Below are positions 1 to 64,000 of a stretch of DNA of 64,000 nt, piece after piece (position 1 is the stretch's first letter; every line of letters starts with the position of its first letter). Location: positions 1 through 64,000 of the forward strand of contig JAUVXE010000004.1 in NCBI GenBank assembly GCA_030603745.1, written 5' to 3'. The notes under the pieces are model-generated. The model did no database searches. It was not told the origin of the DNA and was given only the letters and a program-made list of their open reading frames with translations. The DNA is from Coriobacteriia bacterium (GTDB taxonomy: Bacteria > Actinomycetota > Coriobacteriia > Anaerosomatales > SLCP01). A program made the translations under genes and the position numbers.

Positions 1-93
1 CCGCATCGGCGCCACTCGTCGCTCGGGAACTTGTCACCGGCGGAGTTCGAACGCAGACTGGAGCAGGAGCGGCTGTCAGCCGTAGCGTCCTAG
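1..93 (+). CDS. IS3-family transposase OrfB, C-terminal fragment
   Basis: Only the last 30 residues are in the window. They read RRHSSLGNLSPAEFERRL followed by a short tail, then TAG at 91-93. The RRxHSSLGxLSPAEFE signature is typical of the extreme C-terminus of IS3-group DDE transposases (OrfB), just after the catalytic glutamate. The fragment ends 27 bases before the inferred element border, as expected for this family. Whether the full element is intact cannot be seen. Confidence 0.8.
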   Translation, partial: PHRRHSSLGNLSPAEFERRLEQERLSAVAS

Positions 94-120
94 TTCCCAG
101 GTATCAACGGAAACGGGGCA
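1..120 (+). mobile_element. Right end of an IS3-family insertion sequence (partial)
   Basis: The first 93 bases encode a transposase C-terminus, and the following bases look like the terminal inverted repeat of an IS3-type element. Read inward from base 120, the end begins TGCCCCGTTTCCG, with the TG...CA border usual for the family. The element therefore probably ends at base 120, and the sequence from 121 belongs to the interrupted host gene. The left end, the rest of the transposase and the target duplication lie outside the window. The exact border is inferred from one end only. Confidence 0.75.
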
Positions 121-904
121 ACTCCAAGGGACCCGGGGCCGCACGCCCGGCTGCACCGCCCCCTGAGCCATAGAGTGAACCGGAGCCGTCCTTGGCCCGG
201 AAGGCGGTGGCAGCCCAGGTCGGGTTGCCCGACATCGTCCATCCGCTGGTGTTGCCGGCGTCGAACGTCGAGTTGAGCAGCGTGACCACCGAGCCGCCGG
301 ATGCCAGGGATGCACCCTCGCCGAGATCCCCGGTCGCGACCTCGCCGTTGGCCATGGCGTGTCCGCCCGACAGCGGGACGGCGGTCTCGCCCTTGCGCAC
401 GAGGTCGCGGATCGCACGCCGAACCTCGGCGACGCTCAACCCGAGCGCAGGAACGCGTCCGCCCACGATGTCGAGCTTGCCCTGCCAGCCCCCCACTACG
501 CCGGTGGCGTCGAGGAAGACGATCGCCCGTTCACCGGGCTCGAACTCGGGCAGGTCGGGCACCGCAAGCGTATAGCCCTCCGCCTCCCCGCCCGGCTGCA
601 TGAGCGTGATCGAACCGCGATCGCGGCCCTTGTGGACACGGGTCACCTGGAAGTCGATGGCTGTGTCGATGTGTACAAGACGGCCGCGGGCGCGCTCGGG
701 GCGCGCCTCGGCGGAGCGTACGTCGACCTCGACGATCGTATCGGACAGTTCGACAAGGTCCGGGATCGACATCGGTACCACGTACGCGGAGGCCGTGACC
801 GGCGTGGCCAGCAGGAGCGCGGCGACGGCGATCACAGCGGTTGCGGCGAGCCGGGTTCGGACGCGGGTCAGCATCGATGCTCCGTGCGAAGGAGGGGGAA
901 TCAT
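104..904 (-). pseudogene. Secreted protein truncated by the IS3 element
   Basis: This reads 266 residues from ATG at 904, which is preceded by a strong AAGGAG site, rather than from codons further upstream. A signal peptide follows (hydrophobic AVIAVAALLLATPV, then ASA). The middle contains a domain I do not recognise (about residues 40-170) rich in V/I/E strands. Near residue 210 starts NSTFDAGNTSGWT, which resembles the entry into jelly-roll modules seen in immune-inhibitor-A-like and choice-of-anchor proteins. The frame then runs into the insertion-sequence end at base 120 and stops at a TGA supplied by it, so the C-terminal module is lost. It lies 68 bases downstream of the large surface protein and was probably cotranscribed with it. 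Function unknown. Confidence 0.65.
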
Positions 905-972
905 GTCTCCTTCGGAATCGGCACGCACGGAACGAGACTCAAGTATCGCCACGACGAACGGACGTGACACGG

Positions 973-3900
973 TCACCACTGCAACGCGGTCTTGACCTCG
1001 GCACGAACGGCGGGGGCCAGGGCTCCGGTTCCGCCGAAGTAGACCACGTTGACTACGCGCGAACGGTTCTCCACGAGCGCGCTACGGGTATCCGGCGAGA
1101 GCCGATGTGACTCCGTCAACAGGAGCACCCCCCCGACCTTGCCCATCAGCACACCACCGGCGAGGGCGTCCGGGAAGTTGACCCCGGTACTGATCCCCAC
1201 CCGCTCCCACGACAGGCCACCGCTCTCGACGCCGTACGCAGCGATGCTGCGTGCGGTGTCGTAGCGTCCCGCCCCGTGGCGACGCACGACGTTGTCCTGC
1301 CCGAACACGCTCTTGAGCTGCGTCTCGACAGCGGCCGGGACCACCCCGGTGCCCCCGAGCACCACGACCTCCTTCACGCCGAGACTCTGCATCAGGCTGA
1401 GGGAGCTTGCCGGCAGCGCGTTAGTCCCCGGGTTCGTGAGGAACAGGGGCCACCCGTTCGCCGCCGCCAGGGGAGACGCGGCGAGCGCGTCGGGGAAGTT
1501 GGCTCCGGTCGCGACGAACGCCGTCCCGTCGAAGGCCCCTGACTGCTCCTGGACGACACGGGAGGCGATCAACTCGGCCGTCTGATTCCTGTCCGCACCG
1601 GGGATCCGCGTCACCTTGTTGGAACCCAACTTGGTCTTGAGCGCGGACTCCACCGTGCCGCCCACCGCAGACTGTCCTCCAAGGATGATCGCCTCTTGCG
1701 CGCCGAGGTCTTCGATCGCCTTCATCACCGGTGCCGGTATCGAGTTCTGCGCAACGAGAAGGATCGGGCCGTCCACCGCGCCCGCGAGCGCGCTCCCACC
1801 GAGAGCGTCAGGCCAGTTCATCCCTGTGGCGATGATGACGGTGCGCCTGGCTCCCGTCAGGCCACGAGGGTACGCCTCATGTGCGGCCTTCACCGCAGTC
1901 TCGTAGCGATTCGTGCCCGCGATCGGTGTTTCCCGCTCCAGGGCGCGCACCCGGATCCCGGCACTCGCCTGGAACGTGTTCCCCGCGCCGTCCCTGAACT
2001 CCGCGAACACGTCGCGCTCCCCGTCGCCCGGCGGGAGCGTGAGGGGCACGGACGGGCTGTACGCGAGCCACGGGCCCCACGGCGCAGACTGGTCGAACCT
2101 GAACCGCATCTGGCCAGGGCCGCTCGGCCCCCACATCACGGTGTCCCCGGTGGCGAACCAGCTCGTCAGGGTGACGGCGTGCGAGAACGTGTACGGCTGA
2201 CCGTCGTCGATGGCGACGTGCAGGAACGGGACCGTCTGATCGAGGACGACCTCACGCGTGTACTCGGCGGAGAGGTTGCCGGCAAGGTCCCGAAACTGCA
2301 CGGTGACCGCGTGTGCGCCCTCAGTTCCGGGGAGGGTGACGAACGTCGGTGAATCGTGTGCGCCCCACGCACCCCAGGGACCCTGGCCGATGCGAACGCG
2401 CATGGCGCCGCTCCCGCTCGCTCCCCACTGGACCGCGCTCCCGAGCGCGACCTCGCGCGTGTTGCTCGCTGAGGGAAGATCCAGCGAGGCGGTGGGCGCA
2501 GTGGTATCGAGTACGATCGTCGCACCCCGGGAGGGCGACACGTTGCCCGCCTGATCGATGAACCGGACGCGCACCCCCTTGGGACCGTCAGCACCCGGCA
2601 GCTCGACCGTAGTCGAAGCCGCAAAGGGCACCTCGGCCCCCCACTCCTGCCCGCCATCGAAGCTGAACTGCATGGTCCCGGAACCGCTCGGACCCCACTC
2701 GACTACGCTGTCTACGGCGATACCGCGAGCCGCCGTATGTGTGCTACCGCCGTTGAGCGTCACCGTGGCCGAGGGCGGGGTCTGGTCGAGCACGATCGAG
2801 CCCGCCATCTGCCCCGACACGTTCCCCGCGCGGTCGCGGACCCGGACCGCCACGTTCTTGACTCCGCTCGTGCCGGGAAGCGTCACGCTCTTCGAGGCCG
2901 TGAACGGCTCCCACGGCCCCCAGGTGGTGCCGCCGTCGGCACTCACCTGCATCGCGTCGGCGCCACTCGGGCCCCACGCGGTCAGCGAGGTCGCTACGTA
3001 CACCGTGCTGACGGCCGTGAAAGCTGCCCCGTTGTTGATCGAGATCGTGCCTGTGGGCTGGGTGCCGTCGACCCGCACGGTCCGAGACACGGGAGGACCC
3101 CACGTCCCGAGACTGTTGCGCGCCCGGACCTTGAAGTACCAGACGCCATCGGCCACGCTGGCGATCGCGTGTGAACTCGCGGTCGTGTCCTGGAGCTCGT
3201 CGGGCTGGACCGCTCCGTCCTGGCTCCAACTGTACGAGTAGCCCGCCACGCCGGACATCGCCGACGCGGACCAGGCCAACGAGACCGCGCGCACCGGATA
3301 CCAGTGGTTCTGGTCAGGGTGCGAGGCGGAGGTGATCGAGGTGATCTGCGGCATGCCCGTGTCCACGACGATCGAGGCCGTCAGCACGTCTGACACGTTG
3401 CCGGCGACGTCCCGGAACTGCGCAGAGGCCGTCCGCGGTCCGTTCCCGGCGAACGTGACCTCCCGGTCGGCGAAGGGCTCCCACGTACCCCACGCACCAT
3501 CGTCGAGCCTGAACCGCATCGCGTCAGGGCCGCTCGCTCCAAAGTCGATACCGGAGTTGAGTGTCACGGTCGGTGAAGCGGTATACGCCGCACCCTGATT
3601 GAGCAGGATCGAACCGAGCGGTTTGGCCGTGTCAAGCACGATCGTCCCGAACGCGATCGAGGTGTTCCCCGCGCGGTCGCGCACCTGGACGTGCAGAGTC
3701 TTCAGGCCATCACCCGGCGGCAGCGTGACGGTCGATACCGGGGCGAACTCCCGCCACGCATCCCAGGTCTGCGACCCATCGACGCTCACGCGCATCTGCC
3801 CCGCGCCGCTCGCGCCCCACGAGGTGACCGTGACGCCCAGGGGCACGTCGTGGATCGAGGTCGCCGGGGCGCCGCCCCCTACGGACACGCTCAGAGACGG

Positions 3901-5652
3901 TGCGACCGTGTCAACGACGATCGACGCGCTCGCCGAGGAAACCGACTCGTTGCCTGCGGCGTCGCGGAAGCGCACCTGCACGTTCTTGGAGCCGTCCCCC
4001 GGAGGCAGTGTGACGGTGAGAGGCGACTGGTACGTACGCCACGAGCCCCAGCTCTGGCCGCCATCGGTACTCACGCGCATCGAGTCCGGACCGCTCGCGC
4101 CCCACGTCACAGAGCTGGTGAGCGCGACATCGTGCGCGTTGATGAAGGATGCTCCGCCCTCGAGAGAGATCGTCCCGACCGGAATCGTTGCATCGCACCG
4201 CACCACGTAGGTCGAGACCGGTCCCCAGTTGCCCAGGCCGTTCTTCGCCTTCACCCGGAAGTACCAGGTGCCGCCCGCGAGCGGCGTGGACGAGGTCCAC
4301 TCGGTGCTCTCGGCTCCCACAAGATCAACGAAGTTGTTCGGAAGGACGCCCGGGTCGGTGCTCCAGGAGTAGGAGTAGCCGTCGATGCCCCACGCGCTCG
4401 TGCTCTGGCTCCACTCGAACCGCGGAGGCGTGCCACCCGCCTGGTACCAGGACTGTTGATCGGGATGAGTCGGAGAGCCGAGCCCGGAGACCGCCGAGCC
4501 GGTGAGGTCAGGCGTGGGCAGCAGCCAGTCCTTGCCCCCGCCCGAGACCACCCGGACGGATCCTCCCGAGCCCACGAGCCATCCTGCTCTCGTGGCGGGG
4601 TCCCGCACCTGGATCGCGCGCCAACTCTGGCCCGCGGGGGACTGGACCGTGCTGTCGGCCAGCCAGTTCTGTCCACCGTCGACGGTCCTGCGGATGGTCC
4701 CGTTCTCACCGACCGCCCACGCGGTCTGCGTGTCGAGCATGTGGACCGCATTCAGTGCGTTGGTGGTGTTGGCGCTCTGGGCCACCCACGTCTGCCCGCC
4801 GTTGGTCGAGCGCCGGATGACGCCCGCACCCGAGATCACGTTGCGCCCGACGACGGTGCCGACCTGTGTCGTTGCGAAAGAGACGTCGTAGAGGTCGTTG
4901 GCGCCGGTGATGCCGGTGCCGGCCTCGATCCATGCGCCCTGACTGGCGCCGCCGGTGGTGGTGCGGTAGACGACCGACTTGGGCGTGGTGGTCCAGCTGT
5001 CGATCCCGACCGCCCAGCCATGCGTCGGACTCACGAAGTCGACCGCGCGAAGTGTGGAGCGAGCATTGTAGTTCGGGTGGGTCTGTCCTGCTTCACGATG
5101 GTCGGGACCCTCAAGCACGAGGCTCCAGTCCACTCCGCCGTTCGTCGTCCGAAACACGAGGCCCATCTGGTTCATGTTCCATTCGGGGGGGGTCCGGCGC
5201 GCGACGAGGAAGCCGATGTTCTCGTCAACGAACTTCATGTCGAAGGCGATGCGGCCACTGCCGCCGCCCGAGAACACTACTCCGTAGAGCCGGAACGCCT
5301 TCATCCGGGTCCACGAGTTCCCGCCGTTGGTCGTGCGCCAGACCCACGCGTCCTTGGTCAGATACCACCCGCGATCGCGGTCGACGAAGCTCACCGCGAC
5401 TATCTCCTCGGTGGTCCCACTGGGCAGTACCTCCCAGTTTTGGCCGCCGTTGCGCGTCCGGAGCAGCGTCCCGCCTGTCCCGGCGACCCATCCCCAGTTG
5501 TCGTCCACGAAGTGGACATCGTTGTAGTCGGCGTTCCACGGGACCGTGGCCGCCGTTGCGGGCTCCGGCGTCACGAATACGGGAAGCATCGTGAACACAA
5601 GCAGCGCGCAGAGCGCCGAGGAAAGGAGTCGGCGAAGGCCGGTCATACGCAT
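973..5652 (-). CDS. Mosaic cell-wall-anchored surface protein with YCF48-like, Ig-like and CWB2 repeats
   Basis: This is a 1559-residue exported protein. Residues 1-35 form a signal peptide. Residues 36 to about 380 hold repeated GWVAG...RTxNGGxxW units typical of YCF48/BNR-type beta-propellers. Two fibronectin-like modules (about 380-490 and 767-865, each with GYSYSW and GxWYFxVxAxN) alternate with seven Ig-like repeats of about 90 residues. Each Ig-like repeat carries WGxSGxxxMRxS, TLPPGDG and FRDxAGN. From about residue 1235 come three CWB2 (PF04122) repeats (GTNRYETA, WPDALGGSALA, ILGG), which in clostridia and actinobacteria bind secondary wall polymers non-covalently. A surface adhesin or stalk role is inferred; no catalytic motif is visible. 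ATG at 5652 and 5646 are both possible starts, with only a weak upstream GGGG. Confidence 0.85.
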   Translation of the reverse strand: MRMTGLRRLLSSALCALLVFTMLPVFVTPEPATAATVPWNADYNDVHFVDDNWGWVAGTGGTLLRTRNGGQNWEVLPSGTTEEIVAVSFVDRDRGWYLTKDAWVWRTTNGGNSWTRMKAFRLYGVVFSGGGSGRIAFDMKFVDENIGFLVARRTPPEWNMNQMGLVFRTTNGGVDWSLVLEGPDHREAGQTHPNYNARSTLRAVDFVSPTHGWAVGIDSWTTTPKSVVYRTTTGGASQGAWIEAGTGITGANDLYDVSFATTQVGTVVGRNVISGAGVIRRSTNGGQTWVAQSANTTNALNAVHMLDTQTAWAVGENGTIRRTVDGGQNWLADSTVQSPAGQSWRAIQVRDPATRAGWLVGSGGSVRVVSGGGKDWLLPTPDLTGSAVSGLGSPTHPDQQSWYQAGGTPPRFEWSQSTSAWGIDGYSYSWSTDPGVLPNNFVDLVGAESTEWTSSTPLAGGTWYFRVKAKNGLGNWGPVSTYVVRCDATIPVGTISLEGGASFINAHDVALTSSVTWGASGPDSMRVSTDGGQSWGSWRTYQSPLTVTLPPGDGSKNVQVRFRDAAGNESVSSASASIVVDTVAPSLSVSVGGGAPATSIHDVPLGVTVTSWGASGAGQMRVSVDGSQTWDAWREFAPVSTVTLPPGDGLKTLHVQVRDRAGNTSIAFGTIVLDTAKPLGSILLNQGAAYTASPTVTLNSGIDFGASGPDAMRFRLDDGAWGTWEPFADREVTFAGNGPRTASAQFRDVAGNVSDVLTASIVVDTGMPQITSITSASHPDQNHWYPVRAVSLAWSASAMSGVAGYSYSWSQDGAVQPDELQDTTASSHAIASVADGVWYFKVRARNSLGTWGPPVSRTVRVDGTQPTGTISINNGAAFTAVSTVYVATSLTAWGPSGADAMQVSADGGTTWGPWEPFTASKSVTLPGTSGVKNVAVRVRDRAGNVSGQMAGSIVLDQTPPSATVTLNGGSTHTAARGIAVDSVVEWGPSGSGTMQFSFDGGQEWGAEVPFAASTTVELPGADGPKGVRVRFIDQAGNVSPSRGATIVLDTTAPTASLDLPSASNTREVALGSAVQWGASGSGAMRVRIGQGPWGAWGAHDSPTFVTLPGTEGAHAVTVQFRDLAGNLSAEYTREVVLDQTVPFLHVAIDDGQPYTFSHAVTLTSWFATGDTVMWGPSGPGQMRFRFDQSAPWGPWLAYSPSVPLTLPPGDGERDVFAEFRDGAGNTFQASAGIRVRALERETPIAGTNRYETAVKAAHEAYPRGLTGARRTVIIATGMNWPDALGGSALAGAVDGPILLVAQNSIPAPVMKAIEDLGAQEAIILGGQSAVGGTVESALKTKLGSNKVTRIPGADRNQTAELIASRVVQEQSGAFDGTAFVATGANFPDALAASPLAAANGWPLFLTNPGTNALPASSLSLMQSLGVKEVVVLGGTGVVPAAVETQLKSVFGQDNVVRRHGAGRYDTARSIAAYGVESGGLSWERVGISTGVNFPDALAGGVLMGKVGGVLLLTESHRLSPDTRSALVENRSRVVNVVYFGGTGALAPAVRAEVKTALQW

Positions 5653-5805
5653 GCGATTACCCCTATCGAGCCATGAGGCCGGTCTGCGGGGGAGTTGCCG
5701 GTCACCCGCGCCACGAAACGTAGCACGCCGTATGCCGACATCGACGGCTCATCATACGATGCGCACAACTAATCCTTGGCCGCGCCACGCACGGCCGACG
5801 GAGTG

Positions 5806-6660
<855 letters not shown>

Positions 6661-6712
6661 GTGAGTCCTCTCGTCCGTTGGTCAGGACGGCACGGCTCGA
6701 ACGCGACCGCGC

Positions 6713-7993
<1,281 letters not shown>

Positions 7994-8034
7994 AGGTGGA
8001 TCCGCTCCTTGGAGTCGCGTGACCGGACCCTCGT

Positions 8035-8062
8035 ATTCTACACGTTCGGGAGCCGTTGTCGG
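8035..8062 (-). promoter_or_regulatory. Possible promoter for hemL-galU
   Basis: On the minus strand, CCGACA (8062-8057) and TAGAAT (8040-8035) are separated by 16 bases, about 40 bases upstream of hemL. The -10 is good and the -35 matches the consensus at only four of six positions. This is weak, pattern-only evidence. Confidence 0.35.
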
Positions 8063-8083
8063 TGCGACGCCGGGGCCGGTGGC

Positions 8084-9097
8084 CTACTCGCCGAAGTACC
8101 GCATCGACGTCTTCTTGAACTCCTTCACCGAGTAGAGCAGGCGCGGCGCGGGCAGTCCGGTCGCCTCACGGATGCGTTCCGCGATCCGCTCGCACTCCTC
8201 GCGGCTGCGGCCGTGCATCATGGTGTAGAGGTTCGCGGGCCATGTGGGCGCGCTCGGCCGCTGATAGCAGTGGCTGACCTCCTTGAACGAGGCCATGATC
8301 GGGCCGACCTCCTCCACGCGTTCTTCGGGAGCGGTCCACACGCCCATGGCGTTCGCGGCGAAGCCGGTCTTGTGGTGCTTGATAGCCGCGCCGAACCGCC
8401 TGATCACCCGCGCGTCGACCCACGCCTGCGTGCGCTCCAGCACCCACGCCTCGTCGACGTCGACGCCGCGGTCCTGGAGGCGGGCTGCGATGCCCGCGAA
8501 CGGCTCGAGGCCCTCGGGCAGGTCGTCTTGGAGGAGCCGCGCAAGCGCCTTCTCCTCGGCGGAGAGCGTCACTGCCTCGGTCTCGGCGGGCTTGACGATG
8601 GGAGGCGCCTCGCCCCGGGCCGCACGCTCGCCCGTCAGGTCGAAGTCGACCTTGATCTTGAAGAGCCGGATCGCGGGCAGGTTCAGGATGTCGTCGATGC
8701 GCGTGGTCTCGGCGATCTCGGCGAGGATCTCCTCGATGCGCTGCTCGCTCTCGGCGATGAGCGTGAACCAGACGTTGTAGCGGTCCTCGCGCAGGTAGTT
8801 GTGGGTCACGTTGGGATAGCAGTTGATGAGCGCCGCGACCTCTTCGACCCGCTCGGGCGGGACGGCGATCGCGCAGAGCGTGGAGCGGAACCCGAGGCGG
8901 TGCGAGTCGAAGATCGCGCCTATGCGGCGGATCACGCCGGAGGCCTTGAGGCCCGCCACCGAGTCGTAGACGCCGGCCTCGGTGCCGCCCACGCGCTCGG
9001 CAAGGGTGGCATAGGGGGAGGCGGTCACAGGGAAGCCGCCCTGGATCTCGGTGAGGACCCGCTTGTCGAGCTCGGTGAGCGTGGTGGCGTCAGCCAT
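8084..9097 (-). CDS. ahbAB: Siroheme decarboxylase, fused AhbA-AhbB (NirDL-like)
   Basis: Siroheme decarboxylase removes the C12 and C18 acetate carboxyls of siroheme, giving 12,18-didecarboxysiroheme in the alternative haem pathway. The 337-residue protein contains two tandem Lrp/AsnC-like halves. The first has HNYLREDRYNVWFT and the second SHCYQRPSAPTWPANLYTMM, each a known haem-domain signature normally found on separate AhbA and AhbB chains or in NirDL fusions. I chose ATG at 9097 because GGAGG lies 8 bases upstream and the frame upstream of it is not homologous. The start overlaps the ahbD stop by 8 bases, so translation is probably coupled. Confidence 0.9.
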   Translation of the reverse strand: MADATTLTELDKRVLTEIQGGFPVTASPYATLAERVGGTEAGVYDSVAGLKASGVIRRIGAIFDSHRLGFRSTLCAIAVPPERVEEVAALINCYPNVTHNYLREDRYNVWFTLIAESEQRIEEILAEIAETTRIDDILNLPAIRLFKIKVDFDLTGERAARGEAPPIVKPAETEAVTLSAEEKALARLLQDDLPEGLEPFAGIAARLQDRGVDVDEAWVLERTQAWVDARVIRRFGAAIKHHKTGFAANAMGVWTAPEERVEEVGPIMASFKEVSHCYQRPSAPTWPANLYTMMHGRSREECERIAERIREATGLPAPRLLYSVKEFKKTSMRYFGE

Positions 9098-10535
9098 TCG
9101 TGCGTCCTCCCTCGGCCGGGGCGTCGGCGCACTCGCCGGTCCACCCCGGGGGCTCGTAGATGCAGTAGGGCTCGGCCTCGAGATAGTCGCCGGTGATCTC
9201 GAGCGCCCGGGCGCGGCAGCCGCCGCAGACGGCCTTGTACTCGCACGCGCCGCACTTGCCCTTGAGGAGCGAGTAGTCACGCAGGTCGTTGAAGACGTTC
9301 GACTCGGTCCAGATCTCGGAGAACGGCTTCTCCTTGACGTTGCCGAGCTGCATGTCGAAGTAGCCGCACGGCTGCAGGTCGCCCACGTGGCTGATGAAGC
9401 AGAAGGTGATCCCGCCGAGACACCCGCGGGTCATGGCGTCCAGGCCGTACTCCTCGCGCGTGACCTTCTTGCCCTCGGCCTTGGCCTTCTGGCGGATGAT
9501 GCGGTAGTAGTGCGGCGCGTCGGTGGGCTTGAAGTGCAGCGGGCTCGTCTTCTGGCGCTCGTAGGCCCACTCGAGCACGGCCTCGTACTCCTCGGGCGGG
9601 AGCTCCTGCTCGAGCAGGTCGGAGCCGCGGCCGGTCGGCACGAGCATGAAGATGTGGAACGCGTCGACGCCGAGGGACTCGGCGAGGTCGTGGACCGCCT
9701 CGACCTTGTCGGCGTTGAGCTTGGTGACGGTCATGTTGACCTGCACGCCCACGCCGTGGCGCTTGGCGATGCGGATGCCCTCGACGGTCTGCTCGAAACA
9801 GCCCGGCTCGCCGCGGAAGGAGTCGTGCTCCTCGGCGGTGGGGAAGTCGATGGAGACGGAGATGCGCGGGATGCGGTGCGCGGCCATCTGCGCGGCGATC
9901 TCGTCGGTGATGAGCGTGGCGTTGGTGCCGATGACCGGCATGGCGCCCTTGTCATGACAGTAGTCGACGATCTCCCAGATATCCGGGCGCATGAGCGGCT
10001 CGCCGCCGGTCAGGATGAAGATCGGGTTGGTGATCGTGACGATGTCGTCGATGGTCGCCTTGATCTGGTCGAGCGAGAGCTCGCCGGCGTACGCGCCGAA
10101 CTCGGCCGCCGCGCGGCAGTGCGCGCACGAGAGGTTGCAGCTGCGCGTGATCTCCCAGGCGATGATGCGCGGCGGCTTGATGCCGGTGCGGGCCTCGTAG
10201 GCCTGCGCAGCCTCGCCGCCCCCGGGGCGGAAGCCCACGGAGCGCGCGCCGCCGTGGCGCTGGCGGTCGACACCGGCGGGATGGCCGCCGGGACCGCCGG
10301 GAACGCCCGCGGGGTGACCGCCGGGACCGCCCGGCACGCCGGCGGGGTGGCCGCCGGGAACGCCCGCAGGGTGTCCGCCCGCGGCCCCGGAGAGCGGGAT
10401 ACCGATGCCCACGCCGCCGCAGGGCGCCTCGGCCTCGGCGATCTCCTGCTCGGTGAGCGTGCCATCGTCCTGACCGAGCTCCGCCTCGAGATCGAGGTCC
10501 GGGCGGGCGTCGGCGTTGCCTACGTTGTCAGCCAT
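9090..10535 (-). CDS. ahbD: AhbD, Fe-coproporphyrin III decarboxylase (haem synthase), radical SAM
   Basis: AhbD oxidatively decarboxylates two propionates of iron-coproporphyrin III to vinyls, the last step of the siroheme-dependent route to haem b. The radical SAM cluster motif CNLSCAHC (C133, C137, C140) follows PPRIIAWEITR. The C-terminal auxiliary cluster region has CGYFD, CGACEYKAVCGGCRA and a final C in PYC. The AhbC-like paralogue at 12 kb differs in its N-terminus. Unusual: about 118 residues precede the core, including a four-unit GGHPAGVPGG repeat (about 53-90), far longer than the normal lead-in. It starts 13 bases after hemB ends and overlaps the next gene by 8 bases. Confidence 0.9.
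   Translation of the reverse strand: MADNVGNADARPDLDLEAELGQDDGTLTEQEIAEAEAPCGGVGIGIPLSGAAGGHPAGVPGGHPAGVPGGPGGHPAGVPGGPGGHPAGVDRQRHGGARSVGFRPGGGEAAQAYEARTGIKPPRIIAWEITRSCNLSCAHCRAAAEFGAYAGELSLDQIKATIDDIVTITNPIFILTGGEPLMRPDIWEIVDYCHDKGAMPVIGTNATLITDEIAAQMAAHRIPRISVSIDFPTAEEHDSFRGEPGCFEQTVEGIRIAKRHGVGVQVNMTVTKLNADKVEAVHDLAESLGVDAFHIFMLVPTGRGSDLLEQELPPEEYEAVLEWAYERQKTSPLHFKPTDAPHYYRIIRQKAKAEGKKVTREEYGLDAMTRGCLGGITFCFISHVGDLQPCGYFDMQLGNVKEKPFSEIWTESNVFNDLRDYSLLKGKCGACEYKAVCGGCRARALEITGDYLEAEPYCIYEPPGWTGECADAPAEGGRTNG
10266..10379 (-). repeat. In-frame Gly/His/Pro repeat inside ahbD
   Basis: Four imperfect copies of a unit encoding GGHPAGVP, two of them with an extra GGPG, lie between the short acidic N-terminus and the radical SAM domain of AhbD. 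The DNA units are near-identical, so this is a recent tandem expansion of coding sequence. It is not a CRISPR, since the spacing is far too short and there are no spacers. Confidence 0.9.
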
Positions 10536-10548
10536 GCGTGCGAGTCTC

Positions 10549-11529
10549 CTAGCCTTCGCGCAGCCAGCGGGCCGCGTCCTTCGCGTGGTACGTGAGGATC
10601 AGGTCGGCGCCGGCTCGCTTGAAGCCGAGGAGCGTCTCGAGCACCACCCGACGCTCGTCGACCCACCCGTTGGCCGCGGCCGCCTTGACCATCGCATACT
10701 CGCCACTCACGTTGTAGGCGGCGGTGGGATGGCCGAACTCGTCGCGCACGCGGCGGATGATGTCCATGTAGGCGAGCGCCGGCTTGACCATCACGATGTC
10801 GGCCCCCTCGGCGATATCGAGCGCGACCTCGCGGAGCGCCTCCTCGCTGTTGCCGGGGTCCATCTGGTAGGCCCTGCGGTCACCGAACGCCGGCGTGGAG
10901 TCGGCAGCGTCGCGGAAGGGCCCGTAGTACGCCGAGGCGTACTTGGCCGCGTACGACATGATCGGCACGTCGGTGTAGCCCTCGGCATCGAGCGCGGTGC
11001 GGATCGCCGCGACGCGGCCGTCCATCATGTCGCTCGGGGCGACCATGTCCGCGCCCGCCTCGGCGTGGCTGAGCGCGGTCGAGGCGAGCATCTCGAGGGT
11101 GACGTCGTTCATGACGCACCCCTGCTCGTCGAGCGCGCCGCAGTGGCCGTGGGAGGTGTACTCGCACATGCACACGTCGGTGATGACGTAGAAGTCGGGG
11201 TCGTGTGCCTTGATCGCGCGGATCGCCTCCTGGACGATGCCCTCCTCGGCGTACGCGCCGCTCCCCGCCTCGTCCTTGCTCTCGGGCAGGCCGAAAAGGA
11301 TCACCGCCGGGATCCCGAGGGACTTGAGCTCGTCGACCTCGGCGGGGAGCTGGTCGATCGAGAGCTGGAAGACGCCGGGCATCGAGGTGACCTCGTTGCG
11401 CACGCCCGTGCCGGGCATGACGAACAGCGGGTAGACGAGGTCGCCCGCGTCGAGCGCGTTCTCGCGGAACATCGCCCGCAGGGTGTCGGTGCGCCGCATG
11501 CGGCGCGGTCGATAGGCGGGGAACTCCAT
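10549..11529 (-). CDS. hemB: Porphobilinogen synthase (5-aminolevulinate dehydratase)
   Basis: HemB condenses two 5-aminolevulinate molecules to porphobilinogen in the cytoplasm. The 326-residue protein has the family's usual length, with Schiff-base lysines in SYAAKYAS (K196) and MVKPALAY (K249). The cysteine triad C120, C122, C130 ([13 protein letters not shown]) marks the zinc-binding class. [12 protein letters not shown] and YNVSGEYAM are also diagnostic. It sits 9 bases after the small membrane protein and 13 bases before ahbD, in the same operon. Confidence 0.97.
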
Positions 11530-11538
11530 GCCGGCCTC

Positions 11539-11766
11539 CTACTCCACGAACTCTTCGACGCTGACGGGCCGCTCGGGGGAGCCTTCGGCGCGTCCAGGCG
11601 CCGCAGCGCCGCCGGCCTTGAACTCGACCAGGCGCTTGAAGAGCAGCACGGCGTAGACCGCTGACGCGGCGAGGACCACCCAGTACAGGATCTGTACGAT
11701 CGGCCCCGCATAGTAGATGAACTCCTGGAACGCCACTGCGAACTCCGACTGGGCTCCGATGGGCAT
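11539..11766 (-). CDS. Small single-span membrane protein of the haem operon
   Basis: This 75-residue protein starts at the ATG at 11766, preceded by AGGAGGGG; codons upstream lack such a site. One hydrophobic segment, about residues 19-44 (IVQILYWVVLAASAVYAVLLF), is followed by a basic residue pair and a soluble acidic tail. I do not recognise the family. It lies between tRNA-Ala and hemB, 9 bases from hemB, so it is probably translated with the haem enzymes. A role anchoring a haem enzyme, or in haem handling, is only a guess from context. Confidence 0.7.
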   Translation of the reverse strand: MPIGAQSEFAVAFQEFIYYAGPIVQILYWVVLAASAVYAVLLFKRLVEFKAGGAAAPGRAEGSPERPVSVEEFVE

Positions 11767-11832
11767 CTTCCCACCCCTCCTGTCACGCGCGGGCACCCGG
11801 GCCCGCGCCAGCGATCCGAACCGTATCTAACA

Positions 11833-11868
11833 GTCGAGGCGACCCGCAGGGCTGCGGACCGCCTCGAC
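11833..11868 (-). terminator. Strong hairpin downstream of tRNA-Ala
   Basis: Two 17-base arms (GTCGAGGCG..CCGCAG and its complement) pair around a two-base loop with one two-base mismatch. The hairpin lies 12 bases beyond the tRNA 3' end and 67 bases before the small membrane gene. There is no T-run, so it may be a processing or pause hairpin rather than a true intrinsic terminator. Confidence 0.5.
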
Positions 11869-11879
11869 ATCACTACCGT

Positions 11880-11955
11880 TGGTGGAGACGAGCGGATTCG
11901 AACCGCCGACCTCTGCCGTGCGAAGGCAGCGCTCTCCCAACTGAGCCACGTCCCC
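11880..11955 (-). tRNA. tRNA-Ala (anticodon CGC)
   Basis: The 76-base sequence folds as a complete cloverleaf. The acceptor arm is GGGGACG paired with CGTCTCC, including the G3-U70 pair that identifies alanine tRNAs. The anticodon stem-loop is CTGCC-TTCGCAC-GGCAG with CGC at 34-36, and the T arm carries GGTTCGAATCC. Discriminator A73 and an encoded CCA end are present. It lies within the haem gene array, between ahbC and the small membrane gene. Confidence 0.95.
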
Positions 11956-12037
11956 ACTTAGTCGCTTCTCCCATGCGGGCGAAAGCGAACAATAGAATGC
12001 CGAGCGAAACGCCGGTTGTCAAACCCGGGACCGCGTC

Positions 12038-13315
12038 TTAGTCCGTCTCGCCACCCACGGGAGTGCCGGACTCGATCGCGAGCTCGGCCTCCGTGCGGTC
12101 GGCCATGTCGGCGAGTTCGTTGAGCGTGATCTCCTCGTCGCTCAGGTAGCACGCCGGGTCGGGCTCCCACAGGTCGCCGGTCGCGGCCTCGGCACGCACC
12201 CGGAAGTTGCCGCCGCAGATCGAGAGCCACGAGCAGGTCGCGCAGCGGCCCTTCACGTGCGGGCGCTTGTCCTTGAGCTTGGCCATGAGCTCGCTCTGCT
12301 CGGTGTCACCCGAGACATCCGTCCAGATCTCGGAGAATGGACGCTGGCGGACGTTGCCCATCGAGTAGTGGCGCCAGAACTGGTCGGGGTAGACCTCGCC
12401 GTTCCACGACACGCAGGCGATGCCGTTGCCGCTTGAGTTGCCCTGGTTCCACTGGAGGAGCTGCAGCACCTGCTCGGCGCGCTCCGGGTCCTCCTTGAGG
12501 AGCTCCATGTAGACGAACGGCCCGTCGGCATGGTTGTCCACGGTGAGGATCTCCGGCGCGAGCCCGTCGTCGAACATCTCCTTGGTGAGGTCCATGATGA
12601 GCCGCACGGCCTCGCGGGTCTCGTCGTGGCTCAGGTCCTCCTTCATGAGCTCCGAACCGCGGCCGGTGTAGACGAGGTGGTAGAAGCACGCACGCGGGAT
12701 GTTCTCCTCGCGCATCACCTTGAAGATCTCGGGGATGTCCTGCCAGTTGCGCTTGTTGATCGTCATGCGCAGACCGACCTTGATGCCGGCGTCACGCGCG
12801 TTGCGGATGCCCTCGATCGACTTGTCGAACGAGCCGGGCAGCCCGCGGAAGCTGTCGTGGGTCTCGCGGGCTCCGTCGAGCGACACGCCTACGTAGGAGA
12901 GGCCGACCTCGGCATACTGCTTGGCCTTCTCGGCGGTGATGAGCGTCCCGTTGGTGGAGATGACGACCCGCATGCCCTTGCCCTTGGCGTAGTGCATGAG
13001 CTCGACGAGGTCCTTGCGGATCGTGGGCTCGCCGCCGGAGAAGAGGAGTACCGGCGCGCCGAACTCCGCCAGGTCGTCGATCATCGTCTTGGCTTCCTCG
13101 GTGCTCATCTCGCCAGCATAGTCACGGTCCTCGGACTGCGCGTAACAGTGGACGCACTTGAGGTTGCAGCGCTGCGTGCAGTTCCACACCACGACGGGCT
13201 TCTTGTCGCGCGCGAACTGGAGCAGGTCGCTCGGGAGCTTGGACGAATCGCGGTCGTAGCGAAGCACGTCACCGGGTTCGACGGCCCCGCAGTAGAGCTT
13301 GGAGATTCCTATCAT
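12038..13315 (-). CDS. ahbC: AhbC, 12,18-didecarboxysiroheme deacetylase, radical SAM
   Basis: AhbC removes two acetate side chains from didecarboxysiroheme to give iron-coproporphyrin III, the substrate of AhbD. The N-terminus MIGISKLYCG...EPGDVLRY is characteristic of AhbC. The radical SAM motif is CNLKCVHC (C50, C54, C57), followed by LLFSGGEPT and a C-terminal cysteine-rich cluster domain (CVSWNGEVYPDQFW, CATCSWLSICGGN, CYL). At 425 residues it is slightly longer than usual, with an acidic C-terminal tail. It follows cobA-hemD by 30 bases and precedes tRNA-Ala. Confidence 0.93.
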   Translation of the reverse strand: MIGISKLYCGAVEPGDVLRYDRDSSKLPSDLLQFARDKKPVVVWNCTQRCNLKCVHCYAQSEDRDYAGEMSTEEAKTMIDDLAEFGAPVLLFSGGEPTIRKDLVELMHYAKGKGMRVVISTNGTLITAEKAKQYAEVGLSYVGVSLDGARETHDSFRGLPGSFDKSIEGIRNARDAGIKVGLRMTINKRNWQDIPEIFKVMREENIPRACFYHLVYTGRGSELMKEDLSHDETREAVRLIMDLTKEMFDDGLAPEILTVDNHADGPFVYMELLKEDPERAEQVLQLLQWNQGNSSGNGIACVSWNGEVYPDQFWRHYSMGNVRQRPFSEIWTDVSGDTEQSELMAKLKDKRPHVKGRCATCSWLSICGGNFRVRAEAATGDLWEPDPACYLSDEEITLNELADMADRTEAELAIESGTPVGGETD

Positions 13316-13345
13316 GGTTGCGCGTTCCTTTCGATTCCTGCTCGA

Positions 13346-14884
13346 CTACTCGGGCGATCCGTCAGAGATGTGGCCCACGACCGCTTCGACGAGGCCGGGG
13401 ATGGTGTACTCCTCGGCCTCCACGCCCACGGTGAGCCCGAGGTCGCGTGCGGTGTCCGAGGTGATGGGGCCGATCGAGGCGATGAGCGCCTGCGAGAGGG
13501 TCGGAGCAATATCCGTGCCCTCGGCGAGCTGCATGAAGTTCTTGACCGTCGACGAAGAGGTGAAGGTGATCACGTCGACGGTGCCCTCGGCGAGTCGGGC
13601 GAGCACGCTCTGCTCCCCAGCCCCGAGGACGGTGCGGTAGACGGGCACCACGTCGACGATCGCGCCCCGCTCGCGCAGGGTGTCGGGCAGGATCTCGCGG
13701 GCCTCGAGCGCACGCGGGATGAGCACGCGGCTCCCCTCGCCCACGCCCCGCTCGCAGAAGCCCTCGATGACTCCCTCGGCGCGGTACTCCGAGGGCACGT
13801 AGTCGGGGCGGATGCCGTGCTCCATGCAGCGCGCGGCGGTCGCGGGGCCGATGGCGGCGACCCGGCAGCCGGCGAGCGCGCGGGCGTCGGTGTCCATCTC
13901 CTCCATGCGGTCGAAGAACTGTCCCACGCCGTTGACCGACGTGAAGACGAGCCAGTCGTAGACCTGGAGGTTACGGATGGCCTCGTCGACCGGGTCCCAC
14001 GACTCGGGGTCGACCACGCGGATCGTGGGGAACTCGAGGACCTCGGCGCCCAGGTCGATGAAGCGCTCCGAGAGATCGGAGGCCTGCGCGCGCGAGCGGG
14101 TCACGATCACGGTCTTGCCGAAGAGCGGCTTGTCCTCGAACCAGGCGAGCTGCTCGCGCAAGTTCACGACCTCGCCCACGATAGTGATCGCGGGCGCCTT
14201 GAACTTGGCAGCGGCCGCCTTCTCGGCGATGTCGCCGAGCGTGCCGACGAGGGTCTCCTGACGCGGGGTGGTGCCCCAGCGCACGAGCGCGACCGGCGTG
14301 TCGGCGGAGCGGCCGTAGGTCATGAGCCGCTCGGTGATGATGGGCAGGTTCTTCACGCCCATGAAGAAGCAGATGGTGCCCACCGCGGTCGCGAGGTGCT
14401 CCCAGTTGACGTCGGTGGTCTCCTTGGTGGGGTCCTCGTGACCGGTGACGAAGGCCATGTCGGTCGTGATCCCGCGGTGCGTGACCGGGATGCCGGCGTA
14501 GGCCGGAGCGGCGTAGCCGCTGCTGATGCCCGGCACGACCTCGAAGGGGATGTCGCGCTCGGCGAGTGCGAGGGCCTCCTCGCCGCCGCGGCCGAAGATG
14601 AAGGGATCGCCGCCCTTGAGACGGGCCACTACCTTGCCGCCGTCCTCGAGCGCTTTCTCGACCAGGATGGCGTTGATCTCCTCCTGGGTGACGTGCTCGG
14701 AGAAGCCCTTCTTGCCCACGTAGATGATCTCCGCGTCCGGGTCGGCCGCCGAGAGGAACCGCGGGTTGGCGAGGTAGTCGTAGACCACGACCTCGGCCTT
14801 GGCGAGGCATTCGAGCCCCTTGACCGTCATCAGGCCCGGGTCCCCGGGTCCTGCGCCGATCAGGTAGACGATGGGAGCGCCCAT
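13346..14884 (-). CDS. cobA-hemD: Uroporphyrinogen-III C-methyltransferase / uroporphyrinogen-III synthase fusion
   Basis: This 512-residue fusion closes hydroxymethylbilane to uroporphyrinogen III (C-terminal HemD, about 250-512) and methylates it twice with SAM to precorrin-2 (N-terminal SUMT, about 1-243). The SUMT half shows YLIGAGPGDPGLMTVKG, the KGGDPFIFGRGGEE loop and a GISSGYAAPAYAGIPVTHR region. The HemD half shows TRSRAQASDL and VFTSVNGV. Such fusions are common in actinobacteria and firmicutes. AGGAGG lies 4 bases before ATG. It links HemC to the siroheme branch. Confidence 0.95.
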   Translation of the reverse strand: MGAPIVYLIGAGPGDPGLMTVKGLECLAKAEVVVYDYLANPRFLSAADPDAEIIYVGKKGFSEHVTQEEINAILVEKALEDGGKVVARLKGGDPFIFGRGGEEALALAERDIPFEVVPGISSGYAAPAYAGIPVTHRGITTDMAFVTGHEDPTKETTDVNWEHLATAVGTICFFMGVKNLPIITERLMTYGRSADTPVALVRWGTTPRQETLVGTLGDIAEKAAAAKFKAPAITIVGEVVNLREQLAWFEDKPLFGKTVIVTRSRAQASDLSERFIDLGAEVLEFPTIRVVDPESWDPVDEAIRNLQVYDWLVFTSVNGVGQFFDRMEEMDTDARALAGCRVAAIGPATAARCMEHGIRPDYVPSEYRAEGVIEGFCERGVGEGSRVLIPRALEAREILPDTLRERGAIVDVVPVYRTVLGAGEQSVLARLAEGTVDVITFTSSSTVKNFMQLAEGTDIAPTLSQALIASIGPITSDTARDLGLTVGVEAEEYTIPGLVEAVVGHISDGSPE

Positions 14885-14993
14885 CCGACCTCCTTGGTGT
14901 CCGTCACGCTTCGTTCTTCACGGTCCGTCATGTTCAGATTCTCACAAGCATCCCGCGCGGGCCGGAGGGCCGCCGCGCGATGCGAACGGAGCA

Positions 14994-15971
14994 CTACGTC
15001 TCGAGCAGGCCGTCCACGCGGCCGTCCGCCGCGTCGGCCGCGGCACGCACCTCGGCGAGGATCTCGGTCGCGCCGAGTCCGCGAAGCGACTCGACCATCG
15101 CGTGGCCGAGAGCCTCGGGCTCGTCGGCGGCGCCGGTGAGGCGGTGCCTGACGATCCGCGTGCCGTCCACGCTGCCCACGAAGGCGTCCATGACCAGCTC
15201 GCCGCCCTCGAGACGCGCGTACGCGCCGATGGGCACCTGGCACCCGCCCTCGAGCGAGCGCATGACCACGCGCTCGGCGGTCACGCACGCGAAGGTCTCG
15301 GGGTGCGAGAGCTGCTCACACACGCCGGCCATGAACTCGTCGTCCTCGCGGATCTCCACGCCGATCGCACCCTGTCCCACGGCCGAGACCATCTGGTCGG
15401 TGCCGATGTAGTGGCTGATGCGCTCGGCCCATCCCATGCGGGTGATGCCGGCGCTGGCGAGGATGACCGCGTCGACCTCACCCTCCTCGGCCTTGCGCAT
15501 GCGGGTGTCGAGGTTGCCGCGCACGTCGACGATCTCGAGGTCGGGGCGGAGCGCCACGACCTGGCTGCGGCGGCGCAGGCTCGACGTGCCGAGCCTCGCG
15601 CCCTCGGGCAGGGTATCGAGGTCCCATCCGGCGTCCCCGCTGACGATGACGTCGCGCGGGTCGACGCGCTCGGGCGTGGCCGCGATGACGCAGCCCTCGG
15701 GGAGCTCCGTGGGAACGTCCTTCATCGAGTGGACGCACAGGTCGACCGTGCCGGCCATGAGCTCGACCTCGAGTTCCTTGGTGAAGAGCCCCTTGCCGCC
15801 CACCTTGGCGAGCGGGACGTCGAGGATCTTGTCGCCGGTGGTCTTGATGACCTTGAGCTCGACGGGCAGGCCGGTGATCTCGGCGACCCGCGCCTTGATG
15901 TACTCGCTCTGCCACAGGGCGAGCTTGCTCCCCCTCGTTCCGATGACCAGCTTCTGGCGGCTAGCAGCCAA
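14994..15971 (-). CDS. hemC: Hydroxymethylbilane synthase (porphobilinogen deaminase)
   Basis: HemC polymerises four porphobilinogens into hydroxymethylbilane on a dipyrromethane cofactor held by the cysteine in EGGCQVP (C244). Other markers are IGTRGSKLALWQ, KTTGD, HSMKDVP and LGTSSLRRRSQ. The 325-residue length is normal. The start is TTG, overlapping the hemA stop by 11 bases, with GGGAG upstream inside hemA, which indicates coupling to hemA translation. cobA-hemD begins 109 bases downstream. Confidence 0.96.
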   Translation of the reverse strand: MAASRQKLVIGTRGSKLALWQSEYIKARVAEITGLPVELKVIKTTGDKILDVPLAKVGGKGLFTKELEVELMAGTVDLCVHSMKDVPTELPEGCVIAATPERVDPRDVIVSGDAGWDLDTLPEGARLGTSSLRRRSQVVALRPDLEIVDVRGNLDTRMRKAEEGEVDAVILASAGITRMGWAERISHYIGTDQMVSAVGQGAIGVEIREDDEFMAGVCEQLSHPETFACVTAERVVMRSLEGGCQVPIGAYARLEGGELVMDAFVGSVDGTRIVRHRLTGAADEPEALGHAMVESLRGLGATEILAEVRAAADAADGRVDGLLET

Positions 15972-17349
15972 GGGTGTCTCCCATCTCGTTCTGAGCGCTC
16001 TTGTCGGCGGCCCGCCCGGCGGCTCGTTCGGCCTTGCCGAGGAGCGTCTTGATCAGGCCCTGGTGGGCGGGCTTGCCCTCCGGGTTGGTGTCGAGGCCGT
16101 AGAGGAAGCGGGCGGCCTCGATGTAGTCGTAACCGTCCTTCTCGCCCGCGACCATCTTGAGGCGGGCGGTGGGACCGTGAAGCATCTTGTTCACGATGGA
16201 GCTCGTGAGCGCCTCGACCGTCTTGAGCTCCTTCTCGGAGAGCCCGCCGAGCCGCTTGAGGGCCTTCTCGAGCTCGGCCATGCGCACCTGCTCGGCCTTG
16301 GCCCGGATCGCCGCGACCGTGGGCACGACCTCCATCGACTCGATCCAGCGCTCGAACGCGACCATCTCCTCGGCGATGATCTCCTCGGCGCGGCGCGCCT
16401 CGCGCATCCGCTCCTCGAGGTTGGACTCGACAACGCCGTTCAAGTCGTCGATGTCGTAGAGGAAGACGTCGTCGAGCTCGTTGACGTCCGGGTCGATGTC
16501 GCGCGGCACGGCGATATCGATGAGGAAGAGCGGGTTGCCTTTGCGCCCGCGCATGGTGGGCGCCACCTGCTCCTTGGTGATCACGTGGTGCGTGGCGGCG
16601 GTCGACGAGATCACGATGTCGGCCTCGCGCATCCGCTCGAAGAGCTCGTCGTAGCGGATCGCCTCGCCGCTGAAACGGCCGGCGAGCTCCTCGGCGCGCT
16701 CGTAGGTGCGATTCGCGACGAGCACGCTCTTCACGCCGTTGCACACGAGGTGCTTCGCGGTCAGCTCGCTCATCTTGCCCGCGCCGAGGATGAGGATCGT
16801 ACGGCCGTCGAGCGAGTCGAAGACCTTCTTGGCGAGTTCCACCGCCGCGTAGCTGATCGAGACCGCGTTCTCGCCGATGTCGGTCTCGGTCCGCACCCGC
16901 TTGCCCACCTCGAACGACTGGCGGAAGAGACGGTTGAACACGCGGCCCACGGACTCGGTGCCGAACGCGTGCTCGTAGGCCTCCTTCACCTGACCGAGGA
17001 TCTGGGCTTCGCCGATGACCATCGAGTCGAGGGAGGCGACCACCCGGAACAGGTGGCGCACGACCGCCTCGCCCTCGGAGAAGTAGAGGTAGCGCACGAG
17101 CTCATGCCGGTCGAGATCGTGGTAGTCCGCGAGGAAGTCTATGACCGCGGCCGAGCCGTCGGCCCCGGCGGCGGTGACCGCGTAGATCTCGGTGCGGTTG
17201 CAGGTAGAGAGGATGACCGCCTCGGCCACGTCGGGGGTCGCCATGAGAAGCGAGAGCGCCTCTTCCTGCCGATGGGCGGGGAAGGTGAGCTTCTCGCGTA
17301 TCTCGACCGGTGCGGTCTTGTGGCTCAGGCCGACGAGTGTCAGGTGCAT
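15961..17349 (-). CDS. hemA: Glutamyl-tRNA reductase
   Basis: HemA reduces glutamyl-tRNA(Glu) to glutamate-1-semialdehyde with NADPH, the committing and usually regulated step of tetrapyrrole synthesis. The 462-residue protein starts MHLTLVGLSHKTAPVEIREK, has the catalytic cysteine in STCNRTEIY (C50), an NADPH-binding ILGAGKMSELTAKHL segment and a C-terminal dimerisation helix region. The ribosome binding site is poor, with no purine run of note before ATG at 17349. A 177-base leader with extensive potential RNA structure precedes it, which fits post-transcriptional control. Confidence 0.96.
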   Translation of the reverse strand: MHLTLVGLSHKTAPVEIREKLTFPAHRQEEALSLLMATPDVAEAVILSTCNRTEIYAVTAAGADGSAAVIDFLADYHDLDRHELVRYLYFSEGEAVVRHLFRVVASLDSMVIGEAQILGQVKEAYEHAFGTESVGRVFNRLFRQSFEVGKRVRTETDIGENAVSISYAAVELAKKVFDSLDGRTILILGAGKMSELTAKHLVCNGVKSVLVANRTYERAEELAGRFSGEAIRYDELFERMREADIVISSTAATHHVITKEQVAPTMRGRKGNPLFLIDIAVPRDIDPDVNELDDVFLYDIDDLNGVVESNLEERMREARRAEEIIAEEMVAFERWIESMEVVPTVAAIRAKAEQVRMAELEKALKRLGGLSEKELKTVEALTSSIVNKMLHGPTARLKMVAGEKDGYDYIEAARFLYGLDTNPEGKPAHQGLIKTLLGKAERAAGRAADKSAQNEMGDTLGC

Positions 17350-17400
17350 GGCGTCAGGCTCGCGTCGTCTGTCGCAGGTCAGGGAACCCAGGTATCCGGG

Positions 17401-17516
17401 GCACGGGTACGCCCTCGCCGGAGCGGTGCATGGTGTTCAGGCAAGCAGGCCCGGCGAGGGCGGTATCCGTGCAACACACGCTGTGACCACGCACCTTCTG
17501 CACACTGCCTGAACAG
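17401..17516 (-). promoter_or_regulatory. Structured leader of hemA (candidate cis-regulatory RNA)
   Basis: On the transcript strand, an 11-base helix (17461-17451 with 17421-17411) is extended across an internal loop by six more pairs (17472-17467 with 17406-17401). It closes a 29-base loop. Within that loop, bases 17443-17435 are perfectly complementary to 17514-17506, located upstream of the helix. The two helices interleave, so they form either a pseudoknot or two mutually exclusive folds. No B12-box or other riboswitch consensus I know is present. The structure is read by eye only. Confidence 0.55.
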
Positions 17517-17517
17517 T

Positions 17518-17525
17518 ACGATTCT
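17518..17525 (-). promoter_or_regulatory. Possible -10 box of a hemA promoter
   Basis: TAGAAT on the minus strand begins right after the stop of the preceding SDR gene and is followed by CGTAC and the motif TGTTCAGGCAG. The ccmE promoter has the same arrangement (TAGTAT, CGGCA, TGTTCAGGCAG). No good -35 lies at the expected distance inside the SDR gene, so this call rests on the -10 and on the shared layout. Confidence 0.4.
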
Positions 17526-17526
17526 A

Positions 17527-18339
17527 TCATCCTCGGCGCACCTTCGCCACGTCGCGGTCGACGATGCGGAAGAAGAGCTCAGGGAGCAGGCCCTTGAGGC
17601 GGAAGTAGAAGCGGCTCGTGGCGTCCGGGATGATGTGGAAGCGCCCGCGCTCCATGCCGCGCACCACCGCGTGCGCGACCCGGTCGGGCGCAATCGGCTT
17701 GATGTTGCCGGCCACGGCCTCGGTCTCGGGCGGCCGCATCCGCTTCTCGGCCGCGAGCGCCGGCGTGTCGGTGTCGGGCGGGAGCACCACGGAGACCGCG
17801 ACGCCGTGCGGCCGCATCTCGAAGCGGAGCGCTTCGCTGAAGCCGAGCACCGCGTACTTCGCCGCCGCGTACCCCGTGTACCCGTAGATGCCGAGGAATC
17901 CGGCGACCGAGGAGACGTTCACGATGTGGCCTCGGCCACGCTCGAGCATCCCCGGCACGACGGCCTTGCACGGGTTGACCACGCTCCAGTAGCCCGAGGT
18001 CATGTTCGCCTCGAGGTCGGCGAGGGGCATGGAGGCGAACTCGCCGGGCACGATCACCCCGGCGCTGTTGACGAGGATGTCGGGCGCGAACCCCTCGGCA
18101 GCGAGGGTCTCGAACGCGCACGTGGTCGCATCCGGGTCGCCGAGGTCGACGCTCGCAACGAGCACGCGCTGTGACGCGTCGCGCCTCACCGCCGAGACCG
18201 CCTCCTGGGCGATCTCGAGCCGGCCGGGGTCGCGGGCGATGAGCGCCACGTGGGCGCCGCGCGCGGCGAACTCCTTGGCGCACGCGAGCCCGATGCCGCT
18301 GCTGCCGCCGGTGACGACGGCGTGTGCTCCCGCGAACAC
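17527..18339 (-). CDS. Short-chain dehydrogenase resembling 3-ketodihydrosphingosine reductase
   Basis: This 270-residue NAD(P)H-dependent SDR has the cofactor motif TGGSSGIG (10-17), NSAG (91-94), and catalytic S144, Y157 and K161 (YAAAK). The segment LPPDTDTPALAAEKRMRPPET (about 186-206) closely follows the PPDTDTP...KPxET pattern of eukaryotic KDSR, so a long-chain 3-keto lipid is the likeliest substrate class. The GTG start lies one base after the sirC stop (TGA-C-GTG), so the two are probably coupled. Its place between sirC and hemA gives no direct clue, and a porphyrin-related role is possible but unsupported. Confidence 0.8.
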   Translation of the reverse strand: MFAGAHAVVTGGSSGIGLACAKEFAARGAHVALIARDPGRLEIAQEAVSAVRRDASQRVLVASVDLGDPDATTCAFETLAAEGFAPDILVNSAGVIVPGEFASMPLADLEANMTSGYWSVVNPCKAVVPGMLERGRGHIVNVSSVAGFLGIYGYTGYAAAKYAVLGFSEALRFEMRPHGVAVSVVLPPDTDTPALAAEKRMRPPETEAVAGNIKPIAPDRVAHAVVRGMERGRFHIIPDATSRFYFRLKGLLPELFFRIVDRDVAKVRRG

Positions 18340-18340
18340 G

Positions 18341-19048
18341 TCAGTCCCCGGCGCCGGCGTCCGCGGGCGGCGCCGCCTCGAGCACCGCGGTGGTCGCCGC
18401 GGCCGCCGCGAAGCGCCGGAAGACGTCCTCGGCGTCGGGACACTCGCCGGCCATGACGCGCTCGAACAGGTCCGACGCGGCGATGGCCTCGAAGATTGGC
18501 TTGCGCACCGGCTCGCCGCCGGGGACGCGCTCCAGCACGAGCCTCCTGATCCTGCCGAGGAGCGCGACGTAGCACTCCCACTCCTCGCCGTAGGCCGCCT
18601 CGAGCTCACGTCGGATGCGCTTGGCGACGACCGGGGCCGCCCCGCCCGTCGAGATGGCGATCTGCAGCGGGCCGCGCTTGACGATGGACGGCACGATGAA
18701 GTTGCACAGCTCCGGCACGTCCACCACGTTGACGAGGCACCCCTGCCCCTCGGCCTCCTGGTAGACGGCACGGTTGACCTCGGTGGAGTCGGTGGCGCAG
18801 ACCACCAGGAACGCTCCGGCGAGGTCCCCGCGGACGTATCCGCGCTCCTCGTGGGTGATGAGCCCCTGGGCCACGAGCGACTCCACGCCTGGCGTGACGA
18901 GCGGGGCGATGCAGTGGACGTCGGCACCGTACTCGAGCAGCGTCTCCATCTTGCGCTCCGCGACACTCCCCCCGCCCACGACCACGGCGAGCCGGCCGCG
19001 GAGGTCACAGAAGACGGGGTAGTAGGCGTAGGTGTACGGCTCAGTCAC
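18341..19048 (-). CDS. sirC: Precorrin-2 dehydrogenase (SirC / CysG N-terminal type)
   Basis: This enzyme oxidises precorrin-2 to sirohydrochlorin with NAD+ and, in some relatives (Met8p, CysG), also inserts iron to give siroheme. The 235-residue protein begins YYPVFCDLRGRLAVVVGGGSVAERK with a Rossmann fold. It then shows VCATDSTEVNRAV, VNVVDVPELCNFIVPSIVKRG and ISTGGAAPVVAKRIRRELE, all diagnostic of the family. The C-terminal helical part is present. The start is GTG with GAGG 7 bases upstream. No separate ferrochelatase (CbiX/SirB) is visible, so chelation may be done here or elsewhere. Confidence 0.93.
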   Translation of the reverse strand: MTEPYTYAYYPVFCDLRGRLAVVVGGGSVAERKMETLLEYGADVHCIAPLVTPGVESLVAQGLITHEERGYVRGDLAGAFLVVCATDSTEVNRAVYQEAEGQGCLVNVVDVPELCNFIVPSIVKRGPLQIAISTGGAAPVVAKRIRRELEAAYGEEWECYVALLGRIRRLVLERVPGGEPVRKPIFEAIAASDLFERVMAGECPDAEDVFRRFAAAAATTAVLEAAPPADAGAGD

Positions 19049-19057
19049 GGGCAGACC

Positions 19058-19900
19058 TCACAGTCCGAAGATATGGAAGCCGGTGGGGACGGTCCGCGCG
19101 ATCACCGCGAGCACGACCACGGCCACGAGGCCCACGAGGGCGATGCGGGCGAGCAGCTTGCCGGAGGCCCCGCTCTTGTAGTGCAGGAACAGGTAGCTGC
19201 CGAAGATCCCCCACACGACCCCCGAGAGCATGACGCGGGGATCGAACCACCATGCGGGCAGCCCGAACTCGATCGCCCGGATGATGCCGAGGAGCATGCC
19301 GGCGGTGTAGACCGGGTAGGCGAGCATGATCGCGCGGCGCGCGAGCTGCTGCGTCTGGGTGAGCGAGGGGAGCCGCTTCATGAGCGCCGAGGTCTTGTGC
19401 TTCTTGAGCTGCGCCCCCTGCACGAGGTAGACCGCCGAGGCGGCCGCGGCGACCGCGAAGCCGGCGTTGGCGGTCATGATCATCGCCACGTGGATCGCGA
19501 CCCGCCAGCTGTCGAGCTGCTCGAGCGCGTCGGCGGTGAGCTCGGCGCCGGTCGAGCCGAGCGAGATCTGGGCGATCGCCATCGCGACGAACGCGACGGG
19601 CACGAGCACCGTGCCGTAGAGCTTGAGCTTCACCAGGTGCTCGACCACGAAGTAGATGAGGATGAGCGCCCAGGCGGTCAGCGAGAGCGAGTTGAAGGCG
19701 CCGGTGATCGGCACCTCCTGCGTCGCCCCCCAGTGCAGGCCGATCGAGGCGGTGTGGGTCAGGAACCCGGCGCCCGTGGCGAACGTGGCGTACCACGCGA
19801 AGACGGGCCGCTTAGCGACGAAGTGGTAGACGTAGAGCACCGTCGCGACCATGTAGAGCGTCATGGCGAACCACAGGTTCACCAACGCCGCCTGTTCCAC
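19058..19900 (-). CDS. CcsA/HemX-family cytochrome c assembly membrane protein
   Basis: This 280-residue integral membrane protein has about eight hydrophobic segments of the cytochrome c assembly family (PF01578). Histidine-containing stretches (HTASIGLHWG, AIHVAMIMTANAGFA) and a GLPAWWFDPR segment stand where CcsA/CcmC proteins carry their tryptophan-rich haem-binding motif. It is the fourth gene after ccmC/ccmD-like and precedes sirC by 9 bases, bridging the cytochrome c and haem loci. It may handle haem for cytochrome c maturation, or act like the HemX proteins found next to hemA. The start is GTG after AAGGAGG. Confidence 0.8.
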   Translation of the reverse strand: MEQAALVNLWFAMTLYMVATVLYVYHFVAKRPVFAWYATFATGAGFLTHTASIGLHWGATQEVPITGAFNSLSLTAWALILIYFVVEHLVKLKLYGTVLVPVAFVAMAIAQISLGSTGAELTADALEQLDSWRVAIHVAMIMTANAGFAVAAAASAVYLVQGAQLKKHKTSALMKRLPSLTQTQQLARRAIMLAYPVYTAGMLLGIIRAIEFGLPAWWFDPRVMLSGVVWGIFGSYLFLHYKSGASGKLLARIALVGLVAVVVLAVIARTVPTGFHIFGL

Positions 19901-19960
19901 GTCCCGCCTCCTTCCCGCCTCAGGGCATCATCGACCGCTCGCCGGACACGTCGCGCGACG

Positions 19961-20146
19961 CTACTCGCCCGCGCGACGCTCCATGGACTCCTCGAGTACC
20001 TGCACCTCACGCTCGAGACGCATGAGTCGGCGGAAGACCATGCCCACGTACGCCATCAGCGCGACCCACAGGATACCGTAGGCGGCGAGCACGTAGGGCG
20101 CGTCGGTGATAGCGAGCCGGTAGAGCTCCTCGTTCGTCGGATCCAT
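19961..20146 (-). CDS. CcmD-like small membrane protein
   Basis: This 61-residue protein has one hydrophobic segment (about 17-37, YVLAAYGILWVALMAYVGMVF) followed by a basic and acidic helix RRLMRLEREVQVLEESMERR. Size, topology and the position directly after ccmC match CcmD, which in system I stabilises the CcmC-haem-CcmE complex and helps the CcmAB transporter release holo-CcmE. Sequence conservation in CcmD is low, so context carries the call. GAGG lies 10 bases before ATG. Confidence 0.75.
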   Translation of the reverse strand: MDPTNEELYRLAITDAPYVLAAYGILWVALMAYVGMVFRRLMRLEREVQVLEESMERRAGE

Positions 20147-20203
20147 CTCGACAGTACCTCCTCGGAAGCGTGGTGACCGTACCTCGGCGGGGCAAGGGCC
20201 CGA

Positions 20204-20953
20204 TCAGCCCTCGAGCGCCTCCTTCATGATCTCGACGCGCTCCTCGAGCCGCTCCTCGTTCATCCTGATCGAGTAGATGGCGTAGCCCACGAGCAGCATG
20301 CCGATCTGGCCGAGGATGAACGGGACGAGGTTCGAGGTCGCGAAACCCGACTGGAACACGACCGGGTGGTTCGACGGGATGAGCCGCGTGATGAAGAACG
20401 AGATCGGCGCGTTGATGAACGCGATGATGCCGAAGACCGAGGCGTAGACCGCGCGGCGCTCCTCGTCCTCGATGGAGTTCCGGAGCACGAAGTAGCCGAT
20501 CATCATGAGCGTCATGATGAAGTAGGTGGTCAGCCTCGGCTCCCACTCCCACCACACGCCCCACGCCGCCCGGGTCCAGAGGATGCCGGTGATCATCGTG
20601 AGCGTCACGAAGACGATCGCCGTCTCCATTGCGATGCGCGACTTGGTGTCGTACTCCTTGCGCTTGGTCATCAGGAACCTGATGGCGAAGAACGCCGCGA
20701 CACCGAAGACGAGGAACGACGCCTCGGCGACCGGCACGTGGAAGTAGAAGATCTTCTGGCTGAACCACGGCCGCTCATAGCGGTAGCCGTCGGCGGTGAC
20801 CTCCTGGAGCGGGAACGCGGTGTCGATGCGCTCGGAGAGCGTGACCGTCCCGAACCGCTGCACCTCCGCGGTGGTGAACGCCATGACGAAGGCGACCGTG
20901 GTCAACAGGCCACCGATCACCAGCATCACCAGCGCTACTCTCAGCTGTTTCAC
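20204..20953 (-). CDS. ccmC: CcmC, haem handling protein of cytochrome c maturation
   Basis: CcmC presents haem to CcmE on the outer face of the membrane. The 249-residue protein has six hydrophobic spans. FYFHVPVAEASF supplies the first conserved histidine region and WGVWWEWEPRLTTYF the tryptophan-rich motif. That motif reads WEWEPR where most CcmC have WxWDxR, a conservative change. I chose GTG at 20953 because AGGAGG lies 6 bases upstream. Codons further upstream would overlap ccmB and add a non-conserved stretch. Confidence 0.92.
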   Translation of the reverse strand: MKQLRVALVMLVIGGLLTTVAFVMAFTTAEVQRFGTVTLSERIDTAFPLQEVTADGYRYERPWFSQKIFYFHVPVAEASFLVFGVAAFFAIRFLMTKRKEYDTKSRIAMETAIVFVTLTMITGILWTRAAWGVWWEWEPRLTTYFIMTLMMIGYFVLRNSIEDEERRAVYASVFGIIAFINAPISFFITRLIPSNHPVVFQSGFATSNLVPFILGQIGMLLVGYAIYSIRMNEERLEERVEIMKEALEG

Positions 20954-20999
20954 GCCACGCCTCCTCGAAAGAGAGTCGACACCTGCCTCGGCTGACGCC

Positions 21000-21734
21000 C
21001 TAGGCGCCCAGCACGAACTCATAGAGCGCATACGCGGCGAGCACCATGATGGCGTCGTACGCCGCGATCAGTCCCATACCCGACCAGAACTGCTGCACAT
21101 GGCCGTCCCCGCCGAGCACGGCCGCGGTGGTCGCCGAGACGCACGCGAGCAGGAGCGGATACATCAACGGGATGAAGAGTACCGCAAGCACGAAGTCCTT
21201 GCCCTTCGTGTTCACCGACATCGTAGCGAGGAGCGTGCCCACCCCCGCGATGCCCACCGCCCCGCCGAGGAGGGCGACGGGGATCATCCACAGCTGGCCG
21301 CCGTACTCACTCCCCTGCAGGAACAGGAAGGCGAAGACGGGGATCGTGAGCACCTGCACGATGAGCAGGAAGATCATGTTGCCGATCGCCTTGGCGAAGA
21401 AGATCACCGGCCGGTCCACCGGCGAGAGCAGCAGCGCCTCAAGGCACCCCTGGTCCTTCTCGTGCACGAGCGAGCGGTTGAGCCCGAGCATGCTCGTGAA
21501 GACGAACGCGAGCCACAGGAGGCCCGCCGCGATGGTCCGCGGATCGAACGCCGTGCCCGCCTGGGAGAGCGCGATCTGGTAGACCACCATCGTGAGCAGC
21601 GCGTAGATGCCCATCGACGTGATCATCTCCTTGGTGCGCAGCTCCATGACGATGTCCTTGCGCAGGATCGCCCTGAACTGCCGCCAGGAGAGGCCGCGCC
21701 CGGGACGACGGGCGGTCGTCTCGGCCATGGTCAC
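21000..21734 (-). CDS. ccmB: CcmB, membrane subunit of the CcmAB ABC transporter
   Basis: This 244-residue permease with six hydrophobic spans belongs to the CcmB family. Markers are FRAILRKDIVMELRTKEM at the N-terminus, NRSLVHEKDQGCLEALLLSPVDR after the second span, and a C-terminal YEFVLGA end. With CcmA it uses ATP to release haem-loaded CcmE from CcmC. The ATG overlaps the ccmA stop by 4 bases (ATGA). ccmC starts 47 bases beyond the ccmB stop. Confidence 0.93.
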   Translation of the reverse strand: MTMAETTARRPGRGLSWRQFRAILRKDIVMELRTKEMITSMGIYALLTMVVYQIALSQAGTAFDPRTIAAGLLWLAFVFTSMLGLNRSLVHEKDQGCLEALLLSPVDRPVIFFAKAIGNMIFLLIVQVLTIPVFAFLFLQGSEYGGQLWMIPVALLGGAVGIAGVGTLLATMSVNTKGKDFVLAVLFIPLMYPLLLACVSATTAAVLGGDGHVQQFWSGMGLIAAYDAIMVLAAYALYEFVLGA

Positions 21735-22468
21735 GACACCCCCGTTCCGACGGTGGCGCGGTAGGTCGCCGTGAACTCGTCCTCGTCGATCTCGGCCTTG
21801 GGCGCGGAGAGCACGACCTTGCCGCGCGCGAGGATGAGCGCATGGGTGCAGAGCTCGAGGCCCTTGGCGAGGTCGTGGCTGATCATCACGAACGTGTGCT
21901 CCGAGCGGATCTGGGCCATGAGCGAGTCGAAGATCTCCACCGCGTGCGGGTCGAGGCCGGAGTACGGCTCGTCGAGGAAGAGCACGTCAGGACGGTGCAG
22001 GAGCGAGCGCGCGATCGAGAGCCGCTGGAGCATGCCGCGCGAGAAGGTGCGCACGAAGTCGAGCCGCCGATGGTCGAGCTCCACGGCGGTGAGCAGCTCG
22101 CGCACCCGGTCGGCGGCGTCGTCCACACCGTACATCTCGGCGAAGAAGCGCAGGTTCTCCTCGGCGGAGAGGTCGGGATAGAGCAGCGGGTTGTGGCTGA
22201 TCAGCCCGATGCGCTCGCGCAGCTCGACCGCGTCCTCGACCACGTCGAGGCCGAAGATGCGCGCCGAGCCTTTCGAAGGCGCCGTGAGCGTGGTCAGCAC
22301 CTTGACGAGCGTGGTCTTACCAGCGCCGTTTGGCCCGAAGATCGAGAGGAACGCGCCTTGGGGGAGATCGAAGCTGACCTTGTCGAGCGCCTTGCGCGCG
22401 CCGAAGGTCCGGGTGAGTCCCCGGACCTCCACTGCGAGCGCGTTCTCTGGTGCTGTCGGTTCCGACAT
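21731..22468 (-). CDS. ccmA: CcmA, ATPase of the haem/CcmE ABC transporter
   Basis: This 245-residue ABC ATPase has Walker A GPNGAGKTTL, Q-loop region ISHNPLLYPDLSAEENL, signature FSRGMLQRLSIARS and Walker B VLFLDEPYSGLD followed by the H-loop VMISHD. The family assignment comes mainly from the neighbouring ccmB, with which it overlaps by 4 bases. It powers CcmE release in cytochrome c maturation. It starts 16 bases after ccmF ends. Confidence 0.92.
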   Translation of the reverse strand: MSEPTAPENALAVEVRGLTRTFGARKALDKVSFDLPQGAFLSIFGPNGAGKTTLVKVLTTLTAPSKGSARIFGLDVVEDAVELRERIGLISHNPLLYPDLSAEENLRFFAEMYGVDDAADRVRELLTAVELDHRRLDFVRTFSRGMLQRLSIARSLLHRPDVLFLDEPYSGLDPHAVEIFDSLMAQIRSEHTFVMISHDLAKGLELCTHALILARGKVVLSAPKAEIDEDEFTATYRATVGTGVS

Positions 22469-22484
22469 CAGCGTCCCTGGCCGC

Positions 22485-24530
22485 CTAAGAGACCGGCTCA
22501 GGACGCCTGCGCGGCCACATCGCGATGGCGCTACCCACCGAGAGCAGGCCGAAGCCGAACCACACCCAGCTGATGAGCGGGTTGATCTTGACGTTCATCT
22601 GGATGTTGCCGGCCTGGTCGAGCCCCTCGAAGACCACGAAGATGTCGCGGAGGAACTCGACGATGACGCTCACGTCGAGACGGGTCTGGTCCTGGCGGAA
22701 GTACCTGATCTGACCCGGCGTGGCTATGCCGGTCTGGCGCCCGTCGCGATAGACCTCGAAGATGAGCTCGGAGATCTGGTCGCCGTTGTCGAGCGTCTGG
22801 TCCTGGAAGCCCTGGAAGACGAACTCGTAGCCGCCGACCTCGAACTCGGCGCCCGGCTGGTTGGGGATGGAGAGTCGCGCGTCCTTCACGAACATCGACG
22901 AGCCGACCAGCCCGATGATGATGATCCCCATGCCGAGGTGGGCCATGAAGCCGCCCGACTGCGTGCGGGCCTTGAAGATGATCGAGCCGAGCGCGGAGAG
23001 GACGTTCTCGCCCTTGGCCGCGGCGCGCTTGCGGGCGCCGTTCACGAACAGGGAGATCGCCACCGCGATCGTGAGGGACCCGATGGCGAACCCGGCCATC
23101 GCCTCGTAGGTGAAGATCGAGGTCGCTGGGTTGGCGCCGGGGTTGTGGAACAGGTAGTGCGGCCACATCGCGTTCCACCACACGATCGCGAGCGCGACGA
23201 AGAGGAGTGCGGCGGCCACGAGCGGGTAGCGGACCTTCTGCATGAACTGGGCGCCCTCGGTCTTGCGCCACACGAGCAGCGGACAGACCGCGAGGATGAA
23301 CATGTACAGGATGCCCACCGGCCGCGCGATCGCGTCGTAGGTCGTGGGACCGTAGGTCTTGCCGCCGAGCGCCGGCGAGAGCGTGAGCGCGGCGATGACG
23401 ATGGCAGCGACAAGCATGAGCACGTTGTTGAAGTAGTACGCCGCTTCTTTCGAGGTGAGACTCTCGAACTCGTCCGCCCCCCGGAAGGAGTCGCCGCGCA
23501 CGATGACCCCGATCGTGGCCGAGGCCATCACGCCCACCATCATGCCGAGGAACCACCAGAACGAGAGGTTGTCCGGGGCGAAGGCGTGGACCGACTGCAC
23601 GATGCCGGAGCGCACGATGAACGTGCCGAGGATGACGAAGGTGAAGGTCACCGCCGACATCATGATCGACCACTTCTTGAACCCGCCGCGACGCTTGTAG
23701 ACCGTGAACGAGTGCAGCAGGCCGACACCGGTCAGCCAGGGCAGCAGCGAGGCGTTCTCGACCGGGTCCCACGCCCAGTAGCCGCCCCAGCCGAGGACCA
23801 CGTACGCCCAGACCGCGCCGAGCCCGTTACCGAGGCCGAGGAAGAGCCATGCGAAGACGGTGATGCGGTCGACGATGTCGACCCACAGCTTCGAGGAGTC
23901 GTTGATGATCAGCGCGCCGATCGCGAAGGCGAACGGCACCGCGAGGCCCGCGTAGCCCACGAAGAGCGTCGGCGGGTGGAGCATCATGGCCCAGTGCTCG
24001 AGCAGCGGGTTCATGCCGCCACGGATGAGGAGTTCGCCGCCGGGGCCGACCCACGAGGCCGGCGAGAGCTTGAACGGGTTGTTGAGCGGGATGAACAGCG
24101 CGGTCAGGAAGGTGAACTGCACCACGTTGAGCACCGCGAGCGAGACGTTGGAGAGCGGATCGGTGATCGACATCCGGCGATACGCGATCCACGCGGCGAA
24201 GATCGAGAGCAGCCACGCCCAGAAGAGCAGCGAGCCCTCCCGGCCTGCCCAGACCGCCGCGATCCGGAAGAACAGCGACAGCGACGAGACGTCGGTCGAG
24301 TGGTGCTGCGCGACGTACTCGAGGGAGAAGTCCTCCCGCAGGAACGCCGCGGTCAGCAGCGCGATCGCGGCCGAGGCGCCGATGAACACACCGAACGTCG
24401 CCAGGTATCCCAGGTTGGTGAGGCTCTCACCTCGCTTCTGTCCGAGCCTGTGGCCCCATACGAGGGCTCCCACCGACAGGAGCGTCGCCACGAGGGCGAG
24501 GCCCATGAACAGGTTGCCGAGGTTGGCCAT
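22485..24530 (-). CDS. ccmF: CcmF, haem ligation subunit (holocytochrome c synthetase)
   Basis: CcmF takes haem from CcmE and attaches it to CxxCH apocytochromes. The 681-residue protein shows about 13-15 hydrophobic spans and the WWD motif region GWGGYWAWDPVENASLLPWL, flanked by conserved histidines (HPPTLFVGYAG and the HSFTVYKRRGG region). A C-terminal outer loop precedes the last span. The length is near the normal 640-680. GGGAG lies 9 bases before ATG. The partner CcmH/CcmI/CcmG genes are not in the window. Confidence 0.95.
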   Translation of the reverse strand: MANLGNLFMGLALVATLLSVGALVWGHRLGQKRGESLTNLGYLATFGVFIGASAAIALLTAAFLREDFSLEYVAQHHSTDVSSLSLFFRIAAVWAGREGSLLFWAWLLSIFAAWIAYRRMSITDPLSNVSLAVLNVVQFTFLTALFIPLNNPFKLSPASWVGPGGELLIRGGMNPLLEHWAMMLHPPTLFVGYAGLAVPFAFAIGALIINDSSKLWVDIVDRITVFAWLFLGLGNGLGAVWAYVVLGWGGYWAWDPVENASLLPWLTGVGLLHSFTVYKRRGGFKKWSIMMSAVTFTFVILGTFIVRSGIVQSVHAFAPDNLSFWWFLGMMVGVMASATIGVIVRGDSFRGADEFESLTSKEAAYYFNNVLMLVAAIVIAALTLSPALGGKTYGPTTYDAIARPVGILYMFILAVCPLLVWRKTEGAQFMQKVRYPLVAAALLFVALAIVWWNAMWPHYLFHNPGANPATSIFTYEAMAGFAIGSLTIAVAISLFVNGARKRAAAKGENVLSALGSIIFKARTQSGGFMAHLGMGIIIIGLVGSSMFVKDARLSIPNQPGAEFEVGGYEFVFQGFQDQTLDNGDQISELIFEVYRDGRQTGIATPGQIRYFRQDQTRLDVSVIVEFLRDIFVVFEGLDQAGNIQMNVKINPLISWVWFGFGLLSVGSAIAMWPRRRPEPVS

Positions 24531-24656
24531 GCGTCGGTACTCCCGCTTCCGTCAGGCCCCGTTCCCGCATCGGTCCCGGGGCGTTTCGCTTGAGGCGTCT
24601 GAAACGGCGCCCTCGTGCCACGCGGGCCGTGCCCGCGATCCCTACGCGTGCTGTGC

Positions 24657-25334
24657 CTACTGCTCGGTATCCGACATCGAGACGCTCGATGCCTCGAAGA
24701 CGCCCTCGGCATCGATCATCCCGCCGAGAACCACCTGAGAACCGTCGGTCATGCCGTCGGGCAGCGCGCCGGTGTAGAAGATGTCGACCGTGGGCTGACC
24801 GCTGCGGTCGGCGACCGTGAAGCGCACCTCGCCGCCGGGCGGCTGGATGCTGCCGTCGACCACGAACCCGGTCAGACGAACGGGCAGGCCGACGATGTCA
24901 TCGGCCTTGTCCTTGAGGTCGATGACGGTGAGCGCGCCGTCGGCGGACTCGTACTTGGACGGACACTCGGTCATCATGCTGTCCGACTCGAAGACGCCGT
25001 CAGCGTTGATGGCGCCGGTCAGGATCGCGGTCACCTCGTCACCGAAGGTGCTCGGGACGTTACCGTTGTAGACGATCCGCAGCGCGGGGCCGCTCTTCTG
25101 GTCCCGGTCGCGGATCTCGAACCGCATCGGACTCGCGTTGCCGTCCCACGAGCCCGGGACGACCATCCCGCTCACCTTGACGCGCTCGCCCTGGAACTCG
25201 GGGTTCTCAAGGAGTTCGCCCACCTCGCGGGTGTAGGCGCCGTCGCTCGCTCCGACGGAGAGGAAGATCGCTGTCACCGAGATCACGATGATCGCGGTCA
25301 CGCCGATGAGCCGCATCTTGGCCCGCTTGTTCAC
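24657..25334 (-). CDS. ccmE: CcmE haem chaperone with two OB-type domains, CXXXY variant
   Basis: CcmE is a membrane-anchored haem chaperone. This 225-residue form has an N-terminal anchor (about 9-29) and a first OB-like domain ending CPSKYE. There C124 takes the place of the usual haem-binding histidine and Y128 is kept (the CXXXY class known from Desulfovibrio and archaea). A second, similar domain (about 131-225) repeats VxLTGFVVDGSI, VxFTVAD and VVLGGMIDAEGVFEAS but ends without any C/HxxxY motif. Normal CcmE is about 150 residues. I chose GTG at 25334 because AAGGAG precedes it. It is the first gene of the ccm operon. Confidence 0.9.
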   Translation of the reverse strand: MNKRAKMRLIGVTAIIVISVTAIFLSVGASDGAYTREVGELLENPEFQGERVKVSGMVVPGSWDGNASPMRFEIRDRDQKSGPALRIVYNGNVPSTFGDEVTAILTGAINADGVFESDSMMTECPSKYESADGALTVIDLKDKADDIVGLPVRLTGFVVDGSIQPPGGEVRFTVADRSGQPTVDIFYTGALPDGMTDGSQVVLGGMIDAEGVFEASSVSMSDTEQ

Positions 25335-25457
25335 GTCACCCACTCCTTTGTAGGGACCGCGCCCAGGGCGCCGGCACCACGAGCCACCGAGCACACTACT
25401 GCCCGTGACGGGGTGCGGGAGGTCACCGCTTGAACGCCTGCCTGCCTGAACATGCCG

Positions 25458-25487
25458 ATACTACCACCGGAAGGGCCTGAGCGACAA
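25458..25487 (-). promoter_or_regulatory. Promoter of the ccmE operon
   Basis: TTGTCG (25487-25482) and TAGTAT (25463-25458) are separated by 18 bases on the minus strand, a plausible vegetative promoter. Transcription would begin near 25451, inside the motif TGTTCAGGCA, leaving a leader of about 115 bases before the GTG start. It lies in the gap between the conserved gene ending at 25546 and ccmE. Confidence 0.6.
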
Positions 25488-25545
25488 TCGGTCGACTCCC
25501 CGGCCGGCCCGTATCGGCCCGACCTCGTGAAAGCAAACACGATGC

Positions 25546-26490
25546 CTATCGCGGCACGCCGGCCCGCGCCGGCCCGGACCCCTGGAGCCACGTGACGTCC
25601 GGCTCGAAGCCGACCTCGTCGAGCAGGCGCAGGTACTCGGCGGGCGGCAGCTCTTTCGGGGAACCAGCCAGCGCCACGAGCGCCGCCTCGATCACGTTGG
25701 TGCCGAAGGAGCGGCCGGCGAGCCGCGGCGTCGTCGTGACGAGCAGCTCGACTCCGCGCGCGCGCAACTCCTCGACGTCGGCCGCGGTCGTCGTGTTCGT
25801 GACGACCCACTTCCCCCTCGTCTCCTCGCCCATGAACTTCCGCACGTACTGATAGTCGCCCGCGATGACGTCGAACCGGTCGTAGAGACCCGCCTGACCG
25901 GTCGAGGGCGGCTTGTCCTGCGCCGAGCCGGTCGGGTAGAGCCACGAGAACGGCAGCTGCACCACCACGGGCGCGAGCGCGTGGATCAGCGCGTCGAGCG
26001 TGCGCTTCCCGCGGATCAGCACCGGTACACCGAGCACGTAGAGCAGGTCCCCGTAGCGCAGGTCGCAACCGGCTTCGATGAAGCCCTCGGCGAGCCCGTA
26101 GCGGTCGACCGCCGAGGTCACGAGAACCCGCTTGCCGCGCAGATCGAGGCCGAGGTCCTCTCGCATGAAGCGGACGGTGGCGTGCTCGAGCGGGCCTTTC
26201 AGCGCCGCGCCACACACGAGCGGGGTGCGGGTCACGCTCGCCGCCAGCCTACGCGCCGCCCGGAAGCGGTAGTCGCGGCCGGCCGCCCGCAGGTAGAGGT
26301 CGATCCCGCCGAGAGAGAGCGCGTCCACCTGCCCGTCGAGCTCGGCGAGTCGGGCCGCCGCGCGGCCGACGTCGCCGTCGAAGCCCTCGCGACGCAGCCG
26401 GAACCGCTCGCCGAGCAGGTCGATCTCGACCTCGTGGTCGCGCGCCGAGGAGCCGAGCGAGACGCTCACGACCTCTTTGATGGCGCCCAC
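25546..26490 (-). CDS. Conserved protein of unknown function (sometimes labelled quinate 5-dehydrogenase)
   Basis: This 314-residue soluble protein begins VVSVSLGSSARDHEVEIDLLGE. It then has a GGIDLYLRAAGRDYRFRAARRLA segment and an internal Rossmann-like stretch (RGKRVLVTSAVDRYGLAEGFIEAGCDLRYGDLLY). I recall homologues in firmicutes and actinobacteria under the automatic name quinate 5-dehydrogenase. Nothing in the sequence or neighbourhood supports quinate chemistry. It overlaps the upstream HTH gene by 25 bases, so the two are surely cotranslated and probably work together. Confidence 0.7.
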   Translation of the reverse strand: MGAIKEVVSVSLGSSARDHEVEIDLLGERFRLRREGFDGDVGRAAARLAELDGQVDALSLGGIDLYLRAAGRDYRFRAARRLAASVTRTPLVCGAALKGPLEHATVRFMREDLGLDLRGKRVLVTSAVDRYGLAEGFIEAGCDLRYGDLLYVLGVPVLIRGKRTLDALIHALAPVVVQLPFSWLYPTGSAQDKPPSTGQAGLYDRFDVIAGDYQYVRKFMGEETRGKWVVTNTTTAADVEELRARGVELLVTTTPRLAGRSFGTNVIEAALVALAGSPKELPPAEYLRLLDEVGFEPDVTWLQGSGPARAGVPR

Positions 26491-27086
26491 CTCCCCGCAC
26501 GGTCGGCGGCCTCGCGCAGCGCGCGGCTCACCCGGCCGCTCCCCGCGCGCCGACCGGCGACCCGCGCCTGCTTGAGCCCCGCGAGCACCTGCTCGAGCTC
26601 GCCGAGGTCGACCGGCACGTCCTCGCGAAGCGGCGTGGCCCCGAGCGGGATCCCGACCACCTCCCTGCCGAGGATCCGCTCGATGAGCTCGATGCGCCAG
26701 TCACTCGCCATGAGGATGGTGACGTCGTAGTCGCGCAGGGTGGCGAGCGTCTCAAGGAGCCGGTTGAAGACCTCGCCTCCCGAGGAACCCTCGATGCCCT
26801 CCCGCTCGGCCTGGTTGAACACGAGGACGAAGTCCACGCCGTGGTCCGCTGCGAGCGCGCGGACCTCCTCGGCGTTGGCGACCGGGAAGCCCACGAGCGC
26901 GATGCGAGCCCCCCGGCGGACCTCGCCGAGCGACTCGAGGAACGACACGAACGAGCGCTGGACGCCGTGGCGGCGCGCGGTCTCCTCCTGCGTCGCCCCC
27001 GCCTCGCGGTCGGCGAGGATGTCGATGAGCGCGTCGACGAGCTTCTCCTGGCTCACCACCTTGTCCCCGATGCGGAAGAACCTCAC
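26466..27086 (-). CDS. Conserved HTH-containing protein of unknown function
   Basis: This 206-residue protein starts at GTG 27086, with GGGGAGG 5 bases upstream; the frame before it is unrelated. Residues 1-60 form a helix-turn-helix (GATQEETARRHGVQRSFVSFLESLGEV). The rest is an alpha/beta domain with ARIALVGFPVANAEEV and VTILMASDWRIELIERILG. It looks like a DNA-binding sensor fused to a ligand-binding or enzymatic domain. It is followed by the conserved gene it overlaps, and coaX lies 38 bases upstream. A regulator of nearby genes is an inference only. Confidence 0.65.
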   Translation of the reverse strand: MRFFRIGDKVVSQEKLVDALIDILADREAGATQEETARRHGVQRSFVSFLESLGEVRRGARIALVGFPVANAEEVRALAADHGVDFVLVFNQAEREGIEGSSGGEVFNRLLETLATLRDYDVTILMASDWRIELIERILGREVVGIPLGATPLREDVPVDLGELEQVLAGLKQARVAGRRAGSGRVSRALREAADRAGRWAPSKRS

Positions 27087-27124
27087 CGCGACCTCCCCTG
27101 GAGCGGGCCTCGCCCGCGAACGTG

Positions 27125-27889
27125 TCACGCGTTGCGCGCGTAGACGACCATCAGGCCTTTGAGCGTCAGGTCCACATCGACGTGGGTGATCGTCCCGCAC
27201 AGCGGCGCCATCGTCGGGGCGAGTCCCCCGGTCGCCACCACCGGCGTCTCGGCCCCGAGCTCGTCCCACACGCGTCTGACGAGCCCGTCGACCATGACGG
27301 CCTCGCCGAGCATGAGCCCGGCCTGGACGCTCGCACGGGTGTTGGTGCCGATGACCTTGAGGGGCGCGTCGAGGTCGACCTTCGCGAGGCGCGCCGCCTT
27401 GGTGAACAGCGCTTCGGCACTCGTCTCGACGCCCGGAGCGATCGCGCCGCCGAGGTAGGCCCCCTCGGCGTCGATCACGTCGATGGTCGTCGCGGTCCCG
27501 AAGTCCACCACGACGACCGGCCCGCCGAGCGCGTCGTAGGCGGCGATCCCGTTGACGATGCGGTCCGCGCCGACCTCGTGCGGGTTGTCGTAGCGGATCG
27601 GCATGCCCGTCTTGAGCCCGGGTCCCACGACCATGGGTGGCACCCCGCAGACCTCCTCGGCGATCTGCTCGTATGCGGCCGTCAGCCGTGGGACGACCGA
27701 CGAGACGATGAAGCGTTCGACCTCCGCGAGCACGTGGCCGTCGGAGGCGAGTAGCGCAGAGAGCTTGATGCGCAGCTCGTCGGCGGTGAGGGCGGCGTTG
27801 CTCGAGATGCGCCAGTGACCGTCGAGGCCGCCCGCGTCGAACAGGCCGAGGACGGTGTGGGTGTTGCCGACGTCGACAGCGAGTATCAC
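27125..27889 (-). CDS. coaX: Type III pantothenate kinase
   Basis: CoaX phosphorylates pantothenate, the first step of coenzyme A synthesis, with an ASKHA fold and monovalent-cation dependence. The 254-residue protein starts at GTG 27889 with VILAVDVGNTHTVLGLF (phosphate-binding motif DVGNTHT). It contains the pantothenate-binding DNPHEVGADRIVNGIAAY, VDFGTATTIDVID and GGAIAPGVETSAEAL. The frame continues upstream without homology, so I use the conserved GTG with GAGGG before it. panB and panC in the same window supply its substrate. It diverges from the response regulator gene. Confidence 0.95.
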   Translation of the reverse strand: MILAVDVGNTHTVLGLFDAGGLDGHWRISSNAALTADELRIKLSALLASDGHVLAEVERFIVSSVVPRLTAAYEQIAEEVCGVPPMVVGPGLKTGMPIRYDNPHEVGADRIVNGIAAYDALGGPVVVVDFGTATTIDVIDAEGAYLGGAIAPGVETSAEALFTKAARLAKVDLDAPLKVIGTNTRASVQAGLMLGEAVMVDGLVRRVWDELGAETPVVATGGLAPTMAPLCGTITHVDVDLTLKGLMVVYARNA

Positions 27890-27991
27890 CGGAGAACCCT
27901 CTCGTGTGACGGAACGGTTACGCGCCCGGGGCGCGCGGTGGGTCAATGGTATCATCGCCCCAGGTACACCGCGACACCGGGAGGGACTATC

Positions 27992-28699
27992 GTGGCCGCC
28001 GGACCAGCGCGGATCCTCGTCGTCGACGATGAGGACTCGATCCTTCAGTTCGTCTCGTACAACCTCAAGAAGGAGGGGTACGAGGTCGAGACCGCATCCA
28101 CCGGCGACGAGGCGCTCGAGCGCGCCGCCGCGAGCCGGTTCGACCTCATCATCCTCGACATCATGCTGCCCGGCTCGGACGGCTACGAGGTCTGCCGCAG
28201 ACTGCGGACCATGAGCGACGTGCCGGTGCTCTTCCTCTCCGCGCGCGACACCGAGCTCGACAAGGTCGTGGGGCTCGAGCTCGGTGCGGACGACTACCTC
28301 GCCAAGCCGTTCGGCATCCGCGAGCTGCAGGCGCGCGTGAAAGCCCTGCTGCGGCGGTCGGCCGGCGGGAGCGGCTCGAAGGTCGAGGACCTGCCCGGGG
28401 AGCGGCTCGTCGCGAGCGGCATCGTGCTCGACGAGGCCACGCACGAGGCCCACTTCGGCGAGACGCTCATCGAGCTGACCCCGCGTGAGTTCGAGCTGCT
28501 GGCGACCCTCATGCGCTACGCCGGCAAGGTGCTCACCCGCGATCAGCTGCTCAGGCAGGCGTGGGGCTGGGAGTACCTTGTCGAGACCAAGACGGTCGAC
28601 ACGCACATCAAGCGGCTCCGCGACAAGCTGGAGGCGGCGGGCGTCGACCCCGCCGTGGTCGAGACCGTCCGCGGGTACGGCTACCGCATCCAGGCCTGA
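27992..28699 (+). CDS. PhoB/OmpR-family response regulator
   Basis: This 235-residue regulator has an N-terminal receiver domain (acidic VVDDEDS, phosphoacceptor D56 in LIILDIMLPG, K105 in LAKPF) and a C-terminal winged helix (about 135-235) with ELTPREFELLATLM and VDTHIKRLRDKL...VRGYGYRI. The start is GTG at 27992 after GGGAGG. It pairs with the sensor kinase 11 bases downstream. The PhoR-like partner suggests phosphate or envelope-stress sensing, but no target is visible. Confidence 0.93.
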   Translation: MAAGPARILVVDDEDSILQFVSYNLKKEGYEVETASTGDEALERAAASRFDLIILDIMLPGSDGYEVCRRLRTMSDVPVLFLSARDTELDKVVGLELGADDYLAKPFGIRELQARVKALLRRSAGGSGSKVEDLPGERLVASGIVLDEATHEAHFGETLIELTPREFELLATLMRYAGKVLTRDQLLRQAWGWEYLVETKTVDTHIKRLRDKLEAAGVDPAVVETVRGYGYRIQA

Positions 28700-28710
28700 G
28701 GCGCGCCGCG

Positions 28711-30123
28711 GTGAGCGTCTCGATCCGCACTCGGCTCTTCGCCTCGCTGCTGGCCGTCGCGATCGCCTCGGCGGCGGGGCTTTCGTGGTACTTCCTCAAC
28801 CAGCTCGAGTCGATCGGGCTGCGCGCGCTCGAGGAGCGTCTCGCGAGCGAGGCGCGGCTCGCGGCCGGTCTCCTCGGCGAGCGGGGGATCGGAGGAGCGG
28901 AGTCGCTGCACGGTGCGCTCGTGGCGACCGATCCCGAGCTTCCGTCGCGCCTACGGGTGCTCGACGGCGCGGGCGTCGCGGTGGCGGACTCCGCGGGCGA
29001 GGCCGGGCTCGGGATCGACTACACCGAGCGGACGGAGGTCGCCGACGCGCTCGCGGGCCGGTACGGCGCGTTCACGCGCTTCGGGGACGACGGCCGGTTC
29101 GGCATGTTCGTGGCGTTCCCGATACGCGCCGAGGGCCAGATCATCGGCGTGGCGTACGCGTCCGCGCCGACGGTCTCCGTCACGATCCTGCTCGCCGAGT
29201 ACCGGCAGCGCCTCGCCTGGGCGCTCGGCGCGTTCCTCATCGCGACCCTCGTCCTCGCCGAGCTCCTGTCGCGCTGGCTCGCCCGCCCGCTCCGACGGCT
29301 CGAGACCGGGACCGCGGCGCTCGCCGGCGGTGACTTCTCGGTGCGGGTCGAGCCCGTGGGCTCACGCGAGACCCGGGCGATGGCCGAGGCGTTCAACGTC
29401 ATGGCCGACCGGGTAGAGCAGGTGGTGAGCGAGCTCAAGAACGAGGAGCGGCGCAAGTCGAGGTTCGTCTCCGACGTGAGCCACGAGCTGCGCACGCCGC
29501 TCACCGCGATCCGCGGGGCCGCGGAGACCCTGCTCGACGGTCCCGTCGAGCCCGACGACGCCGAGCGGTTCCTCTCGACGATCGTGAGCGAGTCGGACCG
29601 GCTCGCGCGGCTCGCGAACGACCTGCTCGCGCTGCAGCGCATCGAGGGCGCCACCGGCGAACTGCCGCTGCGGCGCATGGACCTCGCCGAGATCTCGCGC
29701 CGGGCCGTGGCCGCGCTCTATCCGCTGCTTGAGGAGCGCGGCGCCTCCGTTGAGATCGCGGGCGCGGCGCCGGAGGTCCTCGGCGACCCCGACCGCATCC
29801 AGCAGGTGATCGCGAACCTCGTGGACAACGCGACCCGGGTGGCGGAGGGCGGGATGGTCCGCATCGAGCTGTCCGCCGAGGAGGACCGCGCGGTGCTCTC
29901 GGTCATCGACGAGGGCCCGGGGATCCCCGAGGCCGACGTCGACCGGCTGTTCGACCGCTTCTACCGCACCGAGGCGAGCCGGGCCCGCACGAGCGGCGGC
30001 TCGGGCCTCGGGCTCGCGATCGTGAAGGCGATCGTCACCGCCCACGCGGGCGAGATCGAGGCGGGCAACCGTCCCGAGGGGGGCGCCCGCTTCACGATGC
30101 GGCTGCCCGCCCTGAAGGACTGA
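28711..30123 (+). CDS. PhoR-like membrane sensor histidine kinase
   Basis: This 470-residue kinase has a first membrane span (about 8-28), an extracytoplasmic PAS-like sensor domain (about 35-155), a second span (about 168-188), a HAMP linker (RPLRRLETGTAALAGGDFSVR), a DHp domain with H258 in DVSHELRTPLTAIRG, and a catalytic domain with NLVDNAT, DEGPGIP and GGSGLGLAIV. The GTG start at 28711 has only a weak upstream TGAGG, so coupling to the regulator gene 11 bases upstream is likely. The signal is not evident from the sequence. Confidence 0.92.
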   Translation: MSVSIRTRLFASLLAVAIASAAGLSWYFLNQLESIGLRALEERLASEARLAAGLLGERGIGGAESLHGALVATDPELPSRLRVLDGAGVAVADSAGEAGLGIDYTERTEVADALAGRYGAFTRFGDDGRFGMFVAFPIRAEGQIIGVAYASAPTVSVTILLAEYRQRLAWALGAFLIATLVLAELLSRWLARPLRRLETGTAALAGGDFSVRVEPVGSRETRAMAEAFNVMADRVEQVVSELKNEERRKSRFVSDVSHELRTPLTAIRGAAETLLDGPVEPDDAERFLSTIVSESDRLARLANDLLALQRIEGATGELPLRRMDLAEISRRAVAALYPLLEERGASVEIAGAAPEVLGDPDRIQQVIANLVDNATRVAEGGMVRIELSAEEDRAVLSVIDEGPGIPEADVDRLFDRFYRTEASRARTSGGSGLGLAIVKAIVTAHAGEIEAGNRPEGGARFTMRLPALKD

Positions 30124-30166
30124 GCCTCCCCCTCGCCCTGCTCCCGCCGGGTACCCCCCGCGGGCC

Positions 30167-32710
30167 TCAGCAGCGGTCGAGCGTGAGCGTCGCCGCCCCC
30201 GGGTCGGCCTCCGTGAGCAGCGCCGCGGTCTCCGGATGGCAGGTGAACATCACGACCTGCCGCGACCGGGCGAGCTCCGCGACCGCGGCGGCAGCACCGA
30301 GCTTGCGTTCGGGGTCGAAGTTCGCGAACACGTCGTCCATCAGCACCGGCAGCCCGGGACCCACCGCATCGAGCTGGCCGATGAGCGCGAGGCGGAGCGC
30401 GAGGTAGAGCTGCTCCGCGGTACCGGTCGAGAGCCGCGCCGTGTCCTTGGCGCGCGAGGAGGCGTCGAAGACCTCGATCGCGCTGCCGCCGAGCGGCACG
30501 GTCAGGCGCGGGTAGACGTCACCCGTGATCGCCGCGAAGACCCGCTCCGCCTCACGGACCACGTCGGGCTGCCGCTCGCGCTCGTAGCGTTCCTGCGCCT
30601 GCTCGAGCAGCCGGGCGGCGAGCTGGAGCTCGACGTAGCGCTCCGCGCGCTCGCCGATACGCTCGCGCACGCTCTCGAGCTCAAGACGCCGCTCCCCCAT
30701 GGAGTGGTCGCGCTCGCGCTGGCCGACCCGCTCCTCGAGCGACGCGCACTCGGCGTTGAGCGCATCGAACCGTTCCGCGGCGACCCGCGCGTCGATCTCG
30801 GCCTGCTCCGCCGAGGCACGCAGCTCCGCAAGGCCGCCTTCCACGCCGAGCCGTGCGATGAGCTCCTGTGCCCGCTCGACGGCGCTCGCCTGTCGCTCCT
30901 CGGTCTCGGCGACCCGCTCACGCGCGCTCGCGGCGCGCTCGGCGGCTGACTCGCGGGCCAGGCGGGCCTCGCGGGCGGCGTCGACCCGCTCGCGCATCCG
31001 CGCGACGGTGGCGACGGCCGCGTCGGGGTCCGCGGGCTCGGGCATCGCGAGCACCTCAGCGAGGACCCGGGCCCGCGCGAGATAGCCCTCGACCTGGTCC
31101 TGCTCGCGCTCCAGCCGCGCCTCGGCCGCGACCCGGTCGCTCTCCGAGCGACGGGCCTGCGCGACGAGATCGACCACGCGTCCGGCCGAGGCCGGATCGG
31201 ACGCGGCGGCGAGTCCCCGCCCGGCACGCCACTCCTGCCACGCGAGCCGCTCGTCGGCGGCCGTCTGCGCGGCGGTGTCGGCGAGCAGTCGTGCCTGCTC
31301 GGCACGGCGCTCAAGCTCCCGCAGCCGCTCGGCCTGCCGCTCGGCGTCGTGACCTGACGCCGCGGACGGGGCGGCTGCGCGGGCGCGCGCCGCCATCACC
31401 ACCCCGAGCCCGGCGAGCAGCAGACCGGCGCCGGCGACCACCCACTGGCCGGTGAACGCGCCGAGCCCCGAGAGGACCGCGCCGACGACGGCGACCAGCG
31501 CCCACGGGAGGAGGCCCGCGCCTCCTGCGGGGACCGCTGCCTGCGGCACCGGAACGGGCGCGGTCGCGCGGAGCGCCTCGGCCTCGGCGCCGGTGCGGTC
31601 GCGCTCATCGGCGGCGGAACGCTCGCGGTGTGCCGCGGCGACGAGCCGCTCGCTCCACTCGCGCACGCCCTCGCGCGTGGCCGGCGAGGTGTCCACGGCG
31701 GCGCCCTCTGCGGGCGTGAGCCCGGCCTCGGCGAAGAGCGCGTCTCGCGCGGAGGCCGCGGTGGTGGCCTGCTCACGGGCCTCGCGCACGCCCTCCTGGG
31801 CGCGACGGAACGAGGAGAGGTCGTCGGCGAGCGCGCCGACCTCGGAGGCGAGCTCGAGCGCGGCCTCGTCGACGACGATCGATGCGACGTCCTCGGCCGC
31901 CGTGCGGGCGGCCCGCCGCAGCCCGAGCAGCGTGCTCTCGTACTCGTGGACCTCGTCTTCGAGCGCGCCCAGGACCCGGGCCTCCTCGGCGAGCGTTCGG
32001 TGACGCACGGCGAGCTCGTCACGACGGACGCGGGCCGCCTCCAGCTCGGTGGAGAGCTCCCGCAGGCGCTCACGCTCGCCGGCGAGCTCGGCGCCCGCTC
32101 GCTCGAGGTCCCCGATCTCGGTCCGGAGCCGCCGCGCCTCGGCGGCCAGCGCGTTGATCACCGGCTTGGAGCCGCGGGGGCGGTAGAGCTCGCCGGCCTC
32201 CGCCTCGAGCGCGGCACGGACCTCCTGCGGGCTCACGCTCAGCCCCGCCCCGGCCGCGTAGAGCCGCGCGATGATGTCGTCGTCGGAGCCCCGGGAGTGC
32301 TCGATGAGCGCCATCTCGGCCAGGCCGAACCCGAACACCACCTTGAACGCCTGCTCGCTCACGCCACCGGTCACCTCGGCGAGCAGGTCCGGCCGCTCGG
32401 GCCCGCGAAGCGCGCGGACGCTCACCGGGCCCCCGCGCACGCCCGCGACGCGCTCGACGACCCACTCGCCCTCGGCGGACTCGAACACGAGACGGCCCTC
32501 GCGCGTGCCGGCCTCGCTCAGGTACGGTCGCTCGGAGACGCTGCGCTCGGTGGGGAATCCGTAGAGCACGGAGCGGACGAGCGCGGTGAAGCTGCTCTTG
32601 CCCGCCTCGTTGGGCCCGAGGACCACCGTGAGACCGTCGCCGAGCGGGCCGAGCGTGGCGTCGAAGAGGCGGCCGAACCGTGCGGCCTCGATCCGCTTGA
32701 GCCGCATCAT
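30167..32710 (-). CDS. YhaN/SbcC-like AAA ATPase with membrane-spanning insertion
   Basis: This 847-residue SMC/Rad50-type ATPase begins MMRLKRIEAARFGRL with Walker A LGPNEAGKSSFTALV. It ends with a signature-like STGTAEQLYLALRLALI and Walker B GLPVLMDDVFANFD. Long coiled coils fill the middle. Instead of a Rad50 zinc hook (no CxxC is visible), the coil centre holds two hydrophobic segments (about 393-440, WALVAVVGAVLSGLGAF and VVAGAGLLLAGLGVVMA), so it may sit in the membrane. It overlaps the nuclease gene by 4 bases (ATGA). The pair probably acts on DNA ends or foreign DNA, by analogy with YhaNO and SbcCD. Confidence 0.85.
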   Translation of the reverse strand: MMRLKRIEAARFGRLFDATLGPLGDGLTVVLGPNEAGKSSFTALVRSVLYGFPTERSVSERPYLSEAGTREGRLVFESAEGEWVVERVAGVRGGPVSVRALRGPERPDLLAEVTGGVSEQAFKVVFGFGLAEMALIEHSRGSDDDIIARLYAAGAGLSVSPQEVRAALEAEAGELYRPRGSKPVINALAAEARRLRTEIGDLERAGAELAGERERLRELSTELEAARVRRDELAVRHRTLAEEARVLGALEDEVHEYESTLLGLRRAARTAAEDVASIVVDEAALELASEVGALADDLSSFRRAQEGVREAREQATTAASARDALFAEAGLTPAEGAAVDTSPATREGVREWSERLVAAAHRERSAADERDRTGAEAEALRATAPVPVPQAAVPAGGAGLLPWALVAVVGAVLSGLGAFTGQWVVAGAGLLLAGLGVVMAARARAAAPSAASGHDAERQAERLRELERRAEQARLLADTAAQTAADERLAWQEWRAGRGLAAASDPASAGRVVDLVAQARRSESDRVAAEARLEREQDQVEGYLARARVLAEVLAMPEPADPDAAVATVARMRERVDAAREARLARESAAERAASARERVAETEERQASAVERAQELIARLGVEGGLAELRASAEQAEIDARVAAERFDALNAECASLEERVGQRERDHSMGERRLELESVRERIGERAERYVELQLAARLLEQAQERYERERQPDVVREAERVFAAITGDVYPRLTVPLGGSAIEVFDASSRAKDTARLSTGTAEQLYLALRLALIGQLDAVGPGLPVLMDDVFANFDPERKLGAAAAVAELARSRQVVMFTCHPETAALLTEADPGAATLTLDRC

Positions 32711-33960
32711 CGCCCCTCCTCCCCCGCGAGCAACGCGTCGAGCACGCGGTCCCGCGCGCGCTCCACGACCACGGCAGCGTCGAGCTCGAGGTCGAGGTCG
32801 CGCACCGAGGACTGGAGCGGCTCGAGGACCTCCCCGACCATCGCTGAGGCGGAGTCGTGGTCGATGGCGTCGGCGATGCGGACGACCTCGGCGGCGAAGT
32901 CCGCACCTCCGCGGATCCGCTCGAGGTCGATCACGGGCCGGGTGTGGTCGGTGACGCGGTCGAGCCAGACCCACGGCTCGGCTGTGAGCTGCTCCGCTCG
33001 CACCTCGGCGACGAGCTCGTCGACGAGCGCCCCGCGGGCGAGCACGCCGTGAGCCCCGGTCCTGCCGAGGAGCTCGAGGCGCAGGAGCACCGGCCTGCCA
33101 CCGGCGCCGGTCCGCGCGCGCTCGCACGCCTCGCGCACGGCGGAGAGGACATCGTCGGCGGTGTCCGCCTCGGTGAGGTCCACAGCCAGGCGCTCCCACA
33201 CGAGCTGGCCGGTCTCGACGAACTCGAGCGTGGGCGACCCGTTGGGCGCGACCGTGACGACGACACAGCCGTGCCCGCCGACCTCGTTGGGATCGAGCCC
33301 CTGCGGGCTGCCGGGGAAGACCACCGGCGGGTCCTTGCTCAGCTCCTGGTGCTGGTGGATGTGGCCGAGCGCCCAGTAGTCCATCCCCGCGGCGCGCAGG
33401 TCCTCCAGCGAGCAGGGCGCGTAGGGCTCGTATCGGTCATCGCCGCCCACGTTCGCATGGAGCACGCCGATCGCGAACGGGTCCGTCGCGGCACGCCGAT
33501 AGCCCCGCGCGAGATTGGAGGTCTCGCGAGCCCGGCCGTAGCTGCGCCCGTAGAGCACGCAGCGCGGATCGTCCTCATCGGGGAACGCGACCCGCTCGAC
33601 CTCCCCTGCGGAGAACACGTGGACGTTACCCGGCATCTCGAGGGGGGTCGCCGAGGCGAGCACGGGATCGTGGTTCCCTCCCGCCACGAAGACGCGGATC
33701 CCGGCCTCGGCGAGGCGCTCCGCCGCGGCCCGGAAGCGGTTCTGTGCGCGAAACGACCGGTCCGCGGTGTCGTACGCGTCGCCCGCGATCACGAGGAACG
33801 CGGCGTCGCGCTCCAGGCAGACGCCGACGATGCGATCGAAGGCCGCGAAGGTCGCCTCGACGCACGCCTCACGGACGCGACGGTCCGCGGCGTCCACCCG
33901 CCGGAACGGCGCGTCGAGGTGCAGGTCTGCGGCGTGCACGAACACGAGCGGCTCAGCCAT
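32707..33960 (-). CDS. YhaO/SbcD (Mre11)-like metallophosphoesterase
   Basis: This 417-residue nuclease-type phosphoesterase carries all dinuclear-metal motifs in order: DLHLD (12-16), GDAYD, GGNHD, H in LHANVG and GHIHQ. The C-terminal part (about 240-417) holds the capping region. Such proteins pair with an SbcC/YhaN ATPase to cut DNA ends, and the ATPase gene follows with a 4-base overlap. It fits YhaO better than classical SbcD because its partner lacks a zinc hook. A purine-rich site precedes ATG at 33960. Confidence 0.88.
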   Translation of the reverse strand: MAEPLVFVHAADLHLDAPFRRVDAADRRVREACVEATFAAFDRIVGVCLERDAAFLVIAGDAYDTADRSFRAQNRFRAAAERLAEAGIRVFVAGGNHDPVLASATPLEMPGNVHVFSAGEVERVAFPDEDDPRCVLYGRSYGRARETSNLARGYRRAATDPFAIGVLHANVGGDDRYEPYAPCSLEDLRAAGMDYWALGHIHQHQELSKDPPVVFPGSPQGLDPNEVGGHGCVVVTVAPNGSPTLEFVETGQLVWERLAVDLTEADTADDVLSAVREACERARTGAGGRPVLLRLELLGRTGAHGVLARGALVDELVAEVRAEQLTAEPWVWLDRVTDHTRPVIDLERIRGGADFAAEVVRIADAIDHDSASAMVGEVLEPLQSSVRDLDLELDAAVVVERARDRVLDALLAGEEGR

Positions 33961-34069
33961 GGTTCCCTCTCCTCATGGGTCGTCCCCATGATAGACGGAG
34001 GGTCTGACAGAGACCACGCCGGAGATCGAGCTGGTCGCGCCAGGGCTCGGCGAGCCCCGCGCCGCCGCC

Positions 34070-34666
34070 CTACCGGATCGCCACGCCCGCCCGCCGGAGC
34101 GCTCCCGCGACCCCGAGCGCGACCACGGCCTTGCCCGCGTCGATGAGCACGAACGGGGCGACCCCGACCGCGAAGGCCGGGACCAGCCCCATACCGGTCA
34201 CGACGGCCAGCTGGAACCACCCCACGAGGTAGATCACGATCACGCCGGCGGTGAGCGCCACGGCCTCGGCGGGCACGCGGCCGATCCTCGGCGTGAGCCC
34301 CCTGCCCAGGAACGACACGGTCACCGCGCCGAGCGCGAAGCCCCACAGGTAGCCGCCGGTCGGGCCGCCGAGGGTCCCGGGGCCGCCGAGTCCTCCCGCG
34401 AAGACCGGCAGTCCCGCCGCGCCGAGCAGCAGGTAGACCCCGACCGCCGCGAACGCGCCCCGGGGCGTCAGGAGCAGCCCCGCGAGGAGCACGATGAAGA
34501 CCTGCAAGGTGACCGGTACGGCGCCGATCGGGAGCGATATCCACGCCGAGGCCGCGAGCAGCGCGGCGAGCAGCGCGGCCATGACCGCCTCCCTCGTGCG
34601 GCCGCCCGGCGACGCCGCGCCCGCCGCCGCTCCGTCCCGCTTCGCCCCTGTCCGCTCCTCAGCCAT
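34070..34666 (-). CDS. bioY: BioY, biotin ECF transporter S component
   Basis: This 198-residue membrane protein has six spans and BioY signatures: PIGAVPVTLQVFIVLLAGLLL, GPTGGYLWGF and FVLIDAGKAVVALG. It binds biotin with high affinity and imports it, alone or with an energising EcfAT module not present here. A BirA-type operator covers its promoter, which supports the assignment and implies repression by biotin. GGAGG lies 8 bases before ATG. Confidence 0.94.
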   Translation of the reverse strand: MAEERTGAKRDGAAAGAASPGGRTREAVMAALLAALLAASAWISLPIGAVPVTLQVFIVLLAGLLLTPRGAFAAVGVYLLLGAAGLPVFAGGLGGPGTLGGPTGGYLWGFALGAVTVSFLGRGLTPRIGRVPAEAVALTAGVIVIYLVGWFQLAVVTGMGLVPAFAVGVAPFVLIDAGKAVVALGVAGALRRAGVAIR

Positions 34667-34676
34667 CCCGCGCCTC

Positions 34677-34708
34677 CTGTAAACCGTTGTTGTAGGTGGC
34701 GTTTACAT
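34677..34708 (-). promoter_or_regulatory. BirA-type biotin operator upstream of bioY
   Basis: TGTAAAC (34707-34701) and GTTTACA (34684-34678) form a perfect 7-base inverted repeat with 16 bases between. This matches the known BirA operator pattern TTGTAAACC-N14/16-GGTTTACAA. It overlaps the -10 box and lies 11 bases before the bioY start. The window also encodes a BirA with a DNA-binding domain. Confidence 0.85.
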
Positions 34709-34734
34709 ATAGCCCGCGAGACCGCCCCGGTCAA
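34706..34734 (-). promoter_or_regulatory. bioY promoter
   Basis: TTGACC (34734-34729) and TATATG (34711-34706) are separated by 17 bases on the minus strand. The -35 matches consensus at five of six positions. The operator occupies the -10 and the start region, so bound BirA would block polymerase. Confidence 0.7.
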
Positions 34735-34749
34735 GCTCCGCGTTCGCGT

Positions 34750-35484
34750 CTACCGCACTCCGGCGAGGTCGGCGAGGCGGCCGGCGGCCGTGGGCTCGTC
34801 CCATGCCGAGGCGCGCGCCCGCTCCTCCTCCCCCCAGAGCGCGAGCAGCTCCAGCGCCACCTGCCCGCGCGCCTCCGGCGTGAAGCCTGAGCGCCGGCCG
34901 AGGTAGTCGCGCACGAGCGCCACGCGCTCGTCGGCCTCCTCGGCGAGCGGGGGTCCACCGGTGAGGTCGTGGCCCCGGTCCTCGATCACGGCGGTGCCCG
35001 CGGCCATGTCGCCGAGCCGCTTGCCCGCCGGCGACAGGAGCATCGCGGCGATGCCCACCGCGTACGTGCCCGGCATGAGGTCGATCACGCGCACCACGTT
35101 GCGGACGATCGAGTCGAGCACGCCGGCGCGCGAGCCGTCGTCGCGCACCACCCGGATCCCCATCACGCGCTTGCCCGGCGTTGCTCCCCCGCCACTCACC
35201 TCGCCGAGGATGTAGTAGCCCCAGTACGTGGCGAAGACCGCCAGGATCACGCCGCCGGCGATCCACGGCACGAGGCCGGCGAGACGACCGTCGCCGACCC
35301 GCAGGACGCCGAGCGCGAGCGCCACGCCCACGCCCGCCTCGGCGAGGACGAGCAGGATGAGCAGCCCGGTGTCGATGAGCGCCGCGGCGCCGCGCGAGCC
35401 GAGACCGGCCAGCCGATACCTGACCGTGACCGCCTCGGGCGTCTCGACCGCGAGGTATCGCACGATGGGGTCGGGCCCGCTCAC
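34750..35484 (-). CDS. RDD-family membrane protein
   Basis: This 244-residue protein carries an RDD domain: GLGSRGAAALIDTGLL with conserved R and D, a second span region (VPWIAGGVILAVFATYWGYYI), GATPGKRVMGIRVV, and a third span. About 90 soluble residues follow. RDD proteins are often linked to transport or ion balance but have no general assigned function. Two GTG codons (35487 and 35484) are possible starts; the second is better spaced from AGGAGG. It diverges from the SpoIIM-like gene, and the pair frames the DUF58/MoxR cluster. Confidence 0.85.
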   Translation of the reverse strand: MSGPDPIVRYLAVETPEAVTVRYRLAGLGSRGAAALIDTGLLILLVLAEAGVGVALALGVLRVGDGRLAGLVPWIAGGVILAVFATYWGYYILGEVSGGGATPGKRVMGIRVVRDDGSRAGVLDSIVRNVVRVIDLMPGTYAVGIAAMLLSPAGKRLGDMAAGTAVIEDRGHDLTGGPPLAEEADERVALVRDYLGRRSGFTPEARGQVALELLALWGEEERARASAWDEPTAAGRLADLAGVR

Positions 35485-35574
35485 CACTCCTCCTTCGCCA
35501 GCGTCGCGTCACACGCGACCATCATACGGGCGCCCCGCGTGGCGTGCTAGCATGGGCACGACCAGGGAGGTCGG

Positions 35575-36561
35575 GTGGACGAGAGCGCCTTCATCGCCGG
35601 CTCGCGCGACGCGTGGGCCCGGCTCGAGACGACACTGGCCGAGGCCCGCCGCGGAGGCATCACACGCCTCGGCGCCGCGCGCGTGCGCGGGCTGCACGAG
35701 GACTACCGCCGCGCCGCCGCCGACCTCGCCTACGCGCAGACCCACTTCCCCGAGGGCCGCTCCGTCGACCACCTCAACGCGCTGGTGGGGCAGGCCCACG
35801 CCGAGCTCTACGGCTCGACGCCCCGCCGGCTCGCCTCGGCGTGGGAGTTCGTCGCTCGCGGCTACCCACGGCTCGTGCGCGCCCACGTCCGCGAGATCTC
35901 TCTGTCGGCGGCGCTCCTGCTCGGCGCGACCGCGACCGGCTTCCTGCTCGCCTACGTCAACTACCCGCTCGCCCGCCTGTTCATCCCCGAGGCGCTCCGC
36001 GACGGCGTGGGCGACTCGCTCGAGCGAAGCGGCGACCTGCACGCGATGACCGCCGCCATCGCACCGCTCCTCTCGGCGGGGATCACCGCGAACAACATCC
36101 AGGTGGCACTCGTCGCGTTCGCCGGCGGGGTGACGTTCGGCGCGCTCACCGCCTACGCGCTCGTGGTCAACGGCCTGCTCATCGGCGTGCTCGCGGGCGT
36201 GTTCGACAAGGCGGGCGGCTCGCTCTACTTCTGGTCGCTCATCGTCCCCCACGGCTCGCTCGAGGTGCCGGCGATCGTGCTCGCGGGCGGCGCGGGCCTC
36301 GTGATGGGACGTGCGCTCCTCTCGCCCGGTGACCTGCCGAGGAGCGCCGCGCTGCGAAGCGTCTCCCCCGACGCGCTCCGCCTCCTGCTCGGCACCGTGC
36401 CGCTGTTCGTGGTCGCCGGCGTGATCGAGGCGTTCCTCACGCCGCTGCCCGTGCCCGAGGCGCTCAAGCTTGCGTTCGGCGCGCTCGCGGCCGCGCTCCT
36501 GCTGCTCTACCTCGCGTTTTCGGGACGCTACAGCCGTCCGCGCGCCTTGACCTCGAGGTAG
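35575..36561 (+). CDS. SpoIIM-like (stage II sporulation protein M) membrane protein
   Basis: This 328-residue protein has a soluble N-terminal helical region (1-100) and about six hydrophobic spans. It carries the family pattern NNIQVALVAFAGGVTFG...GLLIGV and the IVPHGSLEVPAIVLAGGAG loop. The SpoIIM/DUF95 family is widespread in non-sporulating actinobacteria and archaea next to RDD, MoxR and DUF58 genes, so a sporulation role is not implied. GTG at 35575 follows GGGAGG. Its last 34 bases overlap the convergent DUF58 gene. Confidence 0.88.
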   Translation: MDESAFIAGSRDAWARLETTLAEARRGGITRLGAARVRGLHEDYRRAAADLAYAQTHFPEGRSVDHLNALVGQAHAELYGSTPRRLASAWEFVARGYPRLVRAHVREISLSAALLLGATATGFLLAYVNYPLARLFIPEALRDGVGDSLERSGDLHAMTAAIAPLLSAGITANNIQVALVAFAGGVTFGALTAYALVVNGLLIGVLAGVFDKAGGSLYFWSLIVPHGSLEVPAIVLAGGAGLVMGRALLSPGDLPRSAALRSVSPDALRLLLGTVPLFVVAGVIEAFLTPLPVPEALKLAFGALAAALLLLYLAFSGRYSRPRALTSR

Positions 36562-37876
36562 CGGTTCACCGCGGCGACCGAGAGGCGCTCCGGCTCGACG
36601 TCGAGCACGAGCGAGCCCCGGGCCGCGAGCGCGCGCACGGCGGCGGCCTTGTCGTGCAGCAGCCCGGCGGCGACCGCCGAGCGGTAGACGTCCGTCTCGC
36701 TCTCGGGCTCGGCCGAGGCGAGCCGCTCGACCTCGCGGTTGCGCTGGGCGATCACGAGCGGCAGGTGACGCGTGGACATCCCGCCGAGCACGGCGAGCAG
36801 GCGCCGGGAGGGCTCGGTCCCCACGAGCTCGGTGAAGAGCACCACGAGGGAGCGTCGGCGCACCCGGGCGGTGAGGTAGCGCAGCGCCCCGCCGTAGTCG
36901 GGCTCCTCGACCCGGCCCTCGACCGCGTAGAGCGCCTCGAGCACCGCGAGGAACTGCCGGTGCCCCTTCCTCGGCGGGAGGAAGGTCTGGATGTCGCGGC
37001 CGAAGACGAGCAGTCCCACGTTGTCGCCCGAGCGGGTGGCGAGGTAGGCGAGGAGCAGCGCGGCGTTGATCGAGCGGTCGAGCTTGGAGACCCCGCCCAC
37101 CCGCGGCGTCATGAGGCGGCCCGCGTCGATGGCGAGCATGACCGTCTGGCTGCGCTCGGCCTCGAAGCGCCGCACCACCGGAGCGCCCCGGCGCGCCGTC
37201 GCCTTCCAGTCGATGTCGCGGTAGTCGTCGCCGTCGAGGTACTCGCGCAGCGACTCGAACTCGGTCCCGGTCCCCGCGTAGCGCGCCGCCCGCACGCCGA
37301 TCTCGTGCAGCTTGCCCTTCCGCGCGAGCAGCGCATAGGCGTGCACCGCCGTGATGTCCGGGTAGACGCGCGCCGCCTCGCCGCCGGTGCCCGCGGCGTC
37401 CCACTGGCGGCCCGCCACGCCGAGCGGCCCCGCGCTGCGCACCGCGACCGGCCCGAACTCGAAGCGGCCGCGCTCGGGAGGCGTGAAGCGGAGCGTGACG
37501 GTCTCCTCGGCGCGGGGCGGGAGCGTGAGGCGGCCGGTGACGCGCTCCCCCGCGAAGCTCGCCGGAGGCGTCTCGCGCAGCGTGAGCGCCGCCTGCCTCG
37601 CCGAGGAGTTCCGCACCGTGAGCGTGACCGCGTTGGCGACCCCGATCGAGAGCTTCACCGGCAGCGTCCGCTCGAGCGGGACCTCCGCCTGCCCCGGAGC
37701 GCGCGCGAGGTCCGCCCGCACGAGCGCCGCCACGCCGGCGAGCCACGCGAGCGCGACCGCCCACGCGGGGCCGCCCGGGAGCCACGCGACCACGGGCGCG
37801 GGCGCGACGGCCAGCAGCGCGCAGCGGCGGGTGAGGTAGACGCCGCCGAGGCGAGCGCGCATGTCGCCGAGCCACC

Positions 37877-37880
<4 letters not shown>
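36528..37880 (-). CDS. DUF58 domain protein (MoxR-associated)
   Basis: This 450-residue protein has two N-terminal hydrophobic segments (about 15-55), a beta-rich domain, and the DUF58 core REYLDGDDYRDIDWKATAR followed by a von Willebrand-like fold (VMLAIDAGRLM, NVGLLVFGRDI, LVVLFTEL). Members usually act with MoxR AAA+ ATPases in metal insertion or complex assembly. I chose GTG at 37880, which overlaps the moxR stop by 4 bases; ATG at 37862 is an alternative. Its end overlaps the convergent SpoIIM-like gene. Confidence 0.88.
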
Positions 37881-38831
<951 letters not shown>

Positions 38832-38839
<8 letters not shown>

Positions 38840-39965
38840 CGGATCCCTCGACCTCCCGTCGTGCCCGCGCGAGCGCGCCGGCTGCTGCCCGGAACCTGTC
38901 TGGGGTGATCTGTCCGCTCTCGCGGAGCGCGACCGACCCGTCGATCGCGCGGGCGGCCGCCGGGACCGCCTCCCGGCCCGCCTCGGCGCCGCCGTGCCGG
39001 CGGACGAGCGCGAGCCGCACGCCTTCCTCGAGCGTCTCGAGCGCCTCGGCGCGCGCGCCCGCCTTGCGGTAGAGCTCGGCGAGCGAACCGATGTAGGCCC
39101 CGGTCCTCGCCGAGGGGACCTCGGCCGGCTCGATCGGGCGTCCGAACCGCCTCGCCGAGGCCGCGAGGGCGATCGCGAGGCCGACGAGCGCGAGCACGCT
39201 CGCCGCGCGGCCTCCCGCGCCGAGCCGCTCCCACACGCCGCCTCCCTCGGCGAACCCGTGGTGGTACTCGTCGAACCACACCGGCGCCGCGCCGGCCGCC
39301 ACGAGCGTCGCGAACCGCGCGTTGTCCGCCTCGGCGAGGCCGGCGTTGGAGAGCGGGTGGACCGAGGCGAGCCAGACGATCTCGCCGGCACCATAGGGGC
39401 GCGTGACCATCACCTGCCCGCTCCCGTCGCCGAGGTGCGTCGCCCAGGCGCCGCCCGCCACGAGCAGCCGCCCCGGGCCGCTCGTGACCTCGCGCACCCC
39501 GTCCGCGTACGCCGAGGGGAGCCGTGGCGCGAACGCCGCCTCAGGGCCGCCCGCGATCGCCCCGCCGTCGACACCGCTCCCGCGCAGCGCCTCGCGCGCG
39601 TAGGGACCGGCGAGCACGAGCCTGCCGCCGCGCTCGACCCACTCCGCGAGCCGCCTGCCCTCCTCGGCGGTGGGCTGCTTGTCGAGCGGGCGCTCGGCGG
39701 CGACCACGATCGTGCCGGCCTCGGGCAGCTCGTCGAACGCGCGCAGCGCCTCGGCGGGGACCTCGAGCGCCTCGAGGTAGCGCAGGAGCACGGAGAGCCC
39801 CTCGTCGCCGGGGTTGTGGACCGATCCCGGCGCGCTCTGCACCACGTAGTAGTCGCGGGAGAGCGAGACCGCGGCCGCGTACGCCGCGACCACCGCGAGC
39901 GCGAGGCCGACCACGATGACCGTACGCACGTCGAGCCCGCCGATGATGGCCCGCGTCCTCGTCAT
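38832..39965 (-). CDS. DUF4350 domain membrane protein
   Basis: This 377-residue protein has a span near the N-terminus (about 14-34), an outer GATase-like DUF4350 domain (about 40-245, with SVHNPGDEGLSVLLRYLEAL and WVERGGRLVLAGP), a second span (about 258-278), and a cytoplasmic helical tail. It belongs to the MoxR/DUF58/DUF4129 gene set and overlaps both neighbours (4 and 8 bases). The function is unknown; the fold suggests sensing or scaffolding at the membrane. Confidence 0.8.
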
Positions 39966-41872
39966 GGCGCATCGCCCCCGCCCGCCGCCGACGAGCCGGG
40001 TGCGGGAGTGCCGGCGATCGCGCCGAGGACCGCGTCGTAGTGCCCGCGTGCGGTCTCGTAGCCGGACGCGCCGGGGTCGAGATGGCCGTAGACCGCGCCC
40101 TCGAAGACCCCGGAGAGCCCGGTGAGCGGCGCGCTGACCGCGGGGATCCGCGCGCCGACCTCGGCGAGCAGCTCGGCGTTCGTGCGCGTGCGGGTGCGGG
40201 TGAGGTGTCCCGCCTCGGCGAGCGAGCGGGCGGCTCCGCCGAACAGCGCCCGGACCGCCTCGGCGAAGCGGCCCGAGCGCGCGAGGGACTCCGCATAGGC
40301 GAGCGCGTCGGCGGGCAGGGACTCCTCGGCGGCGATGAGCGGCACCTGGCCGGCGGGCGCGCGGGCAGGCCGCTCGCGGGTGGCGGTCGACTGCCGCAGG
40401 CGGACCGCGAGGCGCGCGAGCGTCCAGACGAGCAGCGCCGCGAGGGCCGCGACCACGACGGCGACGCCGATCGCCATCACGCGCCGCGGCCCGTCGGTCG
40501 AGGAGAGCGCGGCCTGCCAGCGCTCGAACGCCCGGCCGAGGCGGTCGACGAGCTCGCTCAGGTACTCCGTGAGCGGCGAGCGGGCGGAGAGGCGCGCCTC
40601 GTCGAGCAGCGCGGCGAGCGCGTCGGGGTCGGCGGGCACGGACCCGGCGCCGGCGGCCGGGAGCGAGCGCTCGATCGCCGCGAGGTGCGCGGCCATCTCC
40701 TCGGCGATCCCCACCCGCGCTCCCGGGTCACGCGCGACGTCGAGCCGGGTGAGCAGCGTGCGGAAGAGCGAGTGGTCCACGACGACCTCGGTGTCGCCCA
40801 CGGCCACCCGCTCGCTCACGGGCACCGCGCGCAGCAGCCCCACCACGATCTCGCCCGGGTGCTCCTCGGCGCCGCTGGCGGCATACGCTTCGAGCGTCAC
40901 CCTCGCCGAGGAGACCCGCTCCCGGTACTCCTCGAGGTCGCCTGCATCGGCGTACGCGGGCGCCACCGCCGTCGCGAGGACCAGGACGAGCGCCACCACG
41001 AGCACGAGGGTGGCCGAGGCCGCCCGCGTGCGGAGCCTGCCGGCGCGCGCCACGAGGTCCATCCCCTCGCGGCGGGAGCGCAGGTCGGCGTAGAAGAAGA
41101 ACCACGCGAACTCGACGAACGGCAGCACGAGCGCGATCGAGGCGGCCGAGAGCATCCCCTCGAACGTCTGCCACACCGGGGAGACGGGCTGGAAGATCGC
41201 CTCGGGATTCTGGAGCGAGACCACCACCTGCCGGATGATCGACGGCGAGGTGACCGCGCTCTCGAGTACGGTCGTGAAGAGCGAGAGCAGCACGAAGAAG
41301 CCGATGACCCGCCACGCGTGACCCGAGGTCAGATGCCACGAGCGCCGGAACGCGGTGTCGAAGCTCGCGCCCTCCACGGCCACGATCGCCGGCGCGAGGC
41401 CGAACCGGGCCGCGAAGACCACGCCGGGCACGATCGCGAAGAGTGCGAGCACGGTCGCGCCGAGCGAGAGCACGAACACGGAGAACGCGTAGGTCAGCCC
41501 GGTGCGCCACCCCACCGCGAGCACCTCGCGCACCGACGGGGGGCGCTCGGAGAGCAGGGCGCCCGCAGCCTTGAGCAGCGCCGCGGCGACGTAGACCCGC
41601 GCGACCCACAGCACCGGCGCGACGGCGTTCGCGAGGAGCGAGAGGAGCGTGAGCGTCTCGAACCCCGCGAGGTCGCCGGCGCTCTCGGCGATGGTGGGGA
41701 TGAGCGCGAGCAGCCCGCGCGTGTAGAACACCTGGGCCACGCCCATGACGAGCGCAACGGGAAAGACCACGAGCACCGCGACGGTGGCGACGGTGCGGGC
41801 GTTGGCGCGGTAGAGCCCGAACGCGTCGTCGAGCACCCTGCCGAGGCCGGCCGGCCGCCACTCCCTGCTCAC
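39962..41872 (-). CDS. Multi-span membrane protein with C-terminal DUF4129
   Basis: This 636-residue protein has an N-terminal membrane domain (about 1-290, six spans, FRRSWHLTSGHAWRVIGFFVL) like those in glycerophosphodiester-phosphodiesterase membrane domains. A region resembling a signal or span (about 303-323), an outer helical domain, a span (about 458-480), and a cytoplasmic DUF4129 domain (YAESLARSGRFAEAVRALFGG...RTRTNAELLAEV) follow. The GTG start at 41872 overlaps the birA stop (GTGA). The two parts are often separate genes, so this may be a fusion. Function unknown. Confidence 0.75.
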   Translation of the reverse strand: MSREWRPAGLGRVLDDAFGLYRANARTVATVAVLVVFPVALVMGVAQVFYTRGLLALIPTIAESAGDLAGFETLTLLSLLANAVAPVLWVARVYVAAALLKAAGALLSERPPSVREVLAVGWRTGLTYAFSVFVLSLGATVLALFAIVPGVVFAARFGLAPAIVAVEGASFDTAFRRSWHLTSGHAWRVIGFFVLLSLFTTVLESAVTSPSIIRQVVVSLQNPEAIFQPVSPVWQTFEGMLSAASIALVLPFVEFAWFFFYADLRSRREGMDLVARAGRLRTRAASATLVLVVALVLVLATAVAPAYADAGDLEEYRERVSSARVTLEAYAASGAEEHPGEIVVGLLRAVPVSERVAVGDTEVVVDHSLFRTLLTRLDVARDPGARVGIAEEMAAHLAAIERSLPAAGAGSVPADPDALAALLDEARLSARSPLTEYLSELVDRLGRAFERWQAALSSTDGPRRVMAIGVAVVVAALAALLVWTLARLAVRLRQSTATRERPARAPAGQVPLIAAEESLPADALAYAESLARSGRFAEAVRALFGGAARSLAEAGHLTRTRTRTNAELLAEVGARIPAVSAPLTGLSGVFEGAVYGHLDPGASGYETARGHYDAVLGAIAGTPAPGSSAAGGGDAP

Positions 41873-42888
41873 GTGGGCCGCCCGCCACCGCCCGCGAGCG
41901 TCACGTCGCCCGACGCGATCGCGCGCTGCGGCCCCCCTGCCGGGTCGTCCACGAGCAGCCTGCCCTGGTCGTCGATCCCCGCGGCGACCCCCTCGGCGAT
42001 GATGCGCTCCTCGATGTCGCGCACGGTGACCCGCGTGCCGCGAAGCGCGTCGAGCGGCGCCGTCGCGTCGCGCACGCCCGCGACGCCCTCGGCGAGGAGC
42101 AGCGCGTAGCCGCGCGCGATGCCGTCGAGCACGGCTGCGGCCGCCTCGGCGAGTCCCGGCGCGCGCACGCCGGCCCCGTCGGCGACCGCCCCGGCGAGGC
42201 TCGCCGCACCGGGGACCTCCCCGGCGGGTCGCGCGACGTTGAGTCCCACGCCGGCCACCACCCAGGCCGTGCGGTCGGCCTCGCCGGCGATCTCGAGCAG
42301 CACCCCCACGAGCTTGCCCGCGTCCTCGCCCCCTCGGGCGAGCCGCAGGTCGTTGGGCCACTTCACCCGCACGACGTCCGCGAGGCCGAACCGCTCCCCG
42401 ACCTCGGCGGCCACGCCCCACGCGACCGCGAGCGGCAGACCTGTGAGCGCGGCGGGCGCGAGCGGCGGACGGAGCACCGCCGAGACGTAGACGCCTCCCG
42501 GAGGCGAGACCCACGTCCGGCCGAGGCGCCCGCGGCCGGCGGTCTGGGCGCCGGCCAGCACCGCGGTGCCGTGGGGCGCCCCCTCGCGGGCGAGCGCGGC
42601 GGCGTCGGCGTTGGTCGACCCGGTCACCCCTCCGCCCGTCAGGCGCGCCCACCTGCCGGTCCGCAGGAACCGCCGCACCTCGACGGGGAGCGGCGCGTCC
42701 GGCACGCCGAGGAGCGCGTACCCCCGCCCCGGCGCCGCGTCGATCCGGTACCCCTGCTCACGCAGGGCGGCGACGTGCTTGCCGACCGCGACACGCGATA
42801 CGCCGAGCCGACCGGCGAGACGCTCGCCGGAGGCGCCGGCCTCCCCGGCCTCCCGGAGCGCCTCGAGGACGTCCTCGCGCGTGCTCAC
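41869..42888 (-). CDS. birA: Bifunctional biotin-protein ligase / biotin operon repressor
   Basis: BirA activates biotin as biotinyl-AMP, transfers it to carboxylase carriers, and, when holding that intermediate, dimerises on DNA. The 339-residue protein has an N-terminal winged helix (1-60, ASGERLAGRLGVSRVAVGKHVAALREQGYRI) followed by the ligase core with the GRGRLGRTW adenylate loop and VKWPNDL. A C-terminal SH3-like domain (TVRDIEERIIAEG) follows. The DNA-binding domain together with the operator upstream of bioY supports true regulation. The GTG start overlaps dedA by 4 bases. Confidence 0.93.
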   Translation of the reverse strand: MSTREDVLEALREAGEAGASGERLAGRLGVSRVAVGKHVAALREQGYRIDAAPGRGYALLGVPDAPLPVEVRRFLRTGRWARLTGGGVTGSTNADAAALAREGAPHGTAVLAGAQTAGRGRLGRTWVSPPGGVYVSAVLRPPLAPAALTGLPLAVAWGVAAEVGERFGLADVVRVKWPNDLRLARGGEDAGKLVGVLLEIAGEADRTAWVVAGVGLNVARPAGEVPGAASLAGAVADGAGVRAPGLAEAAAAVLDGIARGYALLLAEGVAGVRDATAPLDALRGTRVTVRDIEERIIAEGVAAGIDDQGRLLVDDPAGGPQRAIASGDVTLAGGGGRPT

Positions 42889-43556
42889 TCCTCCTCGCCG
42901 CCCTCGGCCTCGCGGCGCGCGGCGCGCCGGGCGCGCAGGCGGCGGACGGCGACCACCACGCTCGCCGCGAGGACCACGAGCACGCCGATCCCGGCGTACC
43001 CGATCCCGGAGGCGATCGTGAGCGCGCGCTCGAAGTTCTCGCCCACGAAGTAGCCGAGCACCACCATCAGCGTGGTGTAGAGCATCGCGCCGAGGACCGT
43101 GTAGAGCTCGAACCAGGGCAGCCCCATCTTCGAGACGCCCGCGATCATCGGCACGAAGTTCTTGAAACCGGCGGTGAACCGGGCGATCAGCACGGTCTTT
43201 GAGCCGTGGAGGAGGAAGTACTCCTCGGCCTCGGCGATCCGCTCCTCGCTGATGCGGAAGCGATGCCCGTAGCGCAGGAGCGCGTCACGGCCGCCCTTCC
43301 TGCCGAGGTAGTAGCTGATGTTGCTGCCGATGGTGGTCCCGACCACCGAGCTCAGCCAGACCGCGGGCAGCGACAGCGTCCCGTAGCGCGGGGTGGAGAG
43401 GAACGCCGCGGCCATGACGATGGTCTCCCCCGGCGTGAGGGCGCCGACCACGAAGATGTTCTCGAGCACCGTGGCGCCGAAGACGATCGGGTACCCCGCC
43501 ACATCGAGCAGGCCGAGGAACCAGTCGAGCACAGGGACTCCGGTGATGGGACCCAC
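42885..43556 (-). CDS. DedA-family membrane protein (SNARE-associated/VTT domain)
   Basis: This 223-residue protein has about five hydrophobic segments and DedA signatures: VLENIFVVGALTPGETIVMAAAFL, GSNISYYLGRKGGRDALLRYG and ARFTAGFKNFVPMIAGVSKM. DedA proteins include lipid flippases for undecaprenyl phosphate and phosphatidylethanolamine; which lipid applies here cannot be told. The start is GTG after AGGAGG with a long spacer. It lies between nadC and birA in the cofactor array. Confidence 0.88.
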   Translation of the reverse strand: MGPITGVPVLDWFLGLLDVAGYPIVFGATVLENIFVVGALTPGETIVMAAAFLSTPRYGTLSLPAVWLSSVVGTTIGSNISYYLGRKGGRDALLRYGHRFRISEERIAEAEEYFLLHGSKTVLIARFTAGFKNFVPMIAGVSKMGLPWFELYTVLGAMLYTTLMVVLGYFVGENFERALTIASGIGYAGIGVLVVLAASVVVAVRRLRARRAARREAEGGEEE

Positions 43557-43579
43557 GCCGCCTGTTCCTCCTGCTCCGG

Positions 43580-44518
43580 TCAGCCGATGGTCACTTCATC
43601 GAACCCGAAGTCGAGCGGCGGCGCAAGGGTCAACGCGCTCGTCGACACCCGGTCGACACCGGTGGCCACGACAGCGGGAAGGTCCGCGAGCCGGATGCCG
43701 CCCGAGGCCTCGGTGAGGCAGTGGCCGCCACGTCGCCGCGCGGCCTGTCCGACCTCGACCACCGCGCGGGCGAGCGTAGCCGCCTCCATGTTGTCGAGCA
43801 ACACGATGTCCGCCCCCGCCGAGGCGGCCTCGACCGCCTGGGCCACGGTGTCGGCCTCCACCTCGACGATCAGCTCCGGATGCGCGGCACGGGCCGCGGC
43901 GACCGCGGCCGTGATGCCGCCGGCGGGTCGCAGATGGTTGTCCTTGATCAGCACCATGTCCCACAGCCCCGCGCGGTGCGGGTGCGCCCCGCCGCAGAGC
44001 GCCGCCCACTTCGAGAGCGCGCGCAGGCCGGGAACGGTCTTGCGCGTGTCGCAGACCGCGACGCCCGGCCCCGCCGCCTCCACCCACCGGGAGGCCTCCG
44101 TCGCGATCCCTGAGAGCGTCATCAGCGCGTTGAGCGCGGTCCGCTCGGCCGCAAGCACGACCCGCGCGGGGCCTTCGACGGCGAGGACCGCGGTCCCGGC
44201 GCGCACGGGAGCGCCATCCTCCGCCAGCGCCTCCACGGTGATCCGCGCGCTCGCGACCCCCGCCGCCCCGGCGAGGAGCGTCCAGGCCCGGGCGGCGACG
44301 GAGACCCCGCACGCCACCCCTTCGCCACGCGCCACCACCCGGCCCGAGAAGACGGCCTCGGCGCCCACGAGCGCGCTCGTCGTCACGTCGCGGGCGAGCA
44401 GCGCCGGGTCGGGGGCGCCGGCGGCGGCTACGAGGAGCGCCTCCGGCTCCACGCCGAGGTCCTCGGCGAGCCACCGGGCGACAAGGTCGTCGCAGGCGGG
44501 CGGCGGGAGCACGCTCAC
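43580..44518 (-). CDS. nadC: Nicotinate-nucleotide pyrophosphorylase (carboxylating)
   Basis: NadC converts quinolinate and PRPP to nicotinate mononucleotide with CO2 release. The 312-residue protein has the QPRTase signatures ERTALNALMTLSGIATEASRWV, CDTRKTVPGLRALSKWA, GGAHPHRAGLWDMVLIKDNH, EVEADTVAQA, LLDNM and EASGGI. It is slightly longer than usual at the N-terminus. I chose GTG at 44518, which overlaps the nadB stop by 4 bases; the frame upstream is unrelated. With nadB and nadA it forms the de novo NAD pathway. Confidence 0.95.
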   Translation of the reverse strand: MSVLPPPACDDLVARWLAEDLGVEPEALLVAAAGAPDPALLARDVTTSALVGAEAVFSGRVVARGEGVACGVSVAARAWTLLAGAAGVASARITVEALAEDGAPVRAGTAVLAVEGPARVVLAAERTALNALMTLSGIATEASRWVEAAGPGVAVCDTRKTVPGLRALSKWAALCGGAHPHRAGLWDMVLIKDNHLRPAGGITAAVAAARAAHPELIVEVEADTVAQAVEAASAGADIVLLDNMEAATLARAVVEVGQAARRRGGHCLTEASGGIRLADLPAVVATGVDRVSTSALTLAPPLDFGFDEVTIG

Positions 44519-46266
44519 GTGGTCACCGCCCGCACGAACCGCGGTACCGCGCCGCGCTGCCAGATGAGTCTCCCGGCCCACATCTCGTCGTCGCGCGAGG
44601 GGAAGTCGACCCTGCTGTGCGCGCCCCTCGTCTCGGTCCGGATGCGCGCGGCGTGCGCGATGAGCGCGGCCACGGTGATCATGTTCTGCACCTCGAGCTC
44701 CTCGGTCCGGCGCAGGCTCACGTCGAGCAGGCGGCTGAGCCCCGCGAGCACGCTCGCCGCCTCGGCGAGTCCGCCCTCGGAGCGCGTCATCCCCACGAAG
44801 CCGGTCATGAGCTGCTGGACCGTCTCCCGCGCGGCGCCGATGGTGAACGCCGCGGTGCGGTCCGCCTCGCCCGAGACCACGCGCCCCGCGCGCCCGGCCG
44901 GCTGTGACTCGCGCAGCACGCGCGCGATGCGCCGGGAGAAGACGACCCCCTCGAGCAGCGAGTTCGACGCGAGCCGGTTGGCGCCGTGCAGCCCGGAGGC
45001 GGTCACCTCGCCGGCAGCGAAGAGCCCCGGCACGCTCGTGCGCCCGTCGAGGTCGACCCGCACGCCTCCCACCATGTAGTGCGCGGCCGGCGCGACGGGC
45101 ACGAGATCGGCGCCCAGGTCGTAGCCCGCCTCTGCGCACCGTTCCCAGATGGTGGGGAAGCGCTCGCACAGATGCGCCCCGCCGAGGTGGCGGGCGTCGA
45201 GCCACACGTGCGGTTCCCCGCAGCGCACCATCACCTTCTCGATCTCGCGGGTCACCACGTCACGCGGGGCGAGCTCGGCGAGCGGATGGACCGCCGGCAT
45301 GAACCGCTCTCCCGCGCAGTCGAGCAGGTAGGCGCCCTCGCCGCGGAGCGCCTCGGTGATGAGCGACTTGGGGTGCTCGTCGCTGTCGAGGGCGGTGGGG
45401 TGGAACTGCACGAACTCGACGTCGGTGATCTCGGCGCCGGCGCGCCACGCGGCGGCCAGGCCGTCGCCGGTCGCGATGAGCGGGTTGGTGGTGACCCGGT
45501 AGACCTGCCCGCACCCGCCGGTGGCGAGCACCACGGCATCGGCCCAGAGCGCCTTCGGGCGCCCCGTGGCGCCGTCGAGCACGAGCGCGCCCACGCATCC
45601 GTCACCCGCTGTGAGCAGGTCCACGAGGAAGTGCTCCTCGAGCACGTCGACATGCTCGGCGGCCCTGACCGCGTCGGTGAGGGCCTGCTGGATGGTCGCG
45701 CCCGTGGCGTCACCGGTGTGCAGCACGCGGGGCAGCGTGTGCCCGCCCTCGCGGGCGAGGCGCACCCCGCCCCCCTCGGCGGTGTCGAACCGGACGCCGA
45801 ACGCCTCGAGGTCCGCAAGCGCGTCGGCCGCCTCGCCGACCACCGCGCGCACCACGGGCTCGTCGCACAGCCCCTGCCCCACCACGAGGGTGTCCGCGAG
45901 GTGCAGTTCGACCGAGTCCGCCTCGCCCACCGCGCCCGCGATGCCGCCCTGCGCGTACCAGGTCGCGGTCTCGGTGAGCCGGCCCTTGGTCGCGAGCCCC
46001 ACGCGGCGTCCGGGCCCGACCTCGAGCGCGGTCGTGAGCCCCGCGATACCCGAGCCGACCACGAGCACGTCGTAGCGCTCCTGCGCCAGCTCGTCGGTGT
46101 CGAACGCGAGCAGGTATCGCCTGCCGAGGGAGGGCGGCAGCTCGCCCGCCTTCAACCGGTCCTCCCGGCCGACCGGTCCGCCGAGGGGCCCGCTCCGACG
46201 CTCGCGGGCGATCCCTCCGCCCGCGCCCGCACCCACGCCGCCCCGGCTGTCGCCGCCCTCACCCAA
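44515..46266 (-). CDS. nadB: L-aspartate oxidase
   Basis: NadB oxidises aspartate to iminoaspartate, using FAD, for quinolinate synthesis. The FAD motif is VLVVGSGIAGLTTALEV. TWYAQGGIAGAV, QFHPTAL, MVGGVRVDLDGRTSVPGLFAAGEVTASGLHGANRLASNSLLEG and a C-terminal helical domain are diagnostic. The core begins only at about residue 48. The TTG at 46266 overlapping the nadA stop is the longest possible start, while GTG at 46236 and later codons could be the true one, so the Gly-rich first 40 residues are doubtful. Confidence 0.93.
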   Translation of the reverse strand: MGEGGDSRGGVGAGAGGGIARERRSGPLGGPVGREDRLKAGELPPSLGRRYLLAFDTDELAQERYDVLVVGSGIAGLTTALEVGPGRRVGLATKGRLTETATWYAQGGIAGAVGEADSVELHLADTLVVGQGLCDEPVVRAVVGEAADALADLEAFGVRFDTAEGGGVRLAREGGHTLPRVLHTGDATGATIQQALTDAVRAAEHVDVLEEHFLVDLLTAGDGCVGALVLDGATGRPKALWADAVVLATGGCGQVYRVTTNPLIATGDGLAAAWRAGAEITDVEFVQFHPTALDSDEHPKSLITEALRGEGAYLLDCAGERFMPAVHPLAELAPRDVVTREIEKVMVRCGEPHVWLDARHLGGAHLCERFPTIWERCAEAGYDLGADLVPVAPAAHYMVGGVRVDLDGRTSVPGLFAAGEVTASGLHGANRLASNSLLEGVVFSRRIARVLRESQPAGRAGRVVSGEADRTAAFTIGAARETVQQLMTGFVGMTRSEGGLAEAASVLAGLSRLLDVSLRRTEELEVQNMITVAALIAHAARIRTETRGAHSRVDFPSRDDEMWAGRLIWQRGAVPRFVRAVTT

Positions 46267-47182
46267 CGGCCACCATCCGCTCCACGGCGCCGAGGGCGCG
46301 GCGGGCGACCTCAGCGTCGACCTCGATCGCGGTCCTCATCCCGGCGAGCGAGTCGCGCACCTTCTCGATGGTGGTCACCTTCATGTTCGGGCAGAGCATC
46401 CTCGGCGTGAGGTTCACGAACCGCTTGCCGGGCGCCGCCTTGGCGAGCCCGTGCAGCAGCCCCTCCTCGGTCACCACGATGAACTCCTCGGCGGGCGATG
46501 ACTCGGCCCACCTGAGCATCTGGCTCGTCGAGAGCACCGCGGTCGCCATCGCGCAGACCTCCGGGCGACACTCAGGGTGCGCGACGATCTCCGCCGAGGG
46601 GTGACGCGCGGCCGCCTCGCGCACCTGCTCGACGGTGACGTCCTCGTGCGTGGGACACCACCCGTCCCACGCGATCACCTCGACGCCGGGCAGCTGCGAG
46701 CCGACCCACGCCGCGAGGTTCTTGTCCGGCCCGAAGAGGATGCGGTCCGCGCGAAGCGAGCGCACGACCTCGACCGCGTTCGCCGAGGTGCAGCAGATGT
46801 CGGAGAGCGCTTTCACCTCCGCCGAGGAGTTCACGTACGTCACCACCGGCACGCCGGGGTGCCCCTCGCGCCACGCGGCGAGCTGCTCGCCGGTCAGCAT
46901 GTCGGCCATCGGGCATCCGGCGCGCGGCTCGGGCATGAGCACGGTCTTGTCCGGCGAGAGGATCTTGGCGGTCTCGGCCATGAAGTGCACGCCCGCGAAG
47001 ACGATCACGCTCGCGTCGGTGGCCGCGGCCTGGCGCGCGAGGCCGAGCGAGTCGCCCACGAAGTCGGCGACGTCCTGCACCTCGGGGCGCTGGTAGTTGT
47101 GCGCGATGATCACGGCGTCCCGCTCGGCGGCGAGCGCGCGGATCTCGTCGTGGATGGCGGCGGCCTGCGTCATGCGGTCCAT
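46259..47182 (-). CDS. nadA: Quinolinate synthase
   Basis: NadA condenses iminoaspartate with dihydroxyacetone phosphate to quinolinate using an oxygen-sensitive [4Fe-4S] cluster. The 307-residue protein has AHNYQRPEVQDVADFVGDS, FMAETAKIL and DICCTSANA. The conserved cysteines near 130/131, 205 (AHPEC) and 264 (LCPNM) are the probable cluster ligands. ATG at 47182 is 3 bases from the panC stop. It leads the nadA-nadB-nadC run. Confidence 0.96.
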   Translation of the reverse strand: MDRMTQAAAIHDEIRALAAERDAVIIAHNYQRPEVQDVADFVGDSLGLARQAAATDASVIVFAGVHFMAETAKILSPDKTVLMPEPRAGCPMADMLTGEQLAAWREGHPGVPVVTYVNSSAEVKALSDICCTSANAVEVVRSLRADRILFGPDKNLAAWVGSQLPGVEVIAWDGWCPTHEDVTVEQVREAAARHPSAEIVAHPECRPEVCAMATAVLSTSQMLRWAESSPAEEFIVVTEEGLLHGLAKAAPGKRFVNLTPRMLCPNMKVTTIEKVRDSLAGMRTAIEVDAEVARRALGAVERMVAVG

Positions 47183-47185
47183 GCG

Positions 47186-48075
47186 TCAGCGGTTCCCTTC
47201 GGTGGTGCCGGCTCCCCCGATGTCTGCGGACGGGGCGAGCGCGGCGTTGTCGATGAGGCGCGTGCGGCCCACGCGTCCGGCGATGAGCGCCCGGGCCGTG
47301 CGGTCGACGCGGTCGAGCGGCTCGAGGGTGCGCGGATCGACCACGACCGCGTAGTCGAGCTCGAGGCCGCGCACCCCCGCGACGCGCTCGAGCATCGCGC
47401 GCTCGACCGCGCGCGCCTCGCGTTCCCCCCACGCGACCGCGGCGGCCGCGGCCTCGAGCGCCGCCGGCAGCGCGAGTGCAGAGGAGCGCTCCTCGGCCGA
47501 GAGGTAAGCGTTGCGGCTCGAGAGCGCGAGCCCGTCGTCGTCGCGCACGATCGGGCATCCGACGACCCGCACCCCCAGGTCGAGGTCGGTCACCACGCGC
47601 TCGACGACCCTGAGCTGCTGGTAGTCCTTCTCGCCGAAGAACGCCAGGTCGGGGCGGACAACCGAGAACAGTTTGGTGACCACGGTCGCGACCCCGCTGA
47701 AGTGGCCGGGACGGACCTCGCCCTCCCAGTGGTCGGCGAGCGGGCCGGGGTGCACCACCGCGGCGGCGTCCGCCGCGTACATCGCGCCCACGCTCGGCGA
47801 GAACACGAGGTCGACGCCTTCGCCGGCGAGCAGGCCGAGGTCACCCTCGAGGTCGCGCGGGTAGGACTCGAAGTCCTCGCCCGGCGCGAACTGGGTGGGG
47901 TTCACGAACACCGAGACGGCCACGTAGTCGGCGCGCTCGCACGCGGCGCGCACGAGCGAGAGGTGCCCCTCGTGCAGCGCCCCCATCGTCGGGACGAGCG
48001 CGATCGTCTTGCCCTCGCGCCGCGCCTCCGTGACGGCGAGCCGCGCCTCGGCCTTGGATGCCACGCGCTCCACCG

Positions 48076-48079
<4 letters not shown>
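47186..48079 (-). CDS. panC: Pantothenate synthetase
   Basis: PanC joins pantoate and beta-alanine with ATP to give pantothenate. The 297-residue protein shows the class-I synthetase fold signatures [61 protein letters not shown] and [10 protein letters not shown]. The GTG start overlaps the panB stop by 4 bases. The product goes to CoaX at 27 kb. Confidence 0.97.
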
Positions 48080-48903
<824 letters not shown>

Positions 48904-48981
48904 GGCACGCTCCTTCCCGGTCCTGCCGTCTCAGCCCCGGATCTGCCGAGGTCCAAGCGGCCCCGTTACGGGTGGGACGAG

Positions 48982-48987
48982 AGTATA
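48982..48987 (-). promoter_or_regulatory. Possible -10 box upstream of panB
   Basis: TATACT lies 79 bases before panB, just inside the gap after folK. No convincing -35 is present (CTGCCC at a 17-base distance matches three of six positions). It is offered as the only candidate start of the pan-nad transcript in this gap. Confidence 0.35.
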
Positions 48988-49001
48988 CCCCAGCAGGCGT
49001 C

Positions 49002-49811
49002 TCAGGGCAGGTCCGGGCCCTGCCCGCCCGTGTGCGCCTCCGGCGGCGCCGCCTCGGCGTCGGCGATCACGCGACGGGCGCGCTCGGCGAGCGACGCGGG
49101 GACCTTCAGGCGGAAGAGCGGGGTGAGACCGTAGGGGTTGCTCGCCTCCTCCGGCGCGAAGGGGTCCCACGCGTGCGGGATGCCCTCCTCCTCGAGCACC
49201 ACGCGCTTGAACACGAGTCCCATGTCCGGGGTACCGGGCAACGGCTTGCTCTCCGCGACGGTGACCCACTCCTCGCCGGCGTCCGTGTCCGGCGAGACGC
49301 CCGGCGTCCGGGTCACGTCCTCGAAGCCCGGAAGCGCCCCGAGCACCGCGGTGACGCGGCCCGTTCGCGCCCCGGCGTCACTCACCCGCGTGCCATCAGG
49401 CAGCACCGCGAGCGGATCAGCCTCGAGCAGCGGCAACACCACGAACTCCCGCTCGGCGAAGCGCGGGTGCGGCACGGTGAGCTCCTCGCTCTCCCACTCC
49501 TCGTCGCCGAAGAGCACGATGTCGAGGTCGATCGGCCTCGGCGCGTTGCGCGGTCCCGGGGTGCGGCCCTGCGCCCGCTCGATCTCCTGCAGCCCGCCGA
49601 GGAGGACGTCGGCGGCAAGCCCGGTCTCCACCACGGCCACCATGTTCGCGTACGGCGGCTGGCCGGGGTCGGGCCACGGCTCGCTCTCGTAGACCCGCGA
49701 GACCGCCACCACCGCGGTCCCCGGCAAGGCGTCGACCGCCCGCAGCGCGGCGGCGAGGTTCTCCATGCGGTCGCCGAGGTTGCCCCCGACGCCGAGATAC
49801 GCCCTGGTCAT
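49002..49811 (-). CDS. folK: HPPK (FolK) with an extra C-terminal DUF2007-like domain
   Basis: FolK pyrophosphorylates 6-hydroxymethyl-dihydropterin for the sulfa-target enzyme FolP. Residues 1-160 form a complete HPPK: YLGVGGNLGDRMENL, VSRVYESEPWPDPGQPPYANMV and RNAPRPIDLDIVLFGD...PHPRFAEREFVLxPL. The protein continues to 269 residues, and about residues 180-255 look like a separate small domain (EWVTVAESKPLPGTPDMGLVFKR, EEGIPHAW, LFRLKVPASLAERARRVI) resembling DUF2007-type putative signal-transducing domains. ATG at 49811 is 4 bases after the folP stop. Confidence 0.9.
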   Translation of the reverse strand: MTRAYLGVGGNLGDRMENLAAALRAVDALPGTAVVAVSRVYESEPWPDPGQPPYANMVAVVETGLAADVLLGGLQEIERAQGRTPGPRNAPRPIDLDIVLFGDEEWESEELTVPHPRFAEREFVVLPLLEADPLAVLPDGTRVSDAGARTGRVTAVLGALPGFEDVTRTPGVSPDTDAGEEWVTVAESKPLPGTPDMGLVFKRVVLEEEGIPHAWDPFAPEEASNPYGLTPLFRLKVPASLAERARRVIADAEAAPPEAHTGGQGPDLP

Positions 49812-49815
49812 CCGC

Positions 49816-50655
49816 TCACCTTCCGATGGTGGCCGCCACGTCGAGGGCCTCGGCCGTCTCCGCGACGTCGTGGACCCGCACGATGTCCGCACCCCGCAGG
49901 TACGCGCCCACCGCCGCGCCCACGCTGCCCCACACGCGCCGCGCGGGATCGTCCTCACCGAGTATGTGCCCGATGAAGCGCTTGCGCGACGCGCCCACCA
50001 GCACCGGATAGCCGAGCGCGGCGATCTCGGGCAACCGCCGGAGTAGCTCGACGTTGTGCGCGAACGTCTTGCCGAAGCCAAGTCCGGGATCCACCGCGAT
50101 GCGGTCGCGCGCGACTCCCGCCTCTTCCAGCCCGCGCGCCTGCCCGCCGAGGAACGCGGCCACCTCCGCGACCACGTCGCCGTAGCGCGGCTCCTCCTGC
50201 ATCGTGCGCGGGTCGTCGCCGAGCATGTGCATCACCACGAGCCCCGCGTCGCACCCGGCCGCGACCTCGCGCATCGCGGCGTCGCGGAACCCGGTGACGT
50301 CGTTGATGACCGAGGCGCCGGCCTCCACGCACGCGCGCGCCACCGCTGCGTGGCGGGTGTCGATCGAGACCGGCACGCTCCCGCCGGCCGCGAGCCGCGC
50401 GACCACCGGCCGCACCCGCGCCAGTTCCTCGGCCGAAGAGACCGGCTCGGCTCCCGGGCGGGTCGACTCGCCACCGATGTCGAGCATCCCGGCGCCCGCG
50501 GCGACCAGCCCGGATGCATGAGCGAGCGCCGCGAGCGGTTCGGCGTACCGCCCGCCGTCGGAGAACGAGTCCGGGGTGACGTTGACGATCCCCATCACGA
50601 GCGGCCGGTCCAGCGCGACCCGGTGACGCCCGCACTGCCAGTGTGTGATCTTCAT
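49816..50655 (-). CDS. folP: Dihydropteroate synthase
   Basis: FolP condenses p-aminobenzoate with dihydropterin pyrophosphate. The 279-residue TIM barrel shows LVMGIVNVTPDSFSDGG, MLDIGGESTRPGAEPVSSAEEL, ASVINDVTGF, MHMLGDDPRTM, DPGLGFGKTFAHN, GASRKRFIG and VHDVAETAEAL. ATG at 50655 is used because the core begins just after it. The site before it is weak (GCAGGT), and ATG at 50685 is possible. It heads folP-folK and faces a 212-base gap shared with the small plus-strand gene. Confidence 0.96.
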   Translation of the reverse strand: MKITHWQCGRHRVALDRPLVMGIVNVTPDSFSDGGRYAEPLAALAHASGLVAAGAGMLDIGGESTRPGAEPVSSAEELARVRPVVARLAAGGSVPVSIDTRHAAVARACVEAGASVINDVTGFRDAAMREVAAGCDAGLVVMHMLGDDPRTMQEEPRYGDVVAEVAAFLGGQARGLEEAGVARDRIAVDPGLGFGKTFAHNVELLRRLPEIAALGYPVLVGASRKRFIGHILGEDDPARRVWGSVGAAVGAYLRGADIVRVHDVAETAEALDVAATIGR

Positions 50656-50797
50656 ACCTGCAGCGTATGCCCTCGGGCCGCCCATATCAACGGTCGACTT
50701 CCCTGACTCCCCGGCGCCTGGACGTTCCACCGGTCGCAGGATTCTTCGATACCGACGTTTCTGAAGTCGCCTTTACGGGAATGCATAAATATGAGAG

Positions 50798-50819
50798 GCT
50801 TGTGAAGGATTGCACAAGC
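50798..50819. promoter_or_regulatory. CRP/FNR-family-like operator dyad
   Basis: GCTTGTG and CACAAGC form a perfect 7-base inverted repeat with an 8-base spacer. The core TGTGA-N6-GCACA differs from the CRP/GlxR consensus TGTGA-N6-TCACA at one base. It lies in a locally AT-rich part of the gap between divergent folP and the 56-residue gene, so either could be the target. Confidence 0.45.
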
Positions 50820-50832
50820 TTTCACCGGGAGG

Positions 50833-50850
50833 GGGCCGGGCGACCGGCCC
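50833..50850 (+). promoter_or_regulatory. GC hairpin with GCGA tetraloop in a 5' leader
   Basis: GGGCCGG and CCGGCCC pair around a GCGA tetraloop, ending 17 bases before the ATG of the small membrane peptide and just before its AAAGAGG site. It could control access to the ribosome or protect the transcript. It is not followed by a T-run, so it is not a standard terminator. Confidence 0.45.
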
Positions 50851-50867
50851 GGAAAGAGGTGAGTGTC

Positions 50868-51038
50868 ATGATCGCGGCGTTCTCCTACGTCATGCTCGGG
50901 CTTGGAGCGGTCGTGATCCTGGCCGCGCTCGTGTACATCCTCGGGTTCGTGGTCTCCGCCCTCATCGGCGCCGGCTACGTCACCGTGGATGCCGCCGTCC
51001 ACCATCACGGACACGACGGACGGGCACACGCTGCATGA
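50868..51038 (+). CDS. 56-residue membrane peptide with His-rich tail
   Basis: A single hydrophobic segment covers most of the peptide (about 3-37, VMLGLGAVVILAALVYILGFVVSALIGAG). It is followed by VTVDAAVHHHGHDGRAHAA, a histidine-rich end that could bind metal. AGAGG lies 8 bases before ATG at 50868; GTG at 50859 is a possible earlier start. The family is not recognised. It is the only plus-strand gene between the SpoIIM-like gene and the window end, facing folE tail to tail. Confidence 0.55.
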   Translation: MIAAFSYVMLGLGAVVILAALVYILGFVVSALIGAGYVTVDAAVHHHGHDGRAHAA

Positions 51039-51064
51039 GGACCGCGAAGCCGGGTTCCCAGCGA

Positions 51065-51628
51065 TCAGCGTCCCTTGATGAGTGCCATGGCCTCGGAACG
51101 CGTCGCCATGTTGCGCTCGAAGATGCCTCGCACCGCTGAGGTGGTCGTGATCGCGCCCGGCTTCTGCACGCCCCGCATCGACATGCAGAGGTGCTCCGCC
51201 TCGATGACCACCATCACGCCGGTGGGGTCGAGATGCTCGACGATCGTGTCGGCGATCTGACTCGTCATCCGTTCCTGGACCTGGGGCCTGCGCGCGAACA
51301 CCTCGACCACCCGCGCGAGCTTGGACAGTCCGCAGATCCGCCCCTCCTTGCCCGGGATGTAGGCGACGTGCGCACGGCCCATGAACGGCACGAGGTGGTG
51401 CTCGCACGTGGAGTAGAGCGGGATATCGCGCACGAGCACCATCTCCTGATGGCCCTCGTTGAACGTCACGCAGAAGTGCTCCGCGGGGTCCTGCGTCAGG
51501 CCGGCGAACACCTCGGCGTACATGTCGGCGACGCGCTCGGGCGTGCCGAGGAGCCCCTCGCGCGAGAGGTCCTCCCCGACGCCTTCGAGGATGAGCCGAA
51601 CGCCTTCGATGATCTTGTCGCGGTCCAT
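51065..51628 (-). CDS. folE: GTP cyclohydrolase I
   Basis: FolE converts GTP to dihydroneopterin triphosphate, the first folate step. The 187-residue protein shows [61 protein letters not shown] and [14 protein letters not shown]. Zinc ligands are the cysteine and histidines of CEHH and the cysteine of HLCM. I chose ATG at 51628 (GAGGG upstream). With folP and folK it gives a near-complete folate branch in this part of the window. Confidence 0.97.
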
Positions 51629-51673
51629 AGACGCCCTCACACCCGGTCGTGACGCTCCTGCTCGTGTGTCGGG

Positions 51674-51682
51674 ATTATCGCA
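51674..51682 (-). promoter_or_regulatory. Extended -10 promoter element of folE
   Basis: TGCGATAAT on the minus strand (GATAAT at 51679-51674 with an upstream TGC) lies 46 bases before folE. The -35 region is poor, which is common for extended -10 promoters. It separates folE from the pilus operon that ends at 51711. Confidence 0.5.
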
Positions 51683-51710
51683 CAAGGACCGGGCGCGACC
51701 GCGGAGGTGA

Positions 51711-52643
51711 TCAGTCTATCGCCCCGAACGCTCGCGCGATGCCGATGACCGCCGGAGTCATGAGTACGATCAGTGTCGCCGGAAGGATGCAGAGCACGAG
51801 CGGGAACACCATCTTCGCCGGGGCCTTCTGCGCCAGCTCCTCGGCGTGCTGCCGACGCTTGACCCGGATCTCGCGGGACTGAGAGCGAAGCACGCTACCG
51901 ACGCTCACGCCGAACACGTCCGCCTGGACCATCGCCATGATGAACGCACTCAGCTCGAAGACATCGCACCGTACGGCGAGATTGCGCAACGCCTCCCTGC
52001 GCGACATCCCTGCCTGTATCTCTCGCAGCGCGACCGCGAACTCCTCCGACAGAGGGCCAGTGCGATTCCTCACGTACTTCGTGACGGCGGCATCGAACCC
52101 GAGGCCCGCTTCGACCGCGATCAACAGCATGTCAAGCATGTCCGGCAGTTCCCTGCGCAACGCATCCTGGCGCTCCCTGATCCGGCCCGAAAGCCATGCG
52201 TCGGGCACGAACCAGACGAGGGCGCCGAGAAGGACCGCGCCGAGAAGCGCACGCACCACATCGTCTGCGAACGCCACGGCGAACAGCGTGCCGATCGCAC
52301 CGACGGCCACGCTCGCCGCGGCCTTGACCACCAGCAGCGAGTCCCCGTCCATGCCCGACGGATAGCCGGCCGTGCGACACCGGGCCTGAAGCCGCTCCCG
52401 GTAGCCCCTTGGCGCGAGCCCGGACAGTCCGCCCGCGAACCGCTCCCCGATCGGTCGCAGGACGCGCTGCTGGAACGGGCGGCTCAGAGGTTCGACGGCG
52501 GCCGCGCTGCCGCGCTCGAGATCCGAAAGGTCCTGGAGACGACGGGCGACACGCCGTTCCTCGGAGAAGACGACGTCGAGCGTGCTCCAGACAGCCATCG
52601 TGACAGCCCCGCCGATGAACAGAGCCAGTGTCACGACCTCCAT
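51711..52643 (-). CDS. tadC: TadC-like pilus assembly membrane protein
   Basis: This 310-residue type II secretion F-family protein has an N-terminal span, two central spans (about 105-150), the T2SSF domain ([26 protein letters not shown] and [19 protein letters not shown]) and a terminal span pair ([23 protein letters not shown]). It pairs with TadB as the inner-membrane platform moved by the CpaF ATPase. It starts one base after the preceding VWA-TadB gene. As last gene it ends the pilus operon. Confidence 0.9.
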
Positions 52644-52644
52644 G

Positions 52645-54570
52645 TCACACCTCCACCTTCGTGAGCCTGAAGATCCACACGAGGCCGATCACGAGCAGGA
52701 CGGCACCGAGTCCGAGCGCGAACAACCCGATGACAGAGTTGAGCATCACCGAGAGGTAGGCCGGGCTGACCACGGCGAGCGCGCCGAGGATGAAGAACGG
52801 CAGGATGGCAAGGATGACCGCCGAGAATCGACTCTCCGCCGTCAGAGCCTTCACGTGGCGCCGCAGCTCGGCACGGGTCCGAATCGTTCGGGCCACCGTG
52901 TCGAGCACTTCCGCGAGATTGCCGCCCACTTCGCGTTGGATCGCGATGGCGGTGACCGTCCATCGGAAGTCCTCGCTGTCGAGACGCTCCGCCATCCGGT
53001 CGAGTGCTTGCTCGAGCGGGAGGCCGAATCGGGCCTCGGCCTGCACGCGCCTGAACTCGCTCGAGGCCGGCTCAGCAATCTCATCGACCACGAGTTCCAG
53101 TGCCTGCTGGACTCCCCACCCTGCACGAAGCGAGCCTGCGATCAGGCCGAGGACGTCGGGCAACTGCTCCTCGAAGCGGGTCCTCCGCCTGTCGATGCGA
53201 ACCCTGACGAACGCGATGGGGCCGAACACGAGCACGAGAACCGCCGTCACCGTGAGCACGACGTTCGAGAACGCGAACTGTACCAGCACCCCGCCGACCA
53301 TCGTGGCCAGAAGGTGGAAGTAGATGTACTCGTTGGGCCGCAGCGGCAGGCCCGCTCGTTCGAGGTTCTCCCGAACCAGTGCCGTGAACCCTCGTGCCTC
53401 CACGATGTCGCTCACCGCAGCCATCACACGGGCTCTGCTGCCCTGGACCGTCGCCTGCTGGACCGTGTCGTCTGCGAGATCCACTCGGTACTGGTCGTAG
53501 TATCTGAGCTGCTGCAGGATGTCAGGGGCCGGAGCGATGAGAGAACCGAGACCGAAGACGCCGAGCGCGACAGCGCCGAACACGAGCGCGGAGATCGAGA
53601 CCAGACTCAGCCAGTCAAGCAGCCCGCGGACCGCGGGCTCAAGCAGGACGGGCTCCGGCACCTCGGTGTAGATCGGGTTCTCGATGACGGTCGTGAGCTC
53701 GCCCGTCACGTCACCACTGCCGACCCGGAGCACGATCTCAAGACTCTTGGTCGAAGGACGTGCGCTCGTGAAGCTCACCGTGTACAGGTCGCTCAGCTCA
53801 CGAGCGATCTCCTCGAACACCTCGACCAGGGCCGCTGCGTCTTGAGTCCCGATGAAGCGCCCTCCCGACCTCGCCGCGAGCTGTTGCAGCGGGGCGGGGT
53901 CGTACTCGGGCGATTCGAGAGCGATCGCGTACACGGGTGCGGCAGCGGCTTCGACCGCCGTAGCAGCGACGTCGAGACCGTTGATGCTCGTCGTGTCCCC
54001 GCCATCCGAAAGCACGAGTATCGCTCGATCCCTTCCGGGGTCGTCGAACTCGCGAGCCGCCTGGATCAATCCGTCATAGAGCGCCGTCTCCCCCGCCGCC
54101 CGCAGCCCCTCGATCGATCCCGACAGCGCCGCCTGATCCGCCGTGAAGCCGAGGAGCGTCCTCGGCTCCGAACTGAACTCGATGAGCGCGACCCGATCGA
54201 CCGGGCGCATCGTCTCGATGAATCGCCGAGCCGCGGCCTTCGCTCCGTCGAGCGGACCGCCCCGCATACTGCCGCTTACATCGACCAGCAAGACGACATC
54301 GACGGGATCGCGCTCCTGCGCAGCCGCCTGCGCGCGCACGGAACCGACCTCGATCCCGTTCTCGAGTACCGTGAAGCTGGGGGACTCCCTGAGGTCCGCA
54401 GTGAGCGCGACGTCGAGCGTGACCTCAGGGTACGCACTACTGTCGACATCATGGAGGACGATCGTCGCTCCGAGTGCGGGCGTGGCCGTCGACAGGCACA
54501 ACGCAGCAATCAACGTGACGGCGGAGACCATGCGGGTGAGCCGATGGAGACCTTCGCCCACGTGGCTCAC
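52645..54570 (-). CDS. Fusion of a secreted von Willebrand A domain to TadB
   Basis: The 641-residue protein starts with a signal peptide (about 1-35). An outer von Willebrand A domain (about 85-280) follows, with the full metal site DVSGS, a threonine in GETALYDG and LSDGGDT. Spans lie at about 325-350 and 410-460. A T2SSF/TadB domain then holds LPDVLGLIAGSLRAGWGVQQALELV and AIAIQREVGGNLAEVLDTVA, with two final spans. Standard TadB has about 300 residues and no such outer domain. The GTG start overlaps the cpaF stop by 4 bases. It may let the platform sense or bind pilus or wall ligands (inference). Confidence 0.88.
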   Translation of the reverse strand: MSHVGEGLHRLTRMVSAVTLIAALCLSTATPALGATIVLHDVDSSAYPEVTLDVALTADLRESPSFTVLENGIEVGSVRAQAAAQERDPVDVVLLVDVSGSMRGGPLDGAKAAARRFIETMRPVDRVALIEFSSEPRTLLGFTADQAALSGSIEGLRAAGETALYDGLIQAAREFDDPGRDRAILVLSDGGDTTSINGLDVAATAVEAAAAPVYAIALESPEYDPAPLQQLAARSGGRFIGTQDAAALVEVFEEIARELSDLYTVSFTSARPSTKSLEIVLRVGSGDVTGELTTVIENPIYTEVPEPVLLEPAVRGLLDWLSLVSISALVFGAVALGVFGLGSLIAPAPDILQQLRYYDQYRVDLADDTVQQATVQGSRARVMAAVSDIVEARGFTALVRENLERAGLPLRPNEYIYFHLLATMVGGVLVQFAFSNVVLTVTAVLVLVFGPIAFVRVRIDRRRTRFEEQLPDVLGLIAGSLRAGWGVQQALELVVDEIAEPASSEFRRVQAEARFGLPLEQALDRMAERLDSEDFRWTVTAIAIQREVGGNLAEVLDTVARTIRTRAELRRHVKALTAESRFSAVILAILPFFILGALAVVSPAYLSVMLNSVIGLFALGLGAVLLVIGLVWIFRLTKVEV

Positions 54571-55925
54571 CGGCCTTCCGCGATCTCGGGCGCGAACAGC
54601 TCCGGCGACATCTCGATCCCCTTGTACTCGAGCCGCGCTGCGAACTTGGGTCGGATGCCCGTCGACTTCAGCCGGCCGAGATGGCGACCCTCCGCGTCGA
54701 CTCCCATCGAGTAGTCGAACTGGAAGATGTCCTGCATCACGATCGTGTCGCCTTCCATGGCCTCGATCTCTGAGATCTGGGTCACCCGCCGCGTGCCGTC
54801 CGCGAGACGGGACAGATGGACCAAGACGTCCAGCGCCGAGGAGACCTGTTCACGGATCGCCCGCACAGGCAGGTCGAGCCCGGCCATCAGAACCATCGTC
54901 TCGAGTCGGGACAGCGCATCGCGGGGCGAGTTCGCGTGGATAGTCGAGAGTGAGCCCTCGTGACCCGTGTTCATCGCCTGAAGCATGTCGAGGGCCTCGG
55001 CCCCGCGCACCTCGCCGACGATGATCCTGTCCGGCCGCATACGCAGGGAGTTCCGAACCAGGTCGCGAATCGTGACCTGGCCCTTGCCCTCGATGTTGGA
55101 GGGGCGTGACTCGAGCCGCAGTACGTGGTCCTGGCCCAGGCGCAGCTCGGCAGCGTCCTCGATGGTGACGATCCGCTCGCCTTCAGGGACGTACTGGGAG
55201 ACGACGTTGAGGAGTGTCGTCTTGCCGGTACCGGTACCACCTGAGATCAGCAGGCTCAACCTCCCGCGCACACACGCCTCGAGAAAGGTCGCCGTCGCCG
55301 GAGACAGGGTCCCGAAGCCGATGAGGTCATTGGCGGTGAGTGGCTCACGCGAGAACTTGCGAACGGTCAGCATCGGCCCGTTGATCGCAAGGGGGTGGAT
55401 CACGGCGTTGACCCTCGAGCCGTCAGGCAGGCGAGCGTCCACCATCGGGGAGCTCTCGTCGATCCTCCGGCCGACGCGCGCGACGATCTTGTCGATGATC
55501 CGCAACAGGTGGGCCTCGTCGATAAAGCGCCGATTCGCGCGATGGATCTTGCCGAACCGCTCGATGTAGATCGTCTCAGGGTTATTGACCATCACCTCGG
55601 TTATCTCAGGGTCGTCCAGGAACTCCTGGATGGGGCCGTATCCGAGGATGTTGTCGGTGATGTCCGTGATCACCTGTCGGCGCTCGACGGCCGAGAGCGG
55701 CGTGTTCTCCTCCGCCAGGAGCTCGGCGAGTCTCCGCTCGATCCGCACGCGGAGTTCGACCTCGTCCGCGTCGGCATCCGACAGTTCCGTCCCGAGCTCC
55801 TCGATCAACAGGTAGTGAAGATTGCGCACGACGGCGTCCTTCACCCCTCTGACCGCGACCGCCGAGGAGGCGATATCGTCGACCGATTCGCGTTCTGCGG
55901 TCGCGAGCCTGTCGGACAAAGACAT
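54567..55925 (-). CDS. cpaF: CpaF/TadA pilus assembly ATPase
   Basis: This 452-residue type II/IV secretion ATPase energises Flp pilus assembly. An N-terminal helical domain precedes [14 protein letters not shown]. Walker [13 protein letters not shown], the Asp box [12 protein letters not shown], Walker [36 protein letters not shown] and the His box are all present. I chose ATG at 55925 because the purine run AGAGGGGG precedes it; ATG at 55943 is possible. It overlaps the VWA-TadB gene. Confidence 0.94.
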
Positions 55926-55939
55926 CCCGCCACCCCCTC

Positions 55940-57070
55940 TCATCCATCAACCACGAAACGGGCCAGCTCGACCATGCTCCGTGCGACTGGCGATCTGGGC
56001 TGGTCGAGCGCCACAGGGACCCCACGGTTGACCGAGCGCGGTACGAGCCGATCGCTCGGGATCCTCGCCACCACGTTCGCCCCGATCGCCTTCTCAACGT
56101 CGGAGGGCTCAAGGAACACCTTGCTATCGGCACGATTGAGTACCAGTCGGACGAGCCCGTTGCGGTAGCCCAGCTGCTTGAGCTTCGCGAGCGAGACCTT
56201 CATGTTCTTGATACTCGGGAGGTCCATCGTCGCCACCGCCAGGACCTGGTCGCTCTTGTCGATCGCCGTCAGTACCGTCTCGTCGAGCCGACCGGGGGTG
56301 TCGATCACGACGAGGTCGGCGAGTTCGCGAGCAAGGGAGATGATTCCTGCCACACGGGCGTTCGTGACCGATTCAGCCTGTTCCGGCTGCACGGGTGCGA
56401 GCAGGACGCGGGCGCCGCTCTCATGCTCGCGCATGAAGCTCTGGAGCAGCTGCGCATCGAGCCTGTCGAACGCCTGGACCGCATCGTAGATCGTGCTGGC
56501 GGGCTCGAGTCCGAGCATCACGGCCCCGTCGCCTGACTCCAGGTCGAGATCGAGGAGCGCGACGCGCTTGCCGAGCGTCTTCGCCATGATCGAGACGAGA
56601 TTGGTGGCGATGACACTCTTGCCCACGCCGCCCTTGGTGCTGAACACCGTGATGACCTTCGCGTCGGACCCCGGCGGTCCGTCACCCGCGCCGCGAACCG
56701 CCGATGCGGCGTCGTACGCCTCCGCGACCGTGGCGGCAAGTCCCCCGTAGGTCACTCCCTCGACATCGATCACGTCGCGGAACCCTGCACGCATCGCTCG
56801 TCGCAAGAGGTCGGTATCGACGACCCGCGTCATAAGCAGGGTGAGCGTTCGCGGGGTGACGGAGGAGATGCTCTCTCCTGCGGCGAGCGCGGCGTCGCAG
56901 TCGGTGGACGGGCCGAAGACGACGATCCAGGCATCCCGCTCACACGCCACCGCGGCCGCATCGGCCGGGTTCGTGACCCCGATGTACTCAAGGCCCTCGA
57001 CCGGACTCAGCACCTTCTCCAGGCGGTCCCGGAACTCGTTATCCAGGTCGCAGACGACGGCAAGGCCCAT
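55940..57070 (-). CDS. cpaE: CpaE/TadZ-like pilus localisation ATPase
   Basis: This 376-residue protein has an N-terminal receiver-like domain (about 1-125) lacking a clear phosphoacceptor context and a MinD/ParA ATPase domain: VFSTKGGVGKSVIATNLV (deviant Walker A), LLDLDLESGDGAVML, VVIDTPGRLDE and LVLNRADSKV. Such proteins position the Tad apparatus in the cell. ATG at 57070 is used, with AGGCGG 8 bases upstream; GTG at 57079 is an alternative. It follows cpaB by 12 bases and ends 14 bases before cpaF. Confidence 0.9.
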   Translation of the reverse strand: MGLAVVCDLDNEFRDRLEKVLSPVEGLEYIGVTNPADAAAVACERDAWIVVFGPSTDCDAALAAGESISSVTPRTLTLLMTRVVDTDLLRRAMRAGFRDVIDVEGVTYGGLAATVAEAYDAASAVRGAGDGPPGSDAKVITVFSTKGGVGKSVIATNLVSIMAKTLGKRVALLDLDLESGDGAVMLGLEPASTIYDAVQAFDRLDAQLLQSFMREHESGARVLLAPVQPEQAESVTNARVAGIISLARELADLVVIDTPGRLDETVLTAIDKSDQVLAVATMDLPSIKNMKVSLAKLKQLGYRNGLVRLVLNRADSKVFLEPSDVEKAIGANVVARIPSDRLVPRSVNRGVPVALDQPRSPVARSMVELARFVVDG

Positions 57071-57082
57071 GTGGATCACCGC

Positions 57083-57865
57083 CTACTCGACGATGCCGGG
57101 GAAGCGCTGCCCGGGAGTCGCGGGAACCTCGATCGTGCCCGAACCCAGGAGTGCGAGCCAGATCCTGCCCTGCTCCTGGGCGAAGACGAGCTTCTCAGCG
57201 TCTTCGGGCGAGAGAGCCAGCGTGATCGTGCTCGGCACCGCCGTGGCAGCACCCTCGGCGGGCTCACCGCCCCCCAGCGCGCCGACCCGGCTCTCGGTGG
57301 CGCCCTCATCATCGGCCGTGCTCGAAAGCGCCGTCGTCGTCATTCCCACCGCAAGCACGCGCGCTTTGCGCAACACGAGCTTCGTAACCGCCTCAGCGAG
57401 CCCACCCTCCGGCTCGAACGTGGCGTAGACGATCACCGTGTCCCCCGGTCGGATCAGGCCGGCCACGCCGCGCTCGGCCGTGTTCGGCAGTGAGACGGCG
57501 ACGAAGTCTTCCGGCACCGCGAACGAGAGGCCCGCCGCGGACGGCAGACTGAAGCGCCCCTGTGTGACCTGCTCGCCCCTGGTCAGCGAAACCGTCAGTA
57601 TCTTCCCCTCGAGCAGAGCGGTCGATGACACGGCACCGTCGGATACCCATCGCCTCGGGACCGTCTCCACAGCCACGAGCTCCTGGGCGATGAGTTCCTC
57701 GCCCGAGAGCCCTGCGGGGATGTCCTGCTGGGCCACGAGGATGTCGACAGGCTGGTCTTGTGCCTCGACCCGCTCTCGTGCCCCATCGATATAGCGTGCT
57801 GCCGAAACGGCGGCGACCACACCGAGCACGAGCGCCGCTACGAGAATCAGAACCTTCGCTCGCAT
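57083..57865 (-). CDS. cpaB: CpaB/RcpC-like Flp pilus assembly protein
   Basis: This 260-residue protein has an N-terminal span (6-23) and an outer SAF-type domain (DILVAQQDIPAGLSGEELIAQELVAVETVP, GRFSLPSAAGLSFAVPEDFVAVSL) followed by a beta-rich RcpC domain (GLIRPGDTVIVYATF, ITLALSPEDAEKLVFAQEQGRIWLAL). It is thought to guide the pilus across the envelope or stabilise its base. GGGAGG lies just before ATG. It precedes cpaE. Confidence 0.9.
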   Translation of the reverse strand: MRAKVLILVAALVLGVVAAVSAARYIDGARERVEAQDQPVDILVAQQDIPAGLSGEELIAQELVAVETVPRRWVSDGAVSSTALLEGKILTVSLTRGEQVTQGRFSLPSAAGLSFAVPEDFVAVSLPNTAERGVAGLIRPGDTVIVYATFEPEGGLAEAVTKLVLRKARVLAVGMTTTALSSTADDEGATESRVGALGGGEPAEGAATAVPSTITLALSPEDAEKLVFAQEQGRIWLALLGSGTIEVPATPGQRFPGIVE

Positions 57866-57896
57866 CCACGTCCTCCCATCGCACGCGTGTTAGCGA

Positions 57897-58961
57897 CTAT
57901 CTGACGAGGCGATACCCGATCGCCCCGAACGGATCGATCGGGCCCCACTCCATGACATCGTCTTGAGGGTTGACCGGCCGCACGAAACGCCCGGTGACCT
58001 CCGCCTGGTTCCCCGTTCCCCCGACGCCTTCGATGTAGAAGTACGCGAATCCGATCACGCGCACCCATCCAGAGGAGCCGCCCGGGACGGATTCCCAGTG
58101 GTACGGGTTGTCGGCCCCCGGCGCGATCAGGATGGGCACCACGATCAGGCGCGGAGCCGAGTAGTCGTTGATCGTGGCCGTACCGTCGGGGTGCACCTCG
58201 ACGATGTCGTCGAAGGTCCTGGTGTCACTACCGATCAGTTCGTTGAGGGCGTTGCGCGTGGTGGCACCGTTGATTCCGGGTTCCGGGTGGTACTCGGCGC
58301 CGATGTAGACCGGGTTCGCAACCCCTCCGTGCTCGATGTCGTACTTGATCCCGCCAGGCTGGTTGGCGTTGCTCGCCTTGCCGCCTGGTGGATCCGTCAG
58401 GGCCACGAACTGAAAGTTCCCCGGGGATCCACCGCTGTTGGGCGGCGGCTGTTTCAGCACCTCGAGTGCATTGAAGTCGTATCCGAATGCTCCGGTGGCG
58501 TCCGGGTCCTTGGCCATCATCCCGAACGGCATGACGCCGCGAGCGAACGTGCTCGGCGACGAGACGACCGCGGTCGCAGATGCGGCCACGGGAGCACTCT
58601 CGTGTCCCATCACCCGCGCGAAGAAGAGCCCCATCGCGCTCTGCCGGAGGTCTGCGACGATCGTGTCGTTGGCGGCATGCGTCGACTCGACACGAAACGT
58701 GCGATCGTCTGCGTCCGCGATGTTGGCGAGCGCGTACGCGTCGGCAACGTACAGCGCCGCTGCGGGATCACCCGGGAGCTCCTGAACCCCTGCGAGAGCC
58801 GCCGAGTCCGCTGCGGTCTGCATCTGCCGCCGCTGCGAGAAGACCGCGCCGGCATCGATGACGATCGCGCTGAAGGCAAGCAACACCACGATGACGACAG
58901 CGACTATGAGCGTCGTCGCCCCCTCCTCGCTCCTGACCAGACCTCGCACCCCTGCGTTCAT
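57897..58961 (-). CDS. TadG-like pseudopilin/Flp pilus-associated protein
   Basis: The 354-residue protein opens with a class IVb-like leader EEGATTL and a hydrophobic helix (about 15-36, IVAVVIVVLLAFSAIVIDAGAVF), then SQRRQMQTAADSAALAGVQEL. This is typical of the TadE/TadG-like N-terminal module (Tad_N). The remaining large outer domain is unlike any I recognise and ends in RLVR. ATG at 58961 has GAGG 8 bases upstream; GTG at 58970 is poorly placed. It probably caps or tethers the pilus. Confidence 0.85.
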   Translation of the reverse strand: MNAGVRGLVRSEEGATTLIVAVVIVVLLAFSAIVIDAGAVFSQRRQMQTAADSAALAGVQELPGDPAAALYVADAYALANIADADDRTFRVESTHAANDTIVADLRQSAMGLFFARVMGHESAPVAASATAVVSSPSTFARGVMPFGMMAKDPDATGAFGYDFNALEVLKQPPPNSGGSPGNFQFVALTDPPGGKASNANQPGGIKYDIEHGGVANPVYIGAEYHPEPGINGATTRNALNELIGSDTRTFDDIVEVHPDGTATINDYSAPRLIVVPILIAPGADNPYHWESVPGGSSGWVRVIGFAYFYIEGVGGTGNQAEVTGRFVRPVNPQDDVMEWGPIDPFGAIGYRLVR

Positions 58962-58998
58962 CTCACTCACCTCGAGTCGTCGATGCGCGGGAAGCTCG

Positions 58999-59382
58999 TC
59001 ACTCCTTGCGCATGGTCGCAGTGCTTGAGAGCGTGATGGGTCCTCCGAACGGGACGATCCTTCCGGTCCACGGATAACTCACCGTGACCCGGACCGATCG
59101 AGCGTCGGGTTCGCTCAGGTTCACGCTCAGCCCATCCGCGGTCCGCAACGGGAACGCCCGCTCCTCGACCGCGGTCACGGAGTAGAAGGCGCCGTTCTGA
59201 ACGGCGGCGAGTCGGGCACCCTCCCGCGCGGCATGCGTCACGGCGAGCTGGCCCTGAAAGATCAGCCCGAACTCGATCATCCCGAACAACAGGAGCAAGA
59301 GCACCGGCGCGACGACGGCGAACTCCAAAGCGCTGGCCCCCTCGTCACCGCGCCTGCGAACCGTGTCCTTTCGAGTCCTCAC
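58999..59382 (-). CDS. TadE-like pseudopilin
   Basis: The 127-residue protein has the TadE pattern DEGASALEFAVVAPVLLLLLFGMIEFGLIFQGQLAVTHAAREGARLAAV, with a prepilin-peptidase-type site G/ASALEF after a basic leader. A short outer beta domain follows. It is a minor pilin of the Flp pilus, cleaved by a TadV/CpaA peptidase not encoded in the window. The GTG start at 59382 follows AAGGAA. It lies between the pilins and tadG. Confidence 0.9.
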   Translation of the reverse strand: MRTRKDTVRRRGDEGASALEFAVVAPVLLLLLFGMIEFGLIFQGQLAVTHAAREGARLAAVQNGAFYSVTAVEERAFPLRTADGLSVNLSEPDARSVRVTVSYPWTGRIVPFGGPITLSSTATMRKE

Positions 59383-59472
59383 CGTTCCACTTCCTTACAC
59401 GAGTGTGGCGAACCCAGGACTCCTTCGACCCTGGATCCGCCACTCACGCGGAACGACATACGTTGTGCCAGG

Positions 59473-59640
59473 CTATAGACCTGTCTGGCCCCAGAGGCCG
59501 GCGATGAACCCGTTCAAGGAACCGCCGTATGCGGTCACCCCGACGATGATGACGATGGCTATGAGGATCACGAGAATCCCGTACTCAAGAGCCGTCGCAC
59601 CCTCGTCACCGCTTGCGTCCAGTGACCGCAGGACCGACAT
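59473..59640 (-). CDS. Flp-type pilin (second copy)
   Basis: This 55-residue pilin reads DEGATALEYGILVILIAIVIIVGVTAYGG, with the class IVb cleavage site G/ATALEYG and a hydrophobic assembly helix, then LNGFIAGLWGQTGL. I chose ATG at 59640; an upstream ATG at 59718 would give an implausibly long leader. It is a close paralogue of the pilin at 59771. The site before its ATG is weak (GTGTGGG), so it may be made in smaller amounts. Confidence 0.88.
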   Translation of the reverse strand: MSVLRSLDASGDEGATALEYGILVILIAIVIIVGVTAYGGSLNGFIAGLWGQTGL

Positions 59641-59770
59641 CGCCCACACCCCACCCATCTGTATGTCACGGAGCCGCGTCGCTGTCTCACTCGATCGCGG
59701 CGCGGAGCAGGTCCGCACCTCACCTCTCAGCGGGGCGGAGTCACGCCCCCGGCTGGTGCGGCGTCGACCG

Positions 59771-59950
59771 CTAGATGCCGGTGCGCGCCCAGAGACCGTT
59801 GAAGAAGCCGTTCAGCGCACCACCGAAAGCGGTGACACCGACGATGATGACGATGGCGATGAAGGCGACGAGGATGCCGTACTCAAGAGCAGTGGCGCCC
59901 TCTTCACCCTCGGTCCAGTTACGCATGCGAACGTACAGTCCAGTCAACAT
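59771..59950 (-). CDS. Flp-type major pilin
   Basis: This 59-residue prepilin has a basic leader (about 1-18), the processing site EEG/ATALEYG, the helix ILVAFIAIVIIVGVTAFGG and a short end LNGFFNGLWARTGI. An ideal AGGAGGT lies 7 bases before ATG, far stronger than that of the second copy, so this is probably the major subunit. It is the first gene of the tad operon. Confidence 0.9.
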   Translation of the reverse strand: MLTGLYVRMRNWTEGEEGATALEYGILVAFIAIVIIVGVTAFGGALNGFFNGLWARTGI

Positions 59951-60160
59951 GATTCGTACCTCCTCGGTCAGGAGCGGGACCTCCCCGTCCCCGTTCCTGC
60001 CCGGGACTCACGTCATCCCAGGCAGCCGAACCAAACCCTCTGGCTGGGATTCTACCCGTGCCCGTGAGCCCGGGAACTCGCATGGTCGCATGATTCCGTC
60101 GTCTATCGGTATGAATGCCGCTCATCCCATCGGGTGATGCCGAGGGACGCGAATCGACGC

Positions 60161-60829
60161 CTACTCCCCACCCATCGACACGAGCCCCGCGCGGACCGCC
60201 GTCAGCACGGCCTGGGTGCGATCGTTCTGGTCGAGCTTGCGCAGGATGTGACTCACGTGGGTCTTCACGGTCGTCTCCCCGATCCAGAGCGCCCGCGCGA
60301 TCTCCTTGTTGCTCATCCCCTTCGCCATGAGGCGCAGGACCTCCATCTCGCGCTCAGAGAGGAGGTCCTTGTACTCCTCGGCGGCCGCGCGATCGGTGGT
60401 GGCCGTCGTGCCAGCGATCACCCGCTGCGCGATCGCGTCGTCGAACACGACCTGGCCGTCGGCGACCGACCTGATCGCCTGCGCCACGTTGTCGGCCCGG
60501 GAGTCCTTGAGCAGGTACCCGGACGCCCCCGCCGCGAGCACGCCGAAGAGCTCCTCCTCATCGTCGTAACTCGTGAGCACCAGCACGCGAACCCCCTCGC
60601 ACACGTCGCGGACCCTTCGGCAGACCTCGGTCCCGCCGAGTCCCGGCATGCGCATGTCGAGGAGCAGCACATCGGGCTGCGCCTCGCACACCAGGGCCAC
60701 GGTATCCTCCCCGTCAGCCGCCTCGCCCACCACTGTCAGGCCTGGCTCGTCGTCGATCAGAGCCTTGAGCGCGAAGCGCACGAGCTCGTGGTCGTCGGCG
60801 ATGAAGACCCTCACGTCAGTCACTGGCAT
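60161..60829 (-). CDS. NarL/LuxR-family response regulator
   Basis: This 222-residue regulator has a receiver domain (ADDHELVR, phosphoacceptor D58 in VLLLDMRMPG, LLKDS) and a LuxR-type helix-turn-helix (LSEREMEVLRLMAKGMSNKEIARALWIGETTVKTHVSHILRKL). Its start overlaps the stop of the partner kinase by 10 bases. The pilus operon begins 211 bases downstream on the same strand, so pilus control is possible but not shown. Confidence 0.94.
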   Translation of the reverse strand: MPVTDVRVFIADDHELVRFALKALIDDEPGLTVVGEAADGEDTVALVCEAQPDVLLLDMRMPGLGGTEVCRRVRDVCEGVRVLVLTSYDDEEELFGVLAAGASGYLLKDSRADNVAQAIRSVADGQVVFDDAIAQRVIAGTTATTDRAAAEEYKDLLSEREMEVLRLMAKGMSNKEIARALWIGETTVKTHVSHILRKLDQNDRTQAVLTAVRAGLVSMGGE

Positions 60830-62025
60830 CTCCCCTCGAGCGGTATCTCGACCCGGACCTGGGTCCCCCTCCCAGACTCGCTCCTGATGTCGAGAGTGCC
60901 GCCTTCCGCCCTCACCCGGTGCGTGATGCTGTGCAGGCCGACCGAGCCGTCCTGCATGCCACGCTCCCTGGCCTCTTCCACGTCGAAGCCCCGGCCGTCG
61001 TCGGTCACGAGGAGGATGACGCTCCGGTCACGATAGTCGATCAGCACGTCGAACGAGTTCGCTCCGGCGTGTCTGACGACATTGCTGACCGTCTCCTTGG
61101 CGACCCGGTACAGGCACGCTTCCAGCGATCCGGAGAGGAACCGGGACTCGCCGCGAGCGGTGACCCTGCCATCGATCCCCCGGCCGTGAGTGGCCTCTTT
61201 CACCCAGTGCTCGACCGCGGCCGGCAGTCCGAGTTCCTGGAGCTTCGCAGGGCGCAGGTCGTAGATCACGCGACGCAGCTCGACCATGCTCACGTTCAGC
61301 TCGTCCTGCAGCTCCTCGAGCCGTTCGGCCACCGCGCCGGGGTCGCGGTGGACCTGCTTCTTGCACAGCTCGAGCCCGAGCGAGATGGAGAAGAGCGACT
61401 GCGCGATGCCGTCGTGCATCTCGCGGGCTATGCGGTCGCGCTCCGAGGAGAGCAGGACATAGCTGTTCTCCTCGGCGAGGCGGGCGTTCTCGACGGCGGC
61501 CGCGGCGAACGAGCTCAGGATGGCGAGGTACTCGACCTGGTGCGCGGTGAACGGTCGCTGCTCGTCGTTGAAGGCGCACAGCAGCCCGATGGGCCGCTCG
61601 CGGACCTTGATCGGGGCGCACAGCATCCACGCGTGCTGCTGCTTGTCATGGTCGAGGTAGGTCCGTCCGTTGTGGAGTACGTCGGACGCCATCTCGCGGA
61701 TCCTGCCCGCCCACCAGCTCTCGGGAAGCTCGTCTCGGCTCCCGCGGACCGTGAGCGTGTCGAAATCGAGCGTCTCCGAGTGCTCGCCGGTCAGGAGCAG
61801 GACCGCCTTCTGGGTGCTCGTGACCCGCTTCGCACGGTCGACGATGGTGTTGAGGACCTCGTCGACGGAGAGCGTGGAGGAGACCGCCGAGGCGACGTCG
61901 TTGAGCGAGGCGAGCAGCTCGTCTTGCATCCGGCGGGGCCGAAGGCGGTCGCGAATCGCGCCGAGCACGCCGCCCGTGCCGTTCGCGATGTGCTCCGCGC
62001 CTTCAGGGGGCCGCTGCCACTCCAT
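60820..62025 (-). CDS. GAF-domain NarL-type sensor histidine kinase
   Basis: This approximately 401-residue soluble kinase has a GAF domain (about 50-195, LNDVASAVSSTLSVDEVLNTIVDRAKRV...PIGLLCAFNDE), a HisKA_3 domain with the phosphohistidine in ERDRIAREMHDGIAQSLFSISL, and a HATPase domain (ETVSNVVRHAGAN, VTDDGRGFD, GLHSITHRV). There is no membrane span, so it senses a cytoplasmic or diffusible signal. I use ATG at 62025; the site before it is poor, and GTG at 62058 or a codon at 62112 are alternatives. Confidence 0.9.
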   Translation of the reverse strand: MEWQRPPEGAEHIANGTGGVLGAIRDRLRPRRMQDELLASLNDVASAVSSTLSVDEVLNTIVDRAKRVTSTQKAVLLLTGEHSETLDFDTLTVRGSRDELPESWWAGRIREMASDVLHNGRTYLDHDKQQHAWMLCAPIKVRERPIGLLCAFNDEQRPFTAHQVEYLAILSSFAAAAVENARLAEENSYVLLSSERDRIAREMHDGIAQSLFSISLGLELCKKQVHRDPGAVAERLEELQDELNVSMVELRRVIYDLRPAKLQELGLPAAVEHWVKEATHGRGIDGRVTARGESRFLSGSLEACLYRVAKETVSNVVRHAGANSFDVLIDYRDRSVILLVTDDGRGFDVEEARERGMQDGSVGLHSITHRVRAEGGTLDIRSESGRGTQVRVEIPLEGRCQ

Positions 62026-62159
62026 CGTAGGAGGAACGGTATCGCGCGGTTCACGCACCTCGCACCAGAGCGCCTTTCGGTGGCCGGGTATCGGGGGCGC
62101 GCGCAACCGCACCCCTCACTCTTCGGAGTGATATACCCGGAATCGCGGCGTGCGGTCCC

Positions 62160-64000
62160 CTACGCGCCGGTCACCTGGGGCGGCACCCGCGGCGCCTCGC
62201 CTCCCGGCTCGCCCACGGGCAGTCCCTCCTCGGCGGCCACCCTGCTCTCGGTGTCCTCGTCCTCGCTATCCGGCGCGCGGTCGGCCTCCTCGGCCTGGCG
62301 CGCCTTCTCGAGCTCGAGGTACTCGTCCCAGGTGTCGTCGAGCAGCGCCTCGAGCTCCTCCTTGTCGACGGTCTCGCGCTCGATGAGCACGTCGACCATG
62401 AGATCGAGCTGCCCGCGCCGCTCGCTCAGGATGCGATGCGCGGTGTCGTACGCCTCGTCGATCAGGCGGCGGATCTCCTTGTCGATCTCGTAGGCGACCT
62501 CGGGGCTGTAGTCCGCGTTGGCCGAGAAGTCCCTGCCGAGGAAGACCTCGTGGTTCGCGTCCCCGAAGGTCTGCGGGCCGAGCTTCTCCGACATGCCGTA
62601 GCGCATCACCATCTGCTTGGCGAGCTTGGTCGCGCGCTCGATGTCGTTGCTGGCGCCGGTGGTGATGTCGCCGATCGCGATCTCCTCGGCGACACGACCG
62701 CCGAGCATCATCGCGATCTGATCGAGCATCTGGCCCTTGGAGTTGAGGAAGCGGTCCTCCTGCGGGAGCGAGAGCGTGTAGCCGAGCGCCTGGCCGCGGG
62801 CGATGATCGAGATCTTGTGGACCGGGTCGGTCTTGGGCAGCACATGGCCCACGAGCGCATGGCCGGCCTCGTGATAGGCGATGACCTTCTTCTCCTCCTC
62901 GGAGATCAGGCGGCTCTTGCGCTCGGGACCGGAGATGACGCGCTCGATCGCCTCGTCGAGCTCGCGCATGTCGATCTTCTTCTTGCCGTGGCGCGCGGCG
63001 AGCAGCGCGGCCTCGTTCACGAGGTTCGCGAGGTCGGCGCCGGTGAAGCCGGGGGTGCGGCGCGCGAGGACCTCGAGGTCGATGTCGTCCTCCATCGGCT
63101 TGCCCTGGGCGTGGATCTTGAGGATGCCCTCGCGACCCTTGAGGTCGGGGCGGTCGACGACGATCTGGCGGTCGAACCGGCCCGGGCGCAGAAGCGCCGG
63201 GTCGAGGATGTCGGGGCGGTTGGTCGCCGCGATCAGGATGACGTTGTCGTTCATCGAGAAACCGTCCATCTCGACGAGGAGCTGGTTGAGCGTCTGCTCG
63301 CGCTCGTCGTGCCCGCCGCCGAGCCCGGCGCCGCGCTGGCGGCCCACGGCGTCGATCTCGTCCATGAACACGATACAGGGGCTCGCGGCCTTGGCCTGCT
63401 CGAAGAGGTCGCGCACGCGCGAGGCTCCCACGCCCACGAACATCTCGACGAAGTCGGAACCGGAGATCGAGAAGAACGGCACCGCCGCCTCGCCCGCGAC
63501 CGCCCGCGCCAGCAGCGTCTTGCCGGTGCCCGGAGGGCCTACGAGCAGGACGCCCTTGGGGATCTTGGCGCCGAGCGCCTGGAACTTGCCGGGGTTGGCG
63601 AGGAACTCCTTGATCTCGTGCAGCTCCTCGATCGCCTCGTCGGCGCCGGCGACGTCCTTGAAGGTGATCCTCGGCTGGTCGCGCGTCATGCGCTTGGCTT
63701 TGGCCTTGCCGAACGACATCACCTTGGAGTTGCCGCCCTGCATCTGGCTGAAGAAGTAGAGCATGACGAGGATCAGGATGCCGATGGGCAGGAGCGATGT
63801 CAGGATGCCGACCCACAACGACGTGTTCTGGGGGTCGACCTTGAACTCGACCTGGGCGTCAGCGGCCGCGGCCTCGTTGTACTCGGCGATCCGGCGCTCG
63901 AGCTCCTGGTCGGAGAGGAACGTGGTGGTGTACTTCGAGCGCTCCTCGGCCTCGCGCGCGGCATCGGTGGCGAAGTACTCGCCGGCGATGGTGCGATCGC
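62160..64000 (-). CDS. ftsH: FtsH, membrane AAA zinc protease (5' end outside the window)
   Basis: The frame stays open to the last base, so the start and first span are missing. Visible parts, in order, are the outer domain (64000 to about 63825), the second span [15 protein letters not shown], Walker A GPPGTGKT, Walker B and second region of homology ([20 protein letters not shown]), and the zinc site HEAGH in [16 protein letters not shown]-terminal helical tail rich in Glu and Asp completes the protein. It degrades misassembled membrane proteins and short-lived regulators. It ends 134 bases before the GAF kinase. Confidence 0.96.

Follow-up and report, generated by a model that had tools for sequence, protein, structure and literature searches.

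A hemA leader RNA with a loop complementary to the predicted 5' ends of the hemA and ccmE mRNAs: a candidate link between heme supply and cytochrome assembly

The leader of hemA in the window analysed here, a stretch of 64,000 nucleotides from a Coriobacteriia bacterium of the order Anaerosomatales, is quite likely a base-pairing regulatory RNA. It contains a conserved hairpin with loop bases complementary to the 5' tips of two predicted mRNAs, that of hemA itself and that of ccmE, the first gene of a cytochrome c maturation cluster. hemA is the entry point of tetrapyrrole synthesis and the first committed gene of heme synthesis, and the element is probably an undescribed regulatory RNA linking heme supply to cytochrome assembly. 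Comparison across genomes shows the complementarity, the covariation of three helices, the position of the sites relative to the -10 box, and the co-occurrence and co-loss of the two modules involved (M1 and M2, below). The element would be a covariation-supported RNA family with members in several families and in no fewer than two classes of Actinomycetota, a phylum where few conserved base-pairing RNAs are known, and RNA pairing at mRNA 5' tips would tie hemA to cytochrome c maturation. Rfam 15 gave no match at gathering cut-off at the window leader or at loci of four other families, a permissive Rfam scan of the window returned chance-level scores only, and the open-access full-text literature searched yielded no account of the element.

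All features of the leader lie on the minus strand. The -10 hexamer of the hemA transcript (TAGAAT, 17521-17526) is followed after 6 nt by the 5' strand of helix a, GTTCAGGC (17507-17514; 17514-17506 if one further A is included), at the predicted +1; the +1 positions of hemA and ccmE are both predictions, read from -10 boxes. Downstream are GCAG (17498-17501), which can pair with CTGC inside the hairpin loop (17445-17448) and so extend helix a, and the 5' strand of helix c, GGTGCGTGGT (17486-17495). The module GTTCAGGC..GCAG..GGTGCG is designated M1. The hairpin, M2, consists of stem strands b, CGCCCTCGCCGG (17451-17462), and b', CCGGCGAGGGCG (17410-17421), closing the loop CTGCTTGCCTGAACAACACGCACC. 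In addition to CTGC this loop carries a', GCCTGAAC (17435-17442), which is complementary to the hemA and ccmE mRNA 5' ends, and c', ACCATGCACC (17425-17434), the partner of helix c, which is 10 bp long in the window genome. Formed in cis, helices a, b and c each cross the others. hemA (glutamyl-tRNA reductase; PF05201, PF01488, PF00745) occupies 15961-17349. An earlier note on this DNA had described a, b, a' and b', with a' lying within the b/b' loop, and the sequence confirms this arrangement; helix c, the GCAG/CTGC lengthening of a and a second a-like site at 25451-25438 are additions. Six further pairs that it had proposed outside b/b' do form in the window's own fold, but they are missing from the consensus fold of 29 relatives and are thus not part of the conserved structure.

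The folding energy of the window leader alone is mildly unusual (z -2.27, 1 of 200 shuffles as good). It is not this value but conservation that rules out a chance fold: a covariance-model search of the order found the element (helices a, b and c) in 65 of 69 genomes, ahead of hemA and as a single copy in each. A TANNNT box lies 6-7 nt before the hemA-side site in 61 of 65 loci at which such a site was located. Three of the four genomes without the element also lack a detectable hemA. The fourth, G022, has hemA. Among 41 close genomes HemA was detected in 39, and all 30 hemA loci that were fetched carry the leader element. In an alignment of 29 sequences, 97.7% of the cells in a, b and c pair, a share that falls to 36-46% if the partner columns are shifted by 1-3. 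All cells of stem b (348/348) are paired, three of its pairs having changes on both sides. Helix c shows compensatory variants in several lineages (GATGCG/CGCATC, AGTGCA/TGCACT). Helix a is almost invariant within the order and nearly so within the class. In family f46, assigned to another class on the strength of its kinship label 'same phylum', the a/a' combinations are GTTTAGGC/GCCTAAAC (five genomes), GTTTAGGC/GTCTAAAC (one) and GTTTAGAC/GTCTAAAC (three); the first and last of these alleles show compensation at two positions. The f46 genomes were found with a model (R2) in which a/a' pairing is not encoded, and this compensation was therefore not built in. Such natural alleles amount to precise, naturally tested base swaps. 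The earlier note had suggested looking among relatives for covariation or loss of pairing; pairing is kept and covariation is present, and its claim of an interleaved, structured regulatory RNA of no known family before hemA is supported by the covariation of the three helices. Most of the genomes compared are metagenome assemblies.

Elsewhere in the class, families f17, f20 and f21 give weaker but clear model matches, and 73 of 398 class genomes contain the loop pattern, at roughly one occurrence each. A few other matches were set aside. The loop-pattern matches in G043 and G231 look like chance, with no hairpin there, the weak model matches in f22 genomes are coding and have only 21 positions aligned, and a match in Pseudomonas fluorescens (L277) was dismissed as chance, there being no matching stem around it.

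The second site was reached through f20 and f21, which keep the loop without helix a in cis. A search for the loop's complement gave GTTCAGGYAAG after a -10 box, and this was located at the ccmE transcript start in two f20 genomes and then in the window. Here the -10 hexamer of the ccmE operon (TAGTAT, 25458-25463, minus strand) is followed after six bases by GTTCAGGCAGGCAG (25438-25451, minus) at the predicted +1, and these 14 bases, with which the predicted ccmE transcript begins, are complementary to CTGC-TT-GCCTGAAC of the loop. A little further on, AGCGGTG (25424-25430, minus) can pair with CACCGCT of the loop, which would form helix c in trans. ccmE itself (24657-25334, minus; PF03100) has a GTG start. 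The genes between the two sites (17527-24530) are all on the minus strand; ccmF (24530-22485) and a short-chain dehydrogenase (SDR) ending at 17527 were recognised by Pfam. By gene order and known families, the others are taken to be ccmA (22468-21731), ccmB (21734-21000), ccmC (21031-20204), a ccsA-like gene (19900-19058) and a sirC-like gene (19048-18341). The row ccmE-ccmF-ccmA-ccmB-ccmC-ccsA-sirC-SDR runs toward hemA, with 8 kb between the upstream ccmE site and the hairpin.

Of the 398 class genomes, 217 have an identified CcmE, and ccmE leaders were fetched for nearly all hairpin-bearing genomes and a chosen sample of others. Sixty-nine hairpin genomes have ccmE sequence. The site is present in 67; in the other two the contig stops 13-17 nt upstream of the match. 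GTTCAGGY stands 6-8 nt after a -10 box in all 67 readable leaders. For genomes in which no hairpin was detected, 22 leaders were examined: 19 have no site, and the three with one come from assemblies missing hemA or its upstream region. Site and hairpin are associated (Fisher p 1.6e-14, in a test that ignores shared ancestry), and a TANNNT box lies 6-8 nt upstream of 70 of 70 ccmE sites; most bases of M1 are fixed in the pattern used to locate it. G022 and genus g45 of f20, both with hemA and no hairpin, also have no ccmE site; judged by these leaders, this is co-loss of M1 and M2.

The two partners also vary together. The loop variant ACCTGAAC (G044, G070) is matched by GTTCAGGT at ccmE, nine other genomes have a T-G pair at that position, and none has a C-A mismatch. 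The c' strand fits the ccmE leader of its own genome better than permuted leaders (0 of 2000 as good; 58 order genomes, kinship ignored), and the reversed-leader control gave 412 of 2000. On the hemA side, helix a fits its own partner no better than permuted partners (633 of 2000). In a pattern scan of 10 order genomes, with context read for most matches, the only matches near a clear -10 were in the hemA and ccmE leaders, at 6-7 nt; the single exception is a weak TACGCT case in G019. Mean duplex energies for the a segment are -25.6 kcal/mol with ccmE and -21.8 kcal/mol with hemA's own 5' end, for segments that differ in length and with topology ignored. The stronger predicted ccmE duplex would suit competition with the hemA 5' end.

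The location of the two modules varies among lineages. Within the order, M2 occupies the hemA leader together with an M1 of its own, which in G080 is only partial. In f20, M2 precedes hemA with no M1 there. No HemA was found in f21, where M2 follows ccmD and is succeeded by an intrinsic terminator, and M1 is at the ccmE start, 32-37 nt before the start codon. In both f20 and f21, M1 is 5-8 kb upstream of M2. In most genomes some 115 nt separate M1 from the ccmE start codon, a distance at which simple ribosome blocking does not fit. In f46, M1 and M2 share one leader before a cytochrome-assembly-like gene and ccm genes; no second M1 was seen before another gene, so this unit may act in cis only. 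In f87 (L378) both modules precede hemA and the stem ends in TTTTTTT. In f74 and f93, M2 is an intergenic hairpin ended by a T-run, apparently a separate unit, with weak candidate promoters below the scan threshold; in one f74 locus (L379) the M1 of hemA is 2.2 kb downstream of M2. The T-runs of f74, f87 and f93 were read by eye, since the terminator tool misses a hairpin with so large a loop.

M1-like sequences are more numerous in some of these families. Three f74/f93 genomes contain 17 further M1-like 12-mers besides the hairpin, against one for the reversed pattern. Those in short leaders (L410, L415, L416, L422, L401, L414) precede genes for a thioredoxin-like protein (in two families), an FtrD-like protein and a cupredoxin lipoprotein, as well as genes for exported proteins. 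It is possible that they form a wider regulon where the hairpin stands alone. Additional M1-like 12-mers in f20 and f21 fall partly in coding sequence and partly in 5' leaders.

The proposed mechanism is as follows. The M2 loop would pair in cis with the M1 of hemA, giving the interleaved a/c/b fold, and with the M1 of ccmE either in trans or across 8 kb of one long transcript; we infer that the M2 and ccmE RNAs meet in vivo. Pairing would seal the mRNA 5' ends and change their decay. RNase J is encoded in 7 of 7 genomes tested and Hfq was not found in these 7, and protection of the paired mRNAs from RNase J is plausible. Among the possible outcomes, stabilisation by 5'-end pairing is suggested tentatively, with somewhat less than even confidence. 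In lineages with M1 beside the Shine-Dalgarno sequence, translation might be affected instead. The ccmE mRNA may compete with hemA's own 5' end for the loop, which would couple heme supply to cytochrome c maturation. A more specific and rather doubtful version makes the ccmE 5' end the 'ligand' of the hemA leader: through its stronger predicted pairing it would displace the hemA 5' end, so that the level of ccm message would set heme synthesis. The same doubtful version holds that the pairing module was kept while the hairpin moved among leaders, a 3' UTR and an apparent stand-alone RNA gene.

The earlier note had proposed the leader as a candidate riboswitch or attenuator. As an intramolecular attenuator, M2 would be a terminator in the hemA leader (sometimes Rho- or U-tract-dependent), read-through into hemA would depend on whether the M2 loop pairs with the nascent 5' end (M1), and the ccmE site would be a second input or a by-product. 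The crossing of b by helix a agrees with this, as do f46, where M1 and M2 together form a cis leader of the ccm operon, and f87, with both modules before hemA and a T-run after the stem, a run also seen in f74 and f93. However, most Anaerosomatales leaders have no T-run after the stem, no U-run directly follows the hairpin in the window, and a scan covering loops of 3-8 nt found no terminator-like site there. The distances between M1 and M2 in f21, f20 and f74 also count against it, and this explanation is unlikely. A riboswitch, with heme, siroheme or another tetrapyrrole bound by the a/b/c fold, is less probable again. A strongly conserved, pseudoknot-capable leader before the first committed heme-synthesis gene is what might be expected of one, and f46 has a cis-only form, but pairing with M1 largely accounts for the conserved loop bases, leaving mainly AACA unpaired. 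Moreover, the modules also occur singly, M1 before ccmE and M2 in f21 and f74, and no Rfam aptamer scores. An attenuator-like use is possible in f87. The complementarity of the loop to a second mRNA, the retention of the hairpin without detectable hemA in f21 and the apparently separate hairpin 2.2 kb from hemA in f74 do not favour a haem-responsive riboswitch or attenuator.

The sites could also be DNA operators, a transcription factor binding GTTCAGGCAAGCAGG at the +1 of hemA and ccmE and at a third, inverted copy in the hemA leader. Both sites do lie at +1, a usual place for repressor operators. However, the a' copy always lies antisense in a loop closed by a covarying transcribed stem, and in f20 and f21 it is also remote from promoters; compensatory changes preserve its complementarity to a, the copies are not phased in their spacing, and c covaries in trans, all of which makes an operator very improbable. 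A T-box-like sensing of tRNA-Glu was rejected, the longest pairing being 4-7 nt (6-8 with G-U), compared with 6.8-7.5 in shuffles.

A base-pairing RNA of the kind favoured here has partial parallels elsewhere. RoxS of Bacillus subtilis pairs with the extreme 5' end of yflS mRNA, blocks RNase J1 and activates expression (PMC5419742). The likeness is in the complementarity to the first bases of the target, here at the predicted +1 in 67 of 67 readable ccmE leaders; the RNA and targets differ, and in most genomes the RNA described here lies within the leader of one of its targets. OppZ and CarZ of Vibrio cholerae are autoregulatory sRNAs derived from 3' UTRs, which inhibit translation after RNase E processing (PMC7398697). 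The f21 hairpin is similar: its place is the 3' end of the ccm operon, with a terminator after it, and it is complementary to the 5' leader of that same operon, close to the Shine-Dalgarno sequence; only f21 has this arrangement, whereas the window hairpin is in a 5' leader, and Hfq was not found in the genomes tested. Vsr217, encoded in the malK 5' UTR (PMC8265627), is likewise a leader doubling as a regulator of other mRNAs, although its targets are in sugar metabolism and not heme; the likeness concerns arrangement. IsrR (PMC12607789) and Shewanella RyhB (PMC5826389) are iron- or redox-linked sRNAs acting on heme or cytochrome genes, and share post-transcriptional base-pairing control of such genes; they belong to other phyla, RyhB is in Rfam, which has no match here, and the hemA leader element is not known to be connected with iron or Fur.

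Several of the leaders have other small features. The hemA leaders of f20 genus g45 without the hairpin (L122, L123 and L124, with oriented hemA starts at 1399, 1501 and 1501) include, in L122, a short terminator-like hairpin and T-run just before a good Shine-Dalgarno sequence, AAGCCCTTTCGGGCTTTATTTTTGGAGG; the corresponding sequence in L123 and L124 is similar and less regular. The G022 hemA leader (L118/L113), which has apparently lost the whole element, shows a -10-like box and then a short leader with GGCGAGGCGAGCG before hemA. Elsewhere in f20 another hairpin of varying stem (GTCAT..GCAAAG / CTTTGCATGAC) lies directly before M2 (about 1787 in L062 and about 2067 in L065, and also in L066 and L068), and in f20 ccmE leaders M1 is followed by a small GGG..CCC hairpin. 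Several f12 ccmE leaders (e.g. L233, L243) carry a GCGCGC..GCGCGC hairpin just before the Shine-Dalgarno sequence. In G129 a candidate second small hairpin with the loop CCTGCTTACCTGAACA (L080, 1978-2010, plus strand) lies next to an opposite-strand gene that seems to encode a cupredoxin domain, at its apparent 3' end.
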